Shown here piece after piece: positions 1 to 64,000 of a DNA stretch of 64,000 nt; the first letter of the stretch is position 1, and the number at the start of each line of letters is the position of its first letter. Origin of the DNA: Zhongshania antarctica (GTDB lineage Bacteria > Pseudomonadota > Gammaproteobacteria > Pseudomonadales > Spongiibacteraceae); contig NZ_JACHHW010000001.1 of NCBI RefSeq assembly GCF_014202945.1, positions 62,001 to 126,000 of the forward strand, given 5' to 3'. Both the position numbers and the translations under genes were made by a program. The notes under the pieces were generated by a model. That model did no database searches. It worked only from the letters and a program-made list of their open reading frames with translations, and was not told the DNA's origin.

Positions 1-279
1 CATTACCTGAATGGTTTCCACTGCGCTTAAAATCAGCGACACCGCAGCCGGGTTCAAGGCCATACGGCGCGTGCGCAAGCGTTCCATGAGTCGTTCAGAA
101 AGTTGCGCGCACTCCACTAACTCAACCAAGCCCAATACCGCAGCACCGCCGTACAACGTGTGAAAACCACGATGAATATCGTCGAGAATACGCTGACCGT
201 CGTAGCCATATTGCAGCTCGGTCAATTGTTCAGATAAGCGCTGGACAATTTCCTCAGCTTCCGCCAAAAAAATCGCCAT
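1..279 (-). CDS. CheA-like histidine kinase, N-terminal HPt domain (truncated by window edge)
   Basis: Only the first 93 codons are present; the gene continues beyond base 1. They read as a CheA P1/HPt domain: an acidic N-terminal helix (MAIFLAEAEEIVQRL), then the phospho-His helix IHRGFHTLYGGAAVLGL. The usual H-x-x-K-G is H-T-L-Y-G here, so the Lys after the phospho-acceptor His is a Tyr. ATG 279 is chosen because AAGGGAT precedes it; an in-frame GTG at 306 is the alternative. It is the last visible gene of the switch cluster, about 150 bases after cheY. It could be CheA or another HPt-containing kinase such as a ChpA type; the rest of the gene would decide. Confidence 0.7.
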   Translation of the reverse strand, partial: MAIFLAEAEEIVQRLSEQLTELQYGYDGQRILDDIHRGFHTLYGGAAVLGLVELVECAQLSERLMERLRTRRMALNPAAVSLILSAVETIQVM

Positions 280-429
280 AATCCCTTCGTGTTCAGTTTT
301 ATTCACGCATAACCCAATTAAATCTCTCGGCTCGACCAGCGAAGTAAGCACACATTTTCATTATGACCAAATTATTCTCTGGCTACTGTAGGACCGTTCA
401 CACTCCCACAACTTACACACTACATAGCG

Positions 430-894
430 TCATTCACCGTCAACTCGGGCGAAAATGCGCGTTATTTTACTTTCCAGCATCGCCGCAGTGAACGGCTTGA
501 CGATATACCCATTCACGCCAGCTTCAGCCGCCTCGATAATTTGCTCGCGGTGCGCGTCTGCGGTAATCATTAACACTGGAATATGGCAAAGTCGGCGATC
601 GGCACGAATAGCCCGCAACAGCTCAAGACCCGACATATGCGGCATCAATAAATCGGTAATAACAAAATCAAAATGCTGATTATGCAACATCGGCAGTGCC
701 GCTAAGCCGTCGTCTGCCTCACTAATGTAGCGATACCCCAAGTCGCCTAGGAGATTACGGATTATCCGCCGCATGGTCGAAAAATCCTCAACAACCAAAA
801 TACGCATCTCGCTACGCAGGCCCGAGACCGACGACACCGGATCACTGCTCTCCTGGTTGTGCTCAAAGGGATTCGGCGAGGAATTGTCACCCAT
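430..894 (-). CDS. cheY: CheY-type chemotaxis response regulator with N-terminal extension
   Basis: A single receiver domain of flagellar CheY type. After about 30 poorly conserved residues comes MRILVVEDFSTMRRIIRNLL, then the phospho-acceptor Asp in VITDLLMPHMSG, the switch Thr in MITADA and the Lys in NGYIVKPF, followed by a CheY-like last helix. There is no output domain, so it should act by binding a partner; the obvious candidate is FliM encoded in the same cluster. ATG 894 has GAGGAG seven bases upstream and overlaps the end of the flhG-like gene by 8 bases, which suggests translational coupling. A start at the internal Met of MRILVV would give a normal-length CheY, but I see no better ribosome site for it. 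Confidence 0.88.
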   Translation of the reverse strand: MGDNSSPNPFEHNQESSDPVSSVSGLRSEMRILVVEDFSTMRRIIRNLLGDLGYRYISEADDGLAALPMLHNQHFDFVITDLLMPHMSGLELLRAIRADRRLCHIPVLMITADAHREQIIEAAEAGVNGYIVKPFTAAMLESKITRIFARVDGE

Positions 895-1735
895 CGCGAC
901 GCTCCTCAATACCCCGTCGCTGAGAGTCCACCGCCGTTAATTGTTCAATAAAAAACAATAAGCGCCCCTCCATGCGGCTAGGCAAGGGCCACATTTGTAG
1001 CTTTTCACTAACTTCCCGCAAGGCCCTAGCTGAAACGCTGCTAGGCGCATGCAATATCACCGGATGTCGCTGGCGCACCGCATCACGTAAATTTTGATCA
1101 AAAGGAATAGCCCCCGTGTATACCAAAGCGACCTCAATAAACTGCTGGCACACGTTATTTAGGGTCTCAAATACCTGCCGGCCCTCCGCTTCGTCTGCCA
1201 CCATATTGGCGAGTATCCGAAATCGACTGCGGCCAAAATCCCTATTTAATAATTTAATCATGGCGTAAGCGTCAGTTATCGAGCTCGGCTCATTGCAGAC
1301 CACTAACAAGACCTCGTGGGCCGCGCTGACAAAGTTCACCACCGAATCGGAAATCCCCGCCGCCGTGTCAACAATCAAGACATCCAACTGCTCAGCGATC
1401 TCACTAAACGCCCGGATCAAGCCCACATGCTCAAGGCTAGACAGCATGGTTAAGTGTCGCGTGCCGGATGAGGCGGGAATAATTTTAATGCCTGCCGGCC
1501 CCGTTAACATGACCTCTTGCAATGAGCAGCTGCCATCGAGAACATCCTCGATGGTTTTAGTGCTGCGCAAACCCAACAGTACGTCGATATTCGCCAAACC
1601 AAAGTCGGCATCAAGTATTACCACTCGCTTTCCCGCCTCAGCAAGCGCGACACTGAGATTAATAGCAACATTGGTTTTACCCACCCCGCCCTTGCCGCCG
1701 CTGACGGCAATAACCTGCACCGGCCGGGAACTCAC
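887..1735 (-). CDS. flhG: FlhG/MinD-family ATPase
   Basis: A 282-residue ParA/MinD-type P-loop ATPase: deviant Walker A GGKGGVGKTNVA near residue 13, LDADFGLANIDVLLG, and VDTAAGISDSV as the Walker B region. The ANIDVLLG segment is typical of FlhG (FleN/YlxH), which sets flagellar number and helps place FliM/FliN. It starts directly at the fold (SSRPVQVIAV) and shows no N-terminal DQAxxLR helix, the part of FlhG known to stimulate FlhF; no flhF is nearby. The GTG start at 1735 overlaps the upstream stop as GTGA, so coupling is likely. A MinD-like role in positioning a ring scaffold is an inference. Confidence 0.85.
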   Translation of the reverse strand: MSSRPVQVIAVSGGKGGVGKTNVAINLSVALAEAGKRVVILDADFGLANIDVLLGLRSTKTIEDVLDGSCSLQEVMLTGPAGIKIIPASSGTRHLTMLSSLEHVGLIRAFSEIAEQLDVLIVDTAAGISDSVVNFVSAAHEVLLVVCNEPSSITDAYAMIKLLNRDFGRSRFRILANMVADEAEGRQVFETLNNVCQQFIEVALVYTGAIPFDQNLRDAVRQRHPVILHAPSSVSARALREVSEKLQMWPLPSRMEGRLLFFIEQLTAVDSQRRGIEERRDG

Positions 1736-2289
1736 CCGTTCACCTGCGCAGCGCTGATACTATGCTCACGCCAAGGCATACCAGGCAGAAGCCGAGAATA
1801 ATCGCCTATTTGCTCTACATTACACATCGCCATAATCTTTTTAAGCAAACGCAGATCAACGCTGTTCACATCAACCAGAAGCACAAGGCGACCCGAATCG
1901 ACATAGGACTGAAAATGCACCAGGTCTGGATTGTTTTCGGTCAAACCAACAAAACCACCTTCCCACGCGCCGAAACACAAAAAGCTCAGCGGTAGCGAAT
2001 AAAAAAGTATTGCGCGCGCCAAACCCTCGTCCAAATTAAATACTGAAACAAAGATCATCACCAATAGACAACCGAGCAGAAACCCCCAGAAACCGCCGCG
2101 CCAGGCCCGACCATAAAGATTGCTAAGCAGCAGCTCGGAGGCAACTGGCACCCCCATACGCTGCACATCGGCGGTATGCTTACTGACCACGCACCAGCGC
2201 CAGCCGGTCAAATGAGGCTGATTCAGCATGTCGGCGACTTCCCTGAGCTTGCTAGGGGTTTTACTTAAAAATATGAGGCGGTGCTTCAT
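1732..2289 (-). CDS. Unknown two-TM protein embedded in the switch cluster
   Basis: I do not recognise this 185-residue protein with confidence. It has a soluble N-terminal part of about 65 residues, two hydrophobic segments near residues 68-87 (GGFWGFLLGCLLVMIFVSVF) and 92-116, the second with small-residue spacing like a glycine zipper, and a C-terminal soluble part (about 120-185) that looks like a small alpha/beta fold (SGRLVLLVDVNSVDL). The layout resembles DUF1269-like membrane proteins, but that is only an impression. It lies between fliN and flhG, with a GTGA overlap with flhG, so it is probably a dedicated membrane component of this system. Confidence 0.75.
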   Translation of the reverse strand: MKHRLIFLSKTPSKLREVADMLNQPHLTGWRWCVVSKHTADVQRMGVPVASELLLSNLYGRAWRGGFWGFLLGCLLVMIFVSVFNLDEGLARAILFYSLPLSFLCFGAWEGGFVGLTENNPDLVHFQSYVDSGRLVLLVDVNSVDLRLLKKIMAMCNVEQIGDYSRLLPGMPWREHSISAAQVNG

Positions 2290-2304
2290 CTAATCTTCCT
2301 GATT

Positions 2305-2736
2305 TCATCGCAGAGACTGTAGGCGTTCAGCGGCGCTAACAACTTCAGTCAATCGTATGCCAAGCTTATCCTCTACCACCACGACCTCCCCTCTGGCAAC
2401 CAAGGTACCGTTAACCAAAACATCGAGCGGTTCACCTGCTTGCCGGTCCAACTCAACAATCGCACCCTGATGCAACTGTAATAGCTCTCTGATTGGCATA
2501 TCCGCACCACCCACTTCAAGGGTAATGCGCACAGGAATATCGAGCACCATTTCCAAGTCAGGTGCCGCGGGCTTGCGATCTTGGAGCCGAGCCCCAGCAT
2601 GTTGAAACGCGCTAGTCGCCTGAAACCCCTCGTGCGCTCGATCATTACCCGGGGCGCCCGCACCACTGCGATCAGCGGCTTCAATTTCTTCTTTGAGCGC
2701 CCGACGCTGGCGGCGCAGCTCATCTTGATTATCCAT
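2305..2736 (-). CDS. fliN: Flagellar switch protein FliN
   Basis: 143 residues. The N-terminal 60 are charged and variable; the C-terminal 80 form a clear FliN/SpoA domain (LEMVLDIPVRITLEVG, IRELLQLHQGAIVELDR, EPLDVLVNG, GEVVVVEDKLGIRLTEV). In flagella FliN forms the base of the C-ring and helps bind CheY and cargo. The SpoA core is intact. ATG 2736 is chosen for GGAGAT upstream; an upstream TTG at 2751 would add five residues. It follows fliM by 33 bases and should be cotranscribed with it. Confidence 0.93.
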   Translation of the reverse strand: MDNQDELRRQRRALKEEIEAADRSGAGAPGNDRAHEGFQATSAFQHAGARLQDRKPAAPDLEMVLDIPVRITLEVGGADMPIRELLQLHQGAIVELDRQAGEPLDVLVNGTLVARGEVVVVEDKLGIRLTEVVSAAERLQSLR

Positions 2737-2769
2737 GACCGATATCTCCAAGCACGTTTATCATTATAA

Positions 2770-3726
2770 TTAGGCCCGTCGATCAATAATTTTCAGGGCT
2801 AGCTGGCCATTCGCCACACCCAAACTTGCCGTGGCCATCTCAATACCACTGGCTTTTAATACTGAGCGCTGCCCAGCTCCAAGTGGAATAATATCGCCCA
2901 CTTTCATACTGGCCACTTCCCGTAAACTCAATACCGGCTGCGCAATTGTACATCGGGTGGCGACGCGTAAATCCAGCAAGGAATCACGCAGAGCAGCTTG
3001 CCAATATGGGTCTTCTACCGCTTGATCAGCGCTTTCCTTTTTACTTAGTTGATCTCGCACCGGCTCCAGCATCAATTGCGGCAGTGTAATATGAAATTCA
3101 CCGCCACCGCCGCCCTCCAGTTCAATTTGAAACCGACACAAAACCACGGTTTCGGACTGCCCTGCAATGGCTGCCATGGCGGGATTTACTTCCATGGCAA
3201 GCCCCTCGCACTGAACGTCTTTGAACACACCCCACGCTTGCTGGTAGTCGCTGAGCGCACGCTTCACCAAGCGTGCAAGCACGCGGCGCTCAACCGGACT
3301 AAAATCACGACCGTCGGCACTTCCCTGGCCGCCACTGCCGCCAAAAAATATGTCAACCAATCTAAAGACTAAACGCGCATCAAATACCAACATTGCGGCT
3401 CCCTTTAGCGGGTGAACACGCATCAAGTTTAAACTGGTCGGCACATAGAGCGAATGCAAATACTCGCTATAAGGTAGAAACTGCAGATCGAGGGCGACAA
3501 CATCGACTCCCTGGCCCAAAACATCCGAAATACTGTCGCGAAAGCGCTCTGCAAATCGCTTATTAAGCTGCTCCAAGCCCGGCAATCGGCGCTTTTTCGG
3601 CTGCCGCCGGCTGGCCAAGTCAAAAGATCGCGGTGGCGCCTCACTATTTTCTGCGCGAACGCCTTGGGCCTGCACATTAGCCAGCAAGGCATCGATCTCT
3701 GCCTGGGATAGTAAGTCTTTAACCAT
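2770..3726 (-). CDS. fliM: Flagellar switch protein FliM
   Basis: A full-length FliM of 318 residues. The N-terminus MVKDLLSQAEIDALL is the CheY-binding peptide, kept almost perfectly. The middle CheC-like domain carries the FliG-binding glycine motif IFFGGSGGQG, and the C-terminal SpoA domain (LSLREVASMKVGDIIPLG) pairs with FliN. In ordinary motors FliM connects FliG to FliN and receives CheY-P. Nothing looks degenerate, in contrast to FliF and FliG here. ATG 3726 gives the canonical family N-terminus; a TTG at 3738 is less likely. A gap of about 170 bases separates it from the hpt gene and holds a GTCA-N6-TGAC palindrome. Confidence 0.95.
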   Translation of the reverse strand: MVKDLLSQAEIDALLANVQAQGVRAENSEAPPRSFDLASRRQPKKRRLPGLEQLNKRFAERFRDSISDVLGQGVDVVALDLQFLPYSEYLHSLYVPTSLNLMRVHPLKGAAMLVFDARLVFRLVDIFFGGSGGQGSADGRDFSPVERRVLARLVKRALSDYQQAWGVFKDVQCEGLAMEVNPAMAAIAGQSETVVLCRFQIELEGGGGGEFHITLPQLMLEPVRDQLSKKESADQAVEDPYWQAALRDSLLDLRVATRCTIAQPVLSLREVASMKVGDIIPLGAGQRSVLKASGIEMATASLGVANGQLALKIIDRRA

Positions 3727-3834
3727 ATGGAAACACAACCGTCAGCGCTGCAAATGAATCATCAACACCAATGAATGCAAGGGGTGAGCCAATTATTTTT
3801 TATATAGAATCAATCACTTAGAAAAATCACTACT

Positions 3835-3848
3835 GTCAACAAATTGAC
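3835..3848. promoter_or_regulatory. GTCA-N6-TGAC palindrome in the fliM leader
   Basis: GTCAACAAATTGAC in the gap between hpt and fliM. It has the same arms and spacing as the two palindromes upstream of the short fliF, which suggests a shared DNA-binding regulator and possibly an internal promoter for fliM onward. No regulator is identified. Confidence 0.45.
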
Positions 3849-3893
3849 AAATCACTATTCATCCAGCAACCACGCCAGCGGCTCGCCCAACAC

Positions 3894-4250
3894 TTAAACT
3901 TGGCCAAGCCATTTATTAAGCGAGACCATGGCCTCCTCAAAACTGCGCTGGGTATTGCCAAAATCTTGTTCTATACCGCTAAAACTCGCATCGCGACCAC
4001 GCAGCTCTAAACCGCGAAACTGCTGCGACAGACCCACCGCCCCCAGTGTGGCGGCGCCGCCTTTCAAACTATGGGCGGTCTGGCGCAGTGTTTCTGCGTC
4101 GCGATCCTCAATCGCTTGCGCTACTTGCACTAAGCGCTCACGGGTATCCTCTTCAAACTCACTAATCAGAATATGAACGTCGGCGTCCATAAACTCGCGC
4201 AACTCATCTAATAAACTCAAATCCAAGGCATTCATATCTGCATCATCCAT
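3894..4250 (-). CDS. Free-standing HPt phosphotransfer protein
   Basis: 118 residues forming one HPt four-helix domain: LDELREFMDADVHILISEFEEDTRERL, then the phospho-His helix TAHSLKGGAATLGAVGL with the full HSLKGG motif, then helices ending MVSLNKWLGQV. Such proteins shuttle phosphate between a hybrid kinase receiver and another receiver. An HPt gene between fliG and fliM is not part of standard flagellar operons, so it may feed phosphate to the CheY here. No kinase or hybrid receiver lies beside it. ATG 4250 is used; GTG 4274 is an alternative and neither has a strong ribosome site. Confidence 0.87.
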   Translation of the reverse strand: MDDADMNALDLSLLDELREFMDADVHILISEFEEDTRERLVQVAQAIEDRDAETLRQTAHSLKGGAATLGAVGLSQQFRGLELRGRDASFSGIEQDFGNTQRSFEEAMVSLNKWLGQV

Positions 4251-4294
4251 GTTTTTTATTGCCCAGTTGCGCACTAATTTTTGCGTCTACAACC

Positions 4295-5302
4295 TCAAAA
4301 CACATCTATTTTACGCGCATCAAGTATTATTTCACCCACTGCCGCCATATGTTTGGCAATGCTGACTATCTCGGCGCGCGCTGATTCGATTTCTGTTGGA
4401 CTAAACCGCGAGCCTAGTGCGGCAATCGCCGCTAACTTATCCGCAGACAGATTACCAAGCAGTTGCTTGCGCAGCTCTGCGCCGGTACCTCGCAAGGCCG
4501 GAGCCAAAACTTCGGGGGCGAGCTGAGCAAGGAGTATTGCCAAGTCCCGCGGCGCCATATTAGCAATTTGAGCAAAGCCAAACATAAGTTCCTCTACCCG
4601 GGCTGCACTCTCCGGCTGGGCATAACGCAGTCCGTTTAACAGTGTACTTTCCGTCCCGACATCCATTTCATTAAGCAATTTGGCGGCCATTGAGTCACCT
4701 TGCAAGACCCTGCCAACGGGACGACCGAGGTCACTAAAATACTGCTCCAGCAGCCACTCCAGCTCCTCCAACGCAGCGGGAGTTAGCGATTTAAGAGCCG
4801 ATAAGCGCGCTAAAACATCAACGCGCTTTGCCTCGTCAAAGGCAAGCAACACCTCACTCGCTAAGCGAGGCTCAAGACAGGCAACGACCACCGCCTGGAT
4901 CTGCGGGTGCTCGCGCCGAATAATACCTGCGATAGTAGCGGCATCTAGCCATTTTAATTTTGCGATATGCTTTGCCTGACCATGAAACGCCAGTCTATCA
5001 CTCATCAATTTAGCGCGATCTTGCCCTAGCGCCTCCTCAAGCAGACTCGATACTGCGTCGCTAGCACCAAGTTTAACCCCAGAAAAATCAACGACATCCA
5101 GATGGAAGCGACGCAAAATAGCCTTGAAATCAGCATTGTTTGGCGCAGACATCATCGTCATCGCCTCTGCCACTCGATGTAAGTCACGGGGCGCCATAGC
5201 GCGCATCACCGCTGCCGCATCGGCCTTTTCTAATGACATTAACAGCGCCGCTGCCTGCTCGGTACTCGATAAAGTTACGCTTGCGGAACTCACCATAGAC
5301 AC
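4295..5302 (-). CDS. fliG: FliG-like switch protein with altered stator-facing helix
   Basis: About 335 residues, normal FliG length. FliG-N (EQAAALLMSLEKADAAAVM) is the part that binds FliF. The middle domain keeps the EHPQ motif (REHPQIQAVVVACL) that contacts FliM. FliG-C begins at ELMFGFAQIANMAPRDLAILL and ends EIVSIAKHMAAVGEII. Aligned by eye to E. coli FliG, the torque helix is about three residues shorter and reads SADKLAAIAALGSRF, so the acidic pair D288/D289 is Ala-Ala and R281 has no clear equivalent; K264 is Arg. The ring-assembly surfaces look kept while the MotA contact does not. GTG 5302 has GGGAG six bases upstream; ATG 5296 is next. Confidence 0.88.
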   Translation of the reverse strand: MSMVSSASVTLSSTEQAAALLMSLEKADAAAVMRAMAPRDLHRVAEAMTMMSAPNNADFKAILRRFHLDVVDFSGVKLGASDAVSSLLEEALGQDRAKLMSDRLAFHGQAKHIAKLKWLDAATIAGIIRREHPQIQAVVVACLEPRLASEVLLAFDEAKRVDVLARLSALKSLTPAALEELEWLLEQYFSDLGRPVGRVLQGDSMAAKLLNEMDVGTESTLLNGLRYAQPESAARVEELMFGFAQIANMAPRDLAILLAQLAPEVLAPALRGTGAELRKQLLGNLSADKLAAIAALGSRFSPTEIESARAEIVSIAKHMAAVGEIILDARKIDVF

Positions 5303-5353
5303 AAAAAACTCCCAGAACACAGTGATGACATTGCGCCCCCTTGCCAGACCATA

Positions 5354-6043
5354 TTATTGACGGTCATCATTTAGCCAAGCACTTAATACCCCAGCAACCC
5401 GACCTGGCTCCTGCTTGGCAATCGTTTTCAAAGCCAGCAGTTGCTTTTGATAATCACTCACTTCTTGCGCTTTCAGCAGGTCACGGCGACGCTGGCGGCG
5501 CCAAAGCCACAAAACCAACAGCCCCACGGAGACAAATGCCGCTCCTACAACTGCCCGCCAAGCCGCCAACACCTGATCACCCACACCGCCACCTTGAGAG
5601 TGGCTTGGCGCGAAGGCATGAAACTGAACAACAACTTTGTCATCCCGAACTGCGTTTAGCGCTAGGCCAGACCACAATATTTCTCGCAAACGTTGCGCTA
5701 ACGAGCTGTCTACTTCTGGGCGATTAATCAATAGCGTGACTTGCCTAGAACCCGGCCTAACATCATTTATACTAACGGTAACGCGAAAGTCCACCGCTGC
5801 CACAAAGGGTTCTATTAGTTGCTGCGACTGGCGCTGAAGTTGAATTTCACGCAGGCTAACATCGTCGGCACGCCTATCTTGAGCACCATACTGAGGCTGC
5901 CCTGTGCTGAGCAACTGCGGCCAAACCACCTGCGCAACCACGCCGCCGCCAATAACCAGCAGAGCAATGAGCATCGCCGCTATTAAGTTGCCCGCTAAAC
6001 TCTTCTTAAACAAAGTGCACTCCACCTTACCCCACAAAGCCAT
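5354..6043 (-). CDS. Miniature FliF-like MS-ring protein
   Basis: 229 residues against about 550 for FliF. Order: a short basic N-terminus, TM1 (LIAAMLIALLVIGGGVVAQVV), a periplasmic part of about 125 residues, TM2 (VVGAAFVSVGLLVLWLW), and a basic cytoplasmic tail ending VAGVLSAWLNDDRQ. The tail matches the FliF C-terminus that binds FliG (VALVIRQWM-type). The periplasmic part (LIEPFVAAVDFRVTVSIN, then RQVTLLINRP and DDKVVVQFHAF) matches the two halves of the FliF RBM3 domain; RBM1, RBM2 and most of the beta-collar insertion are absent. ATG 6070 and a TTG near 6013, which has GGAG before it, are alternative starts; ATG 6043 has no good ribosome site. It is the first gene of the cluster. Confidence 0.8.
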   Translation of the reverse strand: MALWGKVECTLFKKSLAGNLIAAMLIALLVIGGGVVAQVVWPQLLSTGQPQYGAQDRRADDVSLREIQLQRQSQQLIEPFVAAVDFRVTVSINDVRPGSRQVTLLINRPEVDSSLAQRLREILWSGLALNAVRDDKVVVQFHAFAPSHSQGGGVGDQVLAAWRAVVGAAFVSVGLLVLWLWRRQRRRDLLKAQEVSDYQKQLLALKTIAKQEPGRVAGVLSAWLNDDRQ

Positions 6044-6044
6044 C

Positions 6045-6058
6045 GTCAAATATTTGAC
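6045..6058. promoter_or_regulatory. Perfect palindrome GTCAAATATTTGAC before the mini-fliF
   Basis: A 14-base perfect inverted repeat touching the proposed ATG at 6043. Its position suggests an operator, or that translation really begins further downstream. It shares GTCA-N6-TGAC with the sites at 6095 and 3835. Confidence 0.55.
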
Positions 6059-6094
6059 AGGCCAGTACATCCGATCAATTGACAGCCTAAATCC

Positions 6095-6108
6095 GTCATA
6101 TTATTGAC
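6095..6108. promoter_or_regulatory. Second GTCA-N6-TGAC site upstream of the mini-fliF
   Basis: GTCATATTATTGAC, centred 50 bases upstream of the palindrome at 6045-6058. A near copy of its right half (ATATTATTGACG) also lies in the fliF-fliG gap at 5351-5362. Together they look like an operator array controlling the cluster. Confidence 0.5.
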
Positions 6109-6242
6109 GCTCGTGCATGACTGACAAGCAAAACCCGCCACGCCAAACGCACGATGCTGAAATAATGCAGAAAGCGGGCCAGCACCGGAGTGCGACCCAT
6201 AAGTGATGAAAAATTCTAAAAGACAGGCTTAGACATCTGGCC

Positions 6243-7136
6243 TCAGAGCTGCGTGATCTCGATATAGTCACTTCTTGATGACAGTGGCACGCCACCAGAA
6301 TCGATGGTTTGACTGGAGTCAAAACCATATTCTTTGCGTTCGCCCGTGCGGTCAATGGTGAGATTGGCGAAATCGAATAATTCGGTATCTGCCATTTGTG
6401 ATGGGGCAATGTTTTGCATAGACGAGAAAATTTTCTCGATGCGGCTGCCATCGGCCTTTTCCCAATCTAGCAGCATTTTACGAATATTCTGGCGCTGTAA
6501 ATTCTCCTGTGAGCCACAGAGGTTACAGGGAATAATGGGGAATTCTTTGTACTGCGAGAACGCTTCAATATCCGACTCACGGCAGTATGCCAGTGGCCTT
6601 ATAACAATATTGCGTTTGTCGTCTGACAGTAGCTTGGGGGGCATACCCGACAGCCGCGAGCCGTAGAACATATTCAAAAACAAGGTTTGCACAATATCGT
6701 CTTTGTGGTGACCCAGTGCAATTTTGGTCGCGCCGATCTCTTCCGCAAAGGCATACAAAGTACCACGGCGCAGACGGGAGCAAAGCCCACAGGTAGTTTT
6801 GCCCTCAGGAATCTTTTGTTTCACAATCGAATAGGTATCTTTATTGACGATGTAATACTCAATACCCAGCCCATCAAGATACTCAGGCAAAATATGCTCT
6901 GGGTAGAACGGCTGCTTTTGATCCATATTGACCGCGATCAGCTCAAACTTAACCGGCGCGCTCTTTTGTAAATTCATTAAGATATCCAGCATGGTATAGC
7001 TGTCTTTACCGCCAGACAGACACACCATCACGCGATCGCCCTCTTCGATCATTTTGTAGTCTTCAATCGCCTGCCCTGCATGGCGACGCAGGCGTTTTTG
7101 CAATTTATTGAACTCTAGCTTTGGCAAACTGGACAT
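6243..7136 (-). CDS. ttcA: tRNA 2-thiocytidine biosynthesis protein TtcA
   Basis: About 297 residues of the TtcA/TilS PP-loop family. The ATP-pyrophosphatase loop [12 protein letters not shown] is near residue 40; the CxxC of [12 protein letters not shown] and the CNLC pair later hold the iron-sulfur cluster used for thiolation of C32 in t[23 protein letters not shown] is also typical. ATG 7136 gives the usual N-terminus ([16 protein letters not shown]); a TTG at 7151 is less likely. It has no link to the switch cluster downstream on the same strand and marks that cluster's right-hand border, about 200 bases from the first switch gene. Confidence 0.96.
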
Positions 7137-7467
7137 AGCACTTAAAATCAATCGAGGCTGGGGCTGCGCATTATATAGAAACCATGGATATGCGGCTACA
7201 AAGTAGCCAATGGAAAGACCAAGAAACCACCAGCACGGCTCCGCTCACCACTTAAAATCAAGCAAAATCCGCCGTTTTTAGCACTCTTCACGGCTCAGCA
7301 CTGGCAATCCGAGGTTGAGATGACTATCATTAGGCCGCCAAAATCTGCTGGCACGAGGTGTATTGGACACGGCCAGACCCCGGCACGGGTGCATGTCGGA
7401 CTGTGTAATCCACATCCGATCGCACCCGCTCACAAATCAGCCACTCATTCAGAAAGGGAATCGCCCA
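7137..7467. other. Gene-free stretch between ttcA and mdh
   Basis: About 330 bases between divergently transcribed genes. It must carry both promoters. I see no convincing ORF, RNA gene or strong inverted repeat in it. Confidence 0.6.
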
Positions 7468-8448
7468 ATGAAACAACCAGTTCGCGTCACCGTTACCGGT
7501 GCAGCCGGCCAAATTGGCTACGCTCTACTTTTCCGCATCGCCTCTGGCGCTATGCTGGGCGACGATCAGCCCGTTATTTTACACTTGCTCGACATCACTC
7601 CAGCCATGGACGCCTTGCAAGGCGTGCGCATGGAACTGGAAGATTGCGCCTTCCCATTATTGGCTGGCGTAGTTTGCACCGACGATCCAAATGTCGGCTT
7701 TAAAGATGCCGACTACGCCCTACTTGTTGGCGCACGTCCACGTGGCCCAGGCATGGAGCGTAAAGACCTGCTCGAAGCTAACGCGGCAATCTTCTCTGTT
7801 CAAGGCAAGGCCATTGACCAGAATGCCAGCAAAAACATCAAAGTATTGGTTGTCGGCAACCCCGCTAACACCAACGCGCTGATCGCTCAACGCAATGCGC
7901 CGTCGATCAACCCACGCAACTTCACTGCCATGACGCGTTTGGATCACAACCGCGCCATGACCCAGATTGCCATCAAAACCGGCAAAACTGTGAACGACGT
8001 GACCAATATGACCATTTGGGGCAACCACTCTGCCACTCAGTACCCAGACCTTTTCAACGCTAAGGTTTCTGGCCAGACTGCAAGTGACTTGGTTGATCAA
8101 GCATGGCTCGAAGGCGACTTCATCCCAACTGTACAGCAGCGCGGTGCAGCCATCATTAAAGCCCGTGGCGCATCTTCTGCCGCATCTGCAGCTAACGCCG
8201 CAATCGGCCACGTGCGCAGCTGGGCGCTGGGCACCGAAGGCGACGACTGGGTTTCTATGGGTGTATACAGCGACGGCAGCTACGGCATTGCTGAAGGCCT
8301 GATCTACTCATTCCCTTGCCGCTGCAAAGATGGCGAGTGGGAGATTGTTCAAGGCGTTGACGTTAATGACTTCAGCCGCGCAAAAATGCAAGCTTCTGAA
8401 CAAGAGCTCGCTGAAGAGCGTGACGGCGTTAAACACTTGCTTCCTTAA
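7468..8448 (+). CDS. mdh: NAD-dependent malate dehydrogenase
   Basis: 326 residues of the lactate/malate dehydrogenase family, the approximately 326-residue bacterial type. It begins with the nucleotide-binding loop [21 protein letters not shown], has the substrate Arg segment [42 protein letters not shown] and the catalytic His in [13 protein letters not shown]. It interconverts malate and oxaloacetate in the TCA cycle. ATG 7468 follows AAAGGGAA at good spacing; the reading frame extends upstream but that part does not resemble the family. A strong terminator follows at 8465. Confidence 0.97.
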
Positions 8449-8464
8449 GACTTAAGCAAGTATA

Positions 8465-8491
8465 AAAGGCGACCTTCGGGTCGCCTTTTTT
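8465..8491 (+). terminator. Rho-independent terminator after mdh
   Basis: AAAGGCGACC, loop TTCG, GGTCGCCTTT, then a run of T. A stable stem with a tetraloop and U-tract immediately after mdh. Confidence 0.95.
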
Positions 8492-8627
8492 GTGCCCCAA
8501 TAAAAACCAGCACCACAAAACACAGAATAAAAACAGCGGTGACAGCTGTTTAAAAATACCTTATCTTAACTCTTTTGTTTTCACTGAAAACTTACATTAC
8601 TTTATTCGGTAACACAGGATGCACACC

Positions 8628-9293
8628 ATGAATGTCTCAGATGCCATCTCGGCGCGCCGTTCAATTCGCGGCTTTAAACCAGACCCGGTCGCACCCGAGC
8701 TACTCGAGAAAATATTCACTACCGCAAGCTTGGCACCCTCTAACTGCAATACCCAGCCCTGGCATATTGTCGTGGTTTCTGGCCAAGCAAGAATCGACTT
8801 ACAAACAGCCATTTTTGCAGAAATGAGCGCGGGCAAAGCGCCCTCTCCTGCCTTTCCACCTGGCGACCAAGGCCTAACCGGCGACTATAAAGACCGCCAA
8901 TACCAATGCGCTTTTGGCTACTACGGCACCATGGGCATTGAACGTCACGAAAAAGACAAGCGCTTTGCACTTATGATGAAAAACTGGGAGTTCTTTGGCG
9001 CACCCCATGTTGCCTTCATTTCCATGCCCACCAGCATGGGGCCTGTCAATGCGATTGATGTCGGCATTTACCTTCAAACTCTCATGCTAGTATTGGTTGA
9101 ACACGGACTGGCTAGCTGCCCACAGGGTGCGCTCGCCTTTTACCCAGATGAAGTCAAAAAGATCGCCAACATCCCAGAAGGCAATGGCATTATTTGCGGG
9201 CTTTCCTTTGGTTACGAAGACGTCGGCGCACAGATAAACAAGGTGATCATGGATCGCGCACCGCTTGCAGATACCGTGCAATTTATAGACTAA
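8628..9293 (+). CDS. Nitroreductase-family flavoprotein
   Basis: 221 residues of the FMN-dependent nitroreductase family. The N-terminus VSDAISARRSIRGFKPDPV carries the FMN-contacting RRSIR motif, followed by LAPSNCNTQPWHIVVVSG (FMN and substrate site) and the C-terminal GLSFGYED region. It probably reduces nitro or quinone compounds with NAD(P)H; the physiological substrate cannot be read from sequence. ATG 8628 has AGGA at good spacing; ATG 8619 would add three residues. It is a single gene converging on the receiver gene to its right. Confidence 0.92.
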   Translation: MNVSDAISARRSIRGFKPDPVAPELLEKIFTTASLAPSNCNTQPWHIVVVSGQARIDLQTAIFAEMSAGKAPSPAFPPGDQGLTGDYKDRQYQCAFGYYGTMGIERHEKDKRFALMMKNWEFFGAPHVAFISMPTSMGPVNAIDVGIYLQTLMLVLVEHGLASCPQGALAFYPDEVKKIANIPEGNGIICGLSFGYEDVGAQINKVIMDRAPLADTVQFID

Positions 9294-9313
9294 AAGTAAC
9301 GACATCAGTACAT

Positions 9314-9347
9314 GTTCAGGCTACGAATTGAACCGCGTAGCCTGAAC
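9314..9347. terminator. Hairpin between convergent genes
   Basis: GTTCAGGCTACG pairs with CGTAGCCTGAAC, a 12-bp stem with a 10-base loop between the nitroreductase and receiver stop codons. There is no U-tract on either strand, so it is a terminator only by position. Confidence 0.45.
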
Positions 9348-9362
9348 AATTGGCATCAATGA

Positions 9363-9845
9363 CTAAGCCTTGGCATCTACCCAGACAAGCCCCGGTGTCG
9401 ACGAAATTTGATGACGCCGCCCTGCACGATTGAGCGAGCGAACCCCCGCCTGCAAACGCACCCTCAACTCCTCACGCCAAGCGGGCTTTGCAATATAATC
9501 GTCGGCGCCCGCATCCATGGCTGCAATTAAGTCGACCGAGGCATTACGGCCGGTCAGCATTATGAAATAAGGACGCCCTAAATCCTCGTCCTCAGCCAAG
9601 CGCTGACAAAACTCCAGGCCAGTCATGCCAGGCATCAACCAATCGCTCAGTACGATATCCACCTTCCGCTTTTTAATAAACCGCAAAGCCTCAGTTGCGT
9701 TCTCAGCAAGTATTGGCGCCATACCCATTGACTGCAAAACGGCCTGCAAGCGCATTCGCTCCACTCGATTATCTTCTACAACCAAAACCGTGACCTTCAC
9801 CTCGGACCCGGCGCGCAGCATCTCGTTTTTTTCAAAAAATTCCAT
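9363..9845 (-). CDS. Orphan single-domain response regulator
   Basis: 160 residues with one receiver domain: VLVVEDNRVERMRLQAVLQ, phospho-acceptor Asp in IVLSDWLMPGMTGLEF, Thr in IMLTGRN and Lys in DYIAKPAW. The last 30 residues are basic and not a recognisable output domain. The start ATG 9845 has AGGTGA upstream. No kinase or chemotaxis gene is adjacent. It is more like the receivers of hybrid or cyclic-di-GMP proteins than like CheY, so it need not belong to the switch cluster 3.3 kb away. Its partner is unknown. Confidence 0.9.
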   Translation of the reverse strand: MEFFEKNEMLRAGSEVKVTVLVVEDNRVERMRLQAVLQSMGMAPILAENATEALRFIKKRKVDIVLSDWLMPGMTGLEFCQRLAEDEDLGRPYFIMLTGRNASVDLIAAMDAGADDYIAKPAWREELRVRLQAGVRSLNRAGRRHQISSTPGLVWVDAKA

Positions 9846-10111
9846 ACATCACCTACCCGTCAAATTTACGCTCTTCGCTTAAACAGAACAGAGCAAGCTT
9901 TAAGCCACCGGACGAAATACTTGTAAGCAATTGAATTAAAAGAAATATTAAAACACGCCACACTCAAACACGTCGAATTTACCCCATCTCGCGGCAAATG
10001 CTTAGCAATATGCAATGCTTTTTGCGTAAATCGAGGTAAAGGCTGTCGTCTATCCACTGACTACTTACGCCCTGTTCTTAAGCACCTAGGCATGACGGCC
10101 AATTTCGCTCC

Positions 10112-10285
10112 AGCCGGCATATCAATAAAGACCTCGACGACGGTAAACTGCAGGTGGTACTCCCCGACTACCACATGGACACATCGATCTTTGCGGTGAT
10201 GCCCCAGCGCCGTCTCGTTCCCCTGCGCGTTAAAGCCTTTATCCAATTTTTAGAAGAACAAGTGACTGAAGAGAACTGGGCTTAA
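10112..10285 (+). pseudogene. Remnant of a LysR-type regulator (C-terminal end)
   Basis: Codons ending at TAA 10285 read DLDDGKLQVVLPDY, then SIFAVMPQRR, VPLRVKAFIQFLEEQ. That is the usual end of a LysR substrate-binding domain (GxLxxVLPDY, then YAVYPxRR, then PxVRAFIDFL). An in-frame stop lies at 10079 and nothing upstream encodes the HTH or the rest of the domain, so only about 60 codons of a roughly 300-codon gene survive. The flanking sequence, 9846-10110 and 10286-10308, holds no gene I can support. Confidence 0.72.
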
Positions 10286-10308
10286 CGCCGCCGTTACGCG
10301 ATGAAATG

Positions 10309-11595
10309 CTAAACCACAGGCCCGTCTGGCGGCATGTCGCCACCAGAATCTGCTTCTGAGGTAGCTAGGGCATCTTCGTCCATACGCGGGTCGAGTTCAA
10401 AAATCACCGGCGAGGTCACCGATACGGGGCGGAAAGGTTCAGTTTCATCAACAATCGGCATCTCGTGGGATTTACGACGGATGGCAATACCCAAGGTAAA
10501 GCCAAGCAAACTCAGCGCAGAAAATACAAACAAGCCCTGCGGGCCCAGCAAGGACATTAGCAACGAGGCCAGTGGCGCGCCCAGCGCCGAGCTAACGCCA
10601 AAGATAAATAATATGCCGCTGCCAATTAGCACAAAATCGCTAGGCTCGGCGTTGTCTGAGGTATGAGCTAAACAGATTGAATACATGGTCATTGCCGACG
10701 CGCCCCACAATACCGCGAGCAGTAATAGGAAATTCCCACTGGCGGGAATAAAGGCCAAAATCAGGGACACCACGGCACCAAAAATACTGGTAAAAAACAA
10801 GACTAGCCGCCGGTCGTAATGATCAGACAAACGCCCCAGCGGTAACTGAAAAAGTGCGCCACCCAATACCGCGCCGCTCATAAACAAGGTCAGTTGCGCA
10901 GTATCTAAACCGAGGCCCCGCGCATAAACCGGCCCCAAGGCCCAAAATGCGCCAGTAATTAAACCACTGCACACCGCGCCTTCCATGCCCACATGGGATA
11001 GCTGCCACAGCCGCTTAAAGTCGAGTTTTACGACCTGCATCGGCGCGGGCGCCAAGGTCAGAGTAAGTGACACCGGCACAATCGCCAGCGACAACAACAC
11101 CCCGGCGAGGCCAAACAACATTGGCCCCGATGGCTCAGCAAAGTTAATCATTTGCTGGCCCAAAATAATCATACTTAGATTAATTACGGTGTAGGTCGAC
11201 AGCAAGGTGCCTCGGGTTTCCCGCGTGGCGCGGTCATTCAACCAGCTCTCGATCACCATGTATAAACCAGAGATACAAAAGCCCAGCACAAAGCGCAGCA
11301 CCAGCCACACTTCAAATACGGGCACGGCGTGGAATAAAAATACAATGGCAGAGAAAACCGAGCCCAAGACCGCAAAGCTACGAATATGGCCAACCCTGCG
11401 CACAATATGTGGCGTCATTAGGCTGCTAACCACAAAGCCGACAAAATAGCAGGACGCAGTAAAACCAATCTCGGTGGGGCTAAATTGCTCAATCTCGGCC
11501 CGCAGCGGCAATAGTGTTAGCATCATGCCGTGGGCAAGTAGCAACAAGGCGTCGGATAATAGCAGCGCCGTAAGGGGCAGTAATAAACGTCTCAT
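10309..11595 (-). CDS. MFS transporter, YcaD-like
   Basis: 428 residues with about twelve membrane segments and the MFS loop motif between TM2 and TM3 (MTPHIVRRVGHIRSF), repeated in weaker form in the second half (GRLSDHYDRRLVLFF). VLRFVLGFCISGLYMVIESWLND resembles the YcaD / UMF family of unspecified transporters. The C-terminal 55 residues are polar and acidic, and not membrane-embedded. The substrate is unknown. It stands alone, divergent from tamA. A 12-base palindrome, ATGCTATAGCAT, lies about 60 bases before the start. Confidence 0.85.
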   Translation of the reverse strand: MRRLLLPLTALLLSDALLLLAHGMMLTLLPLRAEIEQFSPTEIGFTASCYFVGFVVSSLMTPHIVRRVGHIRSFAVLGSVFSAIVFLFHAVPVFEVWLVLRFVLGFCISGLYMVIESWLNDRATRETRGTLLSTYTVINLSMIILGQQMINFAEPSGPMLFGLAGVLLSLAIVPVSLTLTLAPAPMQVVKLDFKRLWQLSHVGMEGAVCSGLITGAFWALGPVYARGLGLDTAQLTLFMSGAVLGGALFQLPLGRLSDHYDRRLVLFFTSIFGAVVSLILAFIPASGNFLLLLAVLWGASAMTMYSICLAHTSDNAEPSDFVLIGSGILFIFGVSSALGAPLASLLMSLLGPQGLFVFSALSLLGFTLGIAIRRKSHEMPIVDETEPFRPVSVTSPVIFELDPRMDEDALATSEADSGGDMPPDGPVV

Positions 11596-11653
11596 GAATC
11601 GTCCATTTTAGGAGCTACAACCGCAATGCTATAAGGCGGCCCTAAGTTTCTAT

Positions 11654-11665
11654 ATGCTATAGCAT
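11654..11665. promoter_or_regulatory. Palindrome ATGCTATAGCAT
   Basis: A perfect 12-base inverted repeat in the divergent MFS/tamA intergenic region. It could be an operator or an extended -10 element (TATGCTAT on one strand). Confidence 0.3.
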
Positions 11666-11836
11666 GTGTATGTATCTTATTGTACTAAACTAGTCACTGT
11701 TAAATCTAAAAACTAAGTCATACGTATCACAAACACCGTTGGGCAGCTAAAATGCACTCCGCGTGTTATACGCCATTCACCCCATAAAACACCCCGCTAA
11801 ACTCGGGCAGCTACTTTACGAAAACTAATTGGATTT

Positions 11837-13693
11837 ATGCTTAGAGCGTTATTTTTCTCAGCGACTTCAGCCCAGAAGCGAAGCAGTAGCGCTGCCATGG
11901 CGATGTTCTGCGTCCTACTCTGTGCACTGCCCGCTTGGGCTGAGGATTTCGCTAGCCTAGAAATTGACGGCGGCAAAAGTGAACTGCACAAGAATATTCG
12001 CGCTCACCTCGATCTTGACGACATTCCTTGCAATACCACTGAAGCGCGACTGCGCAGTCGCTTACGAGGCAGCGACGATAACATTTCCAAAGCCCTGCGT
12101 GCCCTCGGCTATTACCATGGCAGCTGGGTTTTACGTCGCGAACACGCGCGTATCAAGCCTAAACTCATTAGTAACAATCCAATCACCACGGCAGTGAAAA
12201 AAATTGGCAACGGTAAGTCGGCTAAAACCAAAGCACAGGCTGAGGCTTGCTGGCTACTAACGCTCGAATTAGCACCCGGCCCACAAACCCTGATAAAGCA
12301 ATTGGATGTAAGGATTATCGGCCCAGGTGCCGGTGACCCGCTGTTCAGCAAATACCTGAGCAAGCTCCCCATTGCCATCAATGACCCGGTTCAACACGAG
12401 CTTTACGAAGAAACGAAAAAAACCATTAATCAACGCGCGCGCAGTGCCGGCTATCTTGACGGCAAGTTTGTGGAAAACCGCTTGGAAGTGGATACCGACC
12501 GGCATAGCGCCGCCATTATCTTAGTCTTTGATAGCGGCACAGCGTATACCTTCGGGGAGATAGACTTTGGCCCCTCGCTGCTCAAAACCAGCTTCCTTGA
12601 ACGTTACCTTCCTTTTAAGCCCGGCGACGCCTTTGAACCGAATAAAATTGTGCAACTACAAAACAATTTAATCAGCAGCAATTATTTTTCCTCAGTCAAT
12701 ATTGATCAACAAACCCCCGACCCAGAAAGTCGCAGTGTTGACCTGAGCATAACAAGCACTGATAAACCAAAATACGAAACCACCGCCGGTATTGGCGCCT
12801 CAACAGACACAGGGCCACGCGTGAGTTATGGGCTGCGCAATAGGCGGGTGAATGACGACGGCCATACCTATCAAGTGGCGAGTCAGTACTCACCCGTTTT
12901 GTCCAACCTCAGTTTTCAATACACCTTACCCGGCGCCAAACCGTTGACCGACAAAATACAGCTGGCAACCGGGGTTGAGCGCAAGAAAACCGACACCTCA
13001 GACAGCACTAGTTACCGCGCTGAAGTGGCACAAATTTCACTGCAAAATCACAACTGGATTCAAACCCTGAGCCTCAAGTTTCTCCGCGAGAACTACGATA
13101 TCGCCGAAACGAGCAACACGTCTACCCTACTCATGCCAGGTATCGGCTGGTCGCGCAGCGAAGCCAATGACCGCCGTTACCCAAGCCGAGGCTGGCGAAT
13201 CAATACCGCCGTGCGCGGCGCGCTGAAAGGCCTAGTGTCTGATGTCAGCCTTGCCCAAGCCGAGCTCGACGCAAAACTGATATTCCCGCTATGGGGCGGC
13301 CGTATTATTAGCCGCGGTGGACTCGGTGTTACCGCCCTCGATGATTTTTCAGAATTGCCCGCCTCACTGCGCTATTTTGCTGGTGGCGACAACAGTGTGC
13401 GAGGCTACGGTTATGAAACCCTAGGCCCGGAAGACGCTGCAGGCGAAGTGGTCGGCGGCAGCCATCGCCTTACCGGCAGCGTTGAATACGATCACCGCGT
13501 CTGGGGCGACTTCGCGCTTGCCACGTTCTATGACGCCGGCAACGCCTTTGATACCAGCGATTTCACTTTTTATGAAAGCGCCGGTTTTGGTCTGCGCTGG
13601 TTATCACCTATAGGCCCGGTCAGAGTCGATTTTGCGTTTCCCCTAAAAGATGGTGGCTTCCACTTTCATTTATCCATGGGGCCGGATCTATGA
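11837..13693 (+). CDS. tamA: TamA, outer-membrane translocation and assembly protein
   Basis: 618 residues of the Omp85/BamA superfamily. A signal peptide ends at PAWA (residues about 1-36). POTRA-like domains follow to about residue 290 (GYYHGSWVLRREHARI; SAGYLDGKFVENRLEVD; FGEIDFGPSLLK...YLPFKPGDAFEPNKIV), then a C-terminal barrel with RYFAGGDNSVRGYGYETLGP, the conserved VRGY motif. With TamB it helps insert proteins into, or move lipid to, the outer membrane. The stop overlaps the tamB start as ATGA, so the pair is coupled. Length and order match known TamA. Confidence 0.93.
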   Translation: MLRALFFSATSAQKRSSSAAMAMFCVLLCALPAWAEDFASLEIDGGKSELHKNIRAHLDLDDIPCNTTEARLRSRLRGSDDNISKALRALGYYHGSWVLRREHARIKPKLISNNPITTAVKKIGNGKSAKTKAQAEACWLLTLELAPGPQTLIKQLDVRIIGPGAGDPLFSKYLSKLPIAINDPVQHELYEETKKTINQRARSAGYLDGKFVENRLEVDTDRHSAAIILVFDSGTAYTFGEIDFGPSLLKTSFLERYLPFKPGDAFEPNKIVQLQNNLISSNYFSSVNIDQQTPDPESRSVDLSITSTDKPKYETTAGIGASTDTGPRVSYGLRNRRVNDDGHTYQVASQYSPVLSNLSFQYTLPGAKPLTDKIQLATGVERKKTDTSDSTSYRAEVAQISLQNHNWIQTLSLKFLRENYDIAETSNTSTLLMPGIGWSRSEANDRRYPSRGWRINTAVRGALKGLVSDVSLAQAELDAKLIFPLWGGRIISRGGLGVTALDDFSELPASLRYFAGGDNSVRGYGYETLGPEDAAGEVVGGSHRLTGSVEYDHRVWGDFALATFYDAGNAFDTSDFTFYESAGFGLRWLSPIGPVRVDFAFPLKDGGFHFHLSMGPDL

Positions 13694-16600
13694 TCGCTAC
13701 CCTCTCCCGCTATTTATTCCGCATACTACTGGCCTTATTTGCCCTGGCCTCTTTATGCGTGGCCAGTGTTTACCTCATACTAGACACCCAGCGTGGCAGC
13801 GACTGGCTCTTACACCGAGGCCTGTCGCTACTCTCGCCAAATGCCGAGTTCACCTCTTATAGCGGCAGCTTAGCGCGAGGCATACAGCTCGAAGGCCTGC
13901 ATATCCCCCTAGACGGAATAGACATCCAGCTCGGGCAGTTAGATAGCAGCTGGAATTTATGGGGCGTACTGAGTGGCAGCTTAGCCATCAATAAACTGCA
14001 CCTCGACGAACTGCAAATAAAAATAAACGCTAGCGAAACACCCACAGCAGAGCCGAGTGCGACACCTCCCGGCCCCTGGCCCAGTTTAAGCCTGCCCATT
14101 GCTATTGCTATCGACGACCTCAGAATCACCCAGCTGCAGCTTATTCAAGGGGAAGATATTCAAAACATTGAACAAATAAGCCTCAGCGCGGCGCTTGGTT
14201 TAATGCGCAGTAAAATTAAAGCCCTAAAGATTCAAACCACCACTCAGCGGCTGAGCTTGCACGGCCGAATCAACAATACGCCGCCCTACCCAATGGACAT
14301 TAATGTGGATTGGGAAACCAGCATAGAGGAGTTTGGCCCCCTCAGTGGCAAGGCTCAACTCACAGGTGATTTACGCAAGCTGCAACTGCGCCACCGTTTA
14401 AACCAACCCGCCCTGCTTGACTCGAAGGCCGAAGTTCGTCTGCCCTACCGCGCTGAGCAAATGGCTATAGATTACCGAGAAATTCAACTTAGCCTTAATA
14501 ACCAGTGGCGCGATTTCAAAACCTCGACGTTAACGCCCTCTGAGGTGGCATTGCAGAGCACGGGTAGTTTGACCATTGAAGGGAGCTGGCAGGATTACCA
14601 GTTAAACCTAGACACCGCAATCAGCGCAGACCACCAGAAAGTGGCGACGACGCCAACAAGGACCTCACAAATTACCGCCAGTATCGCTCCAGACACGGCA
14701 AACATACTAAACACGGTGTTCAAAGAACCCAGTCAGTTCGCCGCCAAACTCAGCGGCAATCAACTGAGTATTGTCATTGCCACGCTTGATGCGAAAACCG
14801 CAGTCGGTGAGCTAGCCGTAAAAGGTAAGGTCAATGCCAATAATTTTCTCAATAATACGGCTGCCAGCGCTAAGCAAGCGCTGCAGTGGCAGCTCGCCAT
14901 AACAGCCAAGAACGTGGATAGCAGCAGCCTCACTCCCCAATGGCCGGCGCACTTATCGGCCAAACTAAACAGCAATGGCCATTGGTTGGGCGACCGCTAC
15001 CAGCTGAGTGTCGACATTGAATCCCTTAACGGTGATTTTTTGGCGCGAGCTGCCCAGGCCAGCGGCCAAATACAACTTAGCGAGCGCGGCCAGGAATTTA
15101 AGCGGCTCAAGTTACAACTCGGCGATAACCACCTGCAATTGCACGGTAAACTTGCTGAAACCAGTTCCCTGGACTGGCAGCTCGATGCACAAAACCTCAG
15201 CCAAATTTTGCCTCAACTCAGCGGCGCATTGACTAGCGAAGGCAGCCTGCGCGGTGGCCCCTTGGCCACACTATTTGGCCCGCTAAGTAGCGCCACCAAA
15301 AACACACCGCAGATCAACGCCACCGCGAGCGCCACCAAGTTCCAGTATTTAGCTTACTCCATAGCGCAGGCCGACCTAGACGCCAAATTAAGCGCAGACC
15401 AAAGCCTGGCACTGAACGTCAACGCCCAAAAACTCAATGCTGGACCACTCTCTAACGCTGAAATTGTGCTGAGCGGCACCGGCACGCTAGAAAATCATAA
15501 GCTCGCCCTCACAGTCGCGGATCGTAACCAGCAACTTGAATTAAACCTCGCGGGTGGCGTAGGCAATGCCTCAACATCCGCCAAGGCTAACGCTAAAGCC
15601 CAAACCACAGGCACCACATGGCGCGGACACATCAAGCACCTCGCCGTAAACCACCCGCTATTAGGCCCTTGGCTGTCTAAGGCGCCAAGCTCACTGCTTG
15701 CATCGGCGAACGAGGTACAGCTTGGCGATCTCTGCTTAGTTCAAGAACAAGATACCGCGCCCGCCAGCCTCTGCACTGCATTCGCCTTCAATGACGACAC
15801 CATAAAGCTCGATGGCAATATTCAAGGTCTGTCACTCAATCGTTTCAGTACCAGCCTACCGCCGGGCTCATCTCTGCAAGGCAAGGTCGACAGCGAATTC
15901 AATGTAGCCGGGAAATTAGACCAACTCACTGGCCAATTCGCGCTAACAGCAGAACCGATTCTCATCCGTTACCAGGCCGGTGTTGACGAAGATGCCCTTG
16001 AACACCATGCCAGTTTAAGCGCCAACGCCAGCCTCAAAGACAATCAAATACACAGCGAAATGGAATTTGCGATTGCCGAAGTGGGCAGTATGAACGGCAC
16101 ACTAAATACCCGCGGTTTGGATCCCAGCAGTGCAATTGAGGGCTCAGTGAGCAGCCAATTTGACAACCTGCTTTGGCTGGGCGGCTTCTTTCCTGAACTG
16201 GAAAAACTCGACGGCAGTCTAAACGCCGAGCTTGCCATTAATGGCAGCGTCGCGGCACCCGCGCTGGTCGGCGCCGTGGGCCTCGACAATCTTCATATGC
16301 AATTGCCCGCCGCTGGTCTCGCGCTCAACTCTGGCAGCGCCACCCTTCACTTGGCCAATGCTGGCGACTGGCAGCTAGACGCAGGCATTAGCTCCGGTGC
16401 TGGCCGCATAAACCTCATCGGCCAAGGTGTTTTTGAGCCAGGCAACGGCCCCACCGGCAAGATCGCCATTAGCGGCGAAAATTTCACCGCCGTTGATCTT
16501 ACCGATGCCAAGGTGCTTATTTCACCGGATATTAATATCAGCCTCGCCGCCGAGCTTATTAAGATTCGAGGCAGCCTCGCAATCCCTCAGGGGAATTTCA

Positions 16601-17403
16601 CCTTAAAATCCCTGCCCGCACAAGCCAGTTCAGTGTCCGCAGACGAAGTGATTATCAGCAGTAAAAGCGCGGCTACCGCCGCCGCCACTAGGGCGATTGA
16701 CACCCAGGTCACTATTACTCTGGATGACAGCTTTCAGTTCACCGGCTACGGTCTAAGCACCCGCTTTGGCGGCAAGCTCAAAATAGTGCAAAAATCGCAA
16801 ACGGCAGTACAGGCCTTTGGCAGCCTCTCACTCTATGACGGGGTGTATAAAGCCTACGGACAAGACTTAAGTATTCAGCGCGGCGTCCTGTTATTCCAAG
16901 GCCCTGTAGATAATCCCGGTTTGAATATTACGGCAGTGCGCGAGGTAGAACCCTACCGCGTCGGCATCAATATTGGCGGCTTCGCGCAGGATATACGCAG
17001 TGATTTATTCTCTGACCCCGCTATGCCGCCCACCGATGTGATCTCAATGCTCATCACCGGCAAAGCGCCCGGCGCAATGAGTCAGTCTGATGCCAATCAA
17101 GTCATGAATGCCGCGACGTCACTGGGTATATCCCAGAGCAAAGGCATAACCAATACTCTGCAAAGTACCTTTGGCATGGATGTGTTAAATTTTCAGGGCG
17201 GCGACAGCTATGAGGAAAGCTCACTGGTGGTGGGCAAGTACTTAACGCCAAGTATTTTCATCAGTTATGTACAAAACCTATTTACCCCAGCAGGCAGTGT
17301 TCAGCTGGACTACACCCTGAGCAAATCGCTGGGCTTAAAAGCCCAATCTGGTGAAACGCAAAGTATTGACCTCTTGTACCGGGTCGAGCACGGCAAAGAT
17401 TAA
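13690..17403 (+). CDS. tamB: TamB, inner-membrane anchored AsmA-like protein
   Basis: 1237 residues. One N-terminal membrane anchor (ILLALFALASLCVASVYLIL), then a long beta-rich periplasmic body and the DUF490/TamB C-terminal domain (GKLKIVQKSQTAVQAFGSLSLY... VVGKYLTPSIFISYVQNLF). TamB spans the periplasm and is thought to carry lipid or substrate between membranes together with TamA. The four-base overlap with tamA (ATGA) shows translational coupling. Length is within the normal range and there is no break. Confidence 0.93.
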   Translation: MIATLSRYLFRILLALFALASLCVASVYLILDTQRGSDWLLHRGLSLLSPNAEFTSYSGSLARGIQLEGLHIPLDGIDIQLGQLDSSWNLWGVLSGSLAINKLHLDELQIKINASETPTAEPSATPPGPWPSLSLPIAIAIDDLRITQLQLIQGEDIQNIEQISLSAALGLMRSKIKALKIQTTTQRLSLHGRINNTPPYPMDINVDWETSIEEFGPLSGKAQLTGDLRKLQLRHRLNQPALLDSKAEVRLPYRAEQMAIDYREIQLSLNNQWRDFKTSTLTPSEVALQSTGSLTIEGSWQDYQLNLDTAISADHQKVATTPTRTSQITASIAPDTANILNTVFKEPSQFAAKLSGNQLSIVIATLDAKTAVGELAVKGKVNANNFLNNTAASAKQALQWQLAITAKNVDSSSLTPQWPAHLSAKLNSNGHWLGDRYQLSVDIESLNGDFLARAAQASGQIQLSERGQEFKRLKLQLGDNHLQLHGKLAETSSLDWQLDAQNLSQILPQLSGALTSEGSLRGGPLATLFGPLSSATKNTPQINATASATKFQYLAYSIAQADLDAKLSADQSLALNVNAQKLNAGPLSNAEIVLSGTGTLENHKLALTVADRNQQLELNLAGGVGNASTSAKANAKAQTTGTTWRGHIKHLAVNHPLLGPWLSKAPSSLLASANEVQLGDLCLVQEQDTAPASLCTAFAFNDDTIKLDGNIQGLSLNRFSTSLPPGSSLQGKVDSEFNVAGKLDQLTGQFALTAEPILIRYQAGVDEDALEHHASLSANASLKDNQIHSEMEFAIAEVGSMNGTLNTRGLDPSSAIEGSVSSQFDNLLWLGGFFPELEKLDGSLNAELAINGSVAAPALVGAVGLDNLHMQLPAAGLALNSGSATLHLANAGDWQLDAGISSGAGRINLIGQGVFEPGNGPTGKIAISGENFTAVDLTDAKVLISPDINISLAAELIKIRGSLAIPQGNFTLKSLPAQASSVSADEVIISSKSAATAAATRAIDTQVTITLDDSFQFTGYGLSTRFGGKLKIVQKSQTAVQAFGSLSLYDGVYKAYGQDLSIQRGVLLFQGPVDNPGLNITAVREVEPYRVGINIGGFAQDIRSDLFSDPAMPPTDVISMLITGKAPGAMSQSDANQVMNAATSLGISQSKGITNTLQSTFGMDVLNFQGGDSYEESSLVVGKYLTPSIFISYVQNLFTPAGSVQLDYTLSKSLGLKAQSGETQSIDLLYRVEHGKD

Positions 17404-17423
17404 GTGCGCTAATTTAGCTGTCA

Positions 17424-18215
17424 CTACCACACCGTTTTCATCGTGCCGCCATCCACAACCAAGGTAGCGCCGGTAATATAGCTCGCGGCCGGCGACAGTA
17501 AAAATGCCCCTGCCTTACCAAACTCAACAGGCTCGCCATAGCGACCAAGCGGTATCGTCTGCTCATTGGCGCGGCGTTGATCACTAATACTAAGGTGCTT
17601 AGCCTGCGCTTGAAGCTTGTCTAAATCCTGCATGCGATCAGTGGCAATTAACCCTGGTATCAAATTATTAACGCGGATATTTTCAGCCGCCAACTGTTTT
17701 GACAAACTTTTGGCCAAGCTCGTCACGCCCGCCCGCATAACATTGGATAGCAGCAAAAAATCGATGGGCTCTTTAACTGACGACGACGTTAGGGTCAATA
17801 TGGCACCGCCACCTGCGCTGCGTAAATGCGGCAGTACCGCACGTACCATCCGTACCGCGCTCATCAGCGTTAAATTAAACGCCGCCTGCCAACTCTCATC
17901 ATCAAAGGCATCAAACTGACCAACTGGCGGCCCGCCTGCATTAACCACCAAACCATCGATCCGGCCGAAATCGCTATGCGCTTCTGTTACCCACTGCTGA
18001 ATACTTGCGCCGTCACTCGCGTCCATCACATAGGCCTTTACCGGATTTCCGCTGCGACCGGTCAATGCAATGGCGCTCGCCTCAATAGTTTGCGCGCTGC
18101 GACTCGCAATGGCCACAGACGCACCGTTTAAAGACAGCTGTTCGGCAATTGCCAAGCCCAAGCCTTTGCTCGCCCCCGCAACCAAAAACACTTTACCCTT
18201 GATTTGCAAATCCAT
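17424..18215 (-). CDS. SDR-family oxidoreductase with altered catalytic motif
   Basis: About 263 residues of the classical short-chain dehydrogenase fold. The cofactor loop is GASKGLGLAIA and the NAG motif is VVNAGGPP; the catalytic Ser is in LTLTSSSVKEP. Where YxxxK is expected the sequence reads LLLSNVMRAGVTSLAK, so the catalytic Tyr is missing and the Lys is replaced by Arg at best. Some SDR groups consistently have LSNxxRAGV here, so this is probably a subfamily trait. The reaction is unknown. ATG 18215 has GAGTGG upstream. It is divergent from a TetR gene that may control it. Confidence 0.88.
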   Translation of the reverse strand: MDLQIKGKVFLVAGASKGLGLAIAEQLSLNGASVAIASRSAQTIEASAIALTGRSGNPVKAYVMDASDGASIQQWVTEAHSDFGRIDGLVVNAGGPPVGQFDAFDDESWQAAFNLTLMSAVRMVRAVLPHLRSAGGGAILTLTSSSVKEPIDFLLLSNVMRAGVTSLAKSLSKQLAAENIRVNNLIPGLIATDRMQDLDKLQAQAKHLSISDQRRANEQTIPLGRYGEPVEFGKAGAFLLSPAASYITGATLVVDGGTMKTVW

Positions 18216-18482
18216 ATTGGCCACTCGTTGTTCTATTACAGTAAGAATGAAATCATACTAGCGGGTCTATTAAAGGCACGCCGCCAATCACTAGCAATGG
18301 CCACCGAACTTAATCAACCGAGACGGTTAGACGGGAATTGGGTAGAATAACCCCCAAAATACGTCGGCTCAAAACTTGCTTTACTTAAAGCGTACTGATG
18401 CTGACTCAAGAAAACCTAAAAAACACATGACATCAGATATAATCGCTGTCAACATTACCGCACGATGACGGGCGAATACATT

Positions 18483-19148
18483 ATGGCAACTGACACGAAC
18501 ACAAGCACAAGTTATCACCACGGCAATCTCCGCCAAGAATTGATGGAGCTCGCCGAAAAGCACCTCGTTACCGGCGGCATTGGCGAGCTGAGTCTGCGCG
18601 CGCTTGCTCGAGAAATCGGCGTTTCACAAACGGCTCCTTATCGGCACTTTAAAGACAAAAATGCCTTGCTTGCAGCGCTGGCCACAGAAGGTTTTCGCCG
18701 GTTCTTTGCATTGTGTGAAGCAAGCGAAAATGAACCTAGGGCTGACCTAAGCTTATTAATGTTTGGCTTGAGCTATGTACAATTCGCCAAGCTCCATACC
18801 GAAATGTTCCATCTCATGTTTGGCCCGGTATTACAGCCTCGCAATGACTACCCAGAACTGTTTGCCGCTGGCCGCGAAGCGATTTACAAAGTCCGTGCCG
18901 GTGTTGAACGCGGTTTTAAAACCAATGTTATTCGTCAACTCGACGATGTTGCATCAATGGCACACACCGTTTGGGCAGCCGTACACGGCGTTGCGAGGCT
19001 AATGCTTGACCACGGCGATACTTATGGCTATCACCGCGACCTCGACCTTCAGGCAGAAAAATCTCTGCGTATGATGATCGCAGGTCTTTGCACTGACCCC
19101 AGCGATATTTCTAAATTACCGACAACGCCAAGCCCAGCAGCCGAATAA
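18483..19148 (+). CDS. TetR-family regulator
   Basis: About 221 residues. The N-terminal HTH reads YHHGNLRQELMELAEKHL, then LSLRALAREIGVSQTAPYRHF, a typical TetR recognition helix; the C-terminal part (MAHTVWAAVHGVARLMLD) is the WHG-type ligand domain. ATG 18483 or ATG 18465 could be the start; neither has a strong ribosome site. It is divergent from the SDR gene with 267 bases between them, a usual setting for local control. Confidence 0.92.
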   Translation: MATDTNTSTSYHHGNLRQELMELAEKHLVTGGIGELSLRALAREIGVSQTAPYRHFKDKNALLAALATEGFRRFFALCEASENEPRADLSLLMFGLSYVQFAKLHTEMFHLMFGPVLQPRNDYPELFAAGREAIYKVRAGVERGFKTNVIRQLDDVASMAHTVWAAVHGVARLMLDHGDTYGYHRDLDLQAEKSLRMMIAGLCTDPSDISKLPTTPSPAAE

Positions 19149-19159
19149 ATTATTCGGCT
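19139..19159. terminator. Hairpin at the end of the tetR gene
   Basis: AGCCGAATA pairs with TATTCGGCT with a 3-base loop, overlapping the tetR stop codon between convergent genes. No U-tract follows. Confidence 0.4.
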
Positions 19160-19170
19160 GTGATTCACCG

Positions 19171-21666
19171 TTATAAGCGGCCCAATACCAATAATGGCGG
19201 CGTAGTAAGTACGGTTCGGCAATAAAACCACCCCGTTGCAGCCATTGTCACCGCGCCCAGTACTGGCACCACCAAAAACACCTCGCCATGCCAAACGCCG
19301 TCCATATCCAACACCCAACGCTGCACGCCATAAAGCGCGATATTACTGCCTAGGGCGGCCAACAAACCGGCTAGCAGTCCTACTGCAGAAAACTCTAACA
19401 GCAAGCCGCTGGCGACAAGTTTTCTGCTCGCCCCCAAGGTACGCAATATGGCATTTTCGTGTAGGCGACTGTCTAGGCTTGCCTGCACATTCGCCACGCT
19501 CACTAGCAAGGCGCAAACCACAACCAATAGCAGAACCAAGCCAATGGCTGCACTCACCTGCGCGACCACGGTATTCATTTGCTTAATCACGGCATCAATT
19601 TCAATCAAGGTCACCGTGGGAAATGCCCGCAACAACGCGGTAAGCAAAGGTTTGTCGCCCTCCGCCAAATAAAAACTGGTGATATAACTCCCAGCGTATT
19701 TTTCTAAGCTGCCCGGCGGAAACATAAAATAGAAATTGGGGCGCATACTGCTCCAGTCCAAGCTGCGAATACTGCTAACCTCCGCCTGCAAAGCCTGCCC
19801 GCCAATATTAAAGTTAAGCACTGAACCAAGCTTAAGATGCAATTGTTCGGCAAGCTCCTGTTCTACTGAAACAGCAATATTGTCAGCGCCGTTAACGCTC
19901 ACCTCGGGCCACCACGCCCCCGCCTCAAGACGGTTGTCTTCAGGCAACTCCCTGGCCCAGCTCAAATTTATTTCTCGATTAACATTGCCGCGCTCGGCAT
20001 CAATACCGTCAATGTCCTTAAGTAGCATTTCATTAATATGCGTCAAACGGCCCCTGACCATGGGGTATAAACCCGCATCTGCAATTTGGTGCTCAGCAAA
20101 AAAAGCATCCAATGGCGAAATTTCATTTGGCTGAATATTAATTAAAAAATGATTAGGCGCACCCTCGCTCAATTGCATTTGCCAATCAGCCAATAATGTT
20201 GATCGCAACACGCCCAAGGTGGTTAACGCCATTAACGCTAAGGCAAAACTTGCCACCTGAAAAGCATTGCCAAAGCGTCGCCGGTATATGGCCGCAAGTG
20301 CCAGCCGCAGTGCGCCCTGTGAACGACTCGCCGTTGCGCGCCGAGCCAGAGAAATCAAAAACAGCACCAAACCCGCGGCCAACAAACCTAAACTCAGACT
20401 TGCCAGTAACAGCGCACCGCTAAGCTGAATGTCTTTGCTATACCACCACATCAATAGCCCAACGCCGAGCAAGCCAATCAAACCACTGCTCAGCAAGTCA
20501 TCACTATTGTCAGCAAGGTCTCGGCGCAATACCCGCAACGGCGCCACTTTGCTCAAGCGCCACAGCGGCGGCAAGGCAAATACCGATGTGGATACCACGG
20601 CGGTAATCGCCCCGACCATAAAGGGTCGCCAGCTTGGCGGCGGGATTTCAATATCAATTAAGCCCTGCAAGCTACGGAACAGAATTTCTTGCAAGCCAAA
20701 ACCCAATAAGCCGCCCAGCACAATCGCCCCGCTGCACAACAGGGTAAGTTGACCAAGATAGCGGTATAAAATTTGCCGACGCTGGGCGCCCAGCGCCTTC
20801 ATTACGGCTACATTATCGGTATTGCGGTCGCCGTAGCGCCGCGCTGCCAAGGCAATTGCGGCGCCCGCAAGAGCCACGCCCAAACTCGCCGCGAGCAACA
20901 AATAGCCCTCTGCCCGTTTTAAGGTATTCGCTAGCGCCGGCTGACCATCGCGCAGGTCTTCCCAGCGTTGTCCCTCAATTAAGTGCGGCGCAAGCCACGC
21001 CGCGTAAGCGTTGAGCTGTTCAGTATTGCCTGCAAATAAATAGCGGTAGCGCACCAAACTACCCGGCTGCACAACCTCGGTGGCCGCCAAATCACGGATA
21101 TTGATCATTGCCCGTGGTGCCAGCATGTCATTCATGCCGCCACGATCAGGTTCACTGAGCAGTGCCCGGCCAAGCCTGAAGTTCGCTTCACCTAAACTGA
21201 CTTCATCGCCAAGGGCTAAATTCAGCAATGCCATTAAGCGGGAGTCCAACCAAATTTCACCCGTTTGGGGGCCCCGATTGACAAGCTCTACCTCACCAAA
21301 GGCCGTGTCGCTTACGCCTAACTCGCCAATTAATGGGTAGGCTTCTGACACCCCGCGCACCGAGGCCAATTGCATATCTTCATCAGCAGCGACCATCGAG
21401 CGAAAGCTCACCACACTGGCAGTGCGCAAGCCCTGTGCCTGCGCCTCAGTTAACCAGTTCTCAGGAATACTGCGGGCAGTTTTCAGCACCCGATCTGCGG
21501 CTAAAAAATGATGACTCTGTTGCGTCATGGCGCCGCTGAGCCGCTCCGAGAATCCCGCGATGCCGGTAACAATCAGCACCGCCAAACACAGGGAAAAGCC
21601 CAATAGGCCCAGCTCGCCGCCCCGCCAAGCGCGGCTAAAATTACGCAGTGCCGCCACTATATTCAT
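19171..21666 (-). CDS. ybbP: ABC transporter permease, YbbP-like (FtsX family)
   Basis: 831 residues with two FtsX-type halves. TM1 near residue 25, a large periplasmic domain, then TMs at about 250-440, a second periplasmic domain (from about 490) and three final TMs to the C-terminus (VSAAIGLVLLLVVVCALLVSV and later). This is the layout of YbbP, partner of the ATPase YbbA. The four-base overlap with the ATPase gene and the neighbouring divergent tesA match the E. coli arrangement. The physiological substrate is not settled; related systems move lipoproteins or other amphiphiles. Confidence 0.9.
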   Translation of the reverse strand: MNIVAALRNFSRAWRGGELGLLGFSLCLAVLIVTGIAGFSERLSGAMTQQSHHFLAADRVLKTARSIPENWLTEAQAQGLRTASVVSFRSMVAADEDMQLASVRGVSEAYPLIGELGVSDTAFGEVELVNRGPQTGEIWLDSRLMALLNLALGDEVSLGEANFRLGRALLSEPDRGGMNDMLAPRAMINIRDLAATEVVQPGSLVRYRYLFAGNTEQLNAYAAWLAPHLIEGQRWEDLRDGQPALANTLKRAEGYLLLAASLGVALAGAAIALAARRYGDRNTDNVAVMKALGAQRRQILYRYLGQLTLLCSGAIVLGGLLGFGLQEILFRSLQGLIDIEIPPPSWRPFMVGAITAVVSTSVFALPPLWRLSKVAPLRVLRRDLADNSDDLLSSGLIGLLGVGLLMWWYSKDIQLSGALLLASLSLGLLAAGLVLFLISLARRATASRSQGALRLALAAIYRRRFGNAFQVASFALALMALTTLGVLRSTLLADWQMQLSEGAPNHFLINIQPNEISPLDAFFAEHQIADAGLYPMVRGRLTHINEMLLKDIDGIDAERGNVNREINLSWARELPEDNRLEAGAWWPEVSVNGADNIAVSVEQELAEQLHLKLGSVLNFNIGGQALQAEVSSIRSLDWSSMRPNFYFMFPPGSLEKYAGSYITSFYLAEGDKPLLTALLRAFPTVTLIEIDAVIKQMNTVVAQVSAAIGLVLLLVVVCALLVSVANVQASLDSRLHENAILRTLGASRKLVASGLLLEFSAVGLLAGLLAALGSNIALYGVQRWVLDMDGVWHGEVFLVVPVLGAVTMAATGWFYCRTVLTTPPLLVLGRL

Positions 21667-22376
21667 AGCGCATCCAGCGCAGAATCAATTGGCTTCGCAA
21701 CGCCGTCATTATCAAATTCTTCACTCAAAACGCCGTCGTGCATCACAAATTGCCGTTCGCAGCGCCGCGCGAGGGGTAACTCATGGGTGACCAGTACGAG
21801 GGTGGTATCGCTCTCGCTATTTAACGCAAACAATAATTCAATAATGCGCTGACCGGTGTGCTCGTCTAAATTCCCGGTGGGTTCGTCGGCAAACAAAATA
21901 TCCGGCTCCACCGCAAACGCACGCGCCAAGGCAACCCGCTGCTGCTCACCGCCAGAGAGCTGACGGGGGTAATGATGGCCACGTTCAGCCAAACCGACCT
22001 TATCGAGGAACACTTTTGCCTTAGCTGCCGCGCCAGAACGGCCGCTCAGCTCAAGCGGCAACATCACATTTTCCAATGCGGTTAAACCCGGCAATAGCTG
22101 GAAAGATTGGAACACAAAGCCGACATGCTTGGCCCTGAGACTAGCGCGCTGATCCTCGGTCATCACGCTGATATTTTGGCCGTGCAGAAATACCGCGCCG
22201 CTACTGGCATTGTCCAAGCCAGCCAGCAAACCCAATAAGGTGGACTTGCCCGCCCCAGACACGCCAATTATCGCCGCGCTCTCCCCCGCCTTGATTTCGA
22301 GGTTAATCCCTCGCAATATGGCAAGTTCCTGGGCACCGCTGGTGACCGTTTTACAGAGATCTTGTACTCGAATCAT
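21663..22376 (-). CDS. ybbA: ABC transporter ATP-binding protein, YbbA-like
   Basis: 237 residues with all ABC ATPase motifs: Walker [14 protein letters not shown]-loop [20 protein letters not shown], signature [14 protein letters not shown], Walker [14 protein letters not shown] and switch His LVTHE. It belongs to the LolD/MacB-like group that pairs with FtsX-type permeases, here YbbP. Its ATG on the minus strand lies within the same CATG as the proposed tesA start on the plus strand. Confidence 0.93.
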
Positions 22377-23034
22377 GTTGAAACCTGTGTTTTCATTTTA
22401 TTCACGCCTACGTCGCAGCGCCGGATTACTTTTACTCTTGAGCTTGATATCGCTAGGCACAGCGTCTGTTGCCTATGCGAGCGCCGCCGATAAAACAGCC
22501 AATATACTGGTGCTTGGCGACAGCATCAGCGCAGGCTACGGCTTTGACCCCGCGCTGGGCTGGGTGACGCTGCTCAGCATGCATATCCCCGAAACTTACA
22601 CGGTGGTCAATGCCAGCGTCAGCGGCGAAACCAGTGCCGGAGGCTTAAATCGTCTGCCCGCGCTATTAGCTGAACACCAGCCGAGCATCGTCATCATCGA
22701 ACTTGGCGGCAATGACGGCCTGCGCGGTTACCCCGTGAATAGCTTACGTAAGAACCTGCAAGCCTTGATCAATTTAAGTATCGAGGCCGGCGCCCAACCA
22801 CTGCTCCTCGGCATGAAAATTCCACCGAACTACGGTAAGCGCTATACCGAGGCCTTTGCCGCCAGCTATGCAAAAATCGCAAAGGCCAATGATCTACCCT
22901 GGGTAGACTTTTTCCTCGACAATATCGCCACCAACAGCAGCCTAATGCAAAGCGATGGCATACACCCCAACGCCGACGCCCAAACATTGATAGTACAGAA
23001 GGTACTGCCAGCACTGACACCCCTGCTGAATTAA
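22375..23034 (+). CDS. tesA: TesA-type GDSL esterase / thioesterase I
   Basis: 219 residues, SGNH hydrolase. A signal peptide (about 1-37, ending VAYA) leads to block I LVLGDSISAGYG with the nucleophile Ser, block III GGNDGLRG, and block V DGIHPNADAQ with the catalytic Asp and His. It is periplasmic and hydrolyses acyl esters and thioesters. ATG 22375 shares bases with the divergent ybbA start and has no visible ribosome site; GTG 22387 also leaves a complete signal peptide. The divergent tesA/ybbA arrangement is conserved in gammaproteobacteria. Confidence 0.93.
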   Translation: MLKPVFSFYSRLRRSAGLLLLLSLISLGTASVAYASAADKTANILVLGDSISAGYGFDPALGWVTLLSMHIPETYTVVNASVSGETSAGGLNRLPALLAEHQPSIVIIELGGNDGLRGYPVNSLRKNLQALINLSIEAGAQPLLLGMKIPPNYGKRYTEAFAASYAKIAKANDLPWVDFFLDNIATNSSLMQSDGIHPNADAQTLIVQKVLPALTPLLN

Positions 23035-23076
23035 GTTTTGGTAAGAGAAGGCATAAGCAAAGCCAGAGGAAGCACT

Positions 23077-23523
23077 ATGGGTGGCAATATTGAGCAAGCG
23101 AACCCGCCACCGCCGAGATTCTTAGGCGCCGATGAGAAACTCGTGGTGTTCGACGGGGTCTGCAAGTTTTGTCATTTCTGGAGCCGCTTCATCATTCGCT
23201 TTGACACCCGTCAGCACATCAAACTTGCTACCGTGCAATCGCCAGTCGGTATCGCGCTAATTGAGCATTACCGCTTACCACGCAGCGAGATTGAATCCGT
23301 CTATTTTTTTGCCGGTGGTCGCGTATTTGAAAAAAGCACGGCGGTTTTCCAAATTATTAAGCAGTTGCCCTGGCTCTGGCGGCCACTGCTCGTATTGTCC
23401 CTGATCCCTCGCCCGATTCGCGATCTACTCTACGATCTTATTGCCCGCAATCGCTACCGTTTGTTTGGCCGCTATGAGCGATGCCCCCTGCCAACCGCTG
23501 AGCAACAAAGCCGATATTACTAA
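23077..23523 (+). CDS. DCC-family thiol-disulfide oxidoreductase-like protein
   Basis: 148 residues of the DUF393/DCC family. The motif FDGVCKFCHFWSRFI gives a CxxC after DG. The C-terminal half includes WLWRPLLVLSLIPRPIRDLLYDLIARNRYRLFG, typical of the family, with a hydrophobic stretch. ATG 23077 has GAGGAAG five bases upstream, better than the further upstream GTG-side start. It follows tesA by 42 bases on the same strand, perhaps cotranscribed. Function within the family is not established. Confidence 0.9.
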   Translation: MGGNIEQANPPPPRFLGADEKLVVFDGVCKFCHFWSRFIIRFDTRQHIKLATVQSPVGIALIEHYRLPRSEIESVYFFAGGRVFEKSTAVFQIIKQLPWLWRPLLVLSLIPRPIRDLLYDLIARNRYRLFGRYERCPLPTAEQQSRYY

Positions 23524-23599
23524 CGTACCTTGCCCTACGCCCCGCGTAGGATTAACTATGCGACAGCGCTGCAAAATCACTTTGTAAACGCCTCATTAC

Positions 23600-24253
23600 T
23601 CACGCGCTCTCCTCGGCTAGCTGCTTCAAAATACGACTGTAATTCTCAACTCCTTGGGCACCGGTCACAAGATGACGGCGGTTAAATACTACCGCGGGCA
23701 CGCCTTGAATACCTTGGTCTAACCAGAATTGTTGAGCCACTCGCACGTCACTGGCAAAGCGCTGATCTGTCAATACAGCTAAAGCATCGCTGCGTTCGAG
23801 TCCGATTTCGGCAGCGACGTCCGCTAGAACGTTGATGTCCGACAGATTCTTGCCGTCGGTGAAGTGAGCCGAAAAAAGCGCTTGTTTTAGGTCGTGCATG
23901 CGCCCGAACTGATCTGCCCAATGCAATAACTGGTGCACGTTAAACGTGTTATGCATTCGCATATCGTCACTAAAATTAAACTCAAATCCTACTTGCGCAG
24001 CAGCCTCAGTCATCTGGATTCGACTGTCTTGCGACTGCTGTTTGCTTGTGCCATATTTTTCGGCAACATGCTCACGAAGATTTTGGCCCTGAACAGGCAT
24101 ATTGGGATTCAGCTCAAAGGGATGCCAATGAATTTCATGGGGCATACCACTTGCTTCCAACGCTGTTGCGAGCTGCCTGTAGCCAATTACGCACCATGGG
24201 CAGACGACATCAGATACGATATCAATTTGCAGAATATTTAAACCGCTGCTCAT
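23600..24253 (-). CDS. DsbA-family protein, FrnE-like
   Basis: 217 residues of the DsbA/FrnE thioredoxin-like group. The active CPWC sits in IVSDVVCPWCVIGYRQL near residue 20, a helical insertion follows, and the cis-Pro loop is QGVPAVVFN. No signal peptide, so it is cytoplasmic like other FrnE/2-hydroxychromene isomerase relatives. ATG 24253 has AAAGGAGA upstream. Probably a disulfide-handling enzyme; the partner is unknown. Confidence 0.9.
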   Translation of the reverse strand: MSSGLNILQIDIVSDVVCPWCVIGYRQLATALEASGMPHEIHWHPFELNPNMPVQGQNLREHVAEKYGTSKQQSQDSRIQMTEAAAQVGFEFNFSDDMRMHNTFNVHQLLHWADQFGRMHDLKQALFSAHFTDGKNLSDINVLADVAAEIGLERSDALAVLTDQRFASDVRVAQQFWLDQGIQGVPAVVFNRRHLVTGAQGVENYSRILKQLAEESA

Positions 24254-24272
24254 GTTTGTCTCCTTTGATTAA

Positions 24273-24389
24273 TTACAATTGGCTAGACGCCAATGGCTTG
24301 GTGCTACCCGCGGGTAGTGTCGCCGTCCCGAAGGCATACAGTACGCCACGAATAAGCATAAAAAACATCAGATGCAGGGCAAATTTCAC
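24273..24389 (-). CDS. Possible small hydrophobic protein upstream of the FrnE gene
   Basis: A 38-codon reading frame, GTG start (or ATG seven codons later) to TAA at 24273, reading FALHLMFFMLIRGVLYAFG then a polar end. It would have one membrane-interacting helix and ends 19 bases before the FrnE start on the same strand. GGAT before the GTG is a weak ribosome site. I cannot name a family; it may be chance. The rest of the 24254-24531 gap shows nothing I can support. Confidence 0.3.
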   Translation of the reverse strand: MKFALHLMFFMLIRGVLYAFGTATLPAGSTKPLASSQL

Positions 24390-24531
24390 ATCCACGTTAT
24401 ATAGAGTTATAACAGGTAATTGACTCAGCTGAGGCAGTGAATAAGCGATGATGTATTAAGGCATAAGCCTAAGAACTCATCATTGCGCTATTAGACTTAG
24501 CTCCCAGCGTCTTTGAGAGATACGTGGATAA

Positions 24532-25083
24532 TCACTTCTTTTCCCACGAAAATTGCGTGAACGCTTTATCGACCGGGGTCTGGGCCAGATGATTTGTATA
24601 ATTGCTCATTATTTTTTGACTAAGCCCCAAAATCACTTCTAATACGTTTTGCTGGGTAAAGCCGGCTGAATAAAAATCTTGTACTTGTTTCTCTTCCAGC
24701 GCACCGCGTTGACGTACCACCGCCAGGGTAAAGTCGCGCAAGGCTTCGAGCTTGGCACTTGGTAACGGCGTCTCGTCGCGCAAGGCATTACTGATCTCAT
24801 CTGAAACCTTCATGGACTTCGCGATGCCGGTGTGGGCCGGCACACAATAATGACAGGCATGCTCCACGTTGATTGTTTGCCATACCACTGTTTTCTCGTC
24901 GGCGTTTAAACTGCTGTTAACAAACAAGCGGTGCAAGACTTGGTAACCCTCAAGCAAACCCGGGGCTTCAGCCATTACGGCATGCAAGCCAGGAATCATA
25001 CCAAAGGCTTTCAACGAGCCTTCTAGCAGCGGCTTAGCTTCAGCCGGTGCGCTGTTTATGTCGTGCAAAGTAAATGTGCTCAT
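24532..25083 (-). CDS. Carboxymuconolactone decarboxylase / AhpD-like protein
   Basis: 183 residues of the CMD/AhpD all-helical family. The redox motif is ACHYCVPAHTGIAKS, a CxxCxxxH signature of peroxidase-type members, so an alkylhydroperoxidase-like thiol role is more likely than decarboxylation. ATG 25083 has GGCGAGA upstream. It is divergent from a TetR gene, and two copies of a TetR-type operator lie between them, so it is probably induced by the ligand of that regulator. Confidence 0.88.
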   Translation of the reverse strand: MSTFTLHDINSAPAEAKPLLEGSLKAFGMIPGLHAVMAEAPGLLEGYQVLHRLFVNSSLNADEKTVVWQTINVEHACHYCVPAHTGIAKSMKVSDEISNALRDETPLPSAKLEALRDFTLAVVRQRGALEEKQVQDFYSAGFTQQNVLEVILGLSQKIMSNYTNHLAQTPVDKAFTQFSWEKK

Positions 25084-25098
25084 TGATCTCGCCTTTTT

Positions 25099-25114
25099 TT
25101 GAGTGATCGTTCAA
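25099..25114. promoter_or_regulatory. TetR-type operator, copy 1
   Basis: TTGAGTGATCGTTCAA, a near-palindrome just upstream of the carboxymuconolactone-decarboxylase-like gene. It differs from copy 2 at two positions. Confidence 0.75.
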
Positions 25115-25162
25115 ATAAAGAATTGATCTTATATTGCGTTATGAGCAGTGGTCAAGCTAAAA

Positions 25163-25178
25163 TTGAGCGATCATTCAA
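25163..25178. promoter_or_regulatory. TetR-type operator, copy 2
   Basis: TTGAGCGATCATTCAA, 64 bases from copy 1 and about 48 bases before the tetR start. Two near-identical sites flanking a divergent promoter suggest autoregulation and control of the neighbour. Confidence 0.75.
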
Positions 25179-25225
25179 AATTAACCCGGCCGACATCATT
25201 CAGGCCTATTCATAGAGAGACCGTG

Positions 25226-25828
25226 ATGGCCCGCACTGCCAGTTTTGATCGCCAAGTTGCACTCGACAGTGCCGTTGAACTGTTCTGGTCAAGAGGCTAT
25301 TACGCCACGTCGATGAAACATATTGAGAAGGCCCTAGACATGCGTCCCGGTAGCCTCTACGCGACCTTCGGCAGTAAAAGCGGTTTGTTTGCCGAGGCCT
25401 TAGATGCCTATGCCAGCCGCAGCAGTGATGACTTTAAGCAAATAAGCGACAACGCCGAGAGCGTTGTAGACGGCTTACAACGCTACCTCCGTTCATTTGC
25501 CCAGCCCTGTAATGACGATGCTCGAATGCCCGCACAGGCATGCATGCTAATTAAGACCTTGCTTGAAGTGAATGCCGAAGATGCCGCGCTGCGGGCTCAG
25601 GTTGACGCCATACTCGCAAACGTCGAAAAGCGGCTTTGCCAAGCGCTTGAGCGGGCGAAGGTGATGGGAGAATTGCGCGCGGAAGTTGATTGCCCGCGAT
25701 TGGCGCGCTTATTACAAACCCAGATCATTGGCTTGCGATCATTTTCAGAGCGCAATGTCCCCAGCGATCAATTAACCGCGCTTGCTGATGATATGGCCGC
25801 CATACTCGATGCCTACCGCGTTCGCTGA
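25226..25828 (+). CDS. TetR/AcrR-family regulator
   Basis: 200 residues. HTH: RQVALDSAVELFWSRGYYATSMKHIEKALDMRPGSLYATFGSKSGLF, a textbook TetR N-terminus; the remainder is the helical ligand domain. ATG 25226 is preceded by AGAGAGA; the frame extends upstream but crosses the operator and does not look coding. It should bind the paired TTGAGYGATCRTTCAA sites and repress itself and the divergent CMD-like gene. Confidence 0.93.
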   Translation: MARTASFDRQVALDSAVELFWSRGYYATSMKHIEKALDMRPGSLYATFGSKSGLFAEALDAYASRSSDDFKQISDNAESVVDGLQRYLRSFAQPCNDDARMPAQACMLIKTLLEVNAEDAALRAQVDAILANVEKRLCQALERAKVMGELRAEVDCPRLARLLQTQIIGLRSFSERNVPSDQLTALADDMAAILDAYRVR

Positions 25829-25911
25829 ATAAAGCTAAACCTGATGCTGCTAATGGACGTCTTATTTTGCGGTCACTAAAAGCAGCATTACACTCAGGGC
25901 GTCAAAAAAAA

Positions 25912-27276
25912 TCACACCAAGCTCGCTGGATCCAACAACACTGCCAACTCCTCCCGACTTAAATCGGTCATTTCCACTGCCACGTCCAGTACCGGCCGTT
26001 GCTCGGCATAGGCCTTTTTGGCTATTTTTGCCGCCGCTATATAGCCGATAACAGGGTTGAGCGCAGTCACTAATATTGGATTGCGAGCGAGACTGTCCGC
26101 CATTACCACCTCGTCGATGGTAAAGTCGACAATGGCTTTATCGGCCAGCGCTCGGCAGGCATTACTCAGCAAGTCGATACTTTGCAGTAAGTTGTAGGCG
26201 ATGACCGGCAGCATGACATTTAACTGAAAATTACCTGACTGCCCGGCGACGGTTATGCAGGCGTCGTTGCCAATTACCTGCGCGGCAGCCATCGCCACCG
26301 CCTCGGGTATCACCGGGTTTACTTTGCCCGGCATAATACTACTGCCGGGCTGCAGCGCAGGTAGGCGAATTTCGCCCAAGCCCGCCAGCGGGCCGCTGTT
26401 CATCCAGCGTAGATCATTGCTGATCTTCATTAACCCTACCGCCAAGGCCTTTAATTGGCCGGAGGCAGCCACCGCCGTGTCTTGACTGGCAAGCGCCTCA
26501 AACAGCGAGTCATTGGGCTTAAAGTTCAGGCCAGTATCGATACTGATTGCGGCACAAAACTTTTCGGCGAATAGATCGGGTGAATTCACCCCGGTGCCCA
26601 CGGCCGTTGCGCCTTGCGCCAATTGGCAAAGCTGCTTTTGGGTATCAAGGAGACGTTTACGGGCCTTGTGAACCTGCTCTGCCCAAGCCAAAATTTCCTG
26701 AGACAACTTAATCGGCATCGCATCCATAAGGTGAGTGCGGCCGGTTTTCATAACATCGCCAAGCTGGCTAGCCTTGCGTTTAAGTACAGTCTCCAAATGT
26801 TCTAGCGCTGGCAATAGGTGATTGTGCAAGGCCAGCGCCGCGCTGATATGGATCGCGCTCGGAATAACATCATTGCTACTTTGACTCATATTAACGTGGT
26901 CATTGGCGCTGACCTCAAGGCCGCCGCTCTCACTGGCGAGATTAGCCAACACCTCGTTTACGTTCATATTTGTGCTGGTGCCCGAACCGGTTTGAAATAC
27001 ATCAATCGGGAATTGATCGCTATACGCCCCATCCAAAACCTTATCTGCAGCGCCAACAATCGCCTGAAATAGGTCTTCCGACAGCAGCTCCTCTTCGCGA
27101 TTGACCATAGCCGCACAGCGCTTTATACGCACCACTGCGTGAATAAACTGCGCGGGCAGAACCAAACCGCTTATTGCAAAATTATCGAGCGCGCGCTGAG
27201 TTTGCGCCCCGTATTTCGCCGAACTAGCGACGTTGACCTCGCCCATACTGTCGCGCTCTAGCCGAAACGTATTCAT
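25912..27276 (-). CDS. fumC: Class II fumarate hydratase
   Basis: 454 residues of the fumarase/aspartase superfamily, standard length for FumC. Signature PGSSIMPGKVNPV, plus TGSGTSTNMNVNEVLA, SQSSNDVIPSAIHISAA and KTGRTHLMDAMPI. It interconverts fumarate and malate in the TCA cycle without an iron-sulfur cluster. Stands alone, divergent from bioA. Within this superfamily the RTHLMDAMP segment fits fumarase rather than aspartase, though absolute assignment from sequence alone carries some doubt. Confidence 0.93.
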   Translation of the reverse strand: MNTFRLERDSMGEVNVASSAKYGAQTQRALDNFAISGLVLPAQFIHAVVRIKRCAAMVNREEELLSEDLFQAIVGAADKVLDGAYSDQFPIDVFQTGSGTSTNMNVNEVLANLASESGGLEVSANDHVNMSQSSNDVIPSAIHISAALALHNHLLPALEHLETVLKRKASQLGDVMKTGRTHLMDAMPIKLSQEILAWAEQVHKARKRLLDTQKQLCQLAQGATAVGTGVNSPDLFAEKFCAAISIDTGLNFKPNDSLFEALASQDTAVAASGQLKALAVGLMKISNDLRWMNSGPLAGLGEIRLPALQPGSSIMPGKVNPVIPEAVAMAAAQVIGNDACITVAGQSGNFQLNVMLPVIAYNLLQSIDLLSNACRALADKAIVDFTIDEVVMADSLARNPILVTALNPVIGYIAAAKIAKKAYAEQRPVLDVAVEMTDLSREELAVLLDPASLV

Positions 27277-27410
27277 GGTTTCTCCTCCCTAGCCAGCAAA
27301 TTTACGCTTAAACGCCGTCATAACATAAAGCGCTTAGCCCTATGGCAATGATAATTCGTGTTATGTCCCCATAAGCCCTAAAATATATCAGCCTTAACAT
27401 GGAGACCAAT

Positions 27411-28715
27411 ATGCCCACAGACTACCAAAACACTAGCACAGAACAGTGGCTACAATGGGACAAAGACCATATTTGGCACCCATACTCCTCGGTACTGAAC
27501 CCGCCAGCAATGGTTCCTGTGGTGTCGGCCAAGGGCGTGAAACTCACGCTAGCGGATGGTAGTGAACTTATTGATGGTATGTCATCTTGGTGGTCAGCTA
27601 TACACGGCTATAATCATCCAGCGTTAAATGCGGCGGCAAAAGCCCAGCTCGATGATATGTCTCATGTTATGTTTGGCGGCCTTACTCACCCCGCCGCCGC
27701 CAGCCTAGGAAAACGCTTGGTAGACATAACCCCTGCGCCACTCACCCGTGTATTCATCTCTGATTCTGGCTCAGTTGCTGTAGAAGTCGCCATTAAAATG
27801 GCACTGCAATACTGGCATTCTATCGGCCAGCCCAACAAAACCCGCTTGCTCGCCCTGCGCAACGGCTACCACGGTGACACTTTTGGCGCGATGGCGACCT
27901 GTGATCCCGTCACCGGCATGCACCATTTATTTAATAAGGTTTTGCCAGAACACCTATTTGCCGAGGCGCCCAAAACTGCCTTTGGCGAATCCGCCACCGA
28001 AGCGGATTTAGCGAATATCACATCACTCTTAAAAAACCATCATCAGGAGTTAGCTGCGGTGATCCTTGAGCCTGTTGTGCAGGGCGCCGGGGGCATGCGC
28101 TTTTACGGCGGCGACTACTTAAAACAACTGCGTGCACTTTGCGATGACTACGATGTATTACTCATTCACGATGAAATTGCCACTGGCTTTGGCCGCAGCG
28201 GCAAACTCTTTGCCTGCGAGCACGCGGGTATTAGTCCCGACATTATGTGTGTCGGCAAGGCGTTGACCGGCGGATACTTATCCTTAGCGGCAACCCTGTG
28301 TAGCGAAAAAATTGCCCACGGTATATGCGAAGGCGAAGCCGGCGTTTTTATGCACGGCCCCACCTTTATGGGCAATCCATTGGCATGCAGCATTGCTAAT
28401 GCCAGTATCGACTTGCTCTTGGCCAGCGACTGGCAAGGTAATATTCAACGAATCGAGGCAGGTCTGAAGACTGGCCTAGCCGCCGCGGCCGAGCTAAACA
28501 GCGTCGAGGCCGTGCGTTGTCTGGGCGCGATTGGCGTGATTGAAATGAAAACGCCAGTCAATATGGCCAGTTTGCAGGCTAGGTTTATTGACAGGGGAAT
28601 TTGGATTCGACCTTTTGGCAAGCTGGTGTACACCATGCCTCCCTATATTATCAGCAACGCCGATCTCGCTCTGCTTTGCCAGCAGATGGTCGCCGCCTTG
28701 GCCGCAGAGGAATAA
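27411..28715 (+). CDS. bioA: Adenosylmethionine-8-amino-7-oxononanoate aminotransferase
   Basis: 434 residues, fold-type I PLP aminotransferase, class III. IWHPYSSV, DGMSSWWSAIHGYNHP and NGYHGDTFGAMATCDP are BioA-typical; the PLP Lys lies in MCVGKALTGGYLSLAATL. It uses S-adenosylmethionine to make 7,8-diaminopelargonate in biotin synthesis. ATG 27411 has GGAGACC six bases upstream, preferred over ATG 27399. No other bio gene is nearby. The K+ channel gene starts six bases after its stop. Confidence 0.95.
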   Translation: MPTDYQNTSTEQWLQWDKDHIWHPYSSVLNPPAMVPVVSAKGVKLTLADGSELIDGMSSWWSAIHGYNHPALNAAAKAQLDDMSHVMFGGLTHPAAASLGKRLVDITPAPLTRVFISDSGSVAVEVAIKMALQYWHSIGQPNKTRLLALRNGYHGDTFGAMATCDPVTGMHHLFNKVLPEHLFAEAPKTAFGESATEADLANITSLLKNHHQELAAVILEPVVQGAGGMRFYGGDYLKQLRALCDDYDVLLIHDEIATGFGRSGKLFACEHAGISPDIMCVGKALTGGYLSLAATLCSEKIAHGICEGEAGVFMHGPTFMGNPLACSIANASIDLLLASDWQGNIQRIEAGLKTGLAAAAELNSVEAVRCLGAIGVIEMKTPVNMASLQARFIDRGIWIRPFGKLVYTMPPYIISNADLALLCQQMVAALAAEE

Positions 28716-28721
28716 ACCCAA

Positions 28722-29540
28722 ATGAGTAATGCCAATTTTAAAACCTGGCTTCACGAGATTATTTTTGGCACCGAACCTGGTCCCGGTCGCAACTTCGACA
28801 TTTTCTTGATTGTGGTCATACTGAGTAGCGTCGCCGCTTTGTTCGTGGATTCGGTAGCATCTATTCACCAGCGCTACGGCGATTTCTTATTTGGCATAGA
28901 AGTTTTTTTTACCATTTTATTCACGTTGGAGTATGGCGCGCGAATTTATTGTTCACCTAATCGACGCGCCTATATATTCAGTTTTTACGGCTTAATTGAT
29001 CTACTCGCGACAATACCCACGTATCTTTCCATCTTCATTCCCGGCGCCCAGCACTTATTGGTCATCCGAGTATTCAGAGTGCTGCGAGTTTTTAGGGTAT
29101 TTAAGCTTTTTCACTATATGAGCGAAGCCAATGTGCTGCTGCGTTCTCTGCTTGCATCACGGCGCAAAATATCTGTTTTCCTCGTTTCTGTGCTGACGGT
29201 AATCGTGGTTTTTGGCGCCTTGATGTATTTAATAGAAGGCCCAGAGAATGGCTTTACCAGCTTACCCAGAAGCATGTACTGGGCGATTGTGACCGTGACC
29301 ACCGTCGGTTATGGCGACATCGCACCCCACACCCCACTGGGCCAACTCGTTGCTGCCATGGCGATGATAACGAGCTACGCCATTATCGCCATTCCCACCG
29401 GCATTCTCAGTGCAGAATTAATTCAAGAAAGTCAGCGTATGATCACCAACCGCCAGTGTGTTAACTGTGCAAAATTTGGCCACGACAAAGAAGCCAATTA
29501 CTGCAAGCACTGCGGCGAAAAAATGCCGCCGCCTCAATAA
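28722..29540 (+). CDS. Voltage-gated potassium channel with C-terminal zinc ribbon
   Basis: 272 residues of the six-TM ion-transport family. S1 begins near residue 25; S4 carries regularly spaced Arg (VIRVFRVLRVFRVFKLF); the pore has the K+ filter TVTTVGYGD. After S6 comes a short tail ending in CVNCAKFGHDKEANYCKHCG, a four-Cys zinc-ribbon-like module. It probably conducts K+ across the inner membrane. It lies six bases after bioA and may share its transcript, with no obvious functional tie. Confidence 0.93.
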   Translation: MSNANFKTWLHEIIFGTEPGPGRNFDIFLIVVILSSVAALFVDSVASIHQRYGDFLFGIEVFFTILFTLEYGARIYCSPNRRAYIFSFYGLIDLLATIPTYLSIFIPGAQHLLVIRVFRVLRVFRVFKLFHYMSEANVLLRSLLASRRKISVFLVSVLTVIVVFGALMYLIEGPENGFTSLPRSMYWAIVTVTTVGYGDIAPHTPLGQLVAAMAMITSYAIIAIPTGILSAELIQESQRMITNRQCVNCAKFGHDKEANYCKHCGEKMPPPQ

Positions 29541-29563
29541 GCACAATGGACATAAAATAAAAA

Positions 29564-29602
29564 AGCCAGTCGCGACAAATGAGGGGGAAACCGCGACTGG
29601 CT
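29564..29602 (-). terminator. Rho-independent terminator
   Basis: AGCCAGTCGCG pairs with CGCGACTGGCT. Read on the minus strand the stem is followed by a T-rich run (GGCTTTTTTATTTT), so it ends minus-strand transcription coming from the barrel gene. It may also slow plus-strand transcripts from the channel gene. Confidence 0.8.
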
Positions 29603-29678
29603 GAGGGAAAATTCACTCTATATAAATTGCTGTATCACTCGACCTTACTTGCAACAATCAAATTAACGCCGAGCAAGA

Positions 29679-29720
29679 AAACCAGACTTATTAAACCCTA
29701 TGCCTTAATAAGTCTGGTTT
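29679..29720. terminator. Long hairpin after the outer-membrane barrel gene
   Basis: AAACCAGACTTATTAA pairs with TTAATAAGTCTGGTTT, a 16-bp perfect stem with a 10-base loop, directly after the barrel stop codon. The U-tract is weak on the minus strand (TTTTC). Confidence 0.65.
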
Positions 29721-29725
29721 GCATT

Positions 29726-30301
29726 TTAAAATACAAATCTAGCGCCCAGCTTCACGGTGTCCATATCCCCTTCCCAGTTTGAGGCTGGCGCGGGAAAGGT
29801 CGAGTCATCAAGGTCAATTTTGTAGCGATCGTACTCTAGTGCCACAACAATATGCTCACTCACCTTTAAGTCGGCACCGACACCGAAAAAGGGCTCATCG
29901 CCATCATAGCTTTGCTTAAATCCTGCGGCGCGGAGATCGGCATCCCAAAATAACTGCCCTGCTTTTGCATAAAGGCCCATTTGCTCGGTTAAGGGCAAAC
30001 GACCGACCACCGCCAAACCATAGCCATCAACACTGGCCTTACCGACATCACCACCAAATGAACCGAAATCAATATAGCTAGCTTCAAAGCCTAAAAATTG
30101 ATTGAGTTGTGCGCCCACGATGGCTTCTTTAAAATCATCGTCTTCATCAAAATCGCCACCGCGATCCTTATAACCACCGTAATTGGCCCCGATGTAAGCG
30201 TGTGGCCCTACCGTTGGATTTGCAAACGCGGTAGATGCTAAGGTTGTTGTGCCAATAACAGCGGCAAGTAAGGCCAAGCTATGTGAATATAATGTGCGCA
30301 T
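29726..30301 (-). CDS. Small outer-membrane beta-barrel protein
   Basis: 191 residues. A signal peptide (to about residue 27, STAFA) precedes alternating strands ending in TVKLGARFVF with a terminal Phe, the usual outer-membrane insertion signal. Length and strand pattern fit the eight-stranded OmpA-like/Opa-like barrel family (Omp_b-brl). An acidic loop, GGDFDEDDDF, lies near residue 50. Followed by two hairpins. Function unknown; could be a surface or stress protein. Confidence 0.85.
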   Translation of the reverse strand: MRTLYSHSLALLAAVIGTTTLASTAFANPTVGPHAYIGANYGGYKDRGGDFDEDDDFKEAIVGAQLNQFLGFEASYIDFGSFGGDVGKASVDGYGLAVVGRLPLTEQMGLYAKAGQLFWDADLRAAGFKQSYDGDEPFFGVGADLKVSEHIVVALEYDRYKIDLDDSTFPAPASNWEGDMDTVKLGARFVF

Positions 30302-30376
30302 AAAGTTTTCCTCTATGAATTGAATTCAAATTTGGAGAATGAGTAAATGCGGGCCAATGGCCCGCACACAAGCGGA

Positions 30377-30778
30377 TTACTCAGCTTCTTCTTCATTCTC
30401 TTGAATCGCTTTCCAGCGACCAAGATACTCGTCACGACTTACCGCGCCATCTGAATCAGTATCGATTGCAGAGAAATATTGGTTTAATGAGTTCTCTGAT
30501 TTCGCTTCACTTTCGTCGAGTGCGCCGTCACCGTTCTGGTCCAGTGCAGTAAAAATTGCGCCGCTCGCCTCATCAGTGCCCTGCATAGCGCCCTCGCCCT
30601 GCATAGATCCTTGGCCACCCAAGCTGCCTGAGCCCATGCCGCTGCCCTGCTGGCTACCTTGCTGAATGTCAGTATTCACACCACCTTGGCCACTACCTTG
30701 GATCACGCCCGATACCGGCTCTGCCAAACAAAATGAACTTAATGCTAAACCTGCGAAAACTGCTGCTATCTTTTTCAT
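30377..30778 (-). CDS. Secreted EF-hand protein with Gly/Gln-rich linker
   Basis: 133 residues. A signal peptide (MKKIAAVFAGLALSSFCLA), a low-complexity region of GSQQGSGMGSGSLGGQG type (residues about 25-60), then two EF-hands: DQNGDGALDESE and DTDSDGAVSRDE, both with complete Ca2+-binding loops. Probably a periplasmic calcium-binding protein. ATG 30778 has AAGGAG seven bases upstream. It is divergent from the glrK group, with about 380 bases between. Confidence 0.9.
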   Translation of the reverse strand: MKKIAAVFAGLALSSFCLAEPVSGVIQGSGQGGVNTDIQQGSQQGSGMGSGSLGGQGSMQGEGAMQGTDEASGAIFTALDQNGDGALDESEAKSENSLNQYFSAIDTDSDGAVSRDEYLGRWKAIQENEEEAE

Positions 30779-31159
30779 GGTTTTCTCCTTAATCATTACC
30801 AATTTTAAATAATCGGAATAATTTCTGATTTATCAAATTCACCAGTGACACCTAAATTTTCCTTGCCTGTTAAAGCGTTTCTGCGGCGTCGTCTAGACAA
30901 TTGCAATGGCTGTGCCAAAATTTATTTTATAATAAAAACAATAACTTATGATTTTGTCGCGAACTAAGCCACTAGGGTCGCGGTCAAATCGTTGGCATTT
31001 GGCAACACATTGCCAACATTAAATAATTTAATTAATTATTTCAGTAGCTTAGCTAGTCTTTAATTTGCAACATGCTAAATTTTTATAAAATGGAAAGGGG
31101 TAATAGCGATTTTTATTAGTAAAAAACTCAGCCTTACCCAGCAATGGATAGGGACAACC
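30779..31159. other. Intergenic region upstream of glrK
   Basis: About 380 A/T-rich bases. It contains the inverted repeat at 30999-31016 and the GGAAAGGGG ribosome-site-like stretch at 31092-31100. The glrK frame is open back to 31079 without ATG, GTG or TTG before 31160. I see no other gene and no clear small RNA. Confidence 0.6.
30999..31016. promoter_or_regulatory. Inverted repeat TTGGCA-N6-TGCCAA
   Basis: TTGGCAACACATTGCCAA, perfect 6-base arms, with another TTGGCA half-site at 30992. A likely operator for the glrK or EF-hand promoter. Confidence 0.5.
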
Positions 31160-32575
31160 GTGCTGTCGATGTTGCCGCTTATTATTGCGGTAACCTACGC
31201 CGCCTTAGAAATGAGCAGCCAAGCGCGTGCCCAACAACGTTTGGTCATGGACCAAGCGCAAATATCTCAGCTTAGTATTACCGTTCAAGAACTCAATAAG
31301 GAAATCGAGCGATCAGCACGGCAGTACCAGCTACTACAAGACCAAAGCTTATTAGAAATACTAAAAATCAAGCAGCATCAGCTTAGTGAAAGTCTCAGTA
31401 AAATTGAGCGCCAATTACCCGAACTTAAAAACAGCAGCACATTAACGAAAATCGAGCAAATTACTGCAGATATCAACAAGGCATCACGTAGCGACGACCC
31501 CAAACAAAAACGACAATTAGCTACGCTTTACGCAGATTTAAAGAGCGCCAGTAACGACTTACACAATCAACTAAGCAAGGCAGTTCAAAGCAATTTAAAC
31601 AATGCCGAACAAGCCTTAAATAATGTTTTATGGCGCATGCTAATTACTGGCTTACTGGCGCTACCTGCAAGTTTGCTGCTACTGGGCGCAAGCTCCATCA
31701 TCGTTACCCGATCCATACGCCGCTTATCTCTCGCCATTAACCATCTTGGCGAACGCAGCTGGGACACACCGATTGACATTGACGGCCCATCCGATTTAAT
31801 CGAGCTCGGCCACCGATTGGAATGGATGCGGGTTCAGCTACTAGGTGCCGAGCAATACAAGGCGCAATTCACCCAACACATCACCCACGAACTAAAAAGC
31901 CCGCTCGCTGCCATAATGGACGCAGAAGCTCTTCTCGCCGATCAAATTCCGGGGCAACTCAATGACAAGCAGATGGCGGTACTCACTATTTTGCGAAATC
32001 AAGCCGAGAACCTCCAAGAGTTAATTCAACAGCTACTCAACTTCAATGCGGTATCTCAGGGTATAGCCGCCCACAAGGAGAAAATAGACTTATCTCTTAT
32101 GTGCAAAAATTTAATTGCTCGTTACCGCAGTTTTTTACCGGATACCGCGCTCAACATTAAAACCCCTAGTAATGGCCAACTCGTTACCGGTAATGCCCAG
32201 CTGATCGAAATGATTTTGAGTAACTTACTGTCTAATGCCATTCACTTTTGTCGCACCGGCGGTGAAATCGCGATTAATTGGGGGCACTGCAATATTAAGC
32301 AACACAGCCACGACGTTAACGCCCCCCCAGAAGATTGCAGTCATTGGTGGCTGCAGGTCAGCGACAATGGCCCCGGCATTGATATTGACGAACAAGAAGC
32401 TGTGTTCCGGCCCTTTTATCAAGGCAAGAACAAACGACACGGTGCCTTGAAAGGCAGTGGCATTGGACTGGCCATTGTTAAAGCCTGCGCCGAACAGGCC
32501 CAGGCGACACTGACATTAAAATCACAAAAAGACCAAGGCGCAGAATTTACCCTCTGCTTTCCTACGCAACGATGA
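31160..32575 (+). CDS. glrK: GlrK (QseE)-like sensor histidine kinase
   Basis: 471 residues from GTG 31160. TM1 at the very start, a periplasmic coiled-coil-like region (about 30-155), TM2 (LITGLLALPASLLLLGASSIIV), HAMP (GERSWDTPIDIDGPSDLIELGHRLEWM), the H-box FTQHITHELKSPLAAIMDAE, then N, G1 (DNGPGID) and G2 (GSGIGLAIVKA) boxes. This is the domain order of E. coli GlrK. The coding frame looks conserved upstream of the GTG (KKLSLTQQWIG), so the true start may be a rare ATT at 31109, eight bases after GGAAAGGGG. The stop overlaps qseG as ATGA. Confidence 0.88.
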   Translation: MLSMLPLIIAVTYAALEMSSQARAQQRLVMDQAQISQLSITVQELNKEIERSARQYQLLQDQSLLEILKIKQHQLSESLSKIERQLPELKNSSTLTKIEQITADINKASRSDDPKQKRQLATLYADLKSASNDLHNQLSKAVQSNLNNAEQALNNVLWRMLITGLLALPASLLLLGASSIIVTRSIRRLSLAINHLGERSWDTPIDIDGPSDLIELGHRLEWMRVQLLGAEQYKAQFTQHITHELKSPLAAIMDAEALLADQIPGQLNDKQMAVLTILRNQAENLQELIQQLLNFNAVSQGIAAHKEKIDLSLMCKNLIARYRSFLPDTALNIKTPSNGQLVTGNAQLIEMILSNLLSNAIHFCRTGGEIAINWGHCNIKQHSHDVNAPPEDCSHWWLQVSDNGPGIDIDEQEAVFRPFYQGKNKRHGALKGSGIGLAIVKACAEQAQATLTLKSQKDQGAEFTLCFPTQR

Positions 32576-33090
32576 AACGGACTATGAATAGAATTCTACT
32601 ACTGCTCAATATTTCACTACTCGGCGCGTGCTCCTTAGTTGCTCCTGCCCCAAAACACGCGTCGGCTCCCGTAAACGACACCGCGCCGGAGGTAGTGGCA
32701 ATCCACGTACCAGCGCCCGTGATCGCGCTGCTTGCAAAACGCCAGGCCTGGTGTCTACTGCCAGAAGACGAACGCTTACAGGTGCAAGGAATTTTGCAGA
32801 CGCGAAACAATAGTACCAGTCAATTCCAGCAATTAATTTTGGCCACATGCGCACCTGAGCACAACGCAAAACAAAGTCGTGCATTAATCACCATGCTTAA
32901 TGCTCAGTCACTAAGTGAAGCCGAGCGGGCCTTATTGAGCCTCATCGACGATACCAACCGCGCCTTACTGCAAACCCAGCAAGAGCGTGACGTATTTCAG
33001 GCCAAGCTGCGCCACACCATTGACGGTATTAGCGATATCGAAGCCCAAATCAATAGCAATGAAACCCAGCAGTTAAGAGGTCAACAATGA
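32572..33090 (+). CDS. qseG: QseG-like outer-membrane lipoprotein
   Basis: 172 residues. Signal peptide with lipobox LLGAC (ISLLGACSLV), so lipid-anchored. The mature part is helical and polar with a C-terminal coiled-coil-like end (RALLQTQQERDVFQAKLRHTIDG). Sequence similarity to E. coli QseG is weak by eye; the call rests mainly on its position between glrK and glrR, with ATGA overlaps on both sides, as in the E. coli glrK-qseG-glrR operon. Confidence 0.75.
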   Translation: MKRTMNRILLLLNISLLGACSLVAPAPKHASAPVNDTAPEVVAIHVPAPVIALLAKRQAWCLLPEDERLQVQGILQTRNNSTSQFQQLILATCAPEHNAKQSRALITMLNAQSLSEAERALLSLIDDTNRALLQTQQERDVFQAKLRHTIDGISDIEAQINSNETQQLRGQQ

Positions 33091-34445
33091 ATACACAGTC
33101 GCGTATAAAAATACTACTAGTAGACGACGATCCCGGCGTATTGCAGTTGCTCTCAATGCGCTTAGAGGCATTAGACTTTGAGGTAGTCTGTGCCGATGGT
33201 GGCAAAAGTGCACTGGCAACGCTGCAAAAAGAGTGCGCAAATATTGTTATTTCAGATTTACGCATGGACGGTATGGATGGCATAGAACTCTTCGAAAAAA
33301 TCCAACAACAATATGCTGGCCTACCGGTCATTGTACTTACCGCCCATGGTTCTATTAAAGAAGCCGTGAGTGCGACCCAAAAAGGCGTTTTCAGCTTTCT
33401 CACCAAGCCGGTCGATAAAGATGAACTGCTCAGCAGTATTCATCAGGCGCTAAGTTTTAGTGTCGACAGACCATCCGGACACAGTGTTGGAAGCAATATT
33501 ATTACCTGTTGCGCGAAGATGCAGCAGCTACTGGAGCAAGCAAAATTACTGGCTAAAAGTGATATTAATATTATGATTCGCGGTGAAAGTGGCACCGGCA
33601 AAGAGCTCTTAGCCAGCGCGATACAAGCAGCTAGCGATCGAGCCGACCAGCCATTTATTGCAATTAACTGCAGCGCCATTCCCGCAGACTTATTAGAGTC
33701 AGAGTTGTTCGGCCACGTTAAAGGCGCGTTTACTGGCGCCAGCCGCGATAACAAAGGGTTGTTCGCCAGTGCCGATGGCGGCACGGTATTCTTAGACGAA
33801 ATTGGCGATATGCCTGCTCCCCTGCAAGTAAAACTACTCCGGGTGCTGCAGGAACAAAAAATCAGACCTGTCGGCAGCCAACAAGACATCAGCATCAATG
33901 TTAGAGTGCTTTCTGCCACCCACCAACACCTTGAAGATGCCATTGCGGATGGGCGATTCCGCGAGGACTTATATTACCGTCTCAATGTCGCATCGCTTAG
34001 TTTACCGGCCCTGCGCGACCGCCGCGCCGATATTCAACTTTTAGCAAAACACTTTTTACACAATATTGGTTTGCGGGCTAATAGCAAGGCAAAGCGTTTT
34101 TCACCTGCAGCGCTGTGTGCGCTAATGGCCTATGATTGGCCCGGTAATATACGCCAGTTAAGCAATATCGTTGAACAACTTGCAGCGCTTTCGCCCGCCG
34201 CGATTATTGGCGAGGCCCAAACCATCGCCGCCCTGCCCCAATCAAAAAATCCCGCCAGCGAGCTCCCACCGCTCGCCGAAGCTCGAAAGAAATTTGAACG
34301 CGAATATCTAGAGCAGGTGCTGGCCTCGACCAAGGGAAATGTTACCGACGCGGCGCGACAAGCCGGCCGAAATCGTTCAGATTTACATAAGCTCATCAAA
34401 AAGCACCAGCTAAACCCCGATATTCTGCGCAATGCTAAAACCTAA
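33087..34445 (+). CDS. glrR: GlrR (QseF)-like sigma-54-dependent response regulator
   Basis: 452 residues of the NtrC type. Receiver (LLVDDDPGVLQLLSMRLEAL; phospho-Asp in VISDLRMDGMDG; Lys in FLTKPV), AAA+ domain with Walker A GESGTGKELLASA, the sigma-54 loop GAFTGA and Walker B GGTVFLDEIGD, then a Fis-type HTH (VTDAARQAGRNRSDLHKLIKK). Activates sigma-54 promoters after phosphorylation by GlrK; in E. coli these drive small-RNA genes controlling glucosamine synthesis. Targets here are not visible. Confidence 0.93.
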   Translation: MNTQSRIKILLVDDDPGVLQLLSMRLEALDFEVVCADGGKSALATLQKECANIVISDLRMDGMDGIELFEKIQQQYAGLPVIVLTAHGSIKEAVSATQKGVFSFLTKPVDKDELLSSIHQALSFSVDRPSGHSVGSNIITCCAKMQQLLEQAKLLAKSDINIMIRGESGTGKELLASAIQAASDRADQPFIAINCSAIPADLLESELFGHVKGAFTGASRDNKGLFASADGGTVFLDEIGDMPAPLQVKLLRVLQEQKIRPVGSQQDISINVRVLSATHQHLEDAIADGRFREDLYYRLNVASLSLPALRDRRADIQLLAKHFLHNIGLRANSKAKRFSPAALCALMAYDWPGNIRQLSNIVEQLAALSPAAIIGEAQTIAALPQSKNPASELPPLAEARKKFEREYLEQVLASTKGNVTDAARQAGRNRSDLHKLIKKHQLNPDILRNAKT

Positions 34446-34500
34446 ACAGCCGATGACGCACGCCGCTAGCGCGGCTCGCCGCACTCAGTCTTGGTCTCGA

Positions 34501-35844
34501 TTAGCCTGACTTGGGGCGCGCCGCGTTTAAGGGGAATTGCTTCGCAATAGCTCGCAAGTAAGCATAAGCACTTTTGTTCTTTGACGTTGAGAACATAGCG
34601 ATAACTACATCGCGAGAGGGTGAAACATACAGCGCCTGGCCGTCAAACCCGGATTTAAATAGATCGCCATCACTGAACAGCGCATCCCATTGCGAAAGGG
34701 CATTAACCGGCCGCTCGCCTAGTTTACTTAAGGCATTCTCAGCCGCTTCTGGCGCATTTTGATAGTGTGGATTGCTTTTGAGATCTGTAATTTTATTCAG
34801 TACAGCCCCAGGTAGCGTCGCTTCATCACGTCCCGCCGGCGTATACAGCAAGCCAAAGCGGCCGAGATCACGAAGCCGTGATGCAAACATACCGTGTGCG
34901 ATTGCGCGACCATCGGGGCTTAGACCCAGCAAAGCGTCAGCTTCTGCACCTATTTTGGACCATACTCGCTCTTGAACAACATCGGCATATCGCTTATTGC
35001 TAAGAGCTTCAATGAGTAATGCCAATATATTGGTGTTTGCCGACGAATACTCGTAGCGCAAACCGGGTTCAGCATGTGAATCCATTAGTTTTAATGCTTG
35101 ATTGTGCGCAATTGTTGTTTGGCCCGTAGTGGACGCCAAGATACCTTCCGCGCTGATAAGCCTACCAATACCTGATGAAGGGTCGACATAATCTTTAGCG
35201 GTATCTACCGCGTCGATACCGCTGGCCATATCAAGAATATTCTGGACCGAAATCTCCGCCCATGCGCTTGCAGAAAATTCGGGCAAATAGTGTGCAATTT
35301 TCTGGGTCGGGTCTAATTTCTTTTCATGAATAAGCTGCTCAACAATGAGTCCGGTGATGACTTTCGCCAAGGACCACCAAAGGTGGCTATCACTTGCACG
35401 CATACCGGGATACGATTCAAAAACAATATTCCCTTGGTGTAAAACAATAATGCCCTGCACCCGACTTTTCGGATGAGCAATCATTTCCTGGAAGCTCAAA
35501 TTTCCGAGTTCCGTCACTACCCTTACCTTTCCTAGCTTATGCCGCAATTTCTTCACTAGGGACTTCACTTCCCCCGTGCGAGAAACCTGCTGATGCGGAA
35601 AAAATTGCGCCATATTTAAATAGGTATAAAGTGCCTGATTTTTGCCTAAGGCAAGTTTTATCGGTGCAAAGTCCGCTAAAACCGTGTCGCACTGACTTAG
35701 CGAAAAGCCATTTTTAGCGACAGCAACTGGCCATATTTCATTATCAGGCTGGTCAGCGTATGCACCTGGTGTATTAGCAATCAGTATTACGATAGCTACA
35801 AGCCACCGCGCAAATGCATAATTCATTGACGCTATTATTTCCAT
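34501..35844 (-). CDS. Secreted serine hydrolase, beta-lactamase fold (NylB/esterase-like)
   Basis: About 447 residues. A signal peptide ends near AYA. The class C beta-lactamase fold is shown by SxxK in HLWWSLAKVITGL (Ser about 158) and YxN in YEYSSANTNILALL. Relatives include carboxylesterases and 6-aminohexanoate-dimer hydrolases rather than true beta-lactamases. It ends the TonB-receptor operon and overlaps the carboxylesterase by about 10 bases. ATG 35844 has GGGAG eleven bases upstream; ATG 35826 also leaves a full signal peptide. Likely a periplasmic esterase or amidase for the imported compound. Confidence 0.88.
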   Translation of the reverse strand: MEIIASMNYAFARWLVAIVILIANTPGAYADQPDNEIWPVAVAKNGFSLSQCDTVLADFAPIKLALGKNQALYTYLNMAQFFPHQQVSRTGEVKSLVKKLRHKLGKVRVVTELGNLSFQEMIAHPKSRVQGIIVLHQGNIVFESYPGMRASDSHLWWSLAKVITGLIVEQLIHEKKLDPTQKIAHYLPEFSASAWAEISVQNILDMASGIDAVDTAKDYVDPSSGIGRLISAEGILASTTGQTTIAHNQALKLMDSHAEPGLRYEYSSANTNILALLIEALSNKRYADVVQERVWSKIGAEADALLGLSPDGRAIAHGMFASRLRDLGRFGLLYTPAGRDEATLPGAVLNKITDLKSNPHYQNAPEAAENALSKLGERPVNALSQWDALFSDGDLFKSGFDGQALYVSPSRDVVIAMFSTSKNKSAYAYLRAIAKQFPLNAARPKSG

Positions 35845-37370
35845 ATATGGATATTCTCCCTGCCATTTAAAGGCTCCCATAAGTAATTATCCGCGTCTCT
35901 ATTACTCGGCATTGTTTTGCGAAGAAAACCATAAATATTCTGCACAATTTCGCTATGCAATGCTTCTCGCTGCTTTTTATTCTCTTCTGTCCAGGCAAAG
36001 CGCATATAAATTTTATGGTCGTCAATAAAATTGCCAAATATAAACGGAATATCTAAGCCGTGAAACGCCCCCATTTCAGAGCGCCAGGGCTCCGGGTAGT
36101 TAGCCCAGGCAAACTGGTATAGGTAAACAGCGGGAAGCTGCTTTGCATATTGTTTGCTGTATTTCTTCACTCGCTTTTTTACAAATAGATTAGCGAAGCC
36201 AACCCGAACATCCCGCACAAGCCCTGACAAAAAGCCCAATTGTTGATTAATCGTTTTGTCGCGGGGCTCGCCGTTCACCAGTGGCCAGATTTTCTCGGCA
36301 CTCCGGCCAAAACCTTTTATCGGTGTGAGCGTGGTCATCTCATCCTTGGTACCGCCGATCATTAACGGAACGCGGCTTAGGGCCTTAGCGACGGGTTTGT
36401 CCGGCGTCTCAACGCTCGACAGCACCGTGCCATCCGCTACTATAGCTGGCGACAGCCCAAAGCCAGAGGCATTAAGCAAATCCCTTGTCGAGAGCTGATA
36501 TAAATAATCTCGCATTTGCGTAGTCGCGTTCGCCGCAAAGCGATCGACGCCTTCGCTGTCAACGGCAAACTCCAGATTCTGTGACGAGAGATTACTAAGT
36601 AATTTATCGGTTCGCTTTAGAGCAGTCTCCGTAGATGCTGAAAATGGCAAGCCCGAAAAGCTTATTGCCCCCTGAAACTTGCCCTTTGCCAGCGGTGACC
36701 GCAGTAGCGCAAGCACCGAGACCGCACCTGCAGATTGCCCTGATATCGTGATCGCCTTGCTATCGCAGCCGAACGCCGAGCAGTTTTCACTAAGCCAATC
36801 GAGCACGCGAATCATATCTAGCAGAAAATAGCTGCCGGAATCTTCTGCAGGATCGCCAGTATGGAGAGAGGGACTTTGTAATGAGCCAAAAACGCCAAGG
36901 CGATAATTAGCCGTAACAACAACCGCATTTGCCTCCTCTGCCAAGCGCTGACCGTTATATAAAGGATGTGCGGAGTCGCCAACGATTCCTGAACCGCCGT
37001 GGAAAAACACCAATACCGGTAGTAATCCTTTTGGCGACACCGGCGCCCAGATGTTTAGATACAAGCAATCTTCTGAGCCATATGGCTTATCGAAGCTCGC
37101 TTCGTTGTCGGTGCTATAAAAGGAGCCTATTTGCGCGCAGGGGCTGGCAGGCGCCAATGCCGGCCTAATACCCGGCCACGATGCAACCGGCTGTGGCGCG
37201 CGCCAGCGTAACTCACCAATAGGTGGCGCGGCGTAGGGCACCCCTAAATATTGGTCTATATGTCCGTTGCGCTTACCCGCAATGACACCCGAGCTAATCT
37301 CTGCCGTTGAGGCGCTGGCGAGCTGAGCGCAGGCAATAACTATCAACGCAATGAATATTCGCTTGATCAT
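35835..37370 (-). CDS. Secreted type B carboxylesterase
   Basis: 511 residues of the alpha/beta-hydrolase carboxylesterase type B family. Signal peptide (ends LASA), oxyanion loop VFFHGGSGIV near residue 124, nucleophile elbow ISGQSAGAVSVL with Ser 213, and a late His in GAFHGLDIPFIFGN. Probably periplasmic and active on carboxylic esters. It starts one base after the M28-like gene's stop, which implies coupled translation within the operon. Confidence 0.93.
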   Translation of the reverse strand: MIKRIFIALIVIACAQLASASTAEISSGVIAGKRNGHIDQYLGVPYAAPPIGELRWRAPQPVASWPGIRPALAPASPCAQIGSFYSTDNEASFDKPYGSEDCLYLNIWAPVSPKGLLPVLVFFHGGSGIVGDSAHPLYNGQRLAEEANAVVVTANYRLGVFGSLQSPSLHTGDPAEDSGSYFLLDMIRVLDWLSENCSAFGCDSKAITISGQSAGAVSVLALLRSPLAKGKFQGAISFSGLPFSASTETALKRTDKLLSNLSSQNLEFAVDSEGVDRFAANATTQMRDYLYQLSTRDLLNASGFGLSPAIVADGTVLSSVETPDKPVAKALSRVPLMIGGTKDEMTTLTPIKGFGRSAEKIWPLVNGEPRDKTINQQLGFLSGLVRDVRVGFANLFVKKRVKKYSKQYAKQLPAVYLYQFAWANYPEPWRSEMGAFHGLDIPFIFGNFIDDHKIYMRFAWTEENKKQREALHSEIVQNIYGFLRKTMPSNRDADNYLWEPLNGRENIHIWK

Positions 37371-37371
37371 T

Positions 37372-38898
37372 TTAATTTTTCTCTGGCGTACGAAGATCAG
37401 CCATTGGGGTAGCTGCGAGTGTTAGTGTCATTTCAGTGAAGGCAATCGTTTCGCGAAACAGGCGCTGATAATTAACTTTGTCTGCGGTACTGACACCCCA
37501 ATTAAACAAGTAGTTGGGACCAGCAATATAATTTGCGGTGGGAATGCGACTACGCCCCCAAAAGACCTGCCCTTCTCCCGGCCACACATGGTCATGGAAC
37601 AGGCCCTTGCCTTCCGGCCGTGTTGGCGGCCGAATAAAAGCGGGAGCTGCGTCGGCACGCTTTAAGGCGACTTCTGCGGCGGCAATCAACGGCGGAATAT
37701 TTGGCATAAAGAACCAGTACGGTTCTGGGCGTCCCGTTGGCGTCCAGCGGCCACCCGGCCCAGCCACCCATTCCTCGGCCCCTAAATGCTCCAGACATAG
37801 CACCGCTGCAATACGTTCCAGGGTGCCATCGTGTAGGTGCTGATCAATAAAGCTCTGCCCGCCTTGCGCGCCGGCAAAGTGACCTGAGCTTAGCAAAATC
37901 ATAACGCTGCGCGGTAACGCGGCCCTCGGTAGTCGCGCAAGGTATTGCGCCATGCCGACAATCACGTTTGGACCATTATCCTCGATGCCGTTAGGCCCAT
38001 CGGTATGACTATTGAGCACCACGAGCTCGTCAGATTGACCCGGTATAATGCCAATCAAATTACTACTGTTAACCTTGGCAATGCGTGCCTCTAAAGTGAG
38101 ACGAAGCTCAACATCCCCATTGGCCATATTGGCTAGGTACTTAGCCGTGTCTTGGTCAACATATAGTGCAGGCACATTTCGATTGATAGCATCGTAGGGC
38201 GCATACATCCCGAGGGCATTATTGCTCGGCTCATCGAGACCGATGATAGCCGCGCTGGCCCCAGCGCGGTGGAGCATATCTAGTTTTTTAGCGAGAGTAC
38301 TCAATGCAAAATAGCTGCGCTGATATGGCGTGTCAGCGTGAACACTGAGCGCAGGATCATAACGACGCCACGCGGCACTCTCAAAAACCGCCAAGGTAGA
38401 TTCTGGCTTTTTGAGGGATAGCAGTACAATCTTCCCAGCAAGCTCACCCTCACCATAACGTGCATCTGCGCTAATGAGTTTGAGCTTACCAACGACGCCG
38501 CTCGCGGACGTCGATCCAGAATACGGGAGATAAGCTGCTGTTGGTAATGACACTGCGCCTTGCGCACCCATTAGCTCCAAGCCCCAGCTGTCGGCCAACC
38601 ATTGATTGAGTTCGACTGGTTCGCGATAAATGCGATCTACCCCGGCGCGCTGTAAACGCTTTTGCAACTCATCAATATACGCCTCATGGGCAACGCTGCC
38701 TGCGGCGCGTAGGCCGCGAGCATCGAGGTCTAATTGCCAGTCTCGGTGCTGATCTATCGACACAAATTGCGCAGGATCAAGTGCGGTTGCCGCAGAAGCA
38801 GGCAAAGCCTCCATTGGCCACGCTGTATCGGCATTCACGAAGCTCATTGACGTCACATAAACCAACAGCATTGTGATGAATTTGAAACGCAGGGCCAT
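37372..38898 (-). CDS. Secreted M28-family peptidase-like protein
   Basis: 508 residues. A signal peptide (ends FVNA), a PA-like insertion around residues 130-280, then an M28-type domain with NSHTDGPNGIEDNGPNVIVG, the first His/Asp zinc ligands. Where M28 enzymes have the catalytic Glu pair (GEE) the sequence reads LSSGHFAGAQGGQSF, so those Glu are not evident. LCLEHLGAEEW follows. It may be a zinc amidohydrolase with changed chemistry or a binding protein. Two bases separate it from the TonB receptor gene. Confidence 0.85.
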   Translation of the reverse strand: MALRFKFITMLLVYVTSMSFVNADTAWPMEALPASAATALDPAQFVSIDQHRDWQLDLDARGLRAAGSVAHEAYIDELQKRLQRAGVDRIYREPVELNQWLADSWGLELMGAQGAVSLPTAAYLPYSGSTSASGVVGKLKLISADARYGEGELAGKIVLLSLKKPESTLAVFESAAWRRYDPALSVHADTPYQRSYFALSTLAKKLDMLHRAGASAAIIGLDEPSNNALGMYAPYDAINRNVPALYVDQDTAKYLANMANGDVELRLTLEARIAKVNSSNLIGIIPGQSDELVVLNSHTDGPNGIEDNGPNVIVGMAQYLARLPRAALPRSVMILLSSGHFAGAQGGQSFIDQHLHDGTLERIAAVLCLEHLGAEEWVAGPGGRWTPTGRPEPYWFFMPNIPPLIAAAEVALKRADAAPAFIRPPTRPEGKGLFHDHVWPGEGQVFWGRSRIPTANYIAGPNYLFNWGVSTADKVNYQRLFRETIAFTEMTLTLAATPMADLRTPEKN

Positions 38899-38900
38899 GA

Positions 38901-41252
38901 CTAGAACTCCAAGCTAACGCGGGCGCTAATGGTTCGCGGCGCATTAAGAATCGCAAAATCGTTTGCTGAAGGTGTATTTATCAAGCTAACCGCGGCTGTT
39001 TCATCGGTGATATTAAGGACATTCAGCGCGAGTTTGGGATTTCCCGTAAGCGATGGCAGCGAGAGATTTAAGCTGAAATTATAGGTACCGTAATCGTTAA
39101 CAATATCGTCGTTGGCAATGTCATTATATGTTTCACCCACATAGGTATAGCCAATCAATCCAGAAACATTGACCAGCCAATCTGGCGAGCCAAAGAAAGC
39201 GAGATTGCCACTGTACTGATAGTCCGCGGATCCCGGCAAGGGTTTACCTGCAGGCACAGTGTCTCGTCCCGCTTGGAAGTCTTCAGTAGTTTTAGCATCG
39301 ACGGTGCCGCCGCTCACTGTTAGTACAACCCCAGGAATTGGCGTTAACCAACGTAAATTAGCTTCAAATCCGTCGCTTTCGGCGGTGCCAACATTGTCGT
39401 AATAATTAATTTGGATGGCGTTTTTCAATACAACTAAGGCGTCTGTGTAATCGATATGGAAAGCCGTTACGTCAAACTCCAAGCGATTGTCAAACCAGCT
39501 TGAGCGCGCGCCTAATTCATAATTCCAAATAAAATCTGATTTATAGGTGCCCGGCACATTTTCCAATTCGCTCTCCGGAATATTCTGAATGCCGCCAAAC
39601 CTAAAACCCTTGTTTGCCAAGAAATAAACTGAATGGTCATCGCTAAAGCGGTAGGTTACAGAGAACTTAGGGTTGATGCCCTCCTCCTCAATAGTGGTTG
39701 TTAAGTTAGCAGGAGACATACCGTTATTCACTGCGCGGGCACCAACGCCCTGGCCGACAAACCCTCCCGCGACCGTGGTCTGGTAAACTCGTGCGCCTGC
39801 CGAAATTTCCAAAAATTGCCATGGATACCACGTTAAATCGAAAAACAACGCTTGTTCCTTGGCTAAGGCGTTGGTTTCAGCACACAATACCGCGAGTTCA
39901 CAAGCCACATTACCGGCATCAAGCCCTAAAGATGCTAAGGTTTCTGCCGTTATCGCGCCTAATCCGAACGCATTCGCGGTCGCATTAACGGCATTCGTTA
40001 ATTCTTCGTAGCTACCCGAAGCCATATTGAGCGCCTGTGAATTCAGCACTAAGGCATAACGAATTGGTGAGCGGAGGTAATACGCTCCCAAGAGCCATTC
40101 TAGTTTCTCACCACCCACTGATTGAATTCTAAGCTCTTGTTGAAAGGAGGTTGATTCTTGATCTGTTTCAAAAGGTATAGCCAGCGCGTCTGGCGCCCCC
40201 GCAGGTGGAATTCCAGCAATACCACCATAGGAGTCAATAATATTAAAACGCTCTTTTTCCGTTCTTGAGGTCGATGAGATCACCTCAAATTTTTCAGCGG
40301 TGTACTGTATACCAAGATTATAAAGTGCAAACCGATGCTTGTTGGGCCACGGAATAAGTGAGCCCTCGGTTTCTCGCGGGCCTTCCCGTGAATCGGCGAT
40401 GATCAATCCATTTTCAGCATTATAATCTTGATCAAGATAGGTGAATTTTAATTGCCATTCTTCACTAGGCTCCCAGGTCACACCAACACGAATTTGTTCG
40501 CCCTCGCCACTATTAACATCTTTCTGCGCTTGTTCTGGGCGAATATCGTCGGTGACACCGGGATACTCTCTCGTAATATAGGTCAATCTAATACCGAGAT
40601 CGCCATCTTCACCAAGCAGCGGCGCGTTGACGACAATACCTTGGGTTAACGCTTCGGAACCGTCCTTTGGTGAGATATATTGTGCGAAATAGCGCGCTTG
40701 AAATTCATTAGGCAGCGCGTCATTCAAGCGATAGCGCAAGACCCCAGATAATGCCGCGCCACCAAACAGCGTCCCTTGGGGGCCTTTAAGTACTTCTACT
40801 GCCGCGAGATCAAAGGCAGATAAGTCCGGTGTAATACTGGCCGCATAGGGCTCATTGAGCGCTGTGTCACCGATAAATATACCTACCGGGTAAGGCACGG
40901 TGCTATTGGGCGACGAGCTTGTGGAGATCCCCCGCATGACAATTCGCTGATCGCCCGGCCGCGCGGCATTCGCTGTGACACCGGGGGTTTGTTCGAGCAT
41001 GTCATTAATACTGAGAATCCCCTGGGACTCCATATTTTCACCGCTAATCGCGGCCATCGACGCGGGCAAATCGCGCATGGACTTCTCGCGCTTAGTGGCA
41101 GTAACGATAACCTCTTCTAGCACTCGATGATTCTTACTTTTAGCAGCATGCGTAGACGACTTCTGCACTTCGTCTGCCGCGCTAGCAGTCGCACTTACAA
41201 GCATGCTGCTCGTAAGCAAGGCAATTATTTTCCTTCCAGGAAAGTTTTTCAT
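38901..41252 (-). CDS. TonB-dependent outer-membrane receptor
   Basis: 783 residues. Signal peptide, TonB box near residue 47 (LEEVIVTATKRE), plug domain (IVMRGISTSSS... VEVLKGPQGTLFGGAALSGVLRYR), a 22-strand-type barrel and a terminal Phe (TISARVSLEF). It belongs to the large group of receptors common in marine bacteria that import sterols, aromatics or other non-iron ligands. The downstream hydrolase genes suggest the ligand is an ester or amide that is cleaved after import. Confidence 0.94.
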   Translation of the reverse strand: MKNFPGRKIIALLTSSMLVSATASAADEVQKSSTHAAKSKNHRVLEEVIVTATKREKSMRDLPASMAAISGENMESQGILSINDMLEQTPGVTANAARPGDQRIVMRGISTSSSPNSTVPYPVGIFIGDTALNEPYAASITPDLSAFDLAAVEVLKGPQGTLFGGAALSGVLRYRLNDALPNEFQARYFAQYISPKDGSEALTQGIVVNAPLLGEDGDLGIRLTYITREYPGVTDDIRPEQAQKDVNSGEGEQIRVGVTWEPSEEWQLKFTYLDQDYNAENGLIIADSREGPRETEGSLIPWPNKHRFALYNLGIQYTAEKFEVISSTSRTEKERFNIIDSYGGIAGIPPAGAPDALAIPFETDQESTSFQQELRIQSVGGEKLEWLLGAYYLRSPIRYALVLNSQALNMASGSYEELTNAVNATANAFGLGAITAETLASLGLDAGNVACELAVLCAETNALAKEQALFFDLTWYPWQFLEISAGARVYQTTVAGGFVGQGVGARAVNNGMSPANLTTTIEEEGINPKFSVTYRFSDDHSVYFLANKGFRFGGIQNIPESELENVPGTYKSDFIWNYELGARSSWFDNRLEFDVTAFHIDYTDALVVLKNAIQINYYDNVGTAESDGFEANLRWLTPIPGVVLTVSGGTVDAKTTEDFQAGRDTVPAGKPLPGSADYQYSGNLAFFGSPDWLVNVSGLIGYTYVGETYNDIANDDIVNDYGTYNFSLNLSLPSLTGNPKLALNVLNITDETAAVSLINTPSANDFAILNAPRTISARVSLEF

Positions 41253-41293
41253 AATGGTGCCACTCTTTTATTTTTTTGGGTTTACATCTAGCT

Positions 41294-42007
41294 TTATTCA
41301 CTTACTAGGGCTTGCATTGAAATTAGCAGCTCGTCATCGATTGGCGGTAAATGGGGAATTAGGCAGCTAATTAAATAGTCGAGCCGATGAACAAATGACG
41401 AGATGCGCAATGAATATTTGCCATTTTGTACCAGCGGCCTAAAAAGTGGTTCAAACTCATCGCGTGGCAACGCGGCAATTGCCTCGATATCGGCCTGAAT
41501 TGGCACTGTACGGCCAGTGGTACGGGTCCGTTCCGCATTAGTCGCAATCAAACCAATTAGGGCGTTATAGGCGATGGCGACATCTTCTAGCTGCTCATCA
41601 TTTTCACAACACGCTTGCTGCACTCGCACGAGGCAACGCATGTGTATTTTCCAAGCCGAGGTGCCCGCCGGTGCGTGACAAAATTTGGGGTAGACAATCT
41701 GAGTTTTCCGCACAGCGAGTAAATGTTCAATAAGCTGCTGACGAAGTGGCTGAGGATTGTTTTTATCAGGAACGGGGATTCGCTTCATTAATGCACTTAA
41801 AGCATCCCGCTCGACGGCCTCAATATTGTCAACATAGTTATACAAGGTTGCGTGATTGATTCCGAGTTGCCGCGCTAACGCGCGCAAACTCAAACTTTTA
41901 AAACCTTCTTGCTCCATCGTAAAAAGCGCCGCATCGATAATTTGCTGATGCGTGACTTTTTTGGGTCTGCCCGCAATTTTCGTAGACGGCTTTTTTGACG
42001 CGTTCAT
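41294..42007 (-). CDS. TetR-family regulator of the receptor/hydrolase operon
   Basis: 237 residues. HTH: VTHQQIIDAALFTMEQEGFKSLSLRALARQLGINHATLYNYVDN; the rest is a helical ligand domain. The N-terminus is basic (NASKKPSTKIAGRPKK). ATG 42007 is the likely start; GTG 42043 would place the start inside a perfect 16-base palindrome that looks like its operator. It lies immediately upstream of the receptor on the same strand and probably autoregulates the operon. Confidence 0.9.
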   Translation of the reverse strand: MNASKKPSTKIAGRPKKVTHQQIIDAALFTMEQEGFKSLSLRALARQLGINHATLYNYVDNIEAVERDALSALMKRIPVPDKNNPQPLRQQLIEHLLAVRKTQIVYPKFCHAPAGTSAWKIHMRCLVRVQQACCENDEQLEDVAIAYNALIGLIATNAERTRTTGRTVPIQADIEAIAALPRDEFEPLFRPLVQNGKYSLRISSFVHRLDYLISCLIPHLPPIDDELLISMQALVSE

Positions 42008-42035
42008 AGGCCCAACTGATGATATTATAGTATTT

Positions 42036-42051
42036 ATAACCACGTGGTTAT
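42036..42051. promoter_or_regulatory. Operator-like palindrome ATAACCACGTGGTTAT
   Basis: A perfect 16-base inverted repeat about 30 bases upstream of the tetR start, in the right place for repression by that TetR protein. Confidence 0.7.
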
Positions 42052-42214
42052 TTATAATTTATGACCTCGTTTACTTATTGTCAAGCACCGAATAGTGCTG
42101 CTGCCGCGGGCTAAACGGCGCTAAATCTCATTATTTTCTTATAGAACATCGGTTTAAGCTCGATATACTGCCCACAGCGACACGGCAAAAAAGCGAAAAA
42201 GGCGCAGCGAAATC

Positions 42215-42628
42215 ATGATTGAACATCTCTCCTTTTCAGTTACGGGCCAAGGCCTACACAGTATTACTTCGGTTGTGAGCCAGAGCATCGCGCGACGCTT
42301 CCGGGGACAAGATGGCTTATGCACACTGTTTATTCAGCACACCTCAGCTAGCTTGCTCATTCAAGAGAACTACGACGACAGCGCGCGCATTGATTTAGAG
42401 CGCTGGCTTAATCGACTGGTGCCAGAGAACGACCCCCTTTACACCCACACCCTTGAAGGCCCCGACGATATGCCAGCCCATATTAAAGCTGCATTGACTG
42501 CGAGCTCCGTCGCCATCCCAATTATCAACGGTCAACTTGCCCTCGGCAGCTGGCAGGGAATTTACCTCTGGGAGCATCGCCACGCCGCCAGTGAGCGCAA
42601 TCTCGTCATGCATTTAAGCAATTCGTAA
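42215..42628 (+). CDS. yjbQ: YjbQ/UPF0047-family protein
   Basis: 137 residues. LCTLFIQHTSASLLIQENYDDSARIDLERWLNRLVPEN and LALGSWQGIYLWEHR are the two conserved blocks of this family, which carries metal-site His residues. Members have weak thiamine-phosphate synthase activity; the true role is uncertain. Complete, single gene. Confidence 0.93.
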   Translation: MIEHLSFSVTGQGLHSITSVVSQSIARRFRGQDGLCTLFIQHTSASLLIQENYDDSARIDLERWLNRLVPENDPLYTHTLEGPDDMPAHIKAALTASSVAIPIINGQLALGSWQGIYLWEHRHAASERNLVMHLSNS

Positions 42629-42754
42629 ACGCCATTGTTCAGTGAGGGTTAATCTCCGCAGCCTAGACTATGAACTAAGCGTCATCATTCTTTTGAGATC
42701 GCTATGCTATTCTTGGCAAAATTTCTGATTTACAGACACCACAGGAAACTCTAA

Positions 42755-43324
42755 ATGTTGCGTTTAAAAAAATACTTATTAGGATTGGCGCTTCTGGGCA
42801 GTATTAACAGCTACGCCCTTGAACTAGGCGGCACACTTGCCGATGTCAGTATTCCCTCAAAAGGCGAACTGGTCTTAAATAAATCGAAAGTCGATTACAA
42901 AAGCTGGTCTACCGCCAGCATTCAACGTGGCTCGCCAGCCTTAATTTTTCATCTTGCTGCACGGATGTCCTCGGACAGTATTATCGCACCACTGCGCACG
43001 CGCTTAGAGGAACGAGATTTCACTCCCGGCAGCTTTCAGTCCATCAGCGTGATCAATATCGAGGACGCCATGTGGGGTACCTCCGGCATGGTCAGTAGTG
43101 AAATGGAGAAAAATAAACGTGCCCACCCTGAAGCTGTGCTGGTCGCCGATGACGCTAGCCGTGGGCGTAAAGCCTGGCAATTAAAAGAAAGCAGCGTGGC
43201 GGTAATACTGCTCGATGCGAACGGGAAAATTCGCTACTTAAAAGAAGGCAAGCTTGGCCGCAAAGATATAGACACCATTATGGCCTTACTCAATACCGAA
43301 ATTTCTCGGATTGCCAGCAAGTAA
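42755..43324 (+). CDS. ytfJ: YtfJ-family periplasmic protein
   Basis: 189 residues. Signal peptide (ends NSYA), then a thioredoxin-like YtfJ fold: GSPALIFHLAARMSSDSI, SVINIEDAMWGTSGMVSSEMEKNK, SVAVILLDANGKIRYLKEGKL. No CxxC is present, as is usual for YtfJ. Function unknown. Preceded by about 125 bases with no gene. Confidence 0.88.
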   Translation: MLRLKKYLLGLALLGSINSYALELGGTLADVSIPSKGELVLNKSKVDYKSWSTASIQRGSPALIFHLAARMSSDSIIAPLRTRLEERDFTPGSFQSISVINIEDAMWGTSGMVSSEMEKNKRAHPEAVLVADDASRGRKAWQLKESSVAVILLDANGKIRYLKEGKLGRKDIDTIMALLNTEISRIASK

Positions 43325-43346
43325 CGCTGGCGCCTCTGCGAAATAG

Positions 43347-43865
43347 CTATTTTTTAGGGCTGCCGAAGCACTGGCGGCCTTCCACTAACTTAGCAAATTT
43401 ACGCAGCATTAATTTCACCCCAAGGTGCATAACCGGGCTGAAAACTGGCAAAAAATATCGACTAAAGCCCTTTGGACGCATAGCCATTGTCCATTTAACC
43501 TTACAGCTGTTGTTATCGAGTTCTTCAACCTGATAGCGTTCGGCAAAAGATTCAATATTGTCTTCACTGGCATGTGTGAAGCAAAATGCCATTTCGCGGC
43601 CACGCTCCCACGCGATAAACTCTTCGTAGCCAACTAGATTGCCCACCATCGTCACCGTGCGTGTGGTGCCAATGCCAAACGGCTGCGGCGCGGTCCACTC
43701 CACGTTGAGTATCGGCATCGCCCAGCGCGGCCAGTCGTCAGCATTCTCAAAGGAAGAAAACACATCAGCAGCACTAGCACGAACCACAACCTCCGCCACA
43801 TAGCGGAATGGGGCCGTATCGAAAAAAGTCATGTCGACTGTTTTACACGGGTATTTCTTTGCCAC
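43347..43865 (-). CDS. SRPBCC-family (START-like) lipid-binding protein
   Basis: 172 residues of the polyketide cyclase/SRPBCC fold: FRYVAEVVVRASAADVFSSFENADDWPRWAMPI at the start, GTTRTVTMVGNLVGYEEFIAWE in the middle, and a long C-terminal helix (LMLRKFAKLVEG). It probably binds a hydrophobic ligand. GTG 43865 is chosen because GGAG lies at good spacing; ATG 43832 is the alternative and would give a shorter N-terminus. Confidence 0.88.
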   Translation of the reverse strand: MAKKYPCKTVDMTFFDTAPFRYVAEVVVRASAADVFSSFENADDWPRWAMPILNVEWTAPQPFGIGTTRTVTMVGNLVGYEEFIAWERGREMAFCFTHASEDNIESFAERYQVEELDNNSCKVKWTMAMRPKGFSRYFLPVFSPVMHLGVKLMLRKFAKLVEGRQCFGSPKK

Positions 43866-43926
43866 GCAACGTCTCCAATTGAAAATGGATGTAAGTCTGA
43901 TCCAAAACCAGACACAAGCAGCAGAT

Positions 43927-44043
43927 ATGAACGATGCCCAATCAATTGCTAAGCCGAAATCTAACACCGCGAGTAAAACTCAAACAAGCAATGATGATGA
44001 ATATGACAAAGTCTTCATCTACGGCCATAAGGTAAAGCAATGA
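43927..44043 (+). CDS. Possible 38-residue protein coupled to truC
   Basis: An ATG-initiated frame reading MNDAQSIAKPKS... DEYDKVFIYGHKVKQ whose TGA overlaps the truC start as ATGA. It is hydrophilic, with an ordered-looking C-terminus. The overlap supports translation by coupling, but the ribosome site is weak and I know no family. Confidence 0.4.
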   Translation: MNDAQSIAKPKSNTASKTQTSNDDEYDKVFIYGHKVKQ

Positions 44044-44810
44044 GCACATCGCCCGAAACATTGTCGATTTTGTACCAAGATGAAAATATCGTCGCCATCA
44101 ATAAACCCACGGGGCTACTGGTTCATCGTAGCCCCATTGACCGCCACGAAACACGCTTTGCCATTCAAATGCTTCGGGATCAGATCGGCCAATATGTTTA
44201 CCCTGCACACCGCTTAGACAAGCCAACCTCAGGGGTATTACTGTTTGCGTTAAACTCAGACATCGCAAACCAACTCGCGCAAGCGTTTCAGGCTCACGAG
44301 GTCGAGAAATCCTACCTCGCGGTGCTGCGTGGCTACTGCCCCGACGCGGGCCACATCGATTACCCGCTGACGGAAGAACCCGATAAGCGCATTGCCCGCA
44401 GCAAACCTGCAGCACCGCAAGACGCCGTCACCAACTTCCGGCGCCTAGCGACGTACGAACTTGACGCCCACATTGAAACCTACCCCCAGTCGCGCTATTC
44501 CCTCGTCCTCGCCCAGCCTATGACCGGTCGTCGCCACCAGCTACGTCGCCACTTCAAGCATATATCGCACCCAATTATTGGTGACGCCAAGCACGGCCGC
44601 GGGCGTCATAATCGTTACTTTGCGGAGCAGCTCGACTGTCCACGCCTTCTACTTCACGCATTGCAGTTACGCTTTATTCACCCGCTAAGCAAACAGGAAA
44701 TACAGCTGCAAGCACCACTAGATCACCATTTCACCGGACTCATTAAGCGCTTTAGCTGGGAGGACAGTTTCACCACCGAATGGCAAGCCGAAAAGGTTAC
44801 TAAATTATAA
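44040..44810 (+). CDS. truC: tRNA pseudouridine(65) synthase TruC
   Basis: 256 residues of the RluA family. The catalytic motif is YPAHRLDKPTSGVLLFALN with the essential Asp; other matches to E. coli TruC are LSILYQDENIVAINKPTGLLVHRS, MTGRRHQLRRHFKHISHPIIGD and HALQLRFIHP. There is no S4 domain, as in TruC. Makes pseudouridine 65 in tRNAs. Confidence 0.92.
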   Translation: MSTSPETLSILYQDENIVAINKPTGLLVHRSPIDRHETRFAIQMLRDQIGQYVYPAHRLDKPTSGVLLFALNSDIANQLAQAFQAHEVEKSYLAVLRGYCPDAGHIDYPLTEEPDKRIARSKPAAPQDAVTNFRRLATYELDAHIETYPQSRYSLVLAQPMTGRRHQLRRHFKHISHPIIGDAKHGRGRHNRYFAEQLDCPRLLLHALQLRFIHPLSKQEIQLQAPLDHHFTGLIKRFSWEDSFTTEWQAEKVTKL

Positions 44811-44924
44811 CTTACATGCATGAAACTTTCGCCGTAAGCTAGGCATATGGGAACAATATCGCTTACCGCCCAGCGTACCGAGCTATGACTCCCACGCAAT
44901 AAGGGCAAGACAGGTGCAAGCTAA

Positions 44925-46526
44925 ATGAGCATAACGAACTATTACGATTACATCATTGTGGGTGCAGGCTCGGCCGGTTGCGCCCTAGCCAATCGATTAT
45001 CAGAAAACCCAAAACACAAAGTCTTATTACTCGAAGCGGGAGGCAAGGACACTCACCCTATGGTGCACATCCCTCTCGGCTTTGCCTTCACCATGAAAAA
45101 TCCAGACTTTAGCTGGTGTTATCAAAGTGAAGCCGAGCCCCATATGAATCAACGCCGCATTGATCAGCCTAGGGGCAAATTGCTTGGCGGTTCGAGCTCT
45201 ATTAACGGCATGGTGTATATTCGCGGCCAGCGGGAAGATTACGATCACTGGGCTGAGCTTGGCAATCGCGGCTGGGGCTACGATGATTTGTTACCGATTT
45301 TTAAACGCTGCGAACACAATAATAATGGCGAGGACGAGTATCACGGCAAAGACGGCCAGCTCTGGGTCGACAATGTCACTGACAAATACGACTTGGCGGA
45401 AATGTACATCCAGGCTGCGGTAGAGTCGGGTATTCCCCACAACACTGATTTCAATGGCGCCAGCCAGGAAGGTGCGGGGTATTTTCAGGTTAATATTCGC
45501 AACGGCCTACGCCAAAGTTGCGCCAAAACCTATTTAAAACCCATACTGAAACGTCCTAATTTGCAGATTGAAACCCGTGCCCTCGCGAGCCGCATTGAGT
45601 TTCAAGGCAATAAAGCCACGGCGTTGCGTTATCTGCAAAACAATAAAGAAATAACGGCCCGCTGCCGCGCCGAAATCATCCTCTGCGGTGGCACAATCAA
45701 TTCGCCGCAATTATTAGAGCTGTCGGGGATTGGCAATCCTGAATTATTGCAACAACGCAGCATTAAGGTCACTGTTGCCCTGCCTGGGGTTGGCGAAAAT
45801 TTGCAAGACCACCTCACCGTTAATACCCAGCGCGCTTTTGTTGGCTTAAAAACATTCTACGAAGACAGCCGCCCGCTGGCGATGATAAAAACCTTCGCTA
45901 AACTGATTTTTAAACGCAGCGGCATGCTGATTCACCCCGCGTCTCAAGTCGGTGTATTTTTTAAGACGGATCCCGCCTTAAACCGGCCAGATGCTCAGAT
46001 TCACTTCACCCCAGCTGCGGGCACCCAAGATGAAAAAGGTCGAATGATAACCGTGCCAGGTACTACTGCCACCGTTTGCTATTTGCGACCCAAAAGCCGT
46101 GGCTGGGTACATATCCGCAGCAACGACGCGCGCGATGCCCCGGCGCTACTGCATAATTACTTGGCCGAAGACGAAGACCGCCAGAAAATGATCGCCGCCG
46201 TGCGTAAAACCCGAGCTATTTTTGAGGCGCCGGTGTTTGCCGCAAATCGTCGGGACGAGCTAATTCCTGGACCGGAGATACAAAGCGATGAAGAGATATT
46301 AGAATTCATTCGCAATACGGGTGAATCGGTCTACCACCCCGTAGGCACCTGTAAAATGGGCAGCGACCCCATGGCCGTCGTCGACGACCGTCTAAAAGTA
46401 CATGGCGTAAGGGGCTTGCGGGTTGCCGATGCCTCTATTATGCCGACCTTGATCTCCGGCAACACCAATGCCACTGCAGTGCTCATTGGCGAGCGTTGCG
46501 CAGACTTTATTTTAAGTGGCGACTAG
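44925..46526 (+). CDS. GMC-family FAD-dependent oxidoreductase (choline/alcohol dehydrogenase-like)
   Basis: 533 residues. FAD-binding N-terminus [22 protein letters not shown] signature 1 ([19 protein letters not shown]), signature 2 ([16 protein letters not shown]) and the C-terminal active site [19 protein letters not shown] with the catalytic His. Close in kind to BetA and AlkJ, which oxidise alcohols; substrate not assignable. ATG 44925. No bet or alk genes are adjacent. Confidence 0.93.
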
Positions 46527-46541
46527 TAAGGTCTGTTGGCT

Positions 46542-47408
46542 TTAATTCTGCCGGTAGGGTATCTGGCAATATTCGATACCTCGCACCGGCCGAATGCCGT
46601 GCTTAGCCAAACACATTTTCATGGAGTTCATCGACAAGCTGATATTTGGTGTTGGGCCGAGAAACACGTGATCGAGCGCGACCGGCTCATGGTCTTCTAA
46701 CGCTAAGGCAAAGCTCATATACGGCACTAACATGCTCCGCCCCTCGCGAAAGCTAACCGCCGCTTGACGATAATCGGGAACAACTGGCGACACCAAACGC
46801 CACTCTTGCTCCTCTTCAAATGAAGGGTGTTTGAGAATGGCCGCCAACCGCAGTAAATCGCTTTCTAAATGCTCAAAGAGTTCGTGGTATACATCGCGCT
46901 CCACACCATCATCAATCTCTATCGCTAACACCTCAACGGCATCGAGCACTTGGGCGATTAATTTTTGTTGCGTGTGGCGATCATAAATACAGCGCCCCAT
47001 GCGAAATTCCTGCACCTGAGCACAGCGGCTTACGGTTTCAGGGTTAAACCCCAGACTAGCCCCCTTGCCGATGGCGCTATAACCCCGCCACTGACTCAGC
47101 AAATTGCCATTAGCCCGAAACGACGCCCCAAACAGAATATGACCGTTAGTGATGCGGTTTTTCACCCAGTCTAAAAAACTGGTAAGTAAATGCGGGCGAC
47201 TGTGGCCGCTATTAATACGCTCAGCCACTTCACGCTCCACCAAATCGGCAGTGTGGCGCAGTTCCGCCGAGTCATTCATATATCGAATATCACTGGCCCA
47301 CAGAGTGCGACTGCCAACAATACCCAAAACGCCGCTTAAGGAAGTGTAGTGATAAAGTGTTTCCTGAGGCTGTTCCGAAAATAGTGCCTCGGTTATCCTG
47401 CTAATCAT
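46542..47408 (-). CDS. DUF2971-family protein
   Basis: 288 residues. LYHYTSLSGVLGIVGSRTLWASDIRYMNDSAELRH is the DUF2971 N-terminal signature; FRMGRCIYDRHTQQKLI and FEEEQEWRLV follow in order. Function of the family is unknown; it is frequent in accessory regions. ATG 47408 has GGGGGAGG upstream. It lies 69 bases after the esterase gene on the same strand. Confidence 0.9.
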   Translation of the reverse strand: MISRITEALFSEQPQETLYHYTSLSGVLGIVGSRTLWASDIRYMNDSAELRHTADLVEREVAERINSGHSRPHLLTSFLDWVKNRITNGHILFGASFRANGNLLSQWRGYSAIGKGASLGFNPETVSRCAQVQEFRMGRCIYDRHTQQKLIAQVLDAVEVLAIEIDDGVERDVYHELFEHLESDLLRLAAILKHPSFEEEQEWRLVSPVVPDYRQAAVSFREGRSMLVPYMSFALALEDHEPVALDHVFLGPTPNISLSMNSMKMCLAKHGIRPVRGIEYCQIPYRQN

Positions 47409-47477
47409 AACCCTCCCCCGTTATTCACCGCGTATTTACGTGTAAGTATAGACTGCCAGCAGTTGATTAAAGGCGCT

Positions 47478-48269
47478 TTACACCTGGGCATTGTCCGCAG
47501 CCAAAAAGTCGGCGACCATCGCGTTAAAAATCTGCGGAAACTCGGCGTGAAGCCAATGCCCAGCCCCGGCGATGGTAAGTAAGGCCATTTGCGGGAATTG
47601 GCGCTGCATCGGCACGCGATTCTCGTCGCGAATATACTTAGACAGTTCACCGCGGATAAACAGCGTGGGGCCTGCAAAGGGTTCAGCACTCGGTGCGTCA
47701 CGTAGGTTGTCATAGCAGTCGGCAATCACCGGCAGATTCATCCGCCACGCCCACGCATCTTTGCCGTCGCGCACTATATTCTTTAAGAGAAACTGCCTAA
47801 TAGCCAGCTCCGGAACAGCGTTCTGCAATAAATTATCGGCCTGTTCGCGACTGCGCAGAGCCCTCAAGTCCATTCCTAATAGGGCTGTGATGATTTCGTC
47901 ATGCCCACGCCCGTAGCGTACGGGGGCAATATCGGCAACAACCAAGCGACTGACCCTGTCCGGCGCCGTTACCGCCACTTGCATCGCCACTTTACCGCCG
48001 AGAGAATGACCGAGAATATGGGCTTGCTGGATTCCTAAGGTGTCCATAGTGGCCAGCACGTCTTCAGCCATGGTCGGTATATCCATAATATCGCTGTGTG
48101 GCGACTTACCGTGATTGCGTAAATCCATGCGAATAACTTTATAGTCCGCCGCTAAACTGCGAGCAACAGCCATTAAATTACTGGCCGAACCAAATAAACC
48201 GTGCAATAAAATTACGGGGAAAGCGCCGTCACCGCTCACTTCAGTATGTAAACTAAGAACCCTGGGCAT
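47478..48269 (-). CDS. Alpha/beta hydrolase, YbfF-like esterase
   Basis: 263 residues. HG loop VILLHGLFGSASNLMAVA, nucleophile elbow HILGHSLGGKVAMQVA, and a late His in AGAGHWLHAEFPQ. The layout, with DLRNHGKSPHSD, is that of the YbfF esterase group, which acts on acyl esters such as acyl-CoA. ATG 48269 is used; ATG 48287 is the alternative. Confidence 0.92.
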   Translation of the reverse strand: MPRVLSLHTEVSGDGAFPVILLHGLFGSASNLMAVARSLAADYKVIRMDLRNHGKSPHSDIMDIPTMAEDVLATMDTLGIQQAHILGHSLGGKVAMQVAVTAPDRVSRLVVADIAPVRYGRGHDEIITALLGMDLRALRSREQADNLLQNAVPELAIRQFLLKNIVRDGKDAWAWRMNLPVIADCYDNLRDAPSAEPFAGPTLFIRGELSKYIRDENRVPMQRQFPQMALLTIAGAGHWLHAEFPQIFNAMVADFLAADNAQV

Positions 48270-48336
48270 ATGTTCGCTTCTCTTCATCTATAGCGGTTGC
48301 TAGAATGCACAGGCTTTCAAATAAAAAGGTGTTACT

Positions 48337-49152
48337 GTGCGATTAACTTTTCTCATTTTAGTATTGGTCGGTGCTGTCGTCAGCACAGGCTGTAGTTCAA
48401 CAGATTACAACCCGACGACCTACGATTATTTTATCAGTCGCGATGATCTCAAACAAAAGCCCTTAAAAAAAGTCATACTGGCAACGGTCAATGTTAGTGG
48501 CGAACCCACGCGCTCGATCTTGCGTGACAGCGTAGATAAAGTCGACAATCACGTTGTGGACTATCTTGAGAGCAACGGCTACCGCTTTGCACCTAGCCAC
48601 TTATTTGATAATGCTTGGCGTCAGGCCCTGCTTAGCTTCGGCAACTTTTATGACCCGACCACAGGTAAGGTTGATCGGGTTGCTTGGCAACAAGTTATGG
48701 CAGCAACACTGCAAAGCCTAAAAGAGCACAAAGACATCGACGCCGTTATCTTCACCGACCTGCTTGAACATGACATTCAGCACAGCCCCGGCATGAAACA
48801 CTATGCGCGCTGGTACGGCGTAAGCCGGGAACCGGCAACCGAAGGCCCGACGTCAAGTGTGCCTACAGACTTCAATTGGACACAAATCATTAAAGGCGCC
48901 ACGCTTATGGTGACCATTTACACCACCGACGGCAAACCCTTGTTTTCTAGCCGCGGCGGTATAGATACTCTACACAGTATCGACTCCCGCAAGTCGCAAA
49001 AGAGCTTTGTACGCCGCAAGAAAATATTGAGCCGGTCAAGCAATATTGAAGAAGGCATTGAGCTCGCTTTTCACCCATTAATCACGATGAAGCGCTACCC
49101 AGGAAAGGCGCGGCCAGCAGCAGAAGCGAACGAAGCCGCTACAGCTCAGTAG
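48337..49152 (+). CDS. Conserved lipoprotein of unknown function
   Basis: 271 residues from GTG 48337 (AGGT upstream). A signal peptide with lipobox-like VVSTGCSS. The mature part (VILATVNVSGEPTRSILRDSVD; HKDIDAVIFTDLLEHDIQ; TLMVTIYTTDGKPLFSSRGGID) looks like a periplasmic alpha/beta domain of the kind found in outer-membrane lipoproteins of transport or assembly systems, but I recognise no family. Its last bases overlap the convergent hupE-like gene by seven. Confidence 0.8.
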   Translation: MRLTFLILVLVGAVVSTGCSSTDYNPTTYDYFISRDDLKQKPLKKVILATVNVSGEPTRSILRDSVDKVDNHVVDYLESNGYRFAPSHLFDNAWRQALLSFGNFYDPTTGKVDRVAWQQVMAATLQSLKEHKDIDAVIFTDLLEHDIQHSPGMKHYARWYGVSREPATEGPTSSVPTDFNWTQIIKGATLMVTIYTTDGKPLFSSRGGIDTLHSIDSRKSQKSFVRRKKILSRSSNIEEGIELAFHPLITMKRYPGKARPAAEANEAATAQ

Positions 49153-50147
49153 ATTCCAATATTCAAGGCGGCGTCGGCAACAGCGACGCCGCGCCCTACT
49201 AACCAGAATACTGACACTGAGCCCATCGCGTATATTGCCGCCCATCGTAGCCCGTCAATCCACTGTGGCCGCAAACAACGGCGCAATACCCACATCACGC
49301 CCAGAACGCCAATAATAAACAGCAGCTGCCCAAGTTCAATCCCTAAATTAAAGCCCAGCAATGCGGGCACAAGGCCCACCCCGCCGTCGAGCAGTTCACT
49401 CAATACACCGGCAAAACCCAAACCATGCAATAAGCCAAAGCCAGCCACCAATATGTTCATACTCACGAGAGACCGTTGCCGCTGGCGTCGCTCGGCCAAA
49501 TAACACGCCATGAGTAGCACACTCAGTGCTATAAGACTTTCTGCCAAAGTTGGTGCGTACGGAATAATACCCAAGCTCACCAAGGCTAAACTAATACTGT
49601 GTCCAAGCGTAAAGCTAGTAACCAATAACAACAAAGGCCTGAAACCACTGGCCAACATCAGCAAACCAAGCACAAATAACAAATGATCGCTGCCAACCAA
49701 AATATGATTAAAGCCGAGACCACCAAACTGCAGCAAACCCTGCGACCAACCGACGTTAGACCGAGGAATAAAATAATCGTCATCGCTGCGCAGCAACACC
49801 TGCTGCTGACCGCCACCGATGCCATACCACCGCAATAAGGCCGCTGTTTTCGATTCACTTAGACCAGCAATTGAAACGCCGGCGCTATGCGTGAGCACCC
49901 CACACACAACGGAATACCTATATTCAGTAGCGCTACCGCGAATACCTTGTTCCACACCACCAAGTGATCGGCAATCAGCTGGTAGGACAGGCATTGGTTG
50001 TTTAAGCGATTGAAGCGGCGTGCGCCACAGCAACTCAACTACCCCGCCGGGCTGCTCACGCAATTCCAGTAGTGAGGGAGCGAAATTATGTGCCTGCGCA
50101 AAACTGCTAAGGCAGATTAGGATGCAAAAAAACTTAAACCTCGTCAT
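49146..50147 (-). CDS. HupE/UreJ-family membrane protein
   Basis: About 333 residues. A signal peptide (ends FAQA) and a periplasmic N-terminal domain of about 130 residues, then the HupE/UreJ_2 region: FNHILVGSDHLLFVLGLLML, TSFTLGHSISLALVSLG, LVAGFGLLHGLGFAGVL and further TMs. The His residues in the membrane motifs are those thought to handle nickel in HupE/UreJ, but no hydrogenase or urease genes are here. It overlaps the upstream isomerase gene by 14 bases and is the third gene of the DUF3604 operon. Confidence 0.9.
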   Translation of the reverse strand: MTRFKFFCILICLSSFAQAHNFAPSLLELREQPGGVVELLWRTPLQSLKQPMPVLPADCRSLGGVEQGIRGSATEYRYSVVCGVLTHSAGVSIAGLSESKTAALLRWYGIGGGQQQVLLRSDDDYFIPRSNVGWSQGLLQFGGLGFNHILVGSDHLLFVLGLLMLASGFRPLLLLVTSFTLGHSISLALVSLGIIPYAPTLAESLIALSVLLMACYLAERRQRQRSLVSMNILVAGFGLLHGLGFAGVLSELLDGGVGLVPALLGFNLGIELGQLLFIIGVLGVMWVLRRCLRPQWIDGLRWAAIYAMGSVSVFWLVGRGVAVADAALNIGIY

Positions 50148-51057
50148 TGCATAACACCCGATACTGCCCACGCAATTTCGTTACATAGGCCTGCCAGCCG
50201 CGACGCTGCTGCTCGCGCTGCCACAGTAGATTCAGCTCTAGACGCACTGCGGCAAAATCCTTAGCCCCACCAGGGAAATACGCCTGCCACTTAATGAGGT
50301 GCCAGCCATAGACCGACTTCACTGGGCCAAACCACTGACCTAAGCTCATCGCCGAGTTCGTATCAGGCCAAAAATCAGCGCCGAATATCGCATTAATTTC
50401 ACGAGTAGTTAATTGATTAAATAACTCACCGCTAAGAAATACATCTGCGCTCGCGGGCAATTCCTCGCCATTAAGATTGCTCAGTGCCTGCTCTGCACGC
50501 ATTTTCGCTAAAGGCGTATCTCCAGAATAAAACCGCTGCTGAAAACTGTAGCGCGAAGGTTTAGTACTGATTGCAGGATTATCGTCATACAATCGTTTTA
50601 AGGCGTGTTCGCTCGGTTCTGGCCCTTGTGTATCTGCGATGACGCGATGCTCCAACAACTGAATTAAGCGCCGACGAATGACTTCATCGCTGTCGAGCAA
50701 ACCCATGGCCAATACCGTTTCGATTTGATCTGCACGATCCCCGTCAATACCGAGAAATTCCGCATCGCGCAGAAGACGCTGAACAATAACTTCATCACCT
50801 TTGTGCAGACCCTTAATCAGAGCTTCGCGAAAAAACATTTGCTCGTCCATTGCGCTCTGTCTGAGTGCCTGCCGTAATTTATCGGTCATTGGCTGACGAT
50901 TTTGCTGAGCCCACTTTGCCGCCATCGAGTCGATTTCAATTTTCGATGGGCAAACTAACTCCCGCTGCAGATACCGCGAGTAAAGCTCATCAACCCCGTA
51001 TAGCACGATGCCAAGCACAATAAAGTGGAATAACTTGGCGCGAAGCAAGCGAGTCAC
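50134..51057 (-). CDS. Membrane-anchored parvulin-type peptidyl-prolyl isomerase
   Basis: 307 residues. One N-terminal TM (FHFIVLGIVLYGVDELY), a helical chaperone-like region, then a degenerate parvulin domain ending GQWFGPVKSVYGWHLIKWQ, the typical last block. Periplasmic side expected. Begins with GTG overlapping the DUF3604 stop (GTGA). Likely folds or escorts one of the operon's products. Confidence 0.85.
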   Translation of the reverse strand: MTRLLRAKLFHFIVLGIVLYGVDELYSRYLQRELVCPSKIEIDSMAAKWAQQNRQPMTDKLRQALRQSAMDEQMFFREALIKGLHKGDEVIVQRLLRDAEFLGIDGDRADQIETVLAMGLLDSDEVIRRRLIQLLEHRVIADTQGPEPSEHALKRLYDDNPAISTKPSRYSFQQRFYSGDTPLAKMRAEQALSNLNGEELPASADVFLSGELFNQLTTREINAIFGADFWPDTNSAMSLGQWFGPVKSVYGWHLIKWQAYFPGGAKDFAAVRLELNLLWQREQQRRGWQAYVTKLRGQYRVLCNDEV

Positions 51058-53081
51058 TGCTGGGTAGACTCAGGGGTTTGAGAATCCACTTGCACAGCTG
51101 CCGGGCCGTACCATATTGGCGAACTCCAGGCGCGCTCCTGAATAATTGGCCGATGTTCTGCGCTGCAACAAGACTCGAAACCCGCTTTAATCGTCTCTGG
51201 CTGCTGGCAATCGACCGCTGCGGCAACACACAGCTGCTGACTCCATCGGCAACTCGGGTTTTCCAAAACCCGCGTATAATAATATGCGCGCTGGGCGGGA
51301 TTAAAATTGGGGTCCTGCCAATGAGCGCAGAGTTGTGGCGCGCCTTTGCCATAGGTTTTGCATGTTGCCAAGTCAACACCGACCTCAGCAGCACCACTAC
51401 TGGCAACATCAATAACCTGCTCGCTGCTCTCACCGTCTGGGCCAACACTAACCTTGATAATTTGAACTGTTTTTAATGGCATGCCCGGCTGGCTCGTGGT
51501 GCCTGGGTCCATGCGAGCAAATACTGAAAAAACCGGCGCGTCGTTACTGTGCGCTGGCGGTGGTAGTAAATCACCGCCCATGGCAACGCCGTGCTCATAA
51601 CCACTCGCTACGTAATCTTGCTGTTCACACATATCAGCAGGCAACTGCCAGCCACCAAAAAACCGTAATTCAATACGAGGGCCACTGGTGGCGTAAGTTT
51701 CTCGGCGTTGCATGGCTGAAAAAATACTCTCTCGACTGTTCTCCGTCGCCCAAACTGCGGCTAAGCCACCGGGATTAAATTCCAAATCATCGGGCAAGCC
51801 TTCGGGCAGCTGGGCGCCAGCCGGCACCCCAGCGCCGCCGTGACCTAAAAACCCCTTCTCATTAACCGCGCCTGGCGCGCTGATATGAGTATCTGAGCTG
51901 GCAATAAAGCCCAATTTAAATGGATTCACCCCCAGGCGCTGCTCTTGGGCCATCCCCTCCTTTAAAACATCGCGAACAAAGCCCGACTTTTCTGTAGCCT
52001 CCTCACGGAGGAATGGCACAAACTTACCAGAGAAGCGGCTGTACGGTAGCTGCTCAAAGCCACACAATTCATCGGCACTACTAAGGGGGTTATAAAAGCA
52101 CTCTGAACTGCCCTTATGCTGCATAATTTCAACTAAGCGCTCAAGCCGCTGGCGTTGCGCCGCGTCGGCCGCTGTTATCGCAGAGCCATCATCCCTGACT
52201 GTGCTAAACATATAGCCGTCACTTAAATTCGAGTTATGGGGGATGACTAACACCTCGCAGCCAGTGCCAGCATTAACGCAATCACGATCCAAACCGTCCC
52301 AGAGCAGTGGCGCCGATGGCGTATCAATAAAGCTTAAGGGCAGTGCCGGTACTTGTTCGTTCTTAAAAATAATATTGCGATGTAAGTTGGCGAGATTCGC
52401 CGACGCGCCAGTCCACTCATAGGCAACAAAGCTGGTAAATTCACAATCACTGCTGCGATCATAGGCATTTTCGGCAGCCTGCTGAATTTCTTGCCACGGA
52501 CGCAAACCGGCCTGGCGACAGCGCTCACCATCCTTGCCGCAGAAGCCTAAACGGCCAGCAAGAGAAGCCTGTGTATTAAATATAAAAAACGCGGCGCGCG
52601 GATAGTGACGAAAAAGCTTACATTGCCAACTGCCGTGGCCAGCCAACGCTGGGTCGCTACAAATTTCCACTTCACCAAATAGCTCAGCGTGATCGGTTAC
52701 CACGGCAAAATCGAGAGGACGATCTAATTGCAAGGTACGTAACGGCTGCCCATCTGCGGTCCACGGCTGAACACCAATCGCCGCGCCACGGGCAAAATGG
52801 TATGCATCTGCGGGCGAGGTCCGAGTACCCTGGGTACTGGCGTCTAGAGAGAATTTGGTGTGCACGTGAGTGTCACCAAAAAGGACTTTACCTAGCGGGT
52901 ATTGCTGAGTGCAGGGCTCGCGCTGCTCTTGATATGGCTCTGCATCACGCAACTGGCCCGTCAGTGGCTGACCGCTGACCACGCTCGCAGATAACAGTGT
53001 GACCAGGGCAATAAGCGTTTTTTTACAGTTCCACAGACGCAGAAGCGCTAGCAATAAAACTCGCATCGGCAATAATTCCAT
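51054..53081 (-). CDS. DUF3604 protein, PHP-like metal-dependent hydrolase
   Basis: About 675 residues. After a signal-peptide-like N-terminus the sequence has LFGDTHVHTKFSLDAS, FAVVTDHAELFG, FVAYEWTG, VIPHNSNLSDG and GFIASSDTHISAPG, in the order of PHP-domain metal-binding motifs, which defines DUF3604. Probably a secreted metal-dependent phosphoesterase or amidohydrolase. The start is uncertain (ATG 53099, 53081 or 53066). It heads the operon DUF3604 / isomerase / HupE. Confidence 0.88.
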   Translation of the reverse strand: MELLPMRVLLLALLRLWNCKKTLIALVTLLSASVVSGQPLTGQLRDAEPYQEQREPCTQQYPLGKVLFGDTHVHTKFSLDASTQGTRTSPADAYHFARGAAIGVQPWTADGQPLRTLQLDRPLDFAVVTDHAELFGEVEICSDPALAGHGSWQCKLFRHYPRAAFFIFNTQASLAGRLGFCGKDGERCRQAGLRPWQEIQQAAENAYDRSSDCEFTSFVAYEWTGASANLANLHRNIIFKNEQVPALPLSFIDTPSAPLLWDGLDRDCVNAGTGCEVLVIPHNSNLSDGYMFSTVRDDGSAITAADAAQRQRLERLVEIMQHKGSSECFYNPLSSADELCGFEQLPYSRFSGKFVPFLREEATEKSGFVRDVLKEGMAQEQRLGVNPFKLGFIASSDTHISAPGAVNEKGFLGHGGAGVPAGAQLPEGLPDDLEFNPGGLAAVWATENSRESIFSAMQRRETYATSGPRIELRFFGGWQLPADMCEQQDYVASGYEHGVAMGGDLLPPPAHSNDAPVFSVFARMDPGTTSQPGMPLKTVQIIKVSVGPDGESSEQVIDVASSGAAEVGVDLATCKTYGKGAPQLCAHWQDPNFNPAQRAYYYTRVLENPSCRWSQQLCVAAAVDCQQPETIKAGFESCCSAEHRPIIQERAWSSPIWYGPAAVQVDSQTPESTQQ

Positions 53082-53231
53082 TTTTATGAGTTCAGGCATT
53101 ATCCCCATGACTACACGATGAAGCCATGATCCTTTCGCAGTAGCAGCACTCACGCGATTTGATACGGTTCAGCCATGGTTCAGATTCGCTATGCCACTCT
53201 GTTGCTGTTCTTCAGCCTAGGAGTCATTATC

Positions 53232-53540
53232 ATGAAATTAAGTACTAGCCTCGTTCTTATAGCTGGGCTGGCGTTCGCCGTAAACAGCTATGCCGACCAC
53301 CAGCGTGGTGACAGCGAGTTTGAGGCCCGCTATCGGTATAGTAATGGCAAGGGACATGACCGCCACGCCTATAAACACCATCATGATCATCATGATGTTT
53401 ATTACGTACGCGACGATCACCATGACCATCATGACCGATACCATGACCGTTACTATGTTCGCCATGTTCATAGTCGCCACTGTGGCCATCACTACGAGCC
53501 CGCGTTTAATACCCGCGTCAAGGTATTTCTTGGGATTTAA
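53232..53540 (+). CDS. His-rich secreted protein
   Basis: 102 residues. Signal peptide (MKLSTSLVLIAGLAFAVNSYA), then a mature chain with 18 His, mostly in HHDHHD-type clusters with Asp and Tyr, and a single Cys (SRHCGHH). Such chains bind Ni, Zn or Cu. It is divergent from the DUF3604/HupE operon, which also points to metals. ATG 53232 has AGGAG eight bases upstream; an upstream in-frame start would bury the signal peptide. Confidence 0.85.
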   Translation: MKLSTSLVLIAGLAFAVNSYADHQRGDSEFEARYRYSNGKGHDRHAYKHHHDHHDVYYVRDDHHDHHDRYHDRYYVRHVHSRHCGHHYEPAFNTRVKVFLGI

Positions 53541-53579
53541 CCCCAAGGCCGCTGCGCCCAAATCAGCGGCCTTGGCGCC

Positions 53580-54203
53580 CTATTCGCCAAAGCGCGATTT
53601 CATACCGGCAAACCAATTTTGCAGCACTGGGCAGTTGTCTGGAATTTGGCGTTTGACCCAGCCAGAAAAGCCCAAGGTAACATAGAGATCAATATCTGCC
53701 TGACTTAAGTCATTGCCGACTAGGAAATCTTGACGACTCAGCTCTGCATTCATCGCCTCGTAAAAAGCGCCAATACGAAGATTACCGCGGTCAATTAGCG
53801 CGGGAATTTGTGGCATTTTTAAAGGCCCTGGCAATGGGCGGTCTTTAAAGGCCTCACCTTTATTGCGCAGCACTTCAGCCACTGCGGAGAAGCCTTCAAA
53901 AAATATCTGGTGGCAACGACCAATAACCTGAGCCCGCTCTAGATCGCTGCGACCAAACAAGGGCTTCTCTGGGTGTAAGCTATCGAGATACAGGCAGATC
54001 GCAATGGTATCGGTCAACACAGTGCCGTCGTCGAGCACCAAAATTGGCAGCGTTGACCGCGGATTAATGGCGCAAAAACTGTCAGAAAACTGCTCCTTAG
54101 TCATCATATCTATAGCTTGGGTATTGATACTAATACCCTTATGCTTGATAAACAGCCCGAGACGTCGAGGATTTGGTGCCGGTTCATAGGTATATAATTT
54201 CAC
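53580..54203 (-). CDS. Glutathione S-transferase-like protein
   Basis: 207 residues. N-terminal thioredoxin-fold (MKLYTYEPAPNPRRLGLFIKHKGI; STLPILVLDDGTVLTDTIAICLYLD with the PI and glutathione-contacting ED/TDT region) and a helical C-terminal domain (FLVGNDLSQADIDLYVTL). Complete; the substrate is unknown. Confidence 0.93.
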   Translation of the reverse strand: MKLYTYEPAPNPRRLGLFIKHKGISINTQAIDMMTKEQFSDSFCAINPRSTLPILVLDDGTVLTDTIAICLYLDSLHPEKPLFGRSDLERAQVIGRCHQIFFEGFSAVAEVLRNKGEAFKDRPLPGPLKMPQIPALIDRGNLRIGAFYEAMNAELSRQDFLVGNDLSQADIDLYVTLGFSGWVKRQIPDNCPVLQNWFAGMKSRFGE

Positions 54204-54309
54204 TTATCTCTCCCGTGTTTTATTTACTTACAAAATCAATGCAATATTCAGCTCAAGTTAAGGCTGGGCAGACTAGGCTATCTGCTAACTGACCACGGGA
54301 GTATATGCC

Positions 54310-54822
54310 ATGTTGAAGTACTCTGTAATTCCCCTGCTCGCGCTCTGTTCTGCAGTAGCTCAAGCCGACCATCGCCATTACAGCCACAGCACTACCCGCC
54401 TCGCTTGGGTAACTCAGGTAAGCCCAATTTATGAGCGCATTAACTACTCAGTGCCTCGTGAACAATGCTGGCAAGAAAATGTCTCTTACGAACACCGCAG
54501 CAATACCGCGCCAATTCTTGGCGCGATCATAGGCGGCGCTTTAGGTAATGAGCTAGGTCATCACAAAAGTAATAAACGAGTAGGTACTGTGGTCGGCGCG
54601 GTGCTCGGTGCCAGTGTCGGCAGCGATATATCGCGACGACATCAGGGCCATCACTACGAAACGATTGACCGCTGCGAAATTCAAAACCACCACGAATGGC
54701 GAGAAGAAATAGTTGGCTACAATGTCAGCTACCGCTATCAAGGTGAGATTTATCACACCCGTTTACCCTATAATCCGGGCAAGCAGATTGAGATTGAAGT
54801 CAATGTTACTCCCCGTGGATAA
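54310..54822 (+). CDS. Glycine-zipper periplasmic/outer-membrane protein
   Basis: 170 residues. Signal peptide (ends VAQA), then a 17-kDa-antigen-type glycine zipper APILGAIIGGALGNELG and VGTVVGAVLGASVGSDI, and a C-terminal part rich in His and Tyr. GGGAG precedes ATG 54310. It is followed closely by the PepSY gene and the PhoPQ-like pair, all on the plus strand, so it may report envelope state or be controlled by that system. Confidence 0.88.
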   Translation: MLKYSVIPLLALCSAVAQADHRHYSHSTTRLAWVTQVSPIYERINYSVPREQCWQENVSYEHRSNTAPILGAIIGGALGNELGHHKSNKRVGTVVGAVLGASVGSDISRRHQGHHYETIDRCEIQNHHEWREEIVGYNVSYRYQGEIYHTRLPYNPGKQIEIEVNVTPRG

Positions 54823-54843
54823 GGGCTAATGCCCGGGAATGTT

Positions 54844-55146
54844 ATGAGCAGATTGAAGTGGTGCAATATTTTAGTATTTGTCAGTGCTGCCGCGCTGACC
54901 GCCACCGCCAACAGTGACCCGCTGCGGGGCGCCAGCGGCGGTCGTTTCGGATTACCTGAGCGACCTCAACTTGAACAGCGGCTAGACGGCTCCCGAGTTC
55001 GCGACGCAATGACCGCCAACGAGGCAATCAACATTGCAGAGCAGCGCTACGGCGGGCGAGCAGTTGGCGCAAAAAAAGTCGGTTCAGCTTATCGAGTCCG
55101 AATTCTACAAGACAATGGCAAAATCAAGAACGTCACGATTGATTGA
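54844..55146 (+). CDS. PepSY-domain periplasmic protein
   Basis: About 100 residues. Signal peptide (ends ATAN), then a short PepSY-like domain: MTANEAINIAEQRYGGRAVGAKKVGSAYRVRILQDNGKIKNVTID. Small PepSY proteins often precede PhoPQ-type pairs, as here (response regulator starts 19 bases on). ATG 54844 is preferred over ATG-like upstream starts because of spacing from CGGGA. Confidence 0.86.
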   Translation: MSRLKWCNILVFVSAAALTATANSDPLRGASGGRFGLPERPQLEQRLDGSRVRDAMTANEAINIAEQRYGGRAVGAKKVGSAYRVRILQDNGKIKNVTID

Positions 55147-55165
55147 GCCCTGACGAGAACTAACT

Positions 55166-55849
55166 ATGCGCATACTACTTGTAGAAGATGAACAGCTACT
55201 ATTGGATCAGCTCCGCCGCCAGTTTGAACTGGCTGGCTATGCCTGCGATTGTGCCAGCGATGGCAGCGAAGGCTTGTTTTTAGGGCAAGAAAACCCCTAC
55301 GATCTCGCGGTAGTAGACCTTGGCCTGCCAAAGCTTGACGGAATTAGCATCATAAAACAGTGGCGCAGCGAAGGCCGAAAATTCCCAGTTCTCATATTAA
55401 CCGCCCGTGATCGCTGGCAAGACAAAGTCGAAGGCCTTGAATCGGGGGCCGATGACTATGTTGCCAAGCCCTTTCAAATAGAAGAGGTCATGGCAAGAGC
55501 CAACGCCCTTATTCGACGCTCCGCCGGCTTCGCAAGCCCGAAAATGGAATTTGGCTGTATTACGATCGACACGGGAGCCAAGCGCGCTTTGTTGAATAAG
55601 CAAGCACTGGAATTAACAGCTTATGAATACAATGCCTTGGAATATATGGCCATGCGCAGCGGACAGGTGGTCTCCAAAACCGACTTAACCGAACACCTTT
55701 ACGATCAGGACTTTGACCGCGACAGCAATGTAATTGAAGTATTTATTGCTCGCCTGCGTAAAAAAATCGACCCAGACAATACCTTAAAGCCAATCTCGAC
55801 GCTCCGTGGCCGAGGCTACCGCTTTGAGCTTGGCGAAACCCAACACTAA
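55166..55849 (+). CDS. PhoP/QseB-like OmpR-family response regulator
   Basis: 227 residues. Receiver (ILLVEDEQLLLDQLRRQFELAGY; phospho-Asp in LAVVDLGLPKLDG; Lys in YVAKPF) and OmpR winged helix (LELTAYEYNALEYMAMRSGQVVSK; VIEVFIARLRKKI; ISTLRGRGYRFEL). Cotranscribed with the kinase two bases on. Sequence resembles PhoP more than QseB, but the exact name is not certain. Confidence 0.93.
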   Translation: MRILLVEDEQLLLDQLRRQFELAGYACDCASDGSEGLFLGQENPYDLAVVDLGLPKLDGISIIKQWRSEGRKFPVLILTARDRWQDKVEGLESGADDYVAKPFQIEEVMARANALIRRSAGFASPKMEFGCITIDTGAKRALLNKQALELTAYEYNALEYMAMRSGQVVSKTDLTEHLYDQDFDRDSNVIEVFIARLRKKIDPDNTLKPISTLRGRGYRFELGETQH

Positions 55850-55851
55850 AC

Positions 55852-57186
55852 ATGCTGCGCATCCGCCCCAGCTCAATTACACGCCGTTTGATCATTGCCA
55901 GCCTCACCCTGATGCCGATACTGCTAGGGGTAACCGGTGTCGCGATAGACCGCGCCCACACCAACAGCTTAATGAGCGCGGAGCAGGAGCAACTACGCCT
56001 ACAATTTTTTGGTTTACTTGGCGCTCTAGAATGGCAAGACGACGAATTTGAAATGGGCGACCGACTTAAGGAACCCCGTTTTTGGCAATTTCGCTCAGGC
56101 CTTTACGCAGAAATTCGACGACGCGATAACTCAATAGTTTGGCGCTCAGTATCAAGTGACACGCTGAATCTGCCAGCACCGCAAAATATGCCACGTTCGG
56201 GTCAGGAACTTTTTGGCGAAGCGAAAATAAACCAAGAATCTTATTTTACATTTCACTACCACGCTATTTGGGAAACCGACAATGAAAATGAGGTACCACT
56301 GCTATTTTCCCTTTACTCTCAGCAAAGCACACTGCTCAACGAACTAAATAATTTTCGTAGCCAGATTAGCCTATGGCTAGGACTCGTATTAATCATCTCG
56401 TCGGTCGTTAGCGCTGTTATTCTGTATTGGGGGCTACGCCCACTTCGACAACTTGCCAAAGACCTCCTCCGCCTGGAGCAAGGTGATACTGTTCAGCTCA
56501 GCGACAACTATCCAAGGGAGCTGCAAGGCATTACTCACAACCTTAATCAGCTACTCAATAAAGAGAAAAAACAGAGAGAGCGTTATCGCAACACCCTCGC
56601 GGATCTAGCACACAGCCTAAAAACGCCATTAGCCGTGCTTAAATCCGGCAGTAGTGACAATAATGCTGTGAATGAACAAATTACCCGCATGGATAATATA
56701 ATTAACTACCAGCTTAAGCGCGCAGTAAGCAGTGGCAAACAAAAATTGAGCAGTAAAACCCGTATCCAGGCATTAATAAATCGTCTTAATCAATCCCTTG
56801 AAAAAGTCTATCGCGACAAATCATTACAATTTCAGAATTTACTAAAACTCGATTTAACACTGGCCATTGATGAGCAAGATGCCATGGAATTATTTGGCAA
56901 CCTTTTGGACAATGCCTGCAAGGCCTGCCAACACAAGATCGTAATTAGCGCCGCTGAAACACCTCTGCTATGCCATATATACATAGACGATGACGGCCTT
57001 GGCATGAGCGAACTGCAGCGCGAAACATTAATACAAAGAGGACTGCGCGGGGATCAATACGGACAAGGACACGGCCTAGGCCTTGCTATTGTTAGAGACA
57101 TCATCGATAGCTATGAAGGCGAACTGAGCTTTGAGCAATCTACACTCGGCGGTTTGCAAACTAAGATCACCTTAGCAAAATCATAG
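55852..57186 (+). CDS. PhoQ-like sensor histidine kinase
   Basis: 444 residues. TM1 (LIIASLTLMPILLGVTGVAI), a periplasmic domain (about 40-165) with acidic patches, TM2 (LWLGLVLIISSVVSAVILYW), HAMP, H-box LADLAHSLKTPLAVLKSG (PhoQ-type HxLKTPL), and ATPase boxes (DDDGLGMS; GQGHGLGLAIVRDI). Probably senses divalent cations or envelope signals. A terminator follows. Confidence 0.93.
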   Translation: MLRIRPSSITRRLIIASLTLMPILLGVTGVAIDRAHTNSLMSAEQEQLRLQFFGLLGALEWQDDEFEMGDRLKEPRFWQFRSGLYAEIRRRDNSIVWRSVSSDTLNLPAPQNMPRSGQELFGEAKINQESYFTFHYHAIWETDNENEVPLLFSLYSQQSTLLNELNNFRSQISLWLGLVLIISSVVSAVILYWGLRPLRQLAKDLLRLEQGDTVQLSDNYPRELQGITHNLNQLLNKEKKQRERYRNTLADLAHSLKTPLAVLKSGSSDNNAVNEQITRMDNIINYQLKRAVSSGKQKLSSKTRIQALINRLNQSLEKVYRDKSLQFQNLLKLDLTLAIDEQDAMELFGNLLDNACKACQHKIVISAAETPLLCHIYIDDDGLGMSELQRETLIQRGLRGDQYGQGHGLGLAIVRDIIDSYEGELSFEQSTLGGLQTKITLAKS

Positions 57187-57203
57187 GCGTTTACCACAAA
57201 CCA

Positions 57204-57237
57204 AAAGGGCCGCTTATTACAAGCGGCCCTTTAATCT
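57204..57237. terminator. Bidirectional rho-independent terminator
   Basis: AAAGGGCCGCTT, loop ATTAC, AAGCGGCCCTTT then TAATCTT. A 12-bp stem serving the kinase gene (+) and the repeat-protein gene (-), which converge here; the A-run preceding the stem gives a U-tract on the minus strand. Confidence 0.9.
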
Positions 57238-57279
57238 TACGCAATCACCTTAATTAACGGGTGACTATGACTGAGCCCC

Positions 57280-57786
57280 TTAGATAGGCAGCAGTGCAAG
57301 TGGGTCTACTGGCAGGCCAGGCAAACCTGGCAAGCTAGGAACGCCAGGCAATCCACCACCAAGCAATGCCAGTGGGTCTACTGGTAAACCAGGAAGACCG
57401 GGTAGGCTTGGCAAGCCACCGCCCAATAATGACAGTGGATCTACTGGTAGGCCTGAAAGACCGGGCAGGCTTGGCAAACCGCCACCCAATAGCGACAGAG
57501 GATCTACTGGCAAACCAGGAAGACCAGGCAGGCTTGGCAAACCGCCACCCAATAGTGACAGAGGATCTACTGGTAGACCAGGAACACTAGGTAGGCTTGG
57601 CAAACCGCCACCGACCAGTGACAGCGGATCTACTGGCAGACCGGGAAGCGCTGGCAAGCCGCCTAATTGCGCGTCAACTGAGCTCAAAATATCAATCACT
57701 GGCGCGAGTGGGCCAGCAAGGCCAAGGCTGCTACCAGACACCAATGTCACAGCAATCGCTAATTTTTTGAATTTTGTGATTTCCAT
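57280..57786 (-). CDS. Secreted 21-residue repeat protein (GLPVDPLSLLGGG type)
   Basis: 168 residues. A signal peptide (ends GLA), then AGPLAPVIDILSSVDAQLGGLPALP, then five 21-to-24-residue units built on GLPVDPLSLLGGGLPSLP, rich in Gly, Pro and Leu. It shares its signal region (AGPxAPVxD) and unit style with the larger protein at 61081-62298, so the two are paralogues. ATG 57786 has AGGGGAA upstream. A CRP-like site lies 128 bases upstream. A surface or matrix role is an inference; no known domain is visible. Confidence 0.88.
   Translation of the reverse strand: MEITKFKKLAIAVTLVSGSSLGLAGPLAPVIDILSSVDAQLGGLPALPGLPVDPLSLVGGGLPSLPSVPGLPVDPLSLLGGGLPSLPGLPGLPVDPLSLLGGGLPSLPGLSGLPVDPLSLLGGGLPSLPGLPGLPVDPLALLGGGLPGVPSLPGLPGLPVDPLALLPI
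57292..57645 (-). repeat. In-frame tandem repeat, about 63 bases per unit
   Basis: Five copies of a 63-to-72-base unit encoding GLPVDPLSLLGGG and variants. The nucleotide match between neighbouring units is high (for example GGATCTACTGG recurs in phase), which suggests recent duplication. Confidence 0.9.
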
Positions 57787-57913
57787 AATTTCCCCTAAAA
57801 ATAAACAGTTAAGCAAAAATACTTATTATTCAAGCGGCGCTATTTCACTTATTACTAAAAGTTAATAGGCCGCGACCGCACATTGATATTACGTATTAAC
57901 ACCTATACCCAGG

Positions 57914-57929
57914 CGTGACTTAGATCACA
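57914..57929. promoter_or_regulatory. CRP/Vfr-like site upstream of the small repeat gene
   Basis: CGTGACTTAGATCACA, one mismatch from TGTGA-N6-TCACA, 128 bases before the ATG of the repeat protein. Confidence 0.5.
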
Positions 57930-58077
57930 AAAAATGCGGGAGAAAATCAAATAACAGCGCCCTACGACACGGAGCTTTTGGACTGCGCACTATTGGTATG
58001 CGTATATTAAAATTGAAGCTCCACTGCTGAAGTTTATCGACGTGAAGTACTTAAAGGGAGATATGTCAGAAGAAAGA

Positions 58078-58097
58078 CATCTCAGCGGTTTGAGATG
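58078..58097 (-). terminator. Weak terminator after the TpsB-like gene
   Basis: CATCTCA pairs with TGAGATG; on the minus strand TCTTTCTTC follows. A weak U-tract, so uncertain. Confidence 0.4.
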
Positions 58098-58109
58098 CCC
58101 TTGTCGCAA

Positions 58110-59843
58110 TTAAAAATTCAGTTTTAACCGCCAGAAAAAGTCCACTTCCAATGCCGACAGGGATTTTTTGTCTAGATTGTCGTCGTACATTGGTGTCGCA
58201 GCGATCAACTCGGTTTCAAAGGTCTTGCCAAGTTCAAGCTTCACACTAAACCCGGCATCCGCAATCGCGCGAACATCGCCTGCGCTACCGGCAGCATCCT
58301 CGTACCAGGCTTGCCCGTACTCCACAAAAACGACAGGCGTAAAATTCAGCCCTGCAAAGGGAAGCCCATTACTCTCTAGCGCAAGCTTTGTGTACAAGCC
58401 CGAATCACCGACCAACACACCCGGCAAATAGGCACTGAGGCCACTACCACCACCCAAAAAGAACTGCTGTTGCAGGGGTAACTGCTTTTTATCAGAATAT
58501 TGACTAATAAAATCCCACTTTACGCTGACCCAGTCGGCAACGGCCATCTTCAAGCCACCACGGGGCTTAAAAATAAGGAACTCGCCGGTTCGGCGACCCG
58601 TGGCGACAACCCCCTCCCTACTGTCCGTTCCCAGTGTTCCTGCGTCGGCCTCTAATCCCGCTTCAAGCAAACCCTGCGCAGTTAATTGGGTACCAAAGCC
58701 GAACAAGCGCATCACCTTGGTGTACTTCACGCCCAACTCTAAGCTTGTGTGGGGTTCATCTAGAGCCAAACCGTAATCCTTCACCTCGATATAGCTATCA
58801 ATTTTCTCTATGCGCTGTGATGTCGTCAGACGCTGAAAACTGTCGCTGGAGATTACCTGCTCGCCACTGAACGCAATCGATTTGGTTTCAGAATATAAAT
58901 TAAGGGTTGTATTTGTTCCGTCCGGTGACGGAAAAAGCGGCGTACCACTACCAAGCCCGTTTAAATCCAAGCCCAGCAGCGCCTCACTGACATCGCAAAT
59001 TAGCGCTAAGGTACATAGCCCCGTCGAGTTTCCGCCAGCATCTCCACCCACATCACCCGTCAAAGAAACATCCGCATCTCTCGCGTACTCGATATACCGC
59101 GCCTCTAAACCATAGAGGCCGAAACTGCTCGGGTAGTTCAAGCGAAAGGTATAGCCGTCGTAATAGTCGCCGCCATTCACTTCGCCCAATTCAGTTAGCG
59201 CACGATCATACGCAAATGAGGCCTCAACACCCGATTTAAAGTCATGTTTGAGACTGACATTGCCAAAGTAGCGGCCAAGAAACCGATTACCAAAATTATT
59301 CACGCTAAAATCAAGATCAGTGCTGTCATAATCGGCTTTGGGCTTTTCGGTGAACACGAGGGTGTAGGCTTCCGGATCCCCCCCCACCTGGTAACTAACG
59401 GCGTAATCCAAACCAGCGCGATCACTCTTCAAATTTGCCAGCACCTGTTTACTGCCAAACTCCGATTTTTGCAGATCTTTGTCGCCTATCAACGTCGAAA
59501 AATACGGGTATATATTATCTGGCGCCTTCACCGCCGCTAAATTCCCGTTAATAACATGAGCAAAAATCGTGTTTTCGCGTTGCGCAAAGTAGATCGTCAC
59601 CAATAAATGGCCCAATTGGTAATAAGCTTGATTTAGTGCACTCACCGCCTGCGCGGGCGACTGCGCGGCAGCCATAATCATGTTTAGCTGTTCACGACTT
59701 AGGTAGCGATTACCGGAAATTTTTAAAGTGTAATCGCCAATATTCACATCGACGATATTGTCAGAATGCAGGGCCGCGTATTGTTCTATACGTTCCGCTG
59801 TAGAAGCCTGCGGTGGTATTACTGGCGGTAAATCAATAGCCAT
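58110..59843 (-). CDS. TpsB-like (ShlB/FhaC family) outer-membrane barrel without a signal peptide
   Basis: 577 residues. POTRA-like region (about 40-175: NIVDVNIGDYTLKISGNRYLS... LGHLLVTIYFAQREN), then a barrel ending FFWRLKLNF with a terminal Phe. The position of the family VRGY/F motif reads GGGSGLSAYLPGVLVGDSG, so VRG is changed. It begins MAIDLPPVIPPQASTAERI, which looks like the mature start of a TpsB protein; no signal peptide is present, although GGAGA precedes the ATG well, and only 26 bases separate it from the OmpA-family gene, so an upstream signal sequence does not fit. Confidence 0.8.
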   Translation of the reverse strand: MAIDLPPVIPPQASTAERIEQYAALHSDNIVDVNIGDYTLKISGNRYLSREQLNMIMAAAQSPAQAVSALNQAYYQLGHLLVTIYFAQRENTIFAHVINGNLAAVKAPDNIYPYFSTLIGDKDLQKSEFGSKQVLANLKSDRAGLDYAVSYQVGGDPEAYTLVFTEKPKADYDSTDLDFSVNNFGNRFLGRYFGNVSLKHDFKSGVEASFAYDRALTELGEVNGGDYYDGYTFRLNYPSSFGLYGLEARYIEYARDADVSLTGDVGGDAGGNSTGLCTLALICDVSEALLGLDLNGLGSGTPLFPSPDGTNTTLNLYSETKSIAFSGEQVISSDSFQRLTTSQRIEKIDSYIEVKDYGLALDEPHTSLELGVKYTKVMRLFGFGTQLTAQGLLEAGLEADAGTLGTDSREGVVATGRRTGEFLIFKPRGGLKMAVADWVSVKWDFISQYSDKKQLPLQQQFFLGGGSGLSAYLPGVLVGDSGLYTKLALESNGLPFAGLNFTPVVFVEYGQAWYEDAAGSAGDVRAIADAGFSVKLELGKTFETELIAATPMYDDNLDKKSLSALEVDFFWRLKLNF

Positions 59844-59869
59844 AATGTCTCCATTCTTTGTTTTTTAAC

Positions 59870-60847
59870 TCAGTACTGAGCTTTATTCTTTATCACAACG
59901 AGCTCTACTCGCCGGTTCCGCGCTCGGGCAGCGGCCAACGCCTGCCCCTCGAGTCCATCAACACTTATTAGCGGACGACTTTCGCCATATCCTGTAACAA
60001 CAAGCATCTCTGCGGGCACACCCTCCGCAAGAAAATAGCTTTTAACGGCATACGCCCGACGCTCAGACAAGCGTTGGTTATAGCGCTCACTTCCCAGATC
60101 ATCAGTATGACCAGAAATTTCAAATTTACGCTTAGGATTTTCTTTTAGAATTCTTGCTGCCTGACGGAGTGTCGCTACAGAAGAGGTTGTTAGCAAGGCG
60201 GTGTCCACGGCAAATGTTACGCCGCGCAGCTCCAGCGGTGCAGCTGGATCAAGGTGACAACCCGATGGCAATACCATTACATTAGCGGGCGAATTTAGGC
60301 ACCGGTCCTGGCTATCGCAAACACTGTCATTATCTTTATCAATGCAGCGATACGCACCACCTTTAGAGACACCACCTAAAGAATCACCTTTTGAAGTTGG
60401 CACTTTGTCTTTACTATTATCAAAACTGCTCCCCGAGCCATCGCTGGCACCCGGTAGCTCAATGGTTAAAACCGTGGGATCAACATTTCCGCCACTGGCG
60501 GTATCCTGTAAAAACTCAAGGACAGCGCCCTGAGAGTCACCTATACCTAATAAGGGAGCTAAGGCTCCACCTACTGGTTCGTCGGCAACCGGAGCGCCCA
60601 GTAGCAATATATCTTGACCGCTAATACTCACACCAAGAAGCGTGCTGTCGCCGAGCACCTCGACACCCAATAAATTATCAAAGCCGTCGACCCCACCGCT
60701 CAGCAAATCCACATCCGACAAGGCGCCAGTCACAGGCGCGGTAAGCGAGCTTCCTAATAATTCAACGTTAACGAGTTGCGCACGCAAAAACGGCGACATT
60801 GCGACAACGCTAATCATCAATAAAAGTAACCGCGCTAATCGAGCCAA
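59870..60847 (-). CDS. OmpA-family protein with thrombospondin type 3-like motif
   Basis: 325 residues. A signal peptide (ends FLRA), a Gly/Leu/Val-rich low-complexity region to about residue 165, an acidic calcium-type motif CIDKDNDSVCDSQDRCLNSP near 168, then an OmpA C-terminal peptidoglycan-binding domain (KFEISGHTDDLGSERYNQRLSERRAYAVKSYF; GYGESRP; ARNRRVELVVI). It should tether the envelope. The start is probably TTG 60847, with GGAG ten bases upstream; no ATG precedes the signal sequence. Operon with the TpsB-like gene. Confidence 0.88.
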   Translation of the reverse strand: MARLARLLLLMISVVAMSPFLRAQLVNVELLGSSLTAPVTGALSDVDLLSGGVDGFDNLLGVEVLGDSTLLGVSISGQDILLLGAPVADEPVGGALAPLLGIGDSQGAVLEFLQDTASGGNVDPTVLTIELPGASDGSGSSFDNSKDKVPTSKGDSLGGVSKGGAYRCIDKDNDSVCDSQDRCLNSPANVMVLPSGCHLDPAAPLELRGVTFAVDTALLTTSSVATLRQAARILKENPKRKFEISGHTDDLGSERYNQRLSERRAYAVKSYFLAEGVPAEMLVVTGYGESRPLISVDGLEGQALAAARARNRRVELVVIKNKAQY

Positions 60848-60980
60848 AAGAGGGATTCACTCCGCATTAAAAGCAAATAAGGCACTATAAAACCACGCTG
60901 AGCACTGCATCCGCATCACTCATGACAAGTTATTCACAGTATATCTGTAGTGTGGCATAACATCACTGCTTTACCAAACA

Positions 60981-61015
60981 GCAAAAAGCCAGCCCCTAAC
61001 AGAAAAGACTGGCTT
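60981..61015 (-). terminator. Terminator after the large repeat gene
   Basis: On the minus strand AAGCCAG, a 16-base loop, CTGGCTT, then TTTGC. It sits 66 bases after the large repeat-protein stop. Confidence 0.7.
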
Positions 61016-61080
61016 AAAACACACTATTTTCAGTCAACCAAAGTTCCAACAACACCCTATAAATTTAGGGTTTCACGCTA

Positions 61081-62298
61081 TTAAAGTGGGCTATCGCCAC
61101 CGGACAAGGCCATTAAATTGGTTTGCAAATTGGCCACGGTGGTTTCAATGGTTGGCAGAATTGCTTCTATACTCGCTTGGGCTGCTGCTGGATCGGTCGC
61201 CAATACATCAACAACATCCGTTACTGTATCAAACAAGCCATCGCTGCCACTGATATCGTCAGCCAGTTGATCAATGGTAAACGTCACTTGCGTTACATAG
61301 CCCGCGAGAGGATTGGCGCCCCCACCACCAGCCAGTGAGGCGAGATCAACAGGGAGTGCATCTAAGCCCGGAAGACCGCCATTAGCCAAAGACGCAGGAT
61401 CAATCGGCAAGGCATCTAAACCTGGCAAGCCACCATCGGCCAAGACAGACGGATCAATTGGCAATGCATCCAAACTCGGAGCACCACCGCCATCGCCGCC
61501 AGCCAAAGACGCGAGGTCAATCGGCAGTGCGTCTAAACCGGGTAAACCACCATCGGCTAAACTAGTAGGGTCAATTGGCAATGCATCCAAACCCGGCGCA
61601 CCGCCGCCACCACCGCCAGCCAAAGACGCGGGGTCAATCGGTAGCGCATCTAAACCGGGCAAATTACCATCTGCTAAAGCAGCGGGGTCAAAAGGCAGTG
61701 AAGAGTCACCACCGGCACCGCTCAACGCCATTAAATTTGCCTGTAAATCAGTAAGCGCCGTCACCAATGTCGCTGGCACCACTTGAATGCTCTCTGGCAG
61801 CATTGCCGGATCAAGGACCAAGGTATCAACAACATCCGTCACCGCATCGACTGTGCTGTCATCACTTCCGAGATCGACCGCCAGTTCATCTGCAGCGAAA
61901 GTTAGCTGGGTTACATAGCCCGCCAGAGGATTAGCGCCGCCACCCCCACCGCCGCCCAGGGAAGCTGGATCGATAGGCAGTGCATCTAAACTCGGCAAGC
62001 CGCCACCTGGCAAAGATGCTGGGTCAACGGGCAGCGCATCCAAACCAGGTAAGCCGCCGCCAGCAAGCGCCGCGGGATCAACGGGTAGCGCGTCTAAACC
62101 GGGTAAACCACCAGCGGACAAAGTTTCTAACTGTGCATCCAAACTGCTAAGTTGATCCGTCAGCATAGACAAGGGCGTTCCCGCTAAGGCGCCAGCTATC
62201 GGGTCAACTACCGGCGCTATCGGCCCCGCAAGCGAAACAGATGTCATTGATGCTATTGCTGCTGCTAATGCTAATTTTTTCATTGATGGTGTTTTCAT
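61081..62298 (-). CDS. Large secreted repeat protein (GLDALPIDPASLAGGG type)
   Basis: 405 residues. Signal peptide (MKKLALAAAIASMTSVSLA after a few leading residues), AGPIAPVVDPIAGALAG, then blocks of 17-to-21-residue units such as GLPGLDALPIDPASLAGGG (three near the N-terminus, about six in the second half). Between and after them are two copies of a non-repetitive module of about 80 residues (NPLAGYVTQLTFAADELA... LQANLMALSG; and its second copy near the C-terminus). It is a paralogue of the 57280-57786 protein. ATG 62298 has GGTAGG upstream. Confidence 0.86.
   Translation of the reverse strand: MKTPSMKKLALAAAIASMTSVSLAGPIAPVVDPIAGALAGTPLSMLTDQLSSLDAQLETLSAGGLPGLDALPVDPAALAGGGLPGLDALPVDPASLPGGGLPSLDALPIDPASLGGGGGGGANPLAGYVTQLTFAADELAVDLGSDDSTVDAVTDVVDTLVLDPAMLPESIQVVPATLVTALTDLQANLMALSGAGGDSSLPFDPAALADGNLPGLDALPIDPASLAGGGGGGAPGLDALPIDPTSLADGGLPGLDALPIDLASLAGGDGGGAPSLDALPIDPSVLADGGLPGLDALPIDPASLANGGLPGLDALPVDLASLAGGGGANPLAGYVTQVTFTIDQLADDISGSDGLFDTVTDVVDVLATDPAAAQASIEAILPTIETTVANLQTNLMALSGGDSPL
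61320..62112 (-). repeat. Repeat blocks in the large secreted protein
   Basis: In-frame units encoding GLDALPIDPASL and variants, in two blocks separated by a non-repetitive module. Poly-Gly tracts of four to seven residues sit at unit ends. Confidence 0.85.
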
Positions 62299-62634
62299 GA
62301 TACCTACCCCGGATAATGTCCATATTTTATTTTGCCAATGCCACGTCATAACATATGACCGCAGCCCAAAATGGCCATGCTGTAAACCATAGTACGTGAA
62401 AGTACAGATTGACTTTAGTGATTCACGTCACAGAGTTAACAGACTAACAGACAAACAGACAAACTTATAGGCACTAAAATTGAATAAAATCAGAAGAAAT
62501 GCCGTCACATATGACGATAAGACAGCATCTGCAAACTCAAGTTCACATATAATTATTATGAGTATTAGAGCTTATATAGCAGTCCCAAAGACCTTGTACG
62601 GAACTGCTGCATTTAACGAAGTGTAATAAATTTT
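62299..62634. other. Intergenic region upstream of the large repeat gene
   Basis: About 336 bases. Holds a CRP-like site (62417), two GTCA...TGAC inverted repeats with other spacings (62345-62359 and 62513-62526) and a short run of ACAGAC/AAACAGAC repeats near 62450. No gene seen. Confidence 0.6.
62417..62432. promoter_or_regulatory. CRP/Vfr-like site upstream of the large repeat gene
   Basis: AGTGATTCACGTCACA, one mismatch from TGTGA-N6-TCACA, 119 bases before the ATG. Compare the matching site before the small repeat gene. Confidence 0.5.
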
Positions 62635-63045
62635 TTAACTTGACATTAATTTTTCCTGAACTGCGTCAAAATCCCAATACGCTTTGAGGGAGGAAATTTT
62701 TCCACTATTATCCGCTTTATAAACAACGACCATATCCATTTCCATTTTTAGATCATTTGGCAAATTATTCACCAAGTGGACCAAGTTGGCACATTCGTCG
62801 CCAGCAGGAAATGATGACAAAATCGTAAATTCAATTTTGCCCGGCGCAATAATTAAATCCCAAAACCCCGCAATTGCTTCCTTGCCACTGTGGCCTTCAC
62901 CACTTGGATCGAGTGGCGATTTTCCAACCGGATCTTGAACCACGGCCACGTCTGAAAACAGTGCCAACCACGCTTCCTTATCTCCCTGCTCTACGTACTT
63001 GCCTGACAAACGGCTCGCCGCCAGCGCTGCCTGTGCATTTCCCAT
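62635..63045 (-). CDS. SnoaL/NTF2-like small protein
   Basis: 136 residues with the NTF2-like cone fold pattern: SRLSGKYVEQGDKEAWLALFSDVAVVQDPVG at the start, GKEAIAGFWDLIIAPGKIEF in the middle and MEMDMVVVYKADNSGKISSLKAYWD at the end. Families of this kind include SnoaL cyclases and steroid delta-isomerases; catalytic residues cannot be assigned securely. ATG 63045 has AGGAG seven bases upstream. Confidence 0.82.
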   Translation of the reverse strand: MGNAQAALAASRLSGKYVEQGDKEAWLALFSDVAVVQDPVGKSPLDPSGEGHSGKEAIAGFWDLIIAPGKIEFTILSSFPAGDECANLVHLVNNLPNDLKMEMDMVVVYKADNSGKISSLKAYWDFDAVQEKLMSS

Positions 63046-63323
63046 TGTATTTCTCCTAAATAACTAAACGATAAATATGCTGACTAATAGCACGCACTTA
63101 AAAATCAGCGTTGAAAGAAACCACGCTAGCCTGCCATGAGGTACCCGGCAATAATTGGTCATTAGCAATGCGCGTGGCATACTGTCAGCTGAAGCCACAA
63201 CAGGCACTTAGCGCCGAGACCTCATTAAAAGCCTCTGATAGTCGCAATAAAGTGCCCTGTTGGAACATCGCCCATTCGACGTAGCACCGACGATATACAA
63301 CCGCATATTCATCAGGATTTATC

Positions 63324-64000
63324 ATGAATGATTTTGCCCCTAATGGGCTTTTGAGAAACCCCCACGCCCAATCCATTTTAGCGTCGACTAAATTGCGAAA
63401 ATTACGCAGCTACCCCCGCTCGCGAGCGATGCTCAATGCCAGCAAGACCGTTGTTTTAGATTGCGGTGCAGGCCAACAGTTATTGGGCGAGCACGCCGCT
63501 CATGCGGTTCGCAGCAAGGGCTTAATAACTCTCATTCACGGCTGGGAAGGCAGCTCCCAATCAACTTATATGCTTTCCGCTGGCGGCAGCCTGTTTGCAG
63601 CAGGTTACGACGTATTTAGGCTTAACCTGCGCGACCACGGGCCTAGCCATCACCTTAACCGCGAACTGTTTAACTCTGCACGACTCGATGAGGTGGTGGG
63701 CGCAATTCAAGCAATCCACAAAACCTACCCCCAGCAGTGGCAATTTTTAGCAGGCTTTTCACTGGGCGGCAATTTCGCGCTGCGGGTCGCAGCAGAGGCG
63801 GCAAAAGCTGATCTACAAATCAAACAAACCGTGGCTATTTGCCCGGTAGTTGATCCGGCGAAAACCATGATTGCCCTCGAGCAAGGTTGGTGGGTTTACG
63901 AGAAATATTTTGTTCGGAAATGGCAAAAATCCCTGCGCAAAAAAATCAATTTATACCCAGAGCTAGGTTACCAGAACAGCTTATTTAAGCTAAAAACATT
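63324..64000 (+). CDS. YheT-family alpha/beta hydrolase (truncated by window edge)
   Basis: The first 225 residues. NPHAQSILAS near the N-terminus, LITLIHGWEGSSQSTYML (HG loop), RLNLRDHGPSHHLN and GFSLGGNFALRVAAE with the nucleophile Ser; this order is the YheT/COG0429 group. The last catalytic His should lie beyond the window. ATG 63324 has AGGA at good spacing. Confidence 0.88.
   Translation, partial: MNDFAPNGLLRNPHAQSILASTKLRKLRSYPRSRAMLNASKTVVLDCGAGQQLLGEHAAHAVRSKGLITLIHGWEGSSQSTYMLSAGGSLFAAGYDVFRLNLRDHGPSHHLNRELFNSARLDEVVGAIQAIHKTYPQQWQFLAGFSLGGNFALRVAAEAAKADLQIKQTVAICPVVDPAKTMIALEQGWWVYEKYFVRKWQKSLRKKINLYPELGYQNSLFKLKT

Follow-up and report, generated by a model that had tools for sequence, protein, structure and literature searches.

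The left end of the window (the whole stretch of 64,000 nucleotides that was analysed) is occupied by a compact minus-strand operon of eight ORFs, which are separated by gaps of 15–155 bp or overlap by 4 and 23 bp (Table 1). Hereafter a prime denotes the gene copies of this 430–6070 operon, "native" the copies of ancestral-type superclusters, and "modern" those of the separate set of the present flagellum. All eight genes of the original prediction, namely a short FliF, FliG, HPt, FliM, FliN, a two-TM protein, FlhG and CheY, were recovered in the same order. The last gene of the operon encodes a CheA stub that extends 564 bases beyond the left edge of the window and is followed by ccm genes (ccmA), which rules out a larger flagellar regulon continuing past base 1. 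As had been claimed, no rod, hook, export, filament or stator gene was found in the run within the window or in its extension past the left edge. A promoter-like site upstream of fliF' (6127–6098) is a candidate that rests on a match to the consensus.

Table 1. Genes of the operon and of its right flank, in window positions
Gene	Position	Strand	Length (aa)	Features
cheA stub, 5' part	1..351	-	304 in all	Runs on to C1:61437, left of the window; CheA P1/Hpt, linker and P3-like end
cheY'	430..909	-	159	CheY receiver; N-terminal extension with PNPF motif; phospho-acceptor Asp present
flhG'	887..1735	-	282	FlhG/FleN MinD-type ATPase; P-loop and C-terminal FF motif retained
two-TM protein	1732..2289	-	185	Broad family in the order; distant DUF1269 likeness via one relative
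fliN'	2305..2751	-	148	Pfam and NCBIfam matches
fliM'	2770..3738	-	322	Native Pseudomonadales lineage; N-terminal LSQxEIDALL and GGxG retained
hpt	3894..4274	-	126	Free Hpt domain with phospho-His; best solved relative 7c1i
fliG'	4295..5320	-	341	N, M and C domains; EHPQ and MFxF retained; torque-helix motif gone
fliF'	5354..6070	-	238	TM1, one RBM3-like ring-building domain, TM2, FliG-binding tail; without RBM1, RBM2 and collar
ttcA	6243..7151	-		Right flank of the operon
mdh	7468..8448	+		Malate dehydrogenase; second gene of the right flank

In Pfam searches the cut-offs were passed for Response_reg, the ParA-type ATPase, FliMN_C, FliM, Hpt and the FliG_N, FliG_M and FliG_C domains, and the short FliF' and the two-TM protein gave no match above the cut-off. 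With the NCBIfam equivalog models FliM' and FliN' passed, FliG' failed (143.6 versus 226.7 bits) and FliF' had no match. The gene set between ttcA and ccmA recurs in Zhongshania (six named loci) and in relatives of the genus (15 loci, several of them apparently from the same genomes), and this recurrence indicates that the arrangement is not due to chance. The two-TM protein was rejected as a specific marker of the locus, since its profile matches 164 of 390 genomes of the order, and FliG' was used as the marker instead; the structural model of the two-TM protein is poor (mean pLDDT 57.6), and the gene was not found in G272 and G390 among the 19 loci inspected.

Both FliF' and FliG' were found to be changed, as the original prediction had it. 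FliF' does not have the combination of RBM1–3 and collar that distinguishes a full-length FliF, and its profile drew in no credible relative among PDB sequences. Its model displays a TM-domain-TM-tail organization with a single RBM-like domain and no collar (mean pLDDT 70.6), and in Foldseek searches with this model the 14 best matches were all FliF MS-ring entries, with TM-scores of only 0.24–0.56. The identification as a short FliF rests on this organization and these matches, along with the tail motif for FliG binding that we take to be typical of FliF. The tail pattern was matched in 15 of the 19 remnants, the exceptions being G308, G192, G232 and G272. In G378, G212, G063 and G148, FliF' consists of N-terminal hydrophobic segments and the tail only (partly judged by eye), while in G272 the tail alone is fused to FliG' with no predicted TM segment; altogether FliF' and FliG' are joined in 8 of the 19 genomes, two of them being recognized by eye. 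The proposed membrane ring scaffold is therefore doubtful as a general statement, with one ring-building domain left in the FliF' of the window and none in these five genomes.

The charged motif of the torque helix of FliG and the ALKG motif were seen in 20/20 native and 18/18 modern FliG proteins and in none of the 19 remnants. The EHPQ motif, in contrast, is present in all 57 FliG sequences of the three groups, including all 19 remnants. FliM' has likewise retained its N-terminal CheY-docking motif, [LM]SQxE[IV]DALL, in 19/19 remnants, and the GGxG motif for FliG binding, which the window copy has, occurs in 14 of the 19 overall and is altered in G378, G212, G063, G148 and G272. In FlhG' the P-loop is preserved in 17/17 sequences; the C-terminal FF motif was recognized by pattern in 15 of these and by eye in the remaining two. 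Neither FlhG' nor Hpt was found in G095 and G390, two of the 19 loci inspected, and thus control through FlhG cannot be a universal function of the operon.

The anticipated combination of a flagellum-derived switch complex with signaling inputs is borne out by the occurrence of FliG', FliM' and FliN' alongside Hpt, CheY' and the P1 domain of the CheA stub in one operon. However, the gene at the left end, which had been described as a CheA-like kinase, proved to be a kinase-less stub: Pfam detects Hpt only, neither an ATPase (P4) nor a CheW-like (P5) domain is present, and the alignment to full CheA stops near residue 400, ahead of the HATPase (447–586) and CheW (593–721) domains. A CheA kinase in the operon is therefore ruled out. 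The free Hpt domain conserves its phospho-His in 17/17 sequences (recognized by pattern in 15 and by eye in G308 and G232), and its best PDB match is 7c1i (E 2e-10), which the PDB match table calls a histidine kinase and which we take to be P. aeruginosa HptB. A free Hpt domain with a phospho-His and 7c1i as its closest solved relative corresponds to an HptB-type protein, for which phosphotransfer is predicted from sequence. In some relatives residues involved in the relay are lost: the acceptor Asp of CheY' is missing in G192 and replaced by Glu in G232, the phospho-His of CheA' is missing in G192, and the second residue of the acidic pair of CheY' is non-acidic in 8/19, so that phosphorylation is either not universal or not canonical.

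FliG', FliM', FliN' and CheY' are open frames in all 19 inspected genomes, across a divergence that reaches down to 40–43% identity among the FliM' proteins; the apparent stops within the FliG matches of G343 and G361 are codons immediately before the ORF starts. Values of dN/dS were obtained from three close pairs, a fourth being left out as it was saturated for several genes. In these pairs the NG86 estimates for FliG', Hpt, FliM', FliN', FlhG' and CheY' range from 0.013 to 0.191, with FliM' at 0.025–0.035 and FlhG' at 0.034–0.038. Constraint is weaker on FliF' (0.20 and 0.33 by NG86; 0.25 and 0.50 by YN00), the two-TM protein and the CheA stub, and in the noisy G063–G148 pair YN00 gave 0.46 for Hpt and 0.41 for the CheA stub. 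Neither broken frames nor relaxed selection across the operon, the features of a pseudo-operon, was observed. The operon is thus not plain debris, and most of its genes are under purifying selection as judged from these substitution patterns.

A second flagellar gene set lies elsewhere in the genome, at C1:263–284 kb and C3:266–277 kb, and includes a full-length FliF, its own FliG, FliM and FliN, and the only FlhA of the genome, which is situated on C3 adjoining flgH-L, flhF, flhG and fliA. The second, full-length fliF-fliG pair that was to be looked for is hence present, and the reduced set is not the sole flagellar set of the genome. The description "without a flagellum" is accordingly true of the locus, which has neither an FlhA export gate nor stator genes, but not of the genome. 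A modern-type FliG accompanies the operon in each of the 19 genomes inspected. Exactly one FlhA was found in each of 21 family genomes; in 15 of them its gene and that of the modern FliG share a contig and lie no more than about 20 kb apart. No second FHIPEP-family protein (the SctV/FlhA-type export gate) was detected in any of the 21. This makes the suggested role in secretion unlikely. Since FlhA occurs in every family genome searched, its co-occurrence with the operon is uninformative on independence from the flagellum.

The position of the locus, matching that of a complete supercluster in a related family, is the best clue to its origin. In G068 (family f47) a single contig carries, at 3382–3428 kb, the order mdh-ttcA-fliF-fliG-fliI-(receiver)-hpt-fliM-fliN-fliP-flhB-flhG-cheY-cheA-(ParA-like)-ccmA. 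G195, from the same family, has both ends of the native cluster on two contigs, with mdh and ttcA as neighbors. These two genes are absent from the other 12 of the 14 native upstream stretches examined, and present only in this one family. The gene ccmA is also located 3' of the native cluster in G146 and G342; for G305, G090 and G325, even extending the stretch by 15 kb did not reveal it. In a FliM tree the 19 remnants form a single clade (100/100), and together with 14 native FliM proteins they are separated from 4 modern ones (100/100). The modern rows, the window genome included, are only four because modern stretches often stop short of fliM: FliM is available at full length in 14/20 native and 3/17 modern stretches. 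FlhG' shows 53–62% identity to the best FlhG of seven native genomes and 46% to the modern FlhG of its own genome. The FliG tree is uninformative on the origin due to the long branches of the remnants, which do not fall among native FliG; modern FliG is nested within native FliG, and by BLAST bits native FliG is nearer to modern FliG than to FliG'.

The shared order and outer neighbors in G068, and the placement of FliM' in the native lineage, make it well supported that the operon is an in-place, order-preserving remainder of an ancestral Pseudomonas-type flagellar/chemotaxis supercluster. Relative to the native cluster of the related family it has lost fliE, fliH-I-J, fliK-L, fliA, cheZ, cheB, the mot pair, the parA-like gene and cheW, as well as the genes between fliN and flhG (among them fliP, flhB, flhA and flhF); at the protein level, FliF' has lost RBM1, RBM2 and the collar, and CheA is truncated after P3. 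When compared to the rotor and switch of the Pseudomonas-type polar flagellum, it shares homologous parts, the FliM lineage, the FliM docking motif and the EHPQ of FliG, but differs in having no export, rod, hook, filament, stator or kinase genes, one ring domain or less in FliF' and no torque motif in FliG'.

The absence of export and stator genes from the locus, and the altered FliF and FliG, indicate that the operon probably does have a job other than driving a filament. We consider a non-motor switch module the likeliest reading: under phosphorelay control, it would serve as a docking hub for CheY' and, in the majority of relatives, also for FlhG'. Its mechanism and output we infer as follows. 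FliF', or merely its tail fused to FliG, would seed FliG', and FliG', FliM' and FliN' would build a platform, C-ring-like or smaller, on which stators exert no torque. A kinase encoded elsewhere could supply phosphate to the Hpt protein and/or the P1 domain of the CheA stub, and from there to CheY', which would dock on the N-terminus of FliM'. FlhG', where present, might by analogy dock at the same end of FliM' and at the membrane, and the output of the hub would be the location and state of CheY' and FlhG'. PMC12826062 describes FlhG as binding both the FliM N-terminus and FlrA/FleQ. The likeliest targets, which form the weakest step of the scheme, may be transcription of the FleQ/FlrA type and the modern flagellum, through its number or activity. 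That an in-place stripped remnant and a phosphorelay-controlled docking hub jointly explain the locus is, on balance, probable.

Other explanations have to be weighed against this docking hub. It is unlikely, though worth considering, that FliM', FliN', FliG' and CheY' act as spare parts that join or modify the modern C-ring and give it a CheY input. The modern-type FliG and single FlhA in all 19 operon genomes would be consistent with this, as would the CheY-docking motif retained by FliM' and the fact that the window genome has no CheA of the 690-aa type, only one of 1791 aa. However, FliG' is only 21% identical to the modern FliG of the same genome and lacks the torque motif throughout, FliM' and modern FliM stand on either side of the 100/100 split, and a FliF or FliF tail, fused to FliG' in 8/19, is supplied by the operon itself. 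That the operon is a non-functional leftover not yet lost appears very improbable: the stepwise shrinkage of FliF', its elevated dN/dS (up to 0.50), the cut-down CheA' and the missing CheY' acceptor in G192 could be read as slow decay, but the core frames are intact in 19/19 over deep divergence, the motifs are retained in 19/19, and FliM' and FlhG' are among the genes with low dN/dS.

A small ring that together with FlhG' marks the pole or the division site seems rather improbable as well. According to PMC6946799, Campylobacter jejuni has no conventional Min system, its C-ring with FlhG influences division, and its flhG, fliM and fliN mutants produce more minicells; the conserved P-loop and FF motif of FlhG' would fit such a role. 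Against this, MinE is encoded in the window genome and in 17 of the 21 family genomes, and a replacement of the Min system was rejected as a general function. Of the four MinE-less genomes only G272 fits, since the locus is devoid of FlhG' in G095 and G390 and no FliG match was obtained in G391. Further, the C. jejuni case (PMC6946799) resembles the one proposed here in that C-ring proteins and FlhG act beyond motility, but the ring there belongs to a working flagellum, whereas here it is a free-standing set. The control of flagellar number or expression by FlhF/FlhG and the C-ring (PMC12826062) is a parallel to the docking hub in that FlhG' lies in an operon with a FliM' whose docking motif is intact, but the operon has no flhF, export or rod genes. 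In non-flagellated Lysobacter, as PMC9927559 describes, flagellar genes were likewise partially lost and the rest kept; in contrast, here there is another flagellar set in the genome, and the part kept is a compact, colinear switch and relay operon. From non-flagellar type III secretion, where a flagellar part has also been put to other use (PMC3459982), the operon differs as the reverse choice, with export gone and the switch and signaling input retained. A search of titles and abstract openings yielded, among the matches listed, no switch-only flagellar remnant and no report of this locus.

Known cases of flagellar reuse concern the export half, and non-flagellar type III secretion systems retain export and the basal body. 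Our observations suggest that another part of the rotary motor has been reused, as a signaling device. There is about an even chance that the switch end of a flagellum has become a free-standing, non-motor device of this kind, predicted to be a C-ring-like platform that has neither stators nor export, is equipped with its own Hpt/CheY relay and in most relatives also with a MinD-type ATPase, and has been kept to family depth beside a flagellum of another lineage. If true, this would mirror the origin of the injectisome, with the export part kept there and the rotor switch here. A switch set that nature has kept by selection with neither motor nor export nor a full membrane ring would demonstrate that the C-ring can work alone as a signaling platform, and the natural FliF-FliG joins and tail-only FliF would show how little of the MS-ring is needed. 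The stepwise reduction of FliF, from a two-TM form down to a fused tail, and of CheA down to a P1–P3 stub, amounts to an evolutionary dissection, and would make it testable whether FliM, FliN and FliG assemble without an MS-ring and whether control of FlhG by the C-ring is separable from motility.

The window operon is a real, selected remainder, still in its original place, of an ancestral flagellar supercluster that has been cut down to its switch and relay; we regard the derivation from such a supercluster as very highly probable. Within the genome that contains the window (3.85 Mb; window C1:62001-126000), its genes (primes denote operon members) are followed beyond the left edge by one further member of the series, which encodes the CheA stub, a 304-aa protein, and then by ccmA and more ccm genes, names which we assigned by eye. 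The right flank consists of ttcA and mdh, identified by eye. A lone single-domain response regulator of 160 aa also lies near the operon.

Window coordinates of the operon genes and a neighboring regulator, and dN/dS (NG86, three close pairs) of the operon and two comparison genes
Gene	Position	Strand	Order 5' to 3'	dN/dS
fliF'	5354-6070	-	1	0.204 and 0.331 (two pairs)
fliG'	4295-5320	-	2	0.039-0.102
hpt	3894-4274	-	3	0.013-0.191
fliM'	2770-3738	-	4	0.025-0.035
fliN'	2305-2751	-	5	0.050-0.056
two-TM protein gene	1732-2289	-	6	0.063-0.289
flhG'	887-1735	-	7	0.034-0.038
cheY'	430-909	-	8	0.018-0.120
CheA stub gene				0.122-0.283
response regulator	9363-9845	-		
ccmA (comparison)				0.049-0.210
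ttcA (comparison)				0.013-0.159

The series is found in fuller form in f47, another family of the order, where a single contig of genome G068 carries, within 46 kb, mdh, ttcA, fliF, fliG, fliI, a receiver gene, hpt, fliM, fliN, fliP, flhB, flhG, cheY, cheA, a ParA-like gene and ccmA, in that order. Both ends recur in G195 of the same family, split over two contigs, and the genes recognized by eye between them include fliE, fliH, fliJ, fliK and fliL as well as flhA, flhF, fliA, cheZ, cheB, a mot pair, a parA-like gene and cheW. The window operon is this native series minus some of its members. Between ttcA and fliE the G195 cluster also has a 765-aa ORF (L110 4052-6349), kinase-like by guess; the window shows no similarly long ORF in the interval from ttcA to fliF'. 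Neither ttcA nor mdh was in view in 12 of 14 upstream stretches of native clusters, the other two being those of G195 and G068. On the opposite side, flhG is followed by ccmA in the native clusters of G195, G146, G342 and G068; in those of G305, G090 and G325 no ccmA was found even after the stretch was extended by 15 kb, and in G067 the contig ends. Thus, synteny on both sides is common to one family only, and that on the left to two more.

In the FliM tree the 19 remnant sequences form one clade (100/100) and, together with 14 native rows, are split from four modern rows, which belong to the separate present-day flagellar set (100/100), so that FliM' groups with native FliM. Compared with the top-matching FlhG of each of seven native genomes, FlhG' is 53-62% identical; against the modern FlhG encoded in the same genome the figure is 46%. 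The FliG tree disagrees: modern FliG is nested in native FliG, and all remnants sit on a single long branch. We read this topology as a long-branch problem, as flagged by the tree program, yet it counts against the proposed origin.

Close relatives of FliG' are encoded at six loci, all named Zhongshania, so that the host probably belongs to this genus or stands very close to it. Among 390 genomes of the order, scores above 250 bits against a FliG' profile are confined to this genus, the top native FliG reaching 236.5 bits. Such a strong second FliG occurs in 17 of the 18 genomes of the genus, including our own; weaker ones were found in G272 (149 bits) and, in the sister genus, in G095 (162 bits) and G390 (138 bits), and the profile detected none in G391 (70% complete). 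Gene content was inspected in 19 of the 21 family genomes (G391 and G392 were left out), comprising 15 loci picked for strong matches to a profile of the two-TM protein (185 aa), our own, G272, G095 and G390. In all 16 of the first two groups, FliG, Hpt, FliM, FliN, the two-TM protein, FlhG, CheY and the CheA stub are encoded between ttcA and ccmA. FliG', FliM', FliN' and CheY' are present in all 19. The G272 locus has no two-TM protein; neither FlhG nor Hpt was found at that of G095, where the CheA stub was seen by eye only as an Hpt-like ORF of 162 aa; and the G390 locus, whose stub has 164 aa, yielded none of FlhG, Hpt and the two-TM protein. Profile relatives of the two-TM protein occur in 164 of the 390 genomes, and one of two scanned relatives gave a weak, below cut-off match to DUF1269.

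Compared with the NG86 dN/dS values (see table), YN00 estimates were higher, reaching 0.50 for FliF' and, for Hpt, 0.46 in the third pair, a noisy one with low dS. FliG' retains the EHPQ motif in 19/19 genomes and MFxF in 15/19, whereas the torque-helix and ALKG motifs are found in none of the 19, as against 20/20 native and 18/18 modern FliG. FliM' has kept its N-terminal docking motif throughout (19/19) and GGxG in 14/19. FliF' consists of TM1, a single domain of helix-strand-strand-helix-strand form, TM2 and a FliG-binding tail. Foldseek matched its model (mean pLDDT 70.6, built from seven sequences) best to FliF MS-ring entries, which take up the first 14 hits (E 2e-4 to 8e-3, TM 0.24-0.56). 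fliF and fliG are separate in 11 of the 19 genomes and form a single reading frame in eight, six flagged by script and two (G390, G272) by eye. The joined proteins of G378, G212, G063 and G148 lack the ring domain and comprise hydrophobic segments at the N-terminus plus the tail; in G272 FliF is reduced to the tail, with no predicted TM, and ttcA and the joined gene enclose no further ORF of 90 aa.

The alignment of the CheA stub with a complete CheA begins at the start and extends to residue 400, covering P1 and P3, and P4 and P5 are missing; P3 was recognized by BLAST (29% over 134 positions, E 6e-10) and not reported by Pfam. The best solved relative of Hpt is 7c1i, which we take to be P. 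aeruginosa HptB. The acceptor Asp is present in CheY' of the window, replaced by Glu in G232 and lost in G192 (L050), where the phospho-His of the stub is lost too and the free Hpt His is retained. This single joint loss suggests that the CheA stub and CheY' work together. In 17 of 19 genomes (all but G095 and G390) CheY' is extended at its N-terminus by a stretch that carries a P[ND]PF motif, perhaps a docking peptide. The only CheW-domain proteins of our genome (G000:C2:297828-305284, outside the window) have 190 aa and 1791 aa, the latter presumably ChpA-like, judging by size. A CheA of about 690 aa occurs in 12 of the 21 family genomes, our own not among them, and the operon is retained both with and without it.

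Outside the operon, FliG and the FliM/FliN pair are encoded a second time in our genome, within another flagellar cluster (C1:263-284 kb), which includes a full-length FliF (551 aa), FliE, H, I, J, K, FliC, FliD, FliL, M, N, O, P, R and FlhB; flgH-L, flhA, flhF, flhG and fliA lie at C3:266-277 kb (gene names on both contigs were given by eye). Every one of the 21 family genomes encodes a single FlhA, which in 15 of them maps to the contig of the modern FliG, no more than about 20 kb from it; in G000 (our own), G291, G123, G252 and G023 it is farther away or on a different contig, and the sixth remaining genome, G391, had no FliG match.

The comparisons demonstrate which parts were kept and lost, their constraint and their origin. 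As to mechanism, FliG', FliM' and FliN' would assemble with one another, and CheY' and FlhG' may dock on FliM'. According to a published account (PMC12826062), FlhG of monotrichous flagellates binds the FliM N-terminus and FlrA/FleQ. MinE had no match in G272, G095, G390 and G391 among the 21 family genomes searched. An output of the operon through FlhG/FleQ appears rather unlikely, and it would not be general, since FlhG' is missing from the locus in G095 and G390. On balance, we favor somewhat the view that the operon serves these bacteria as a non-motor switch hub.
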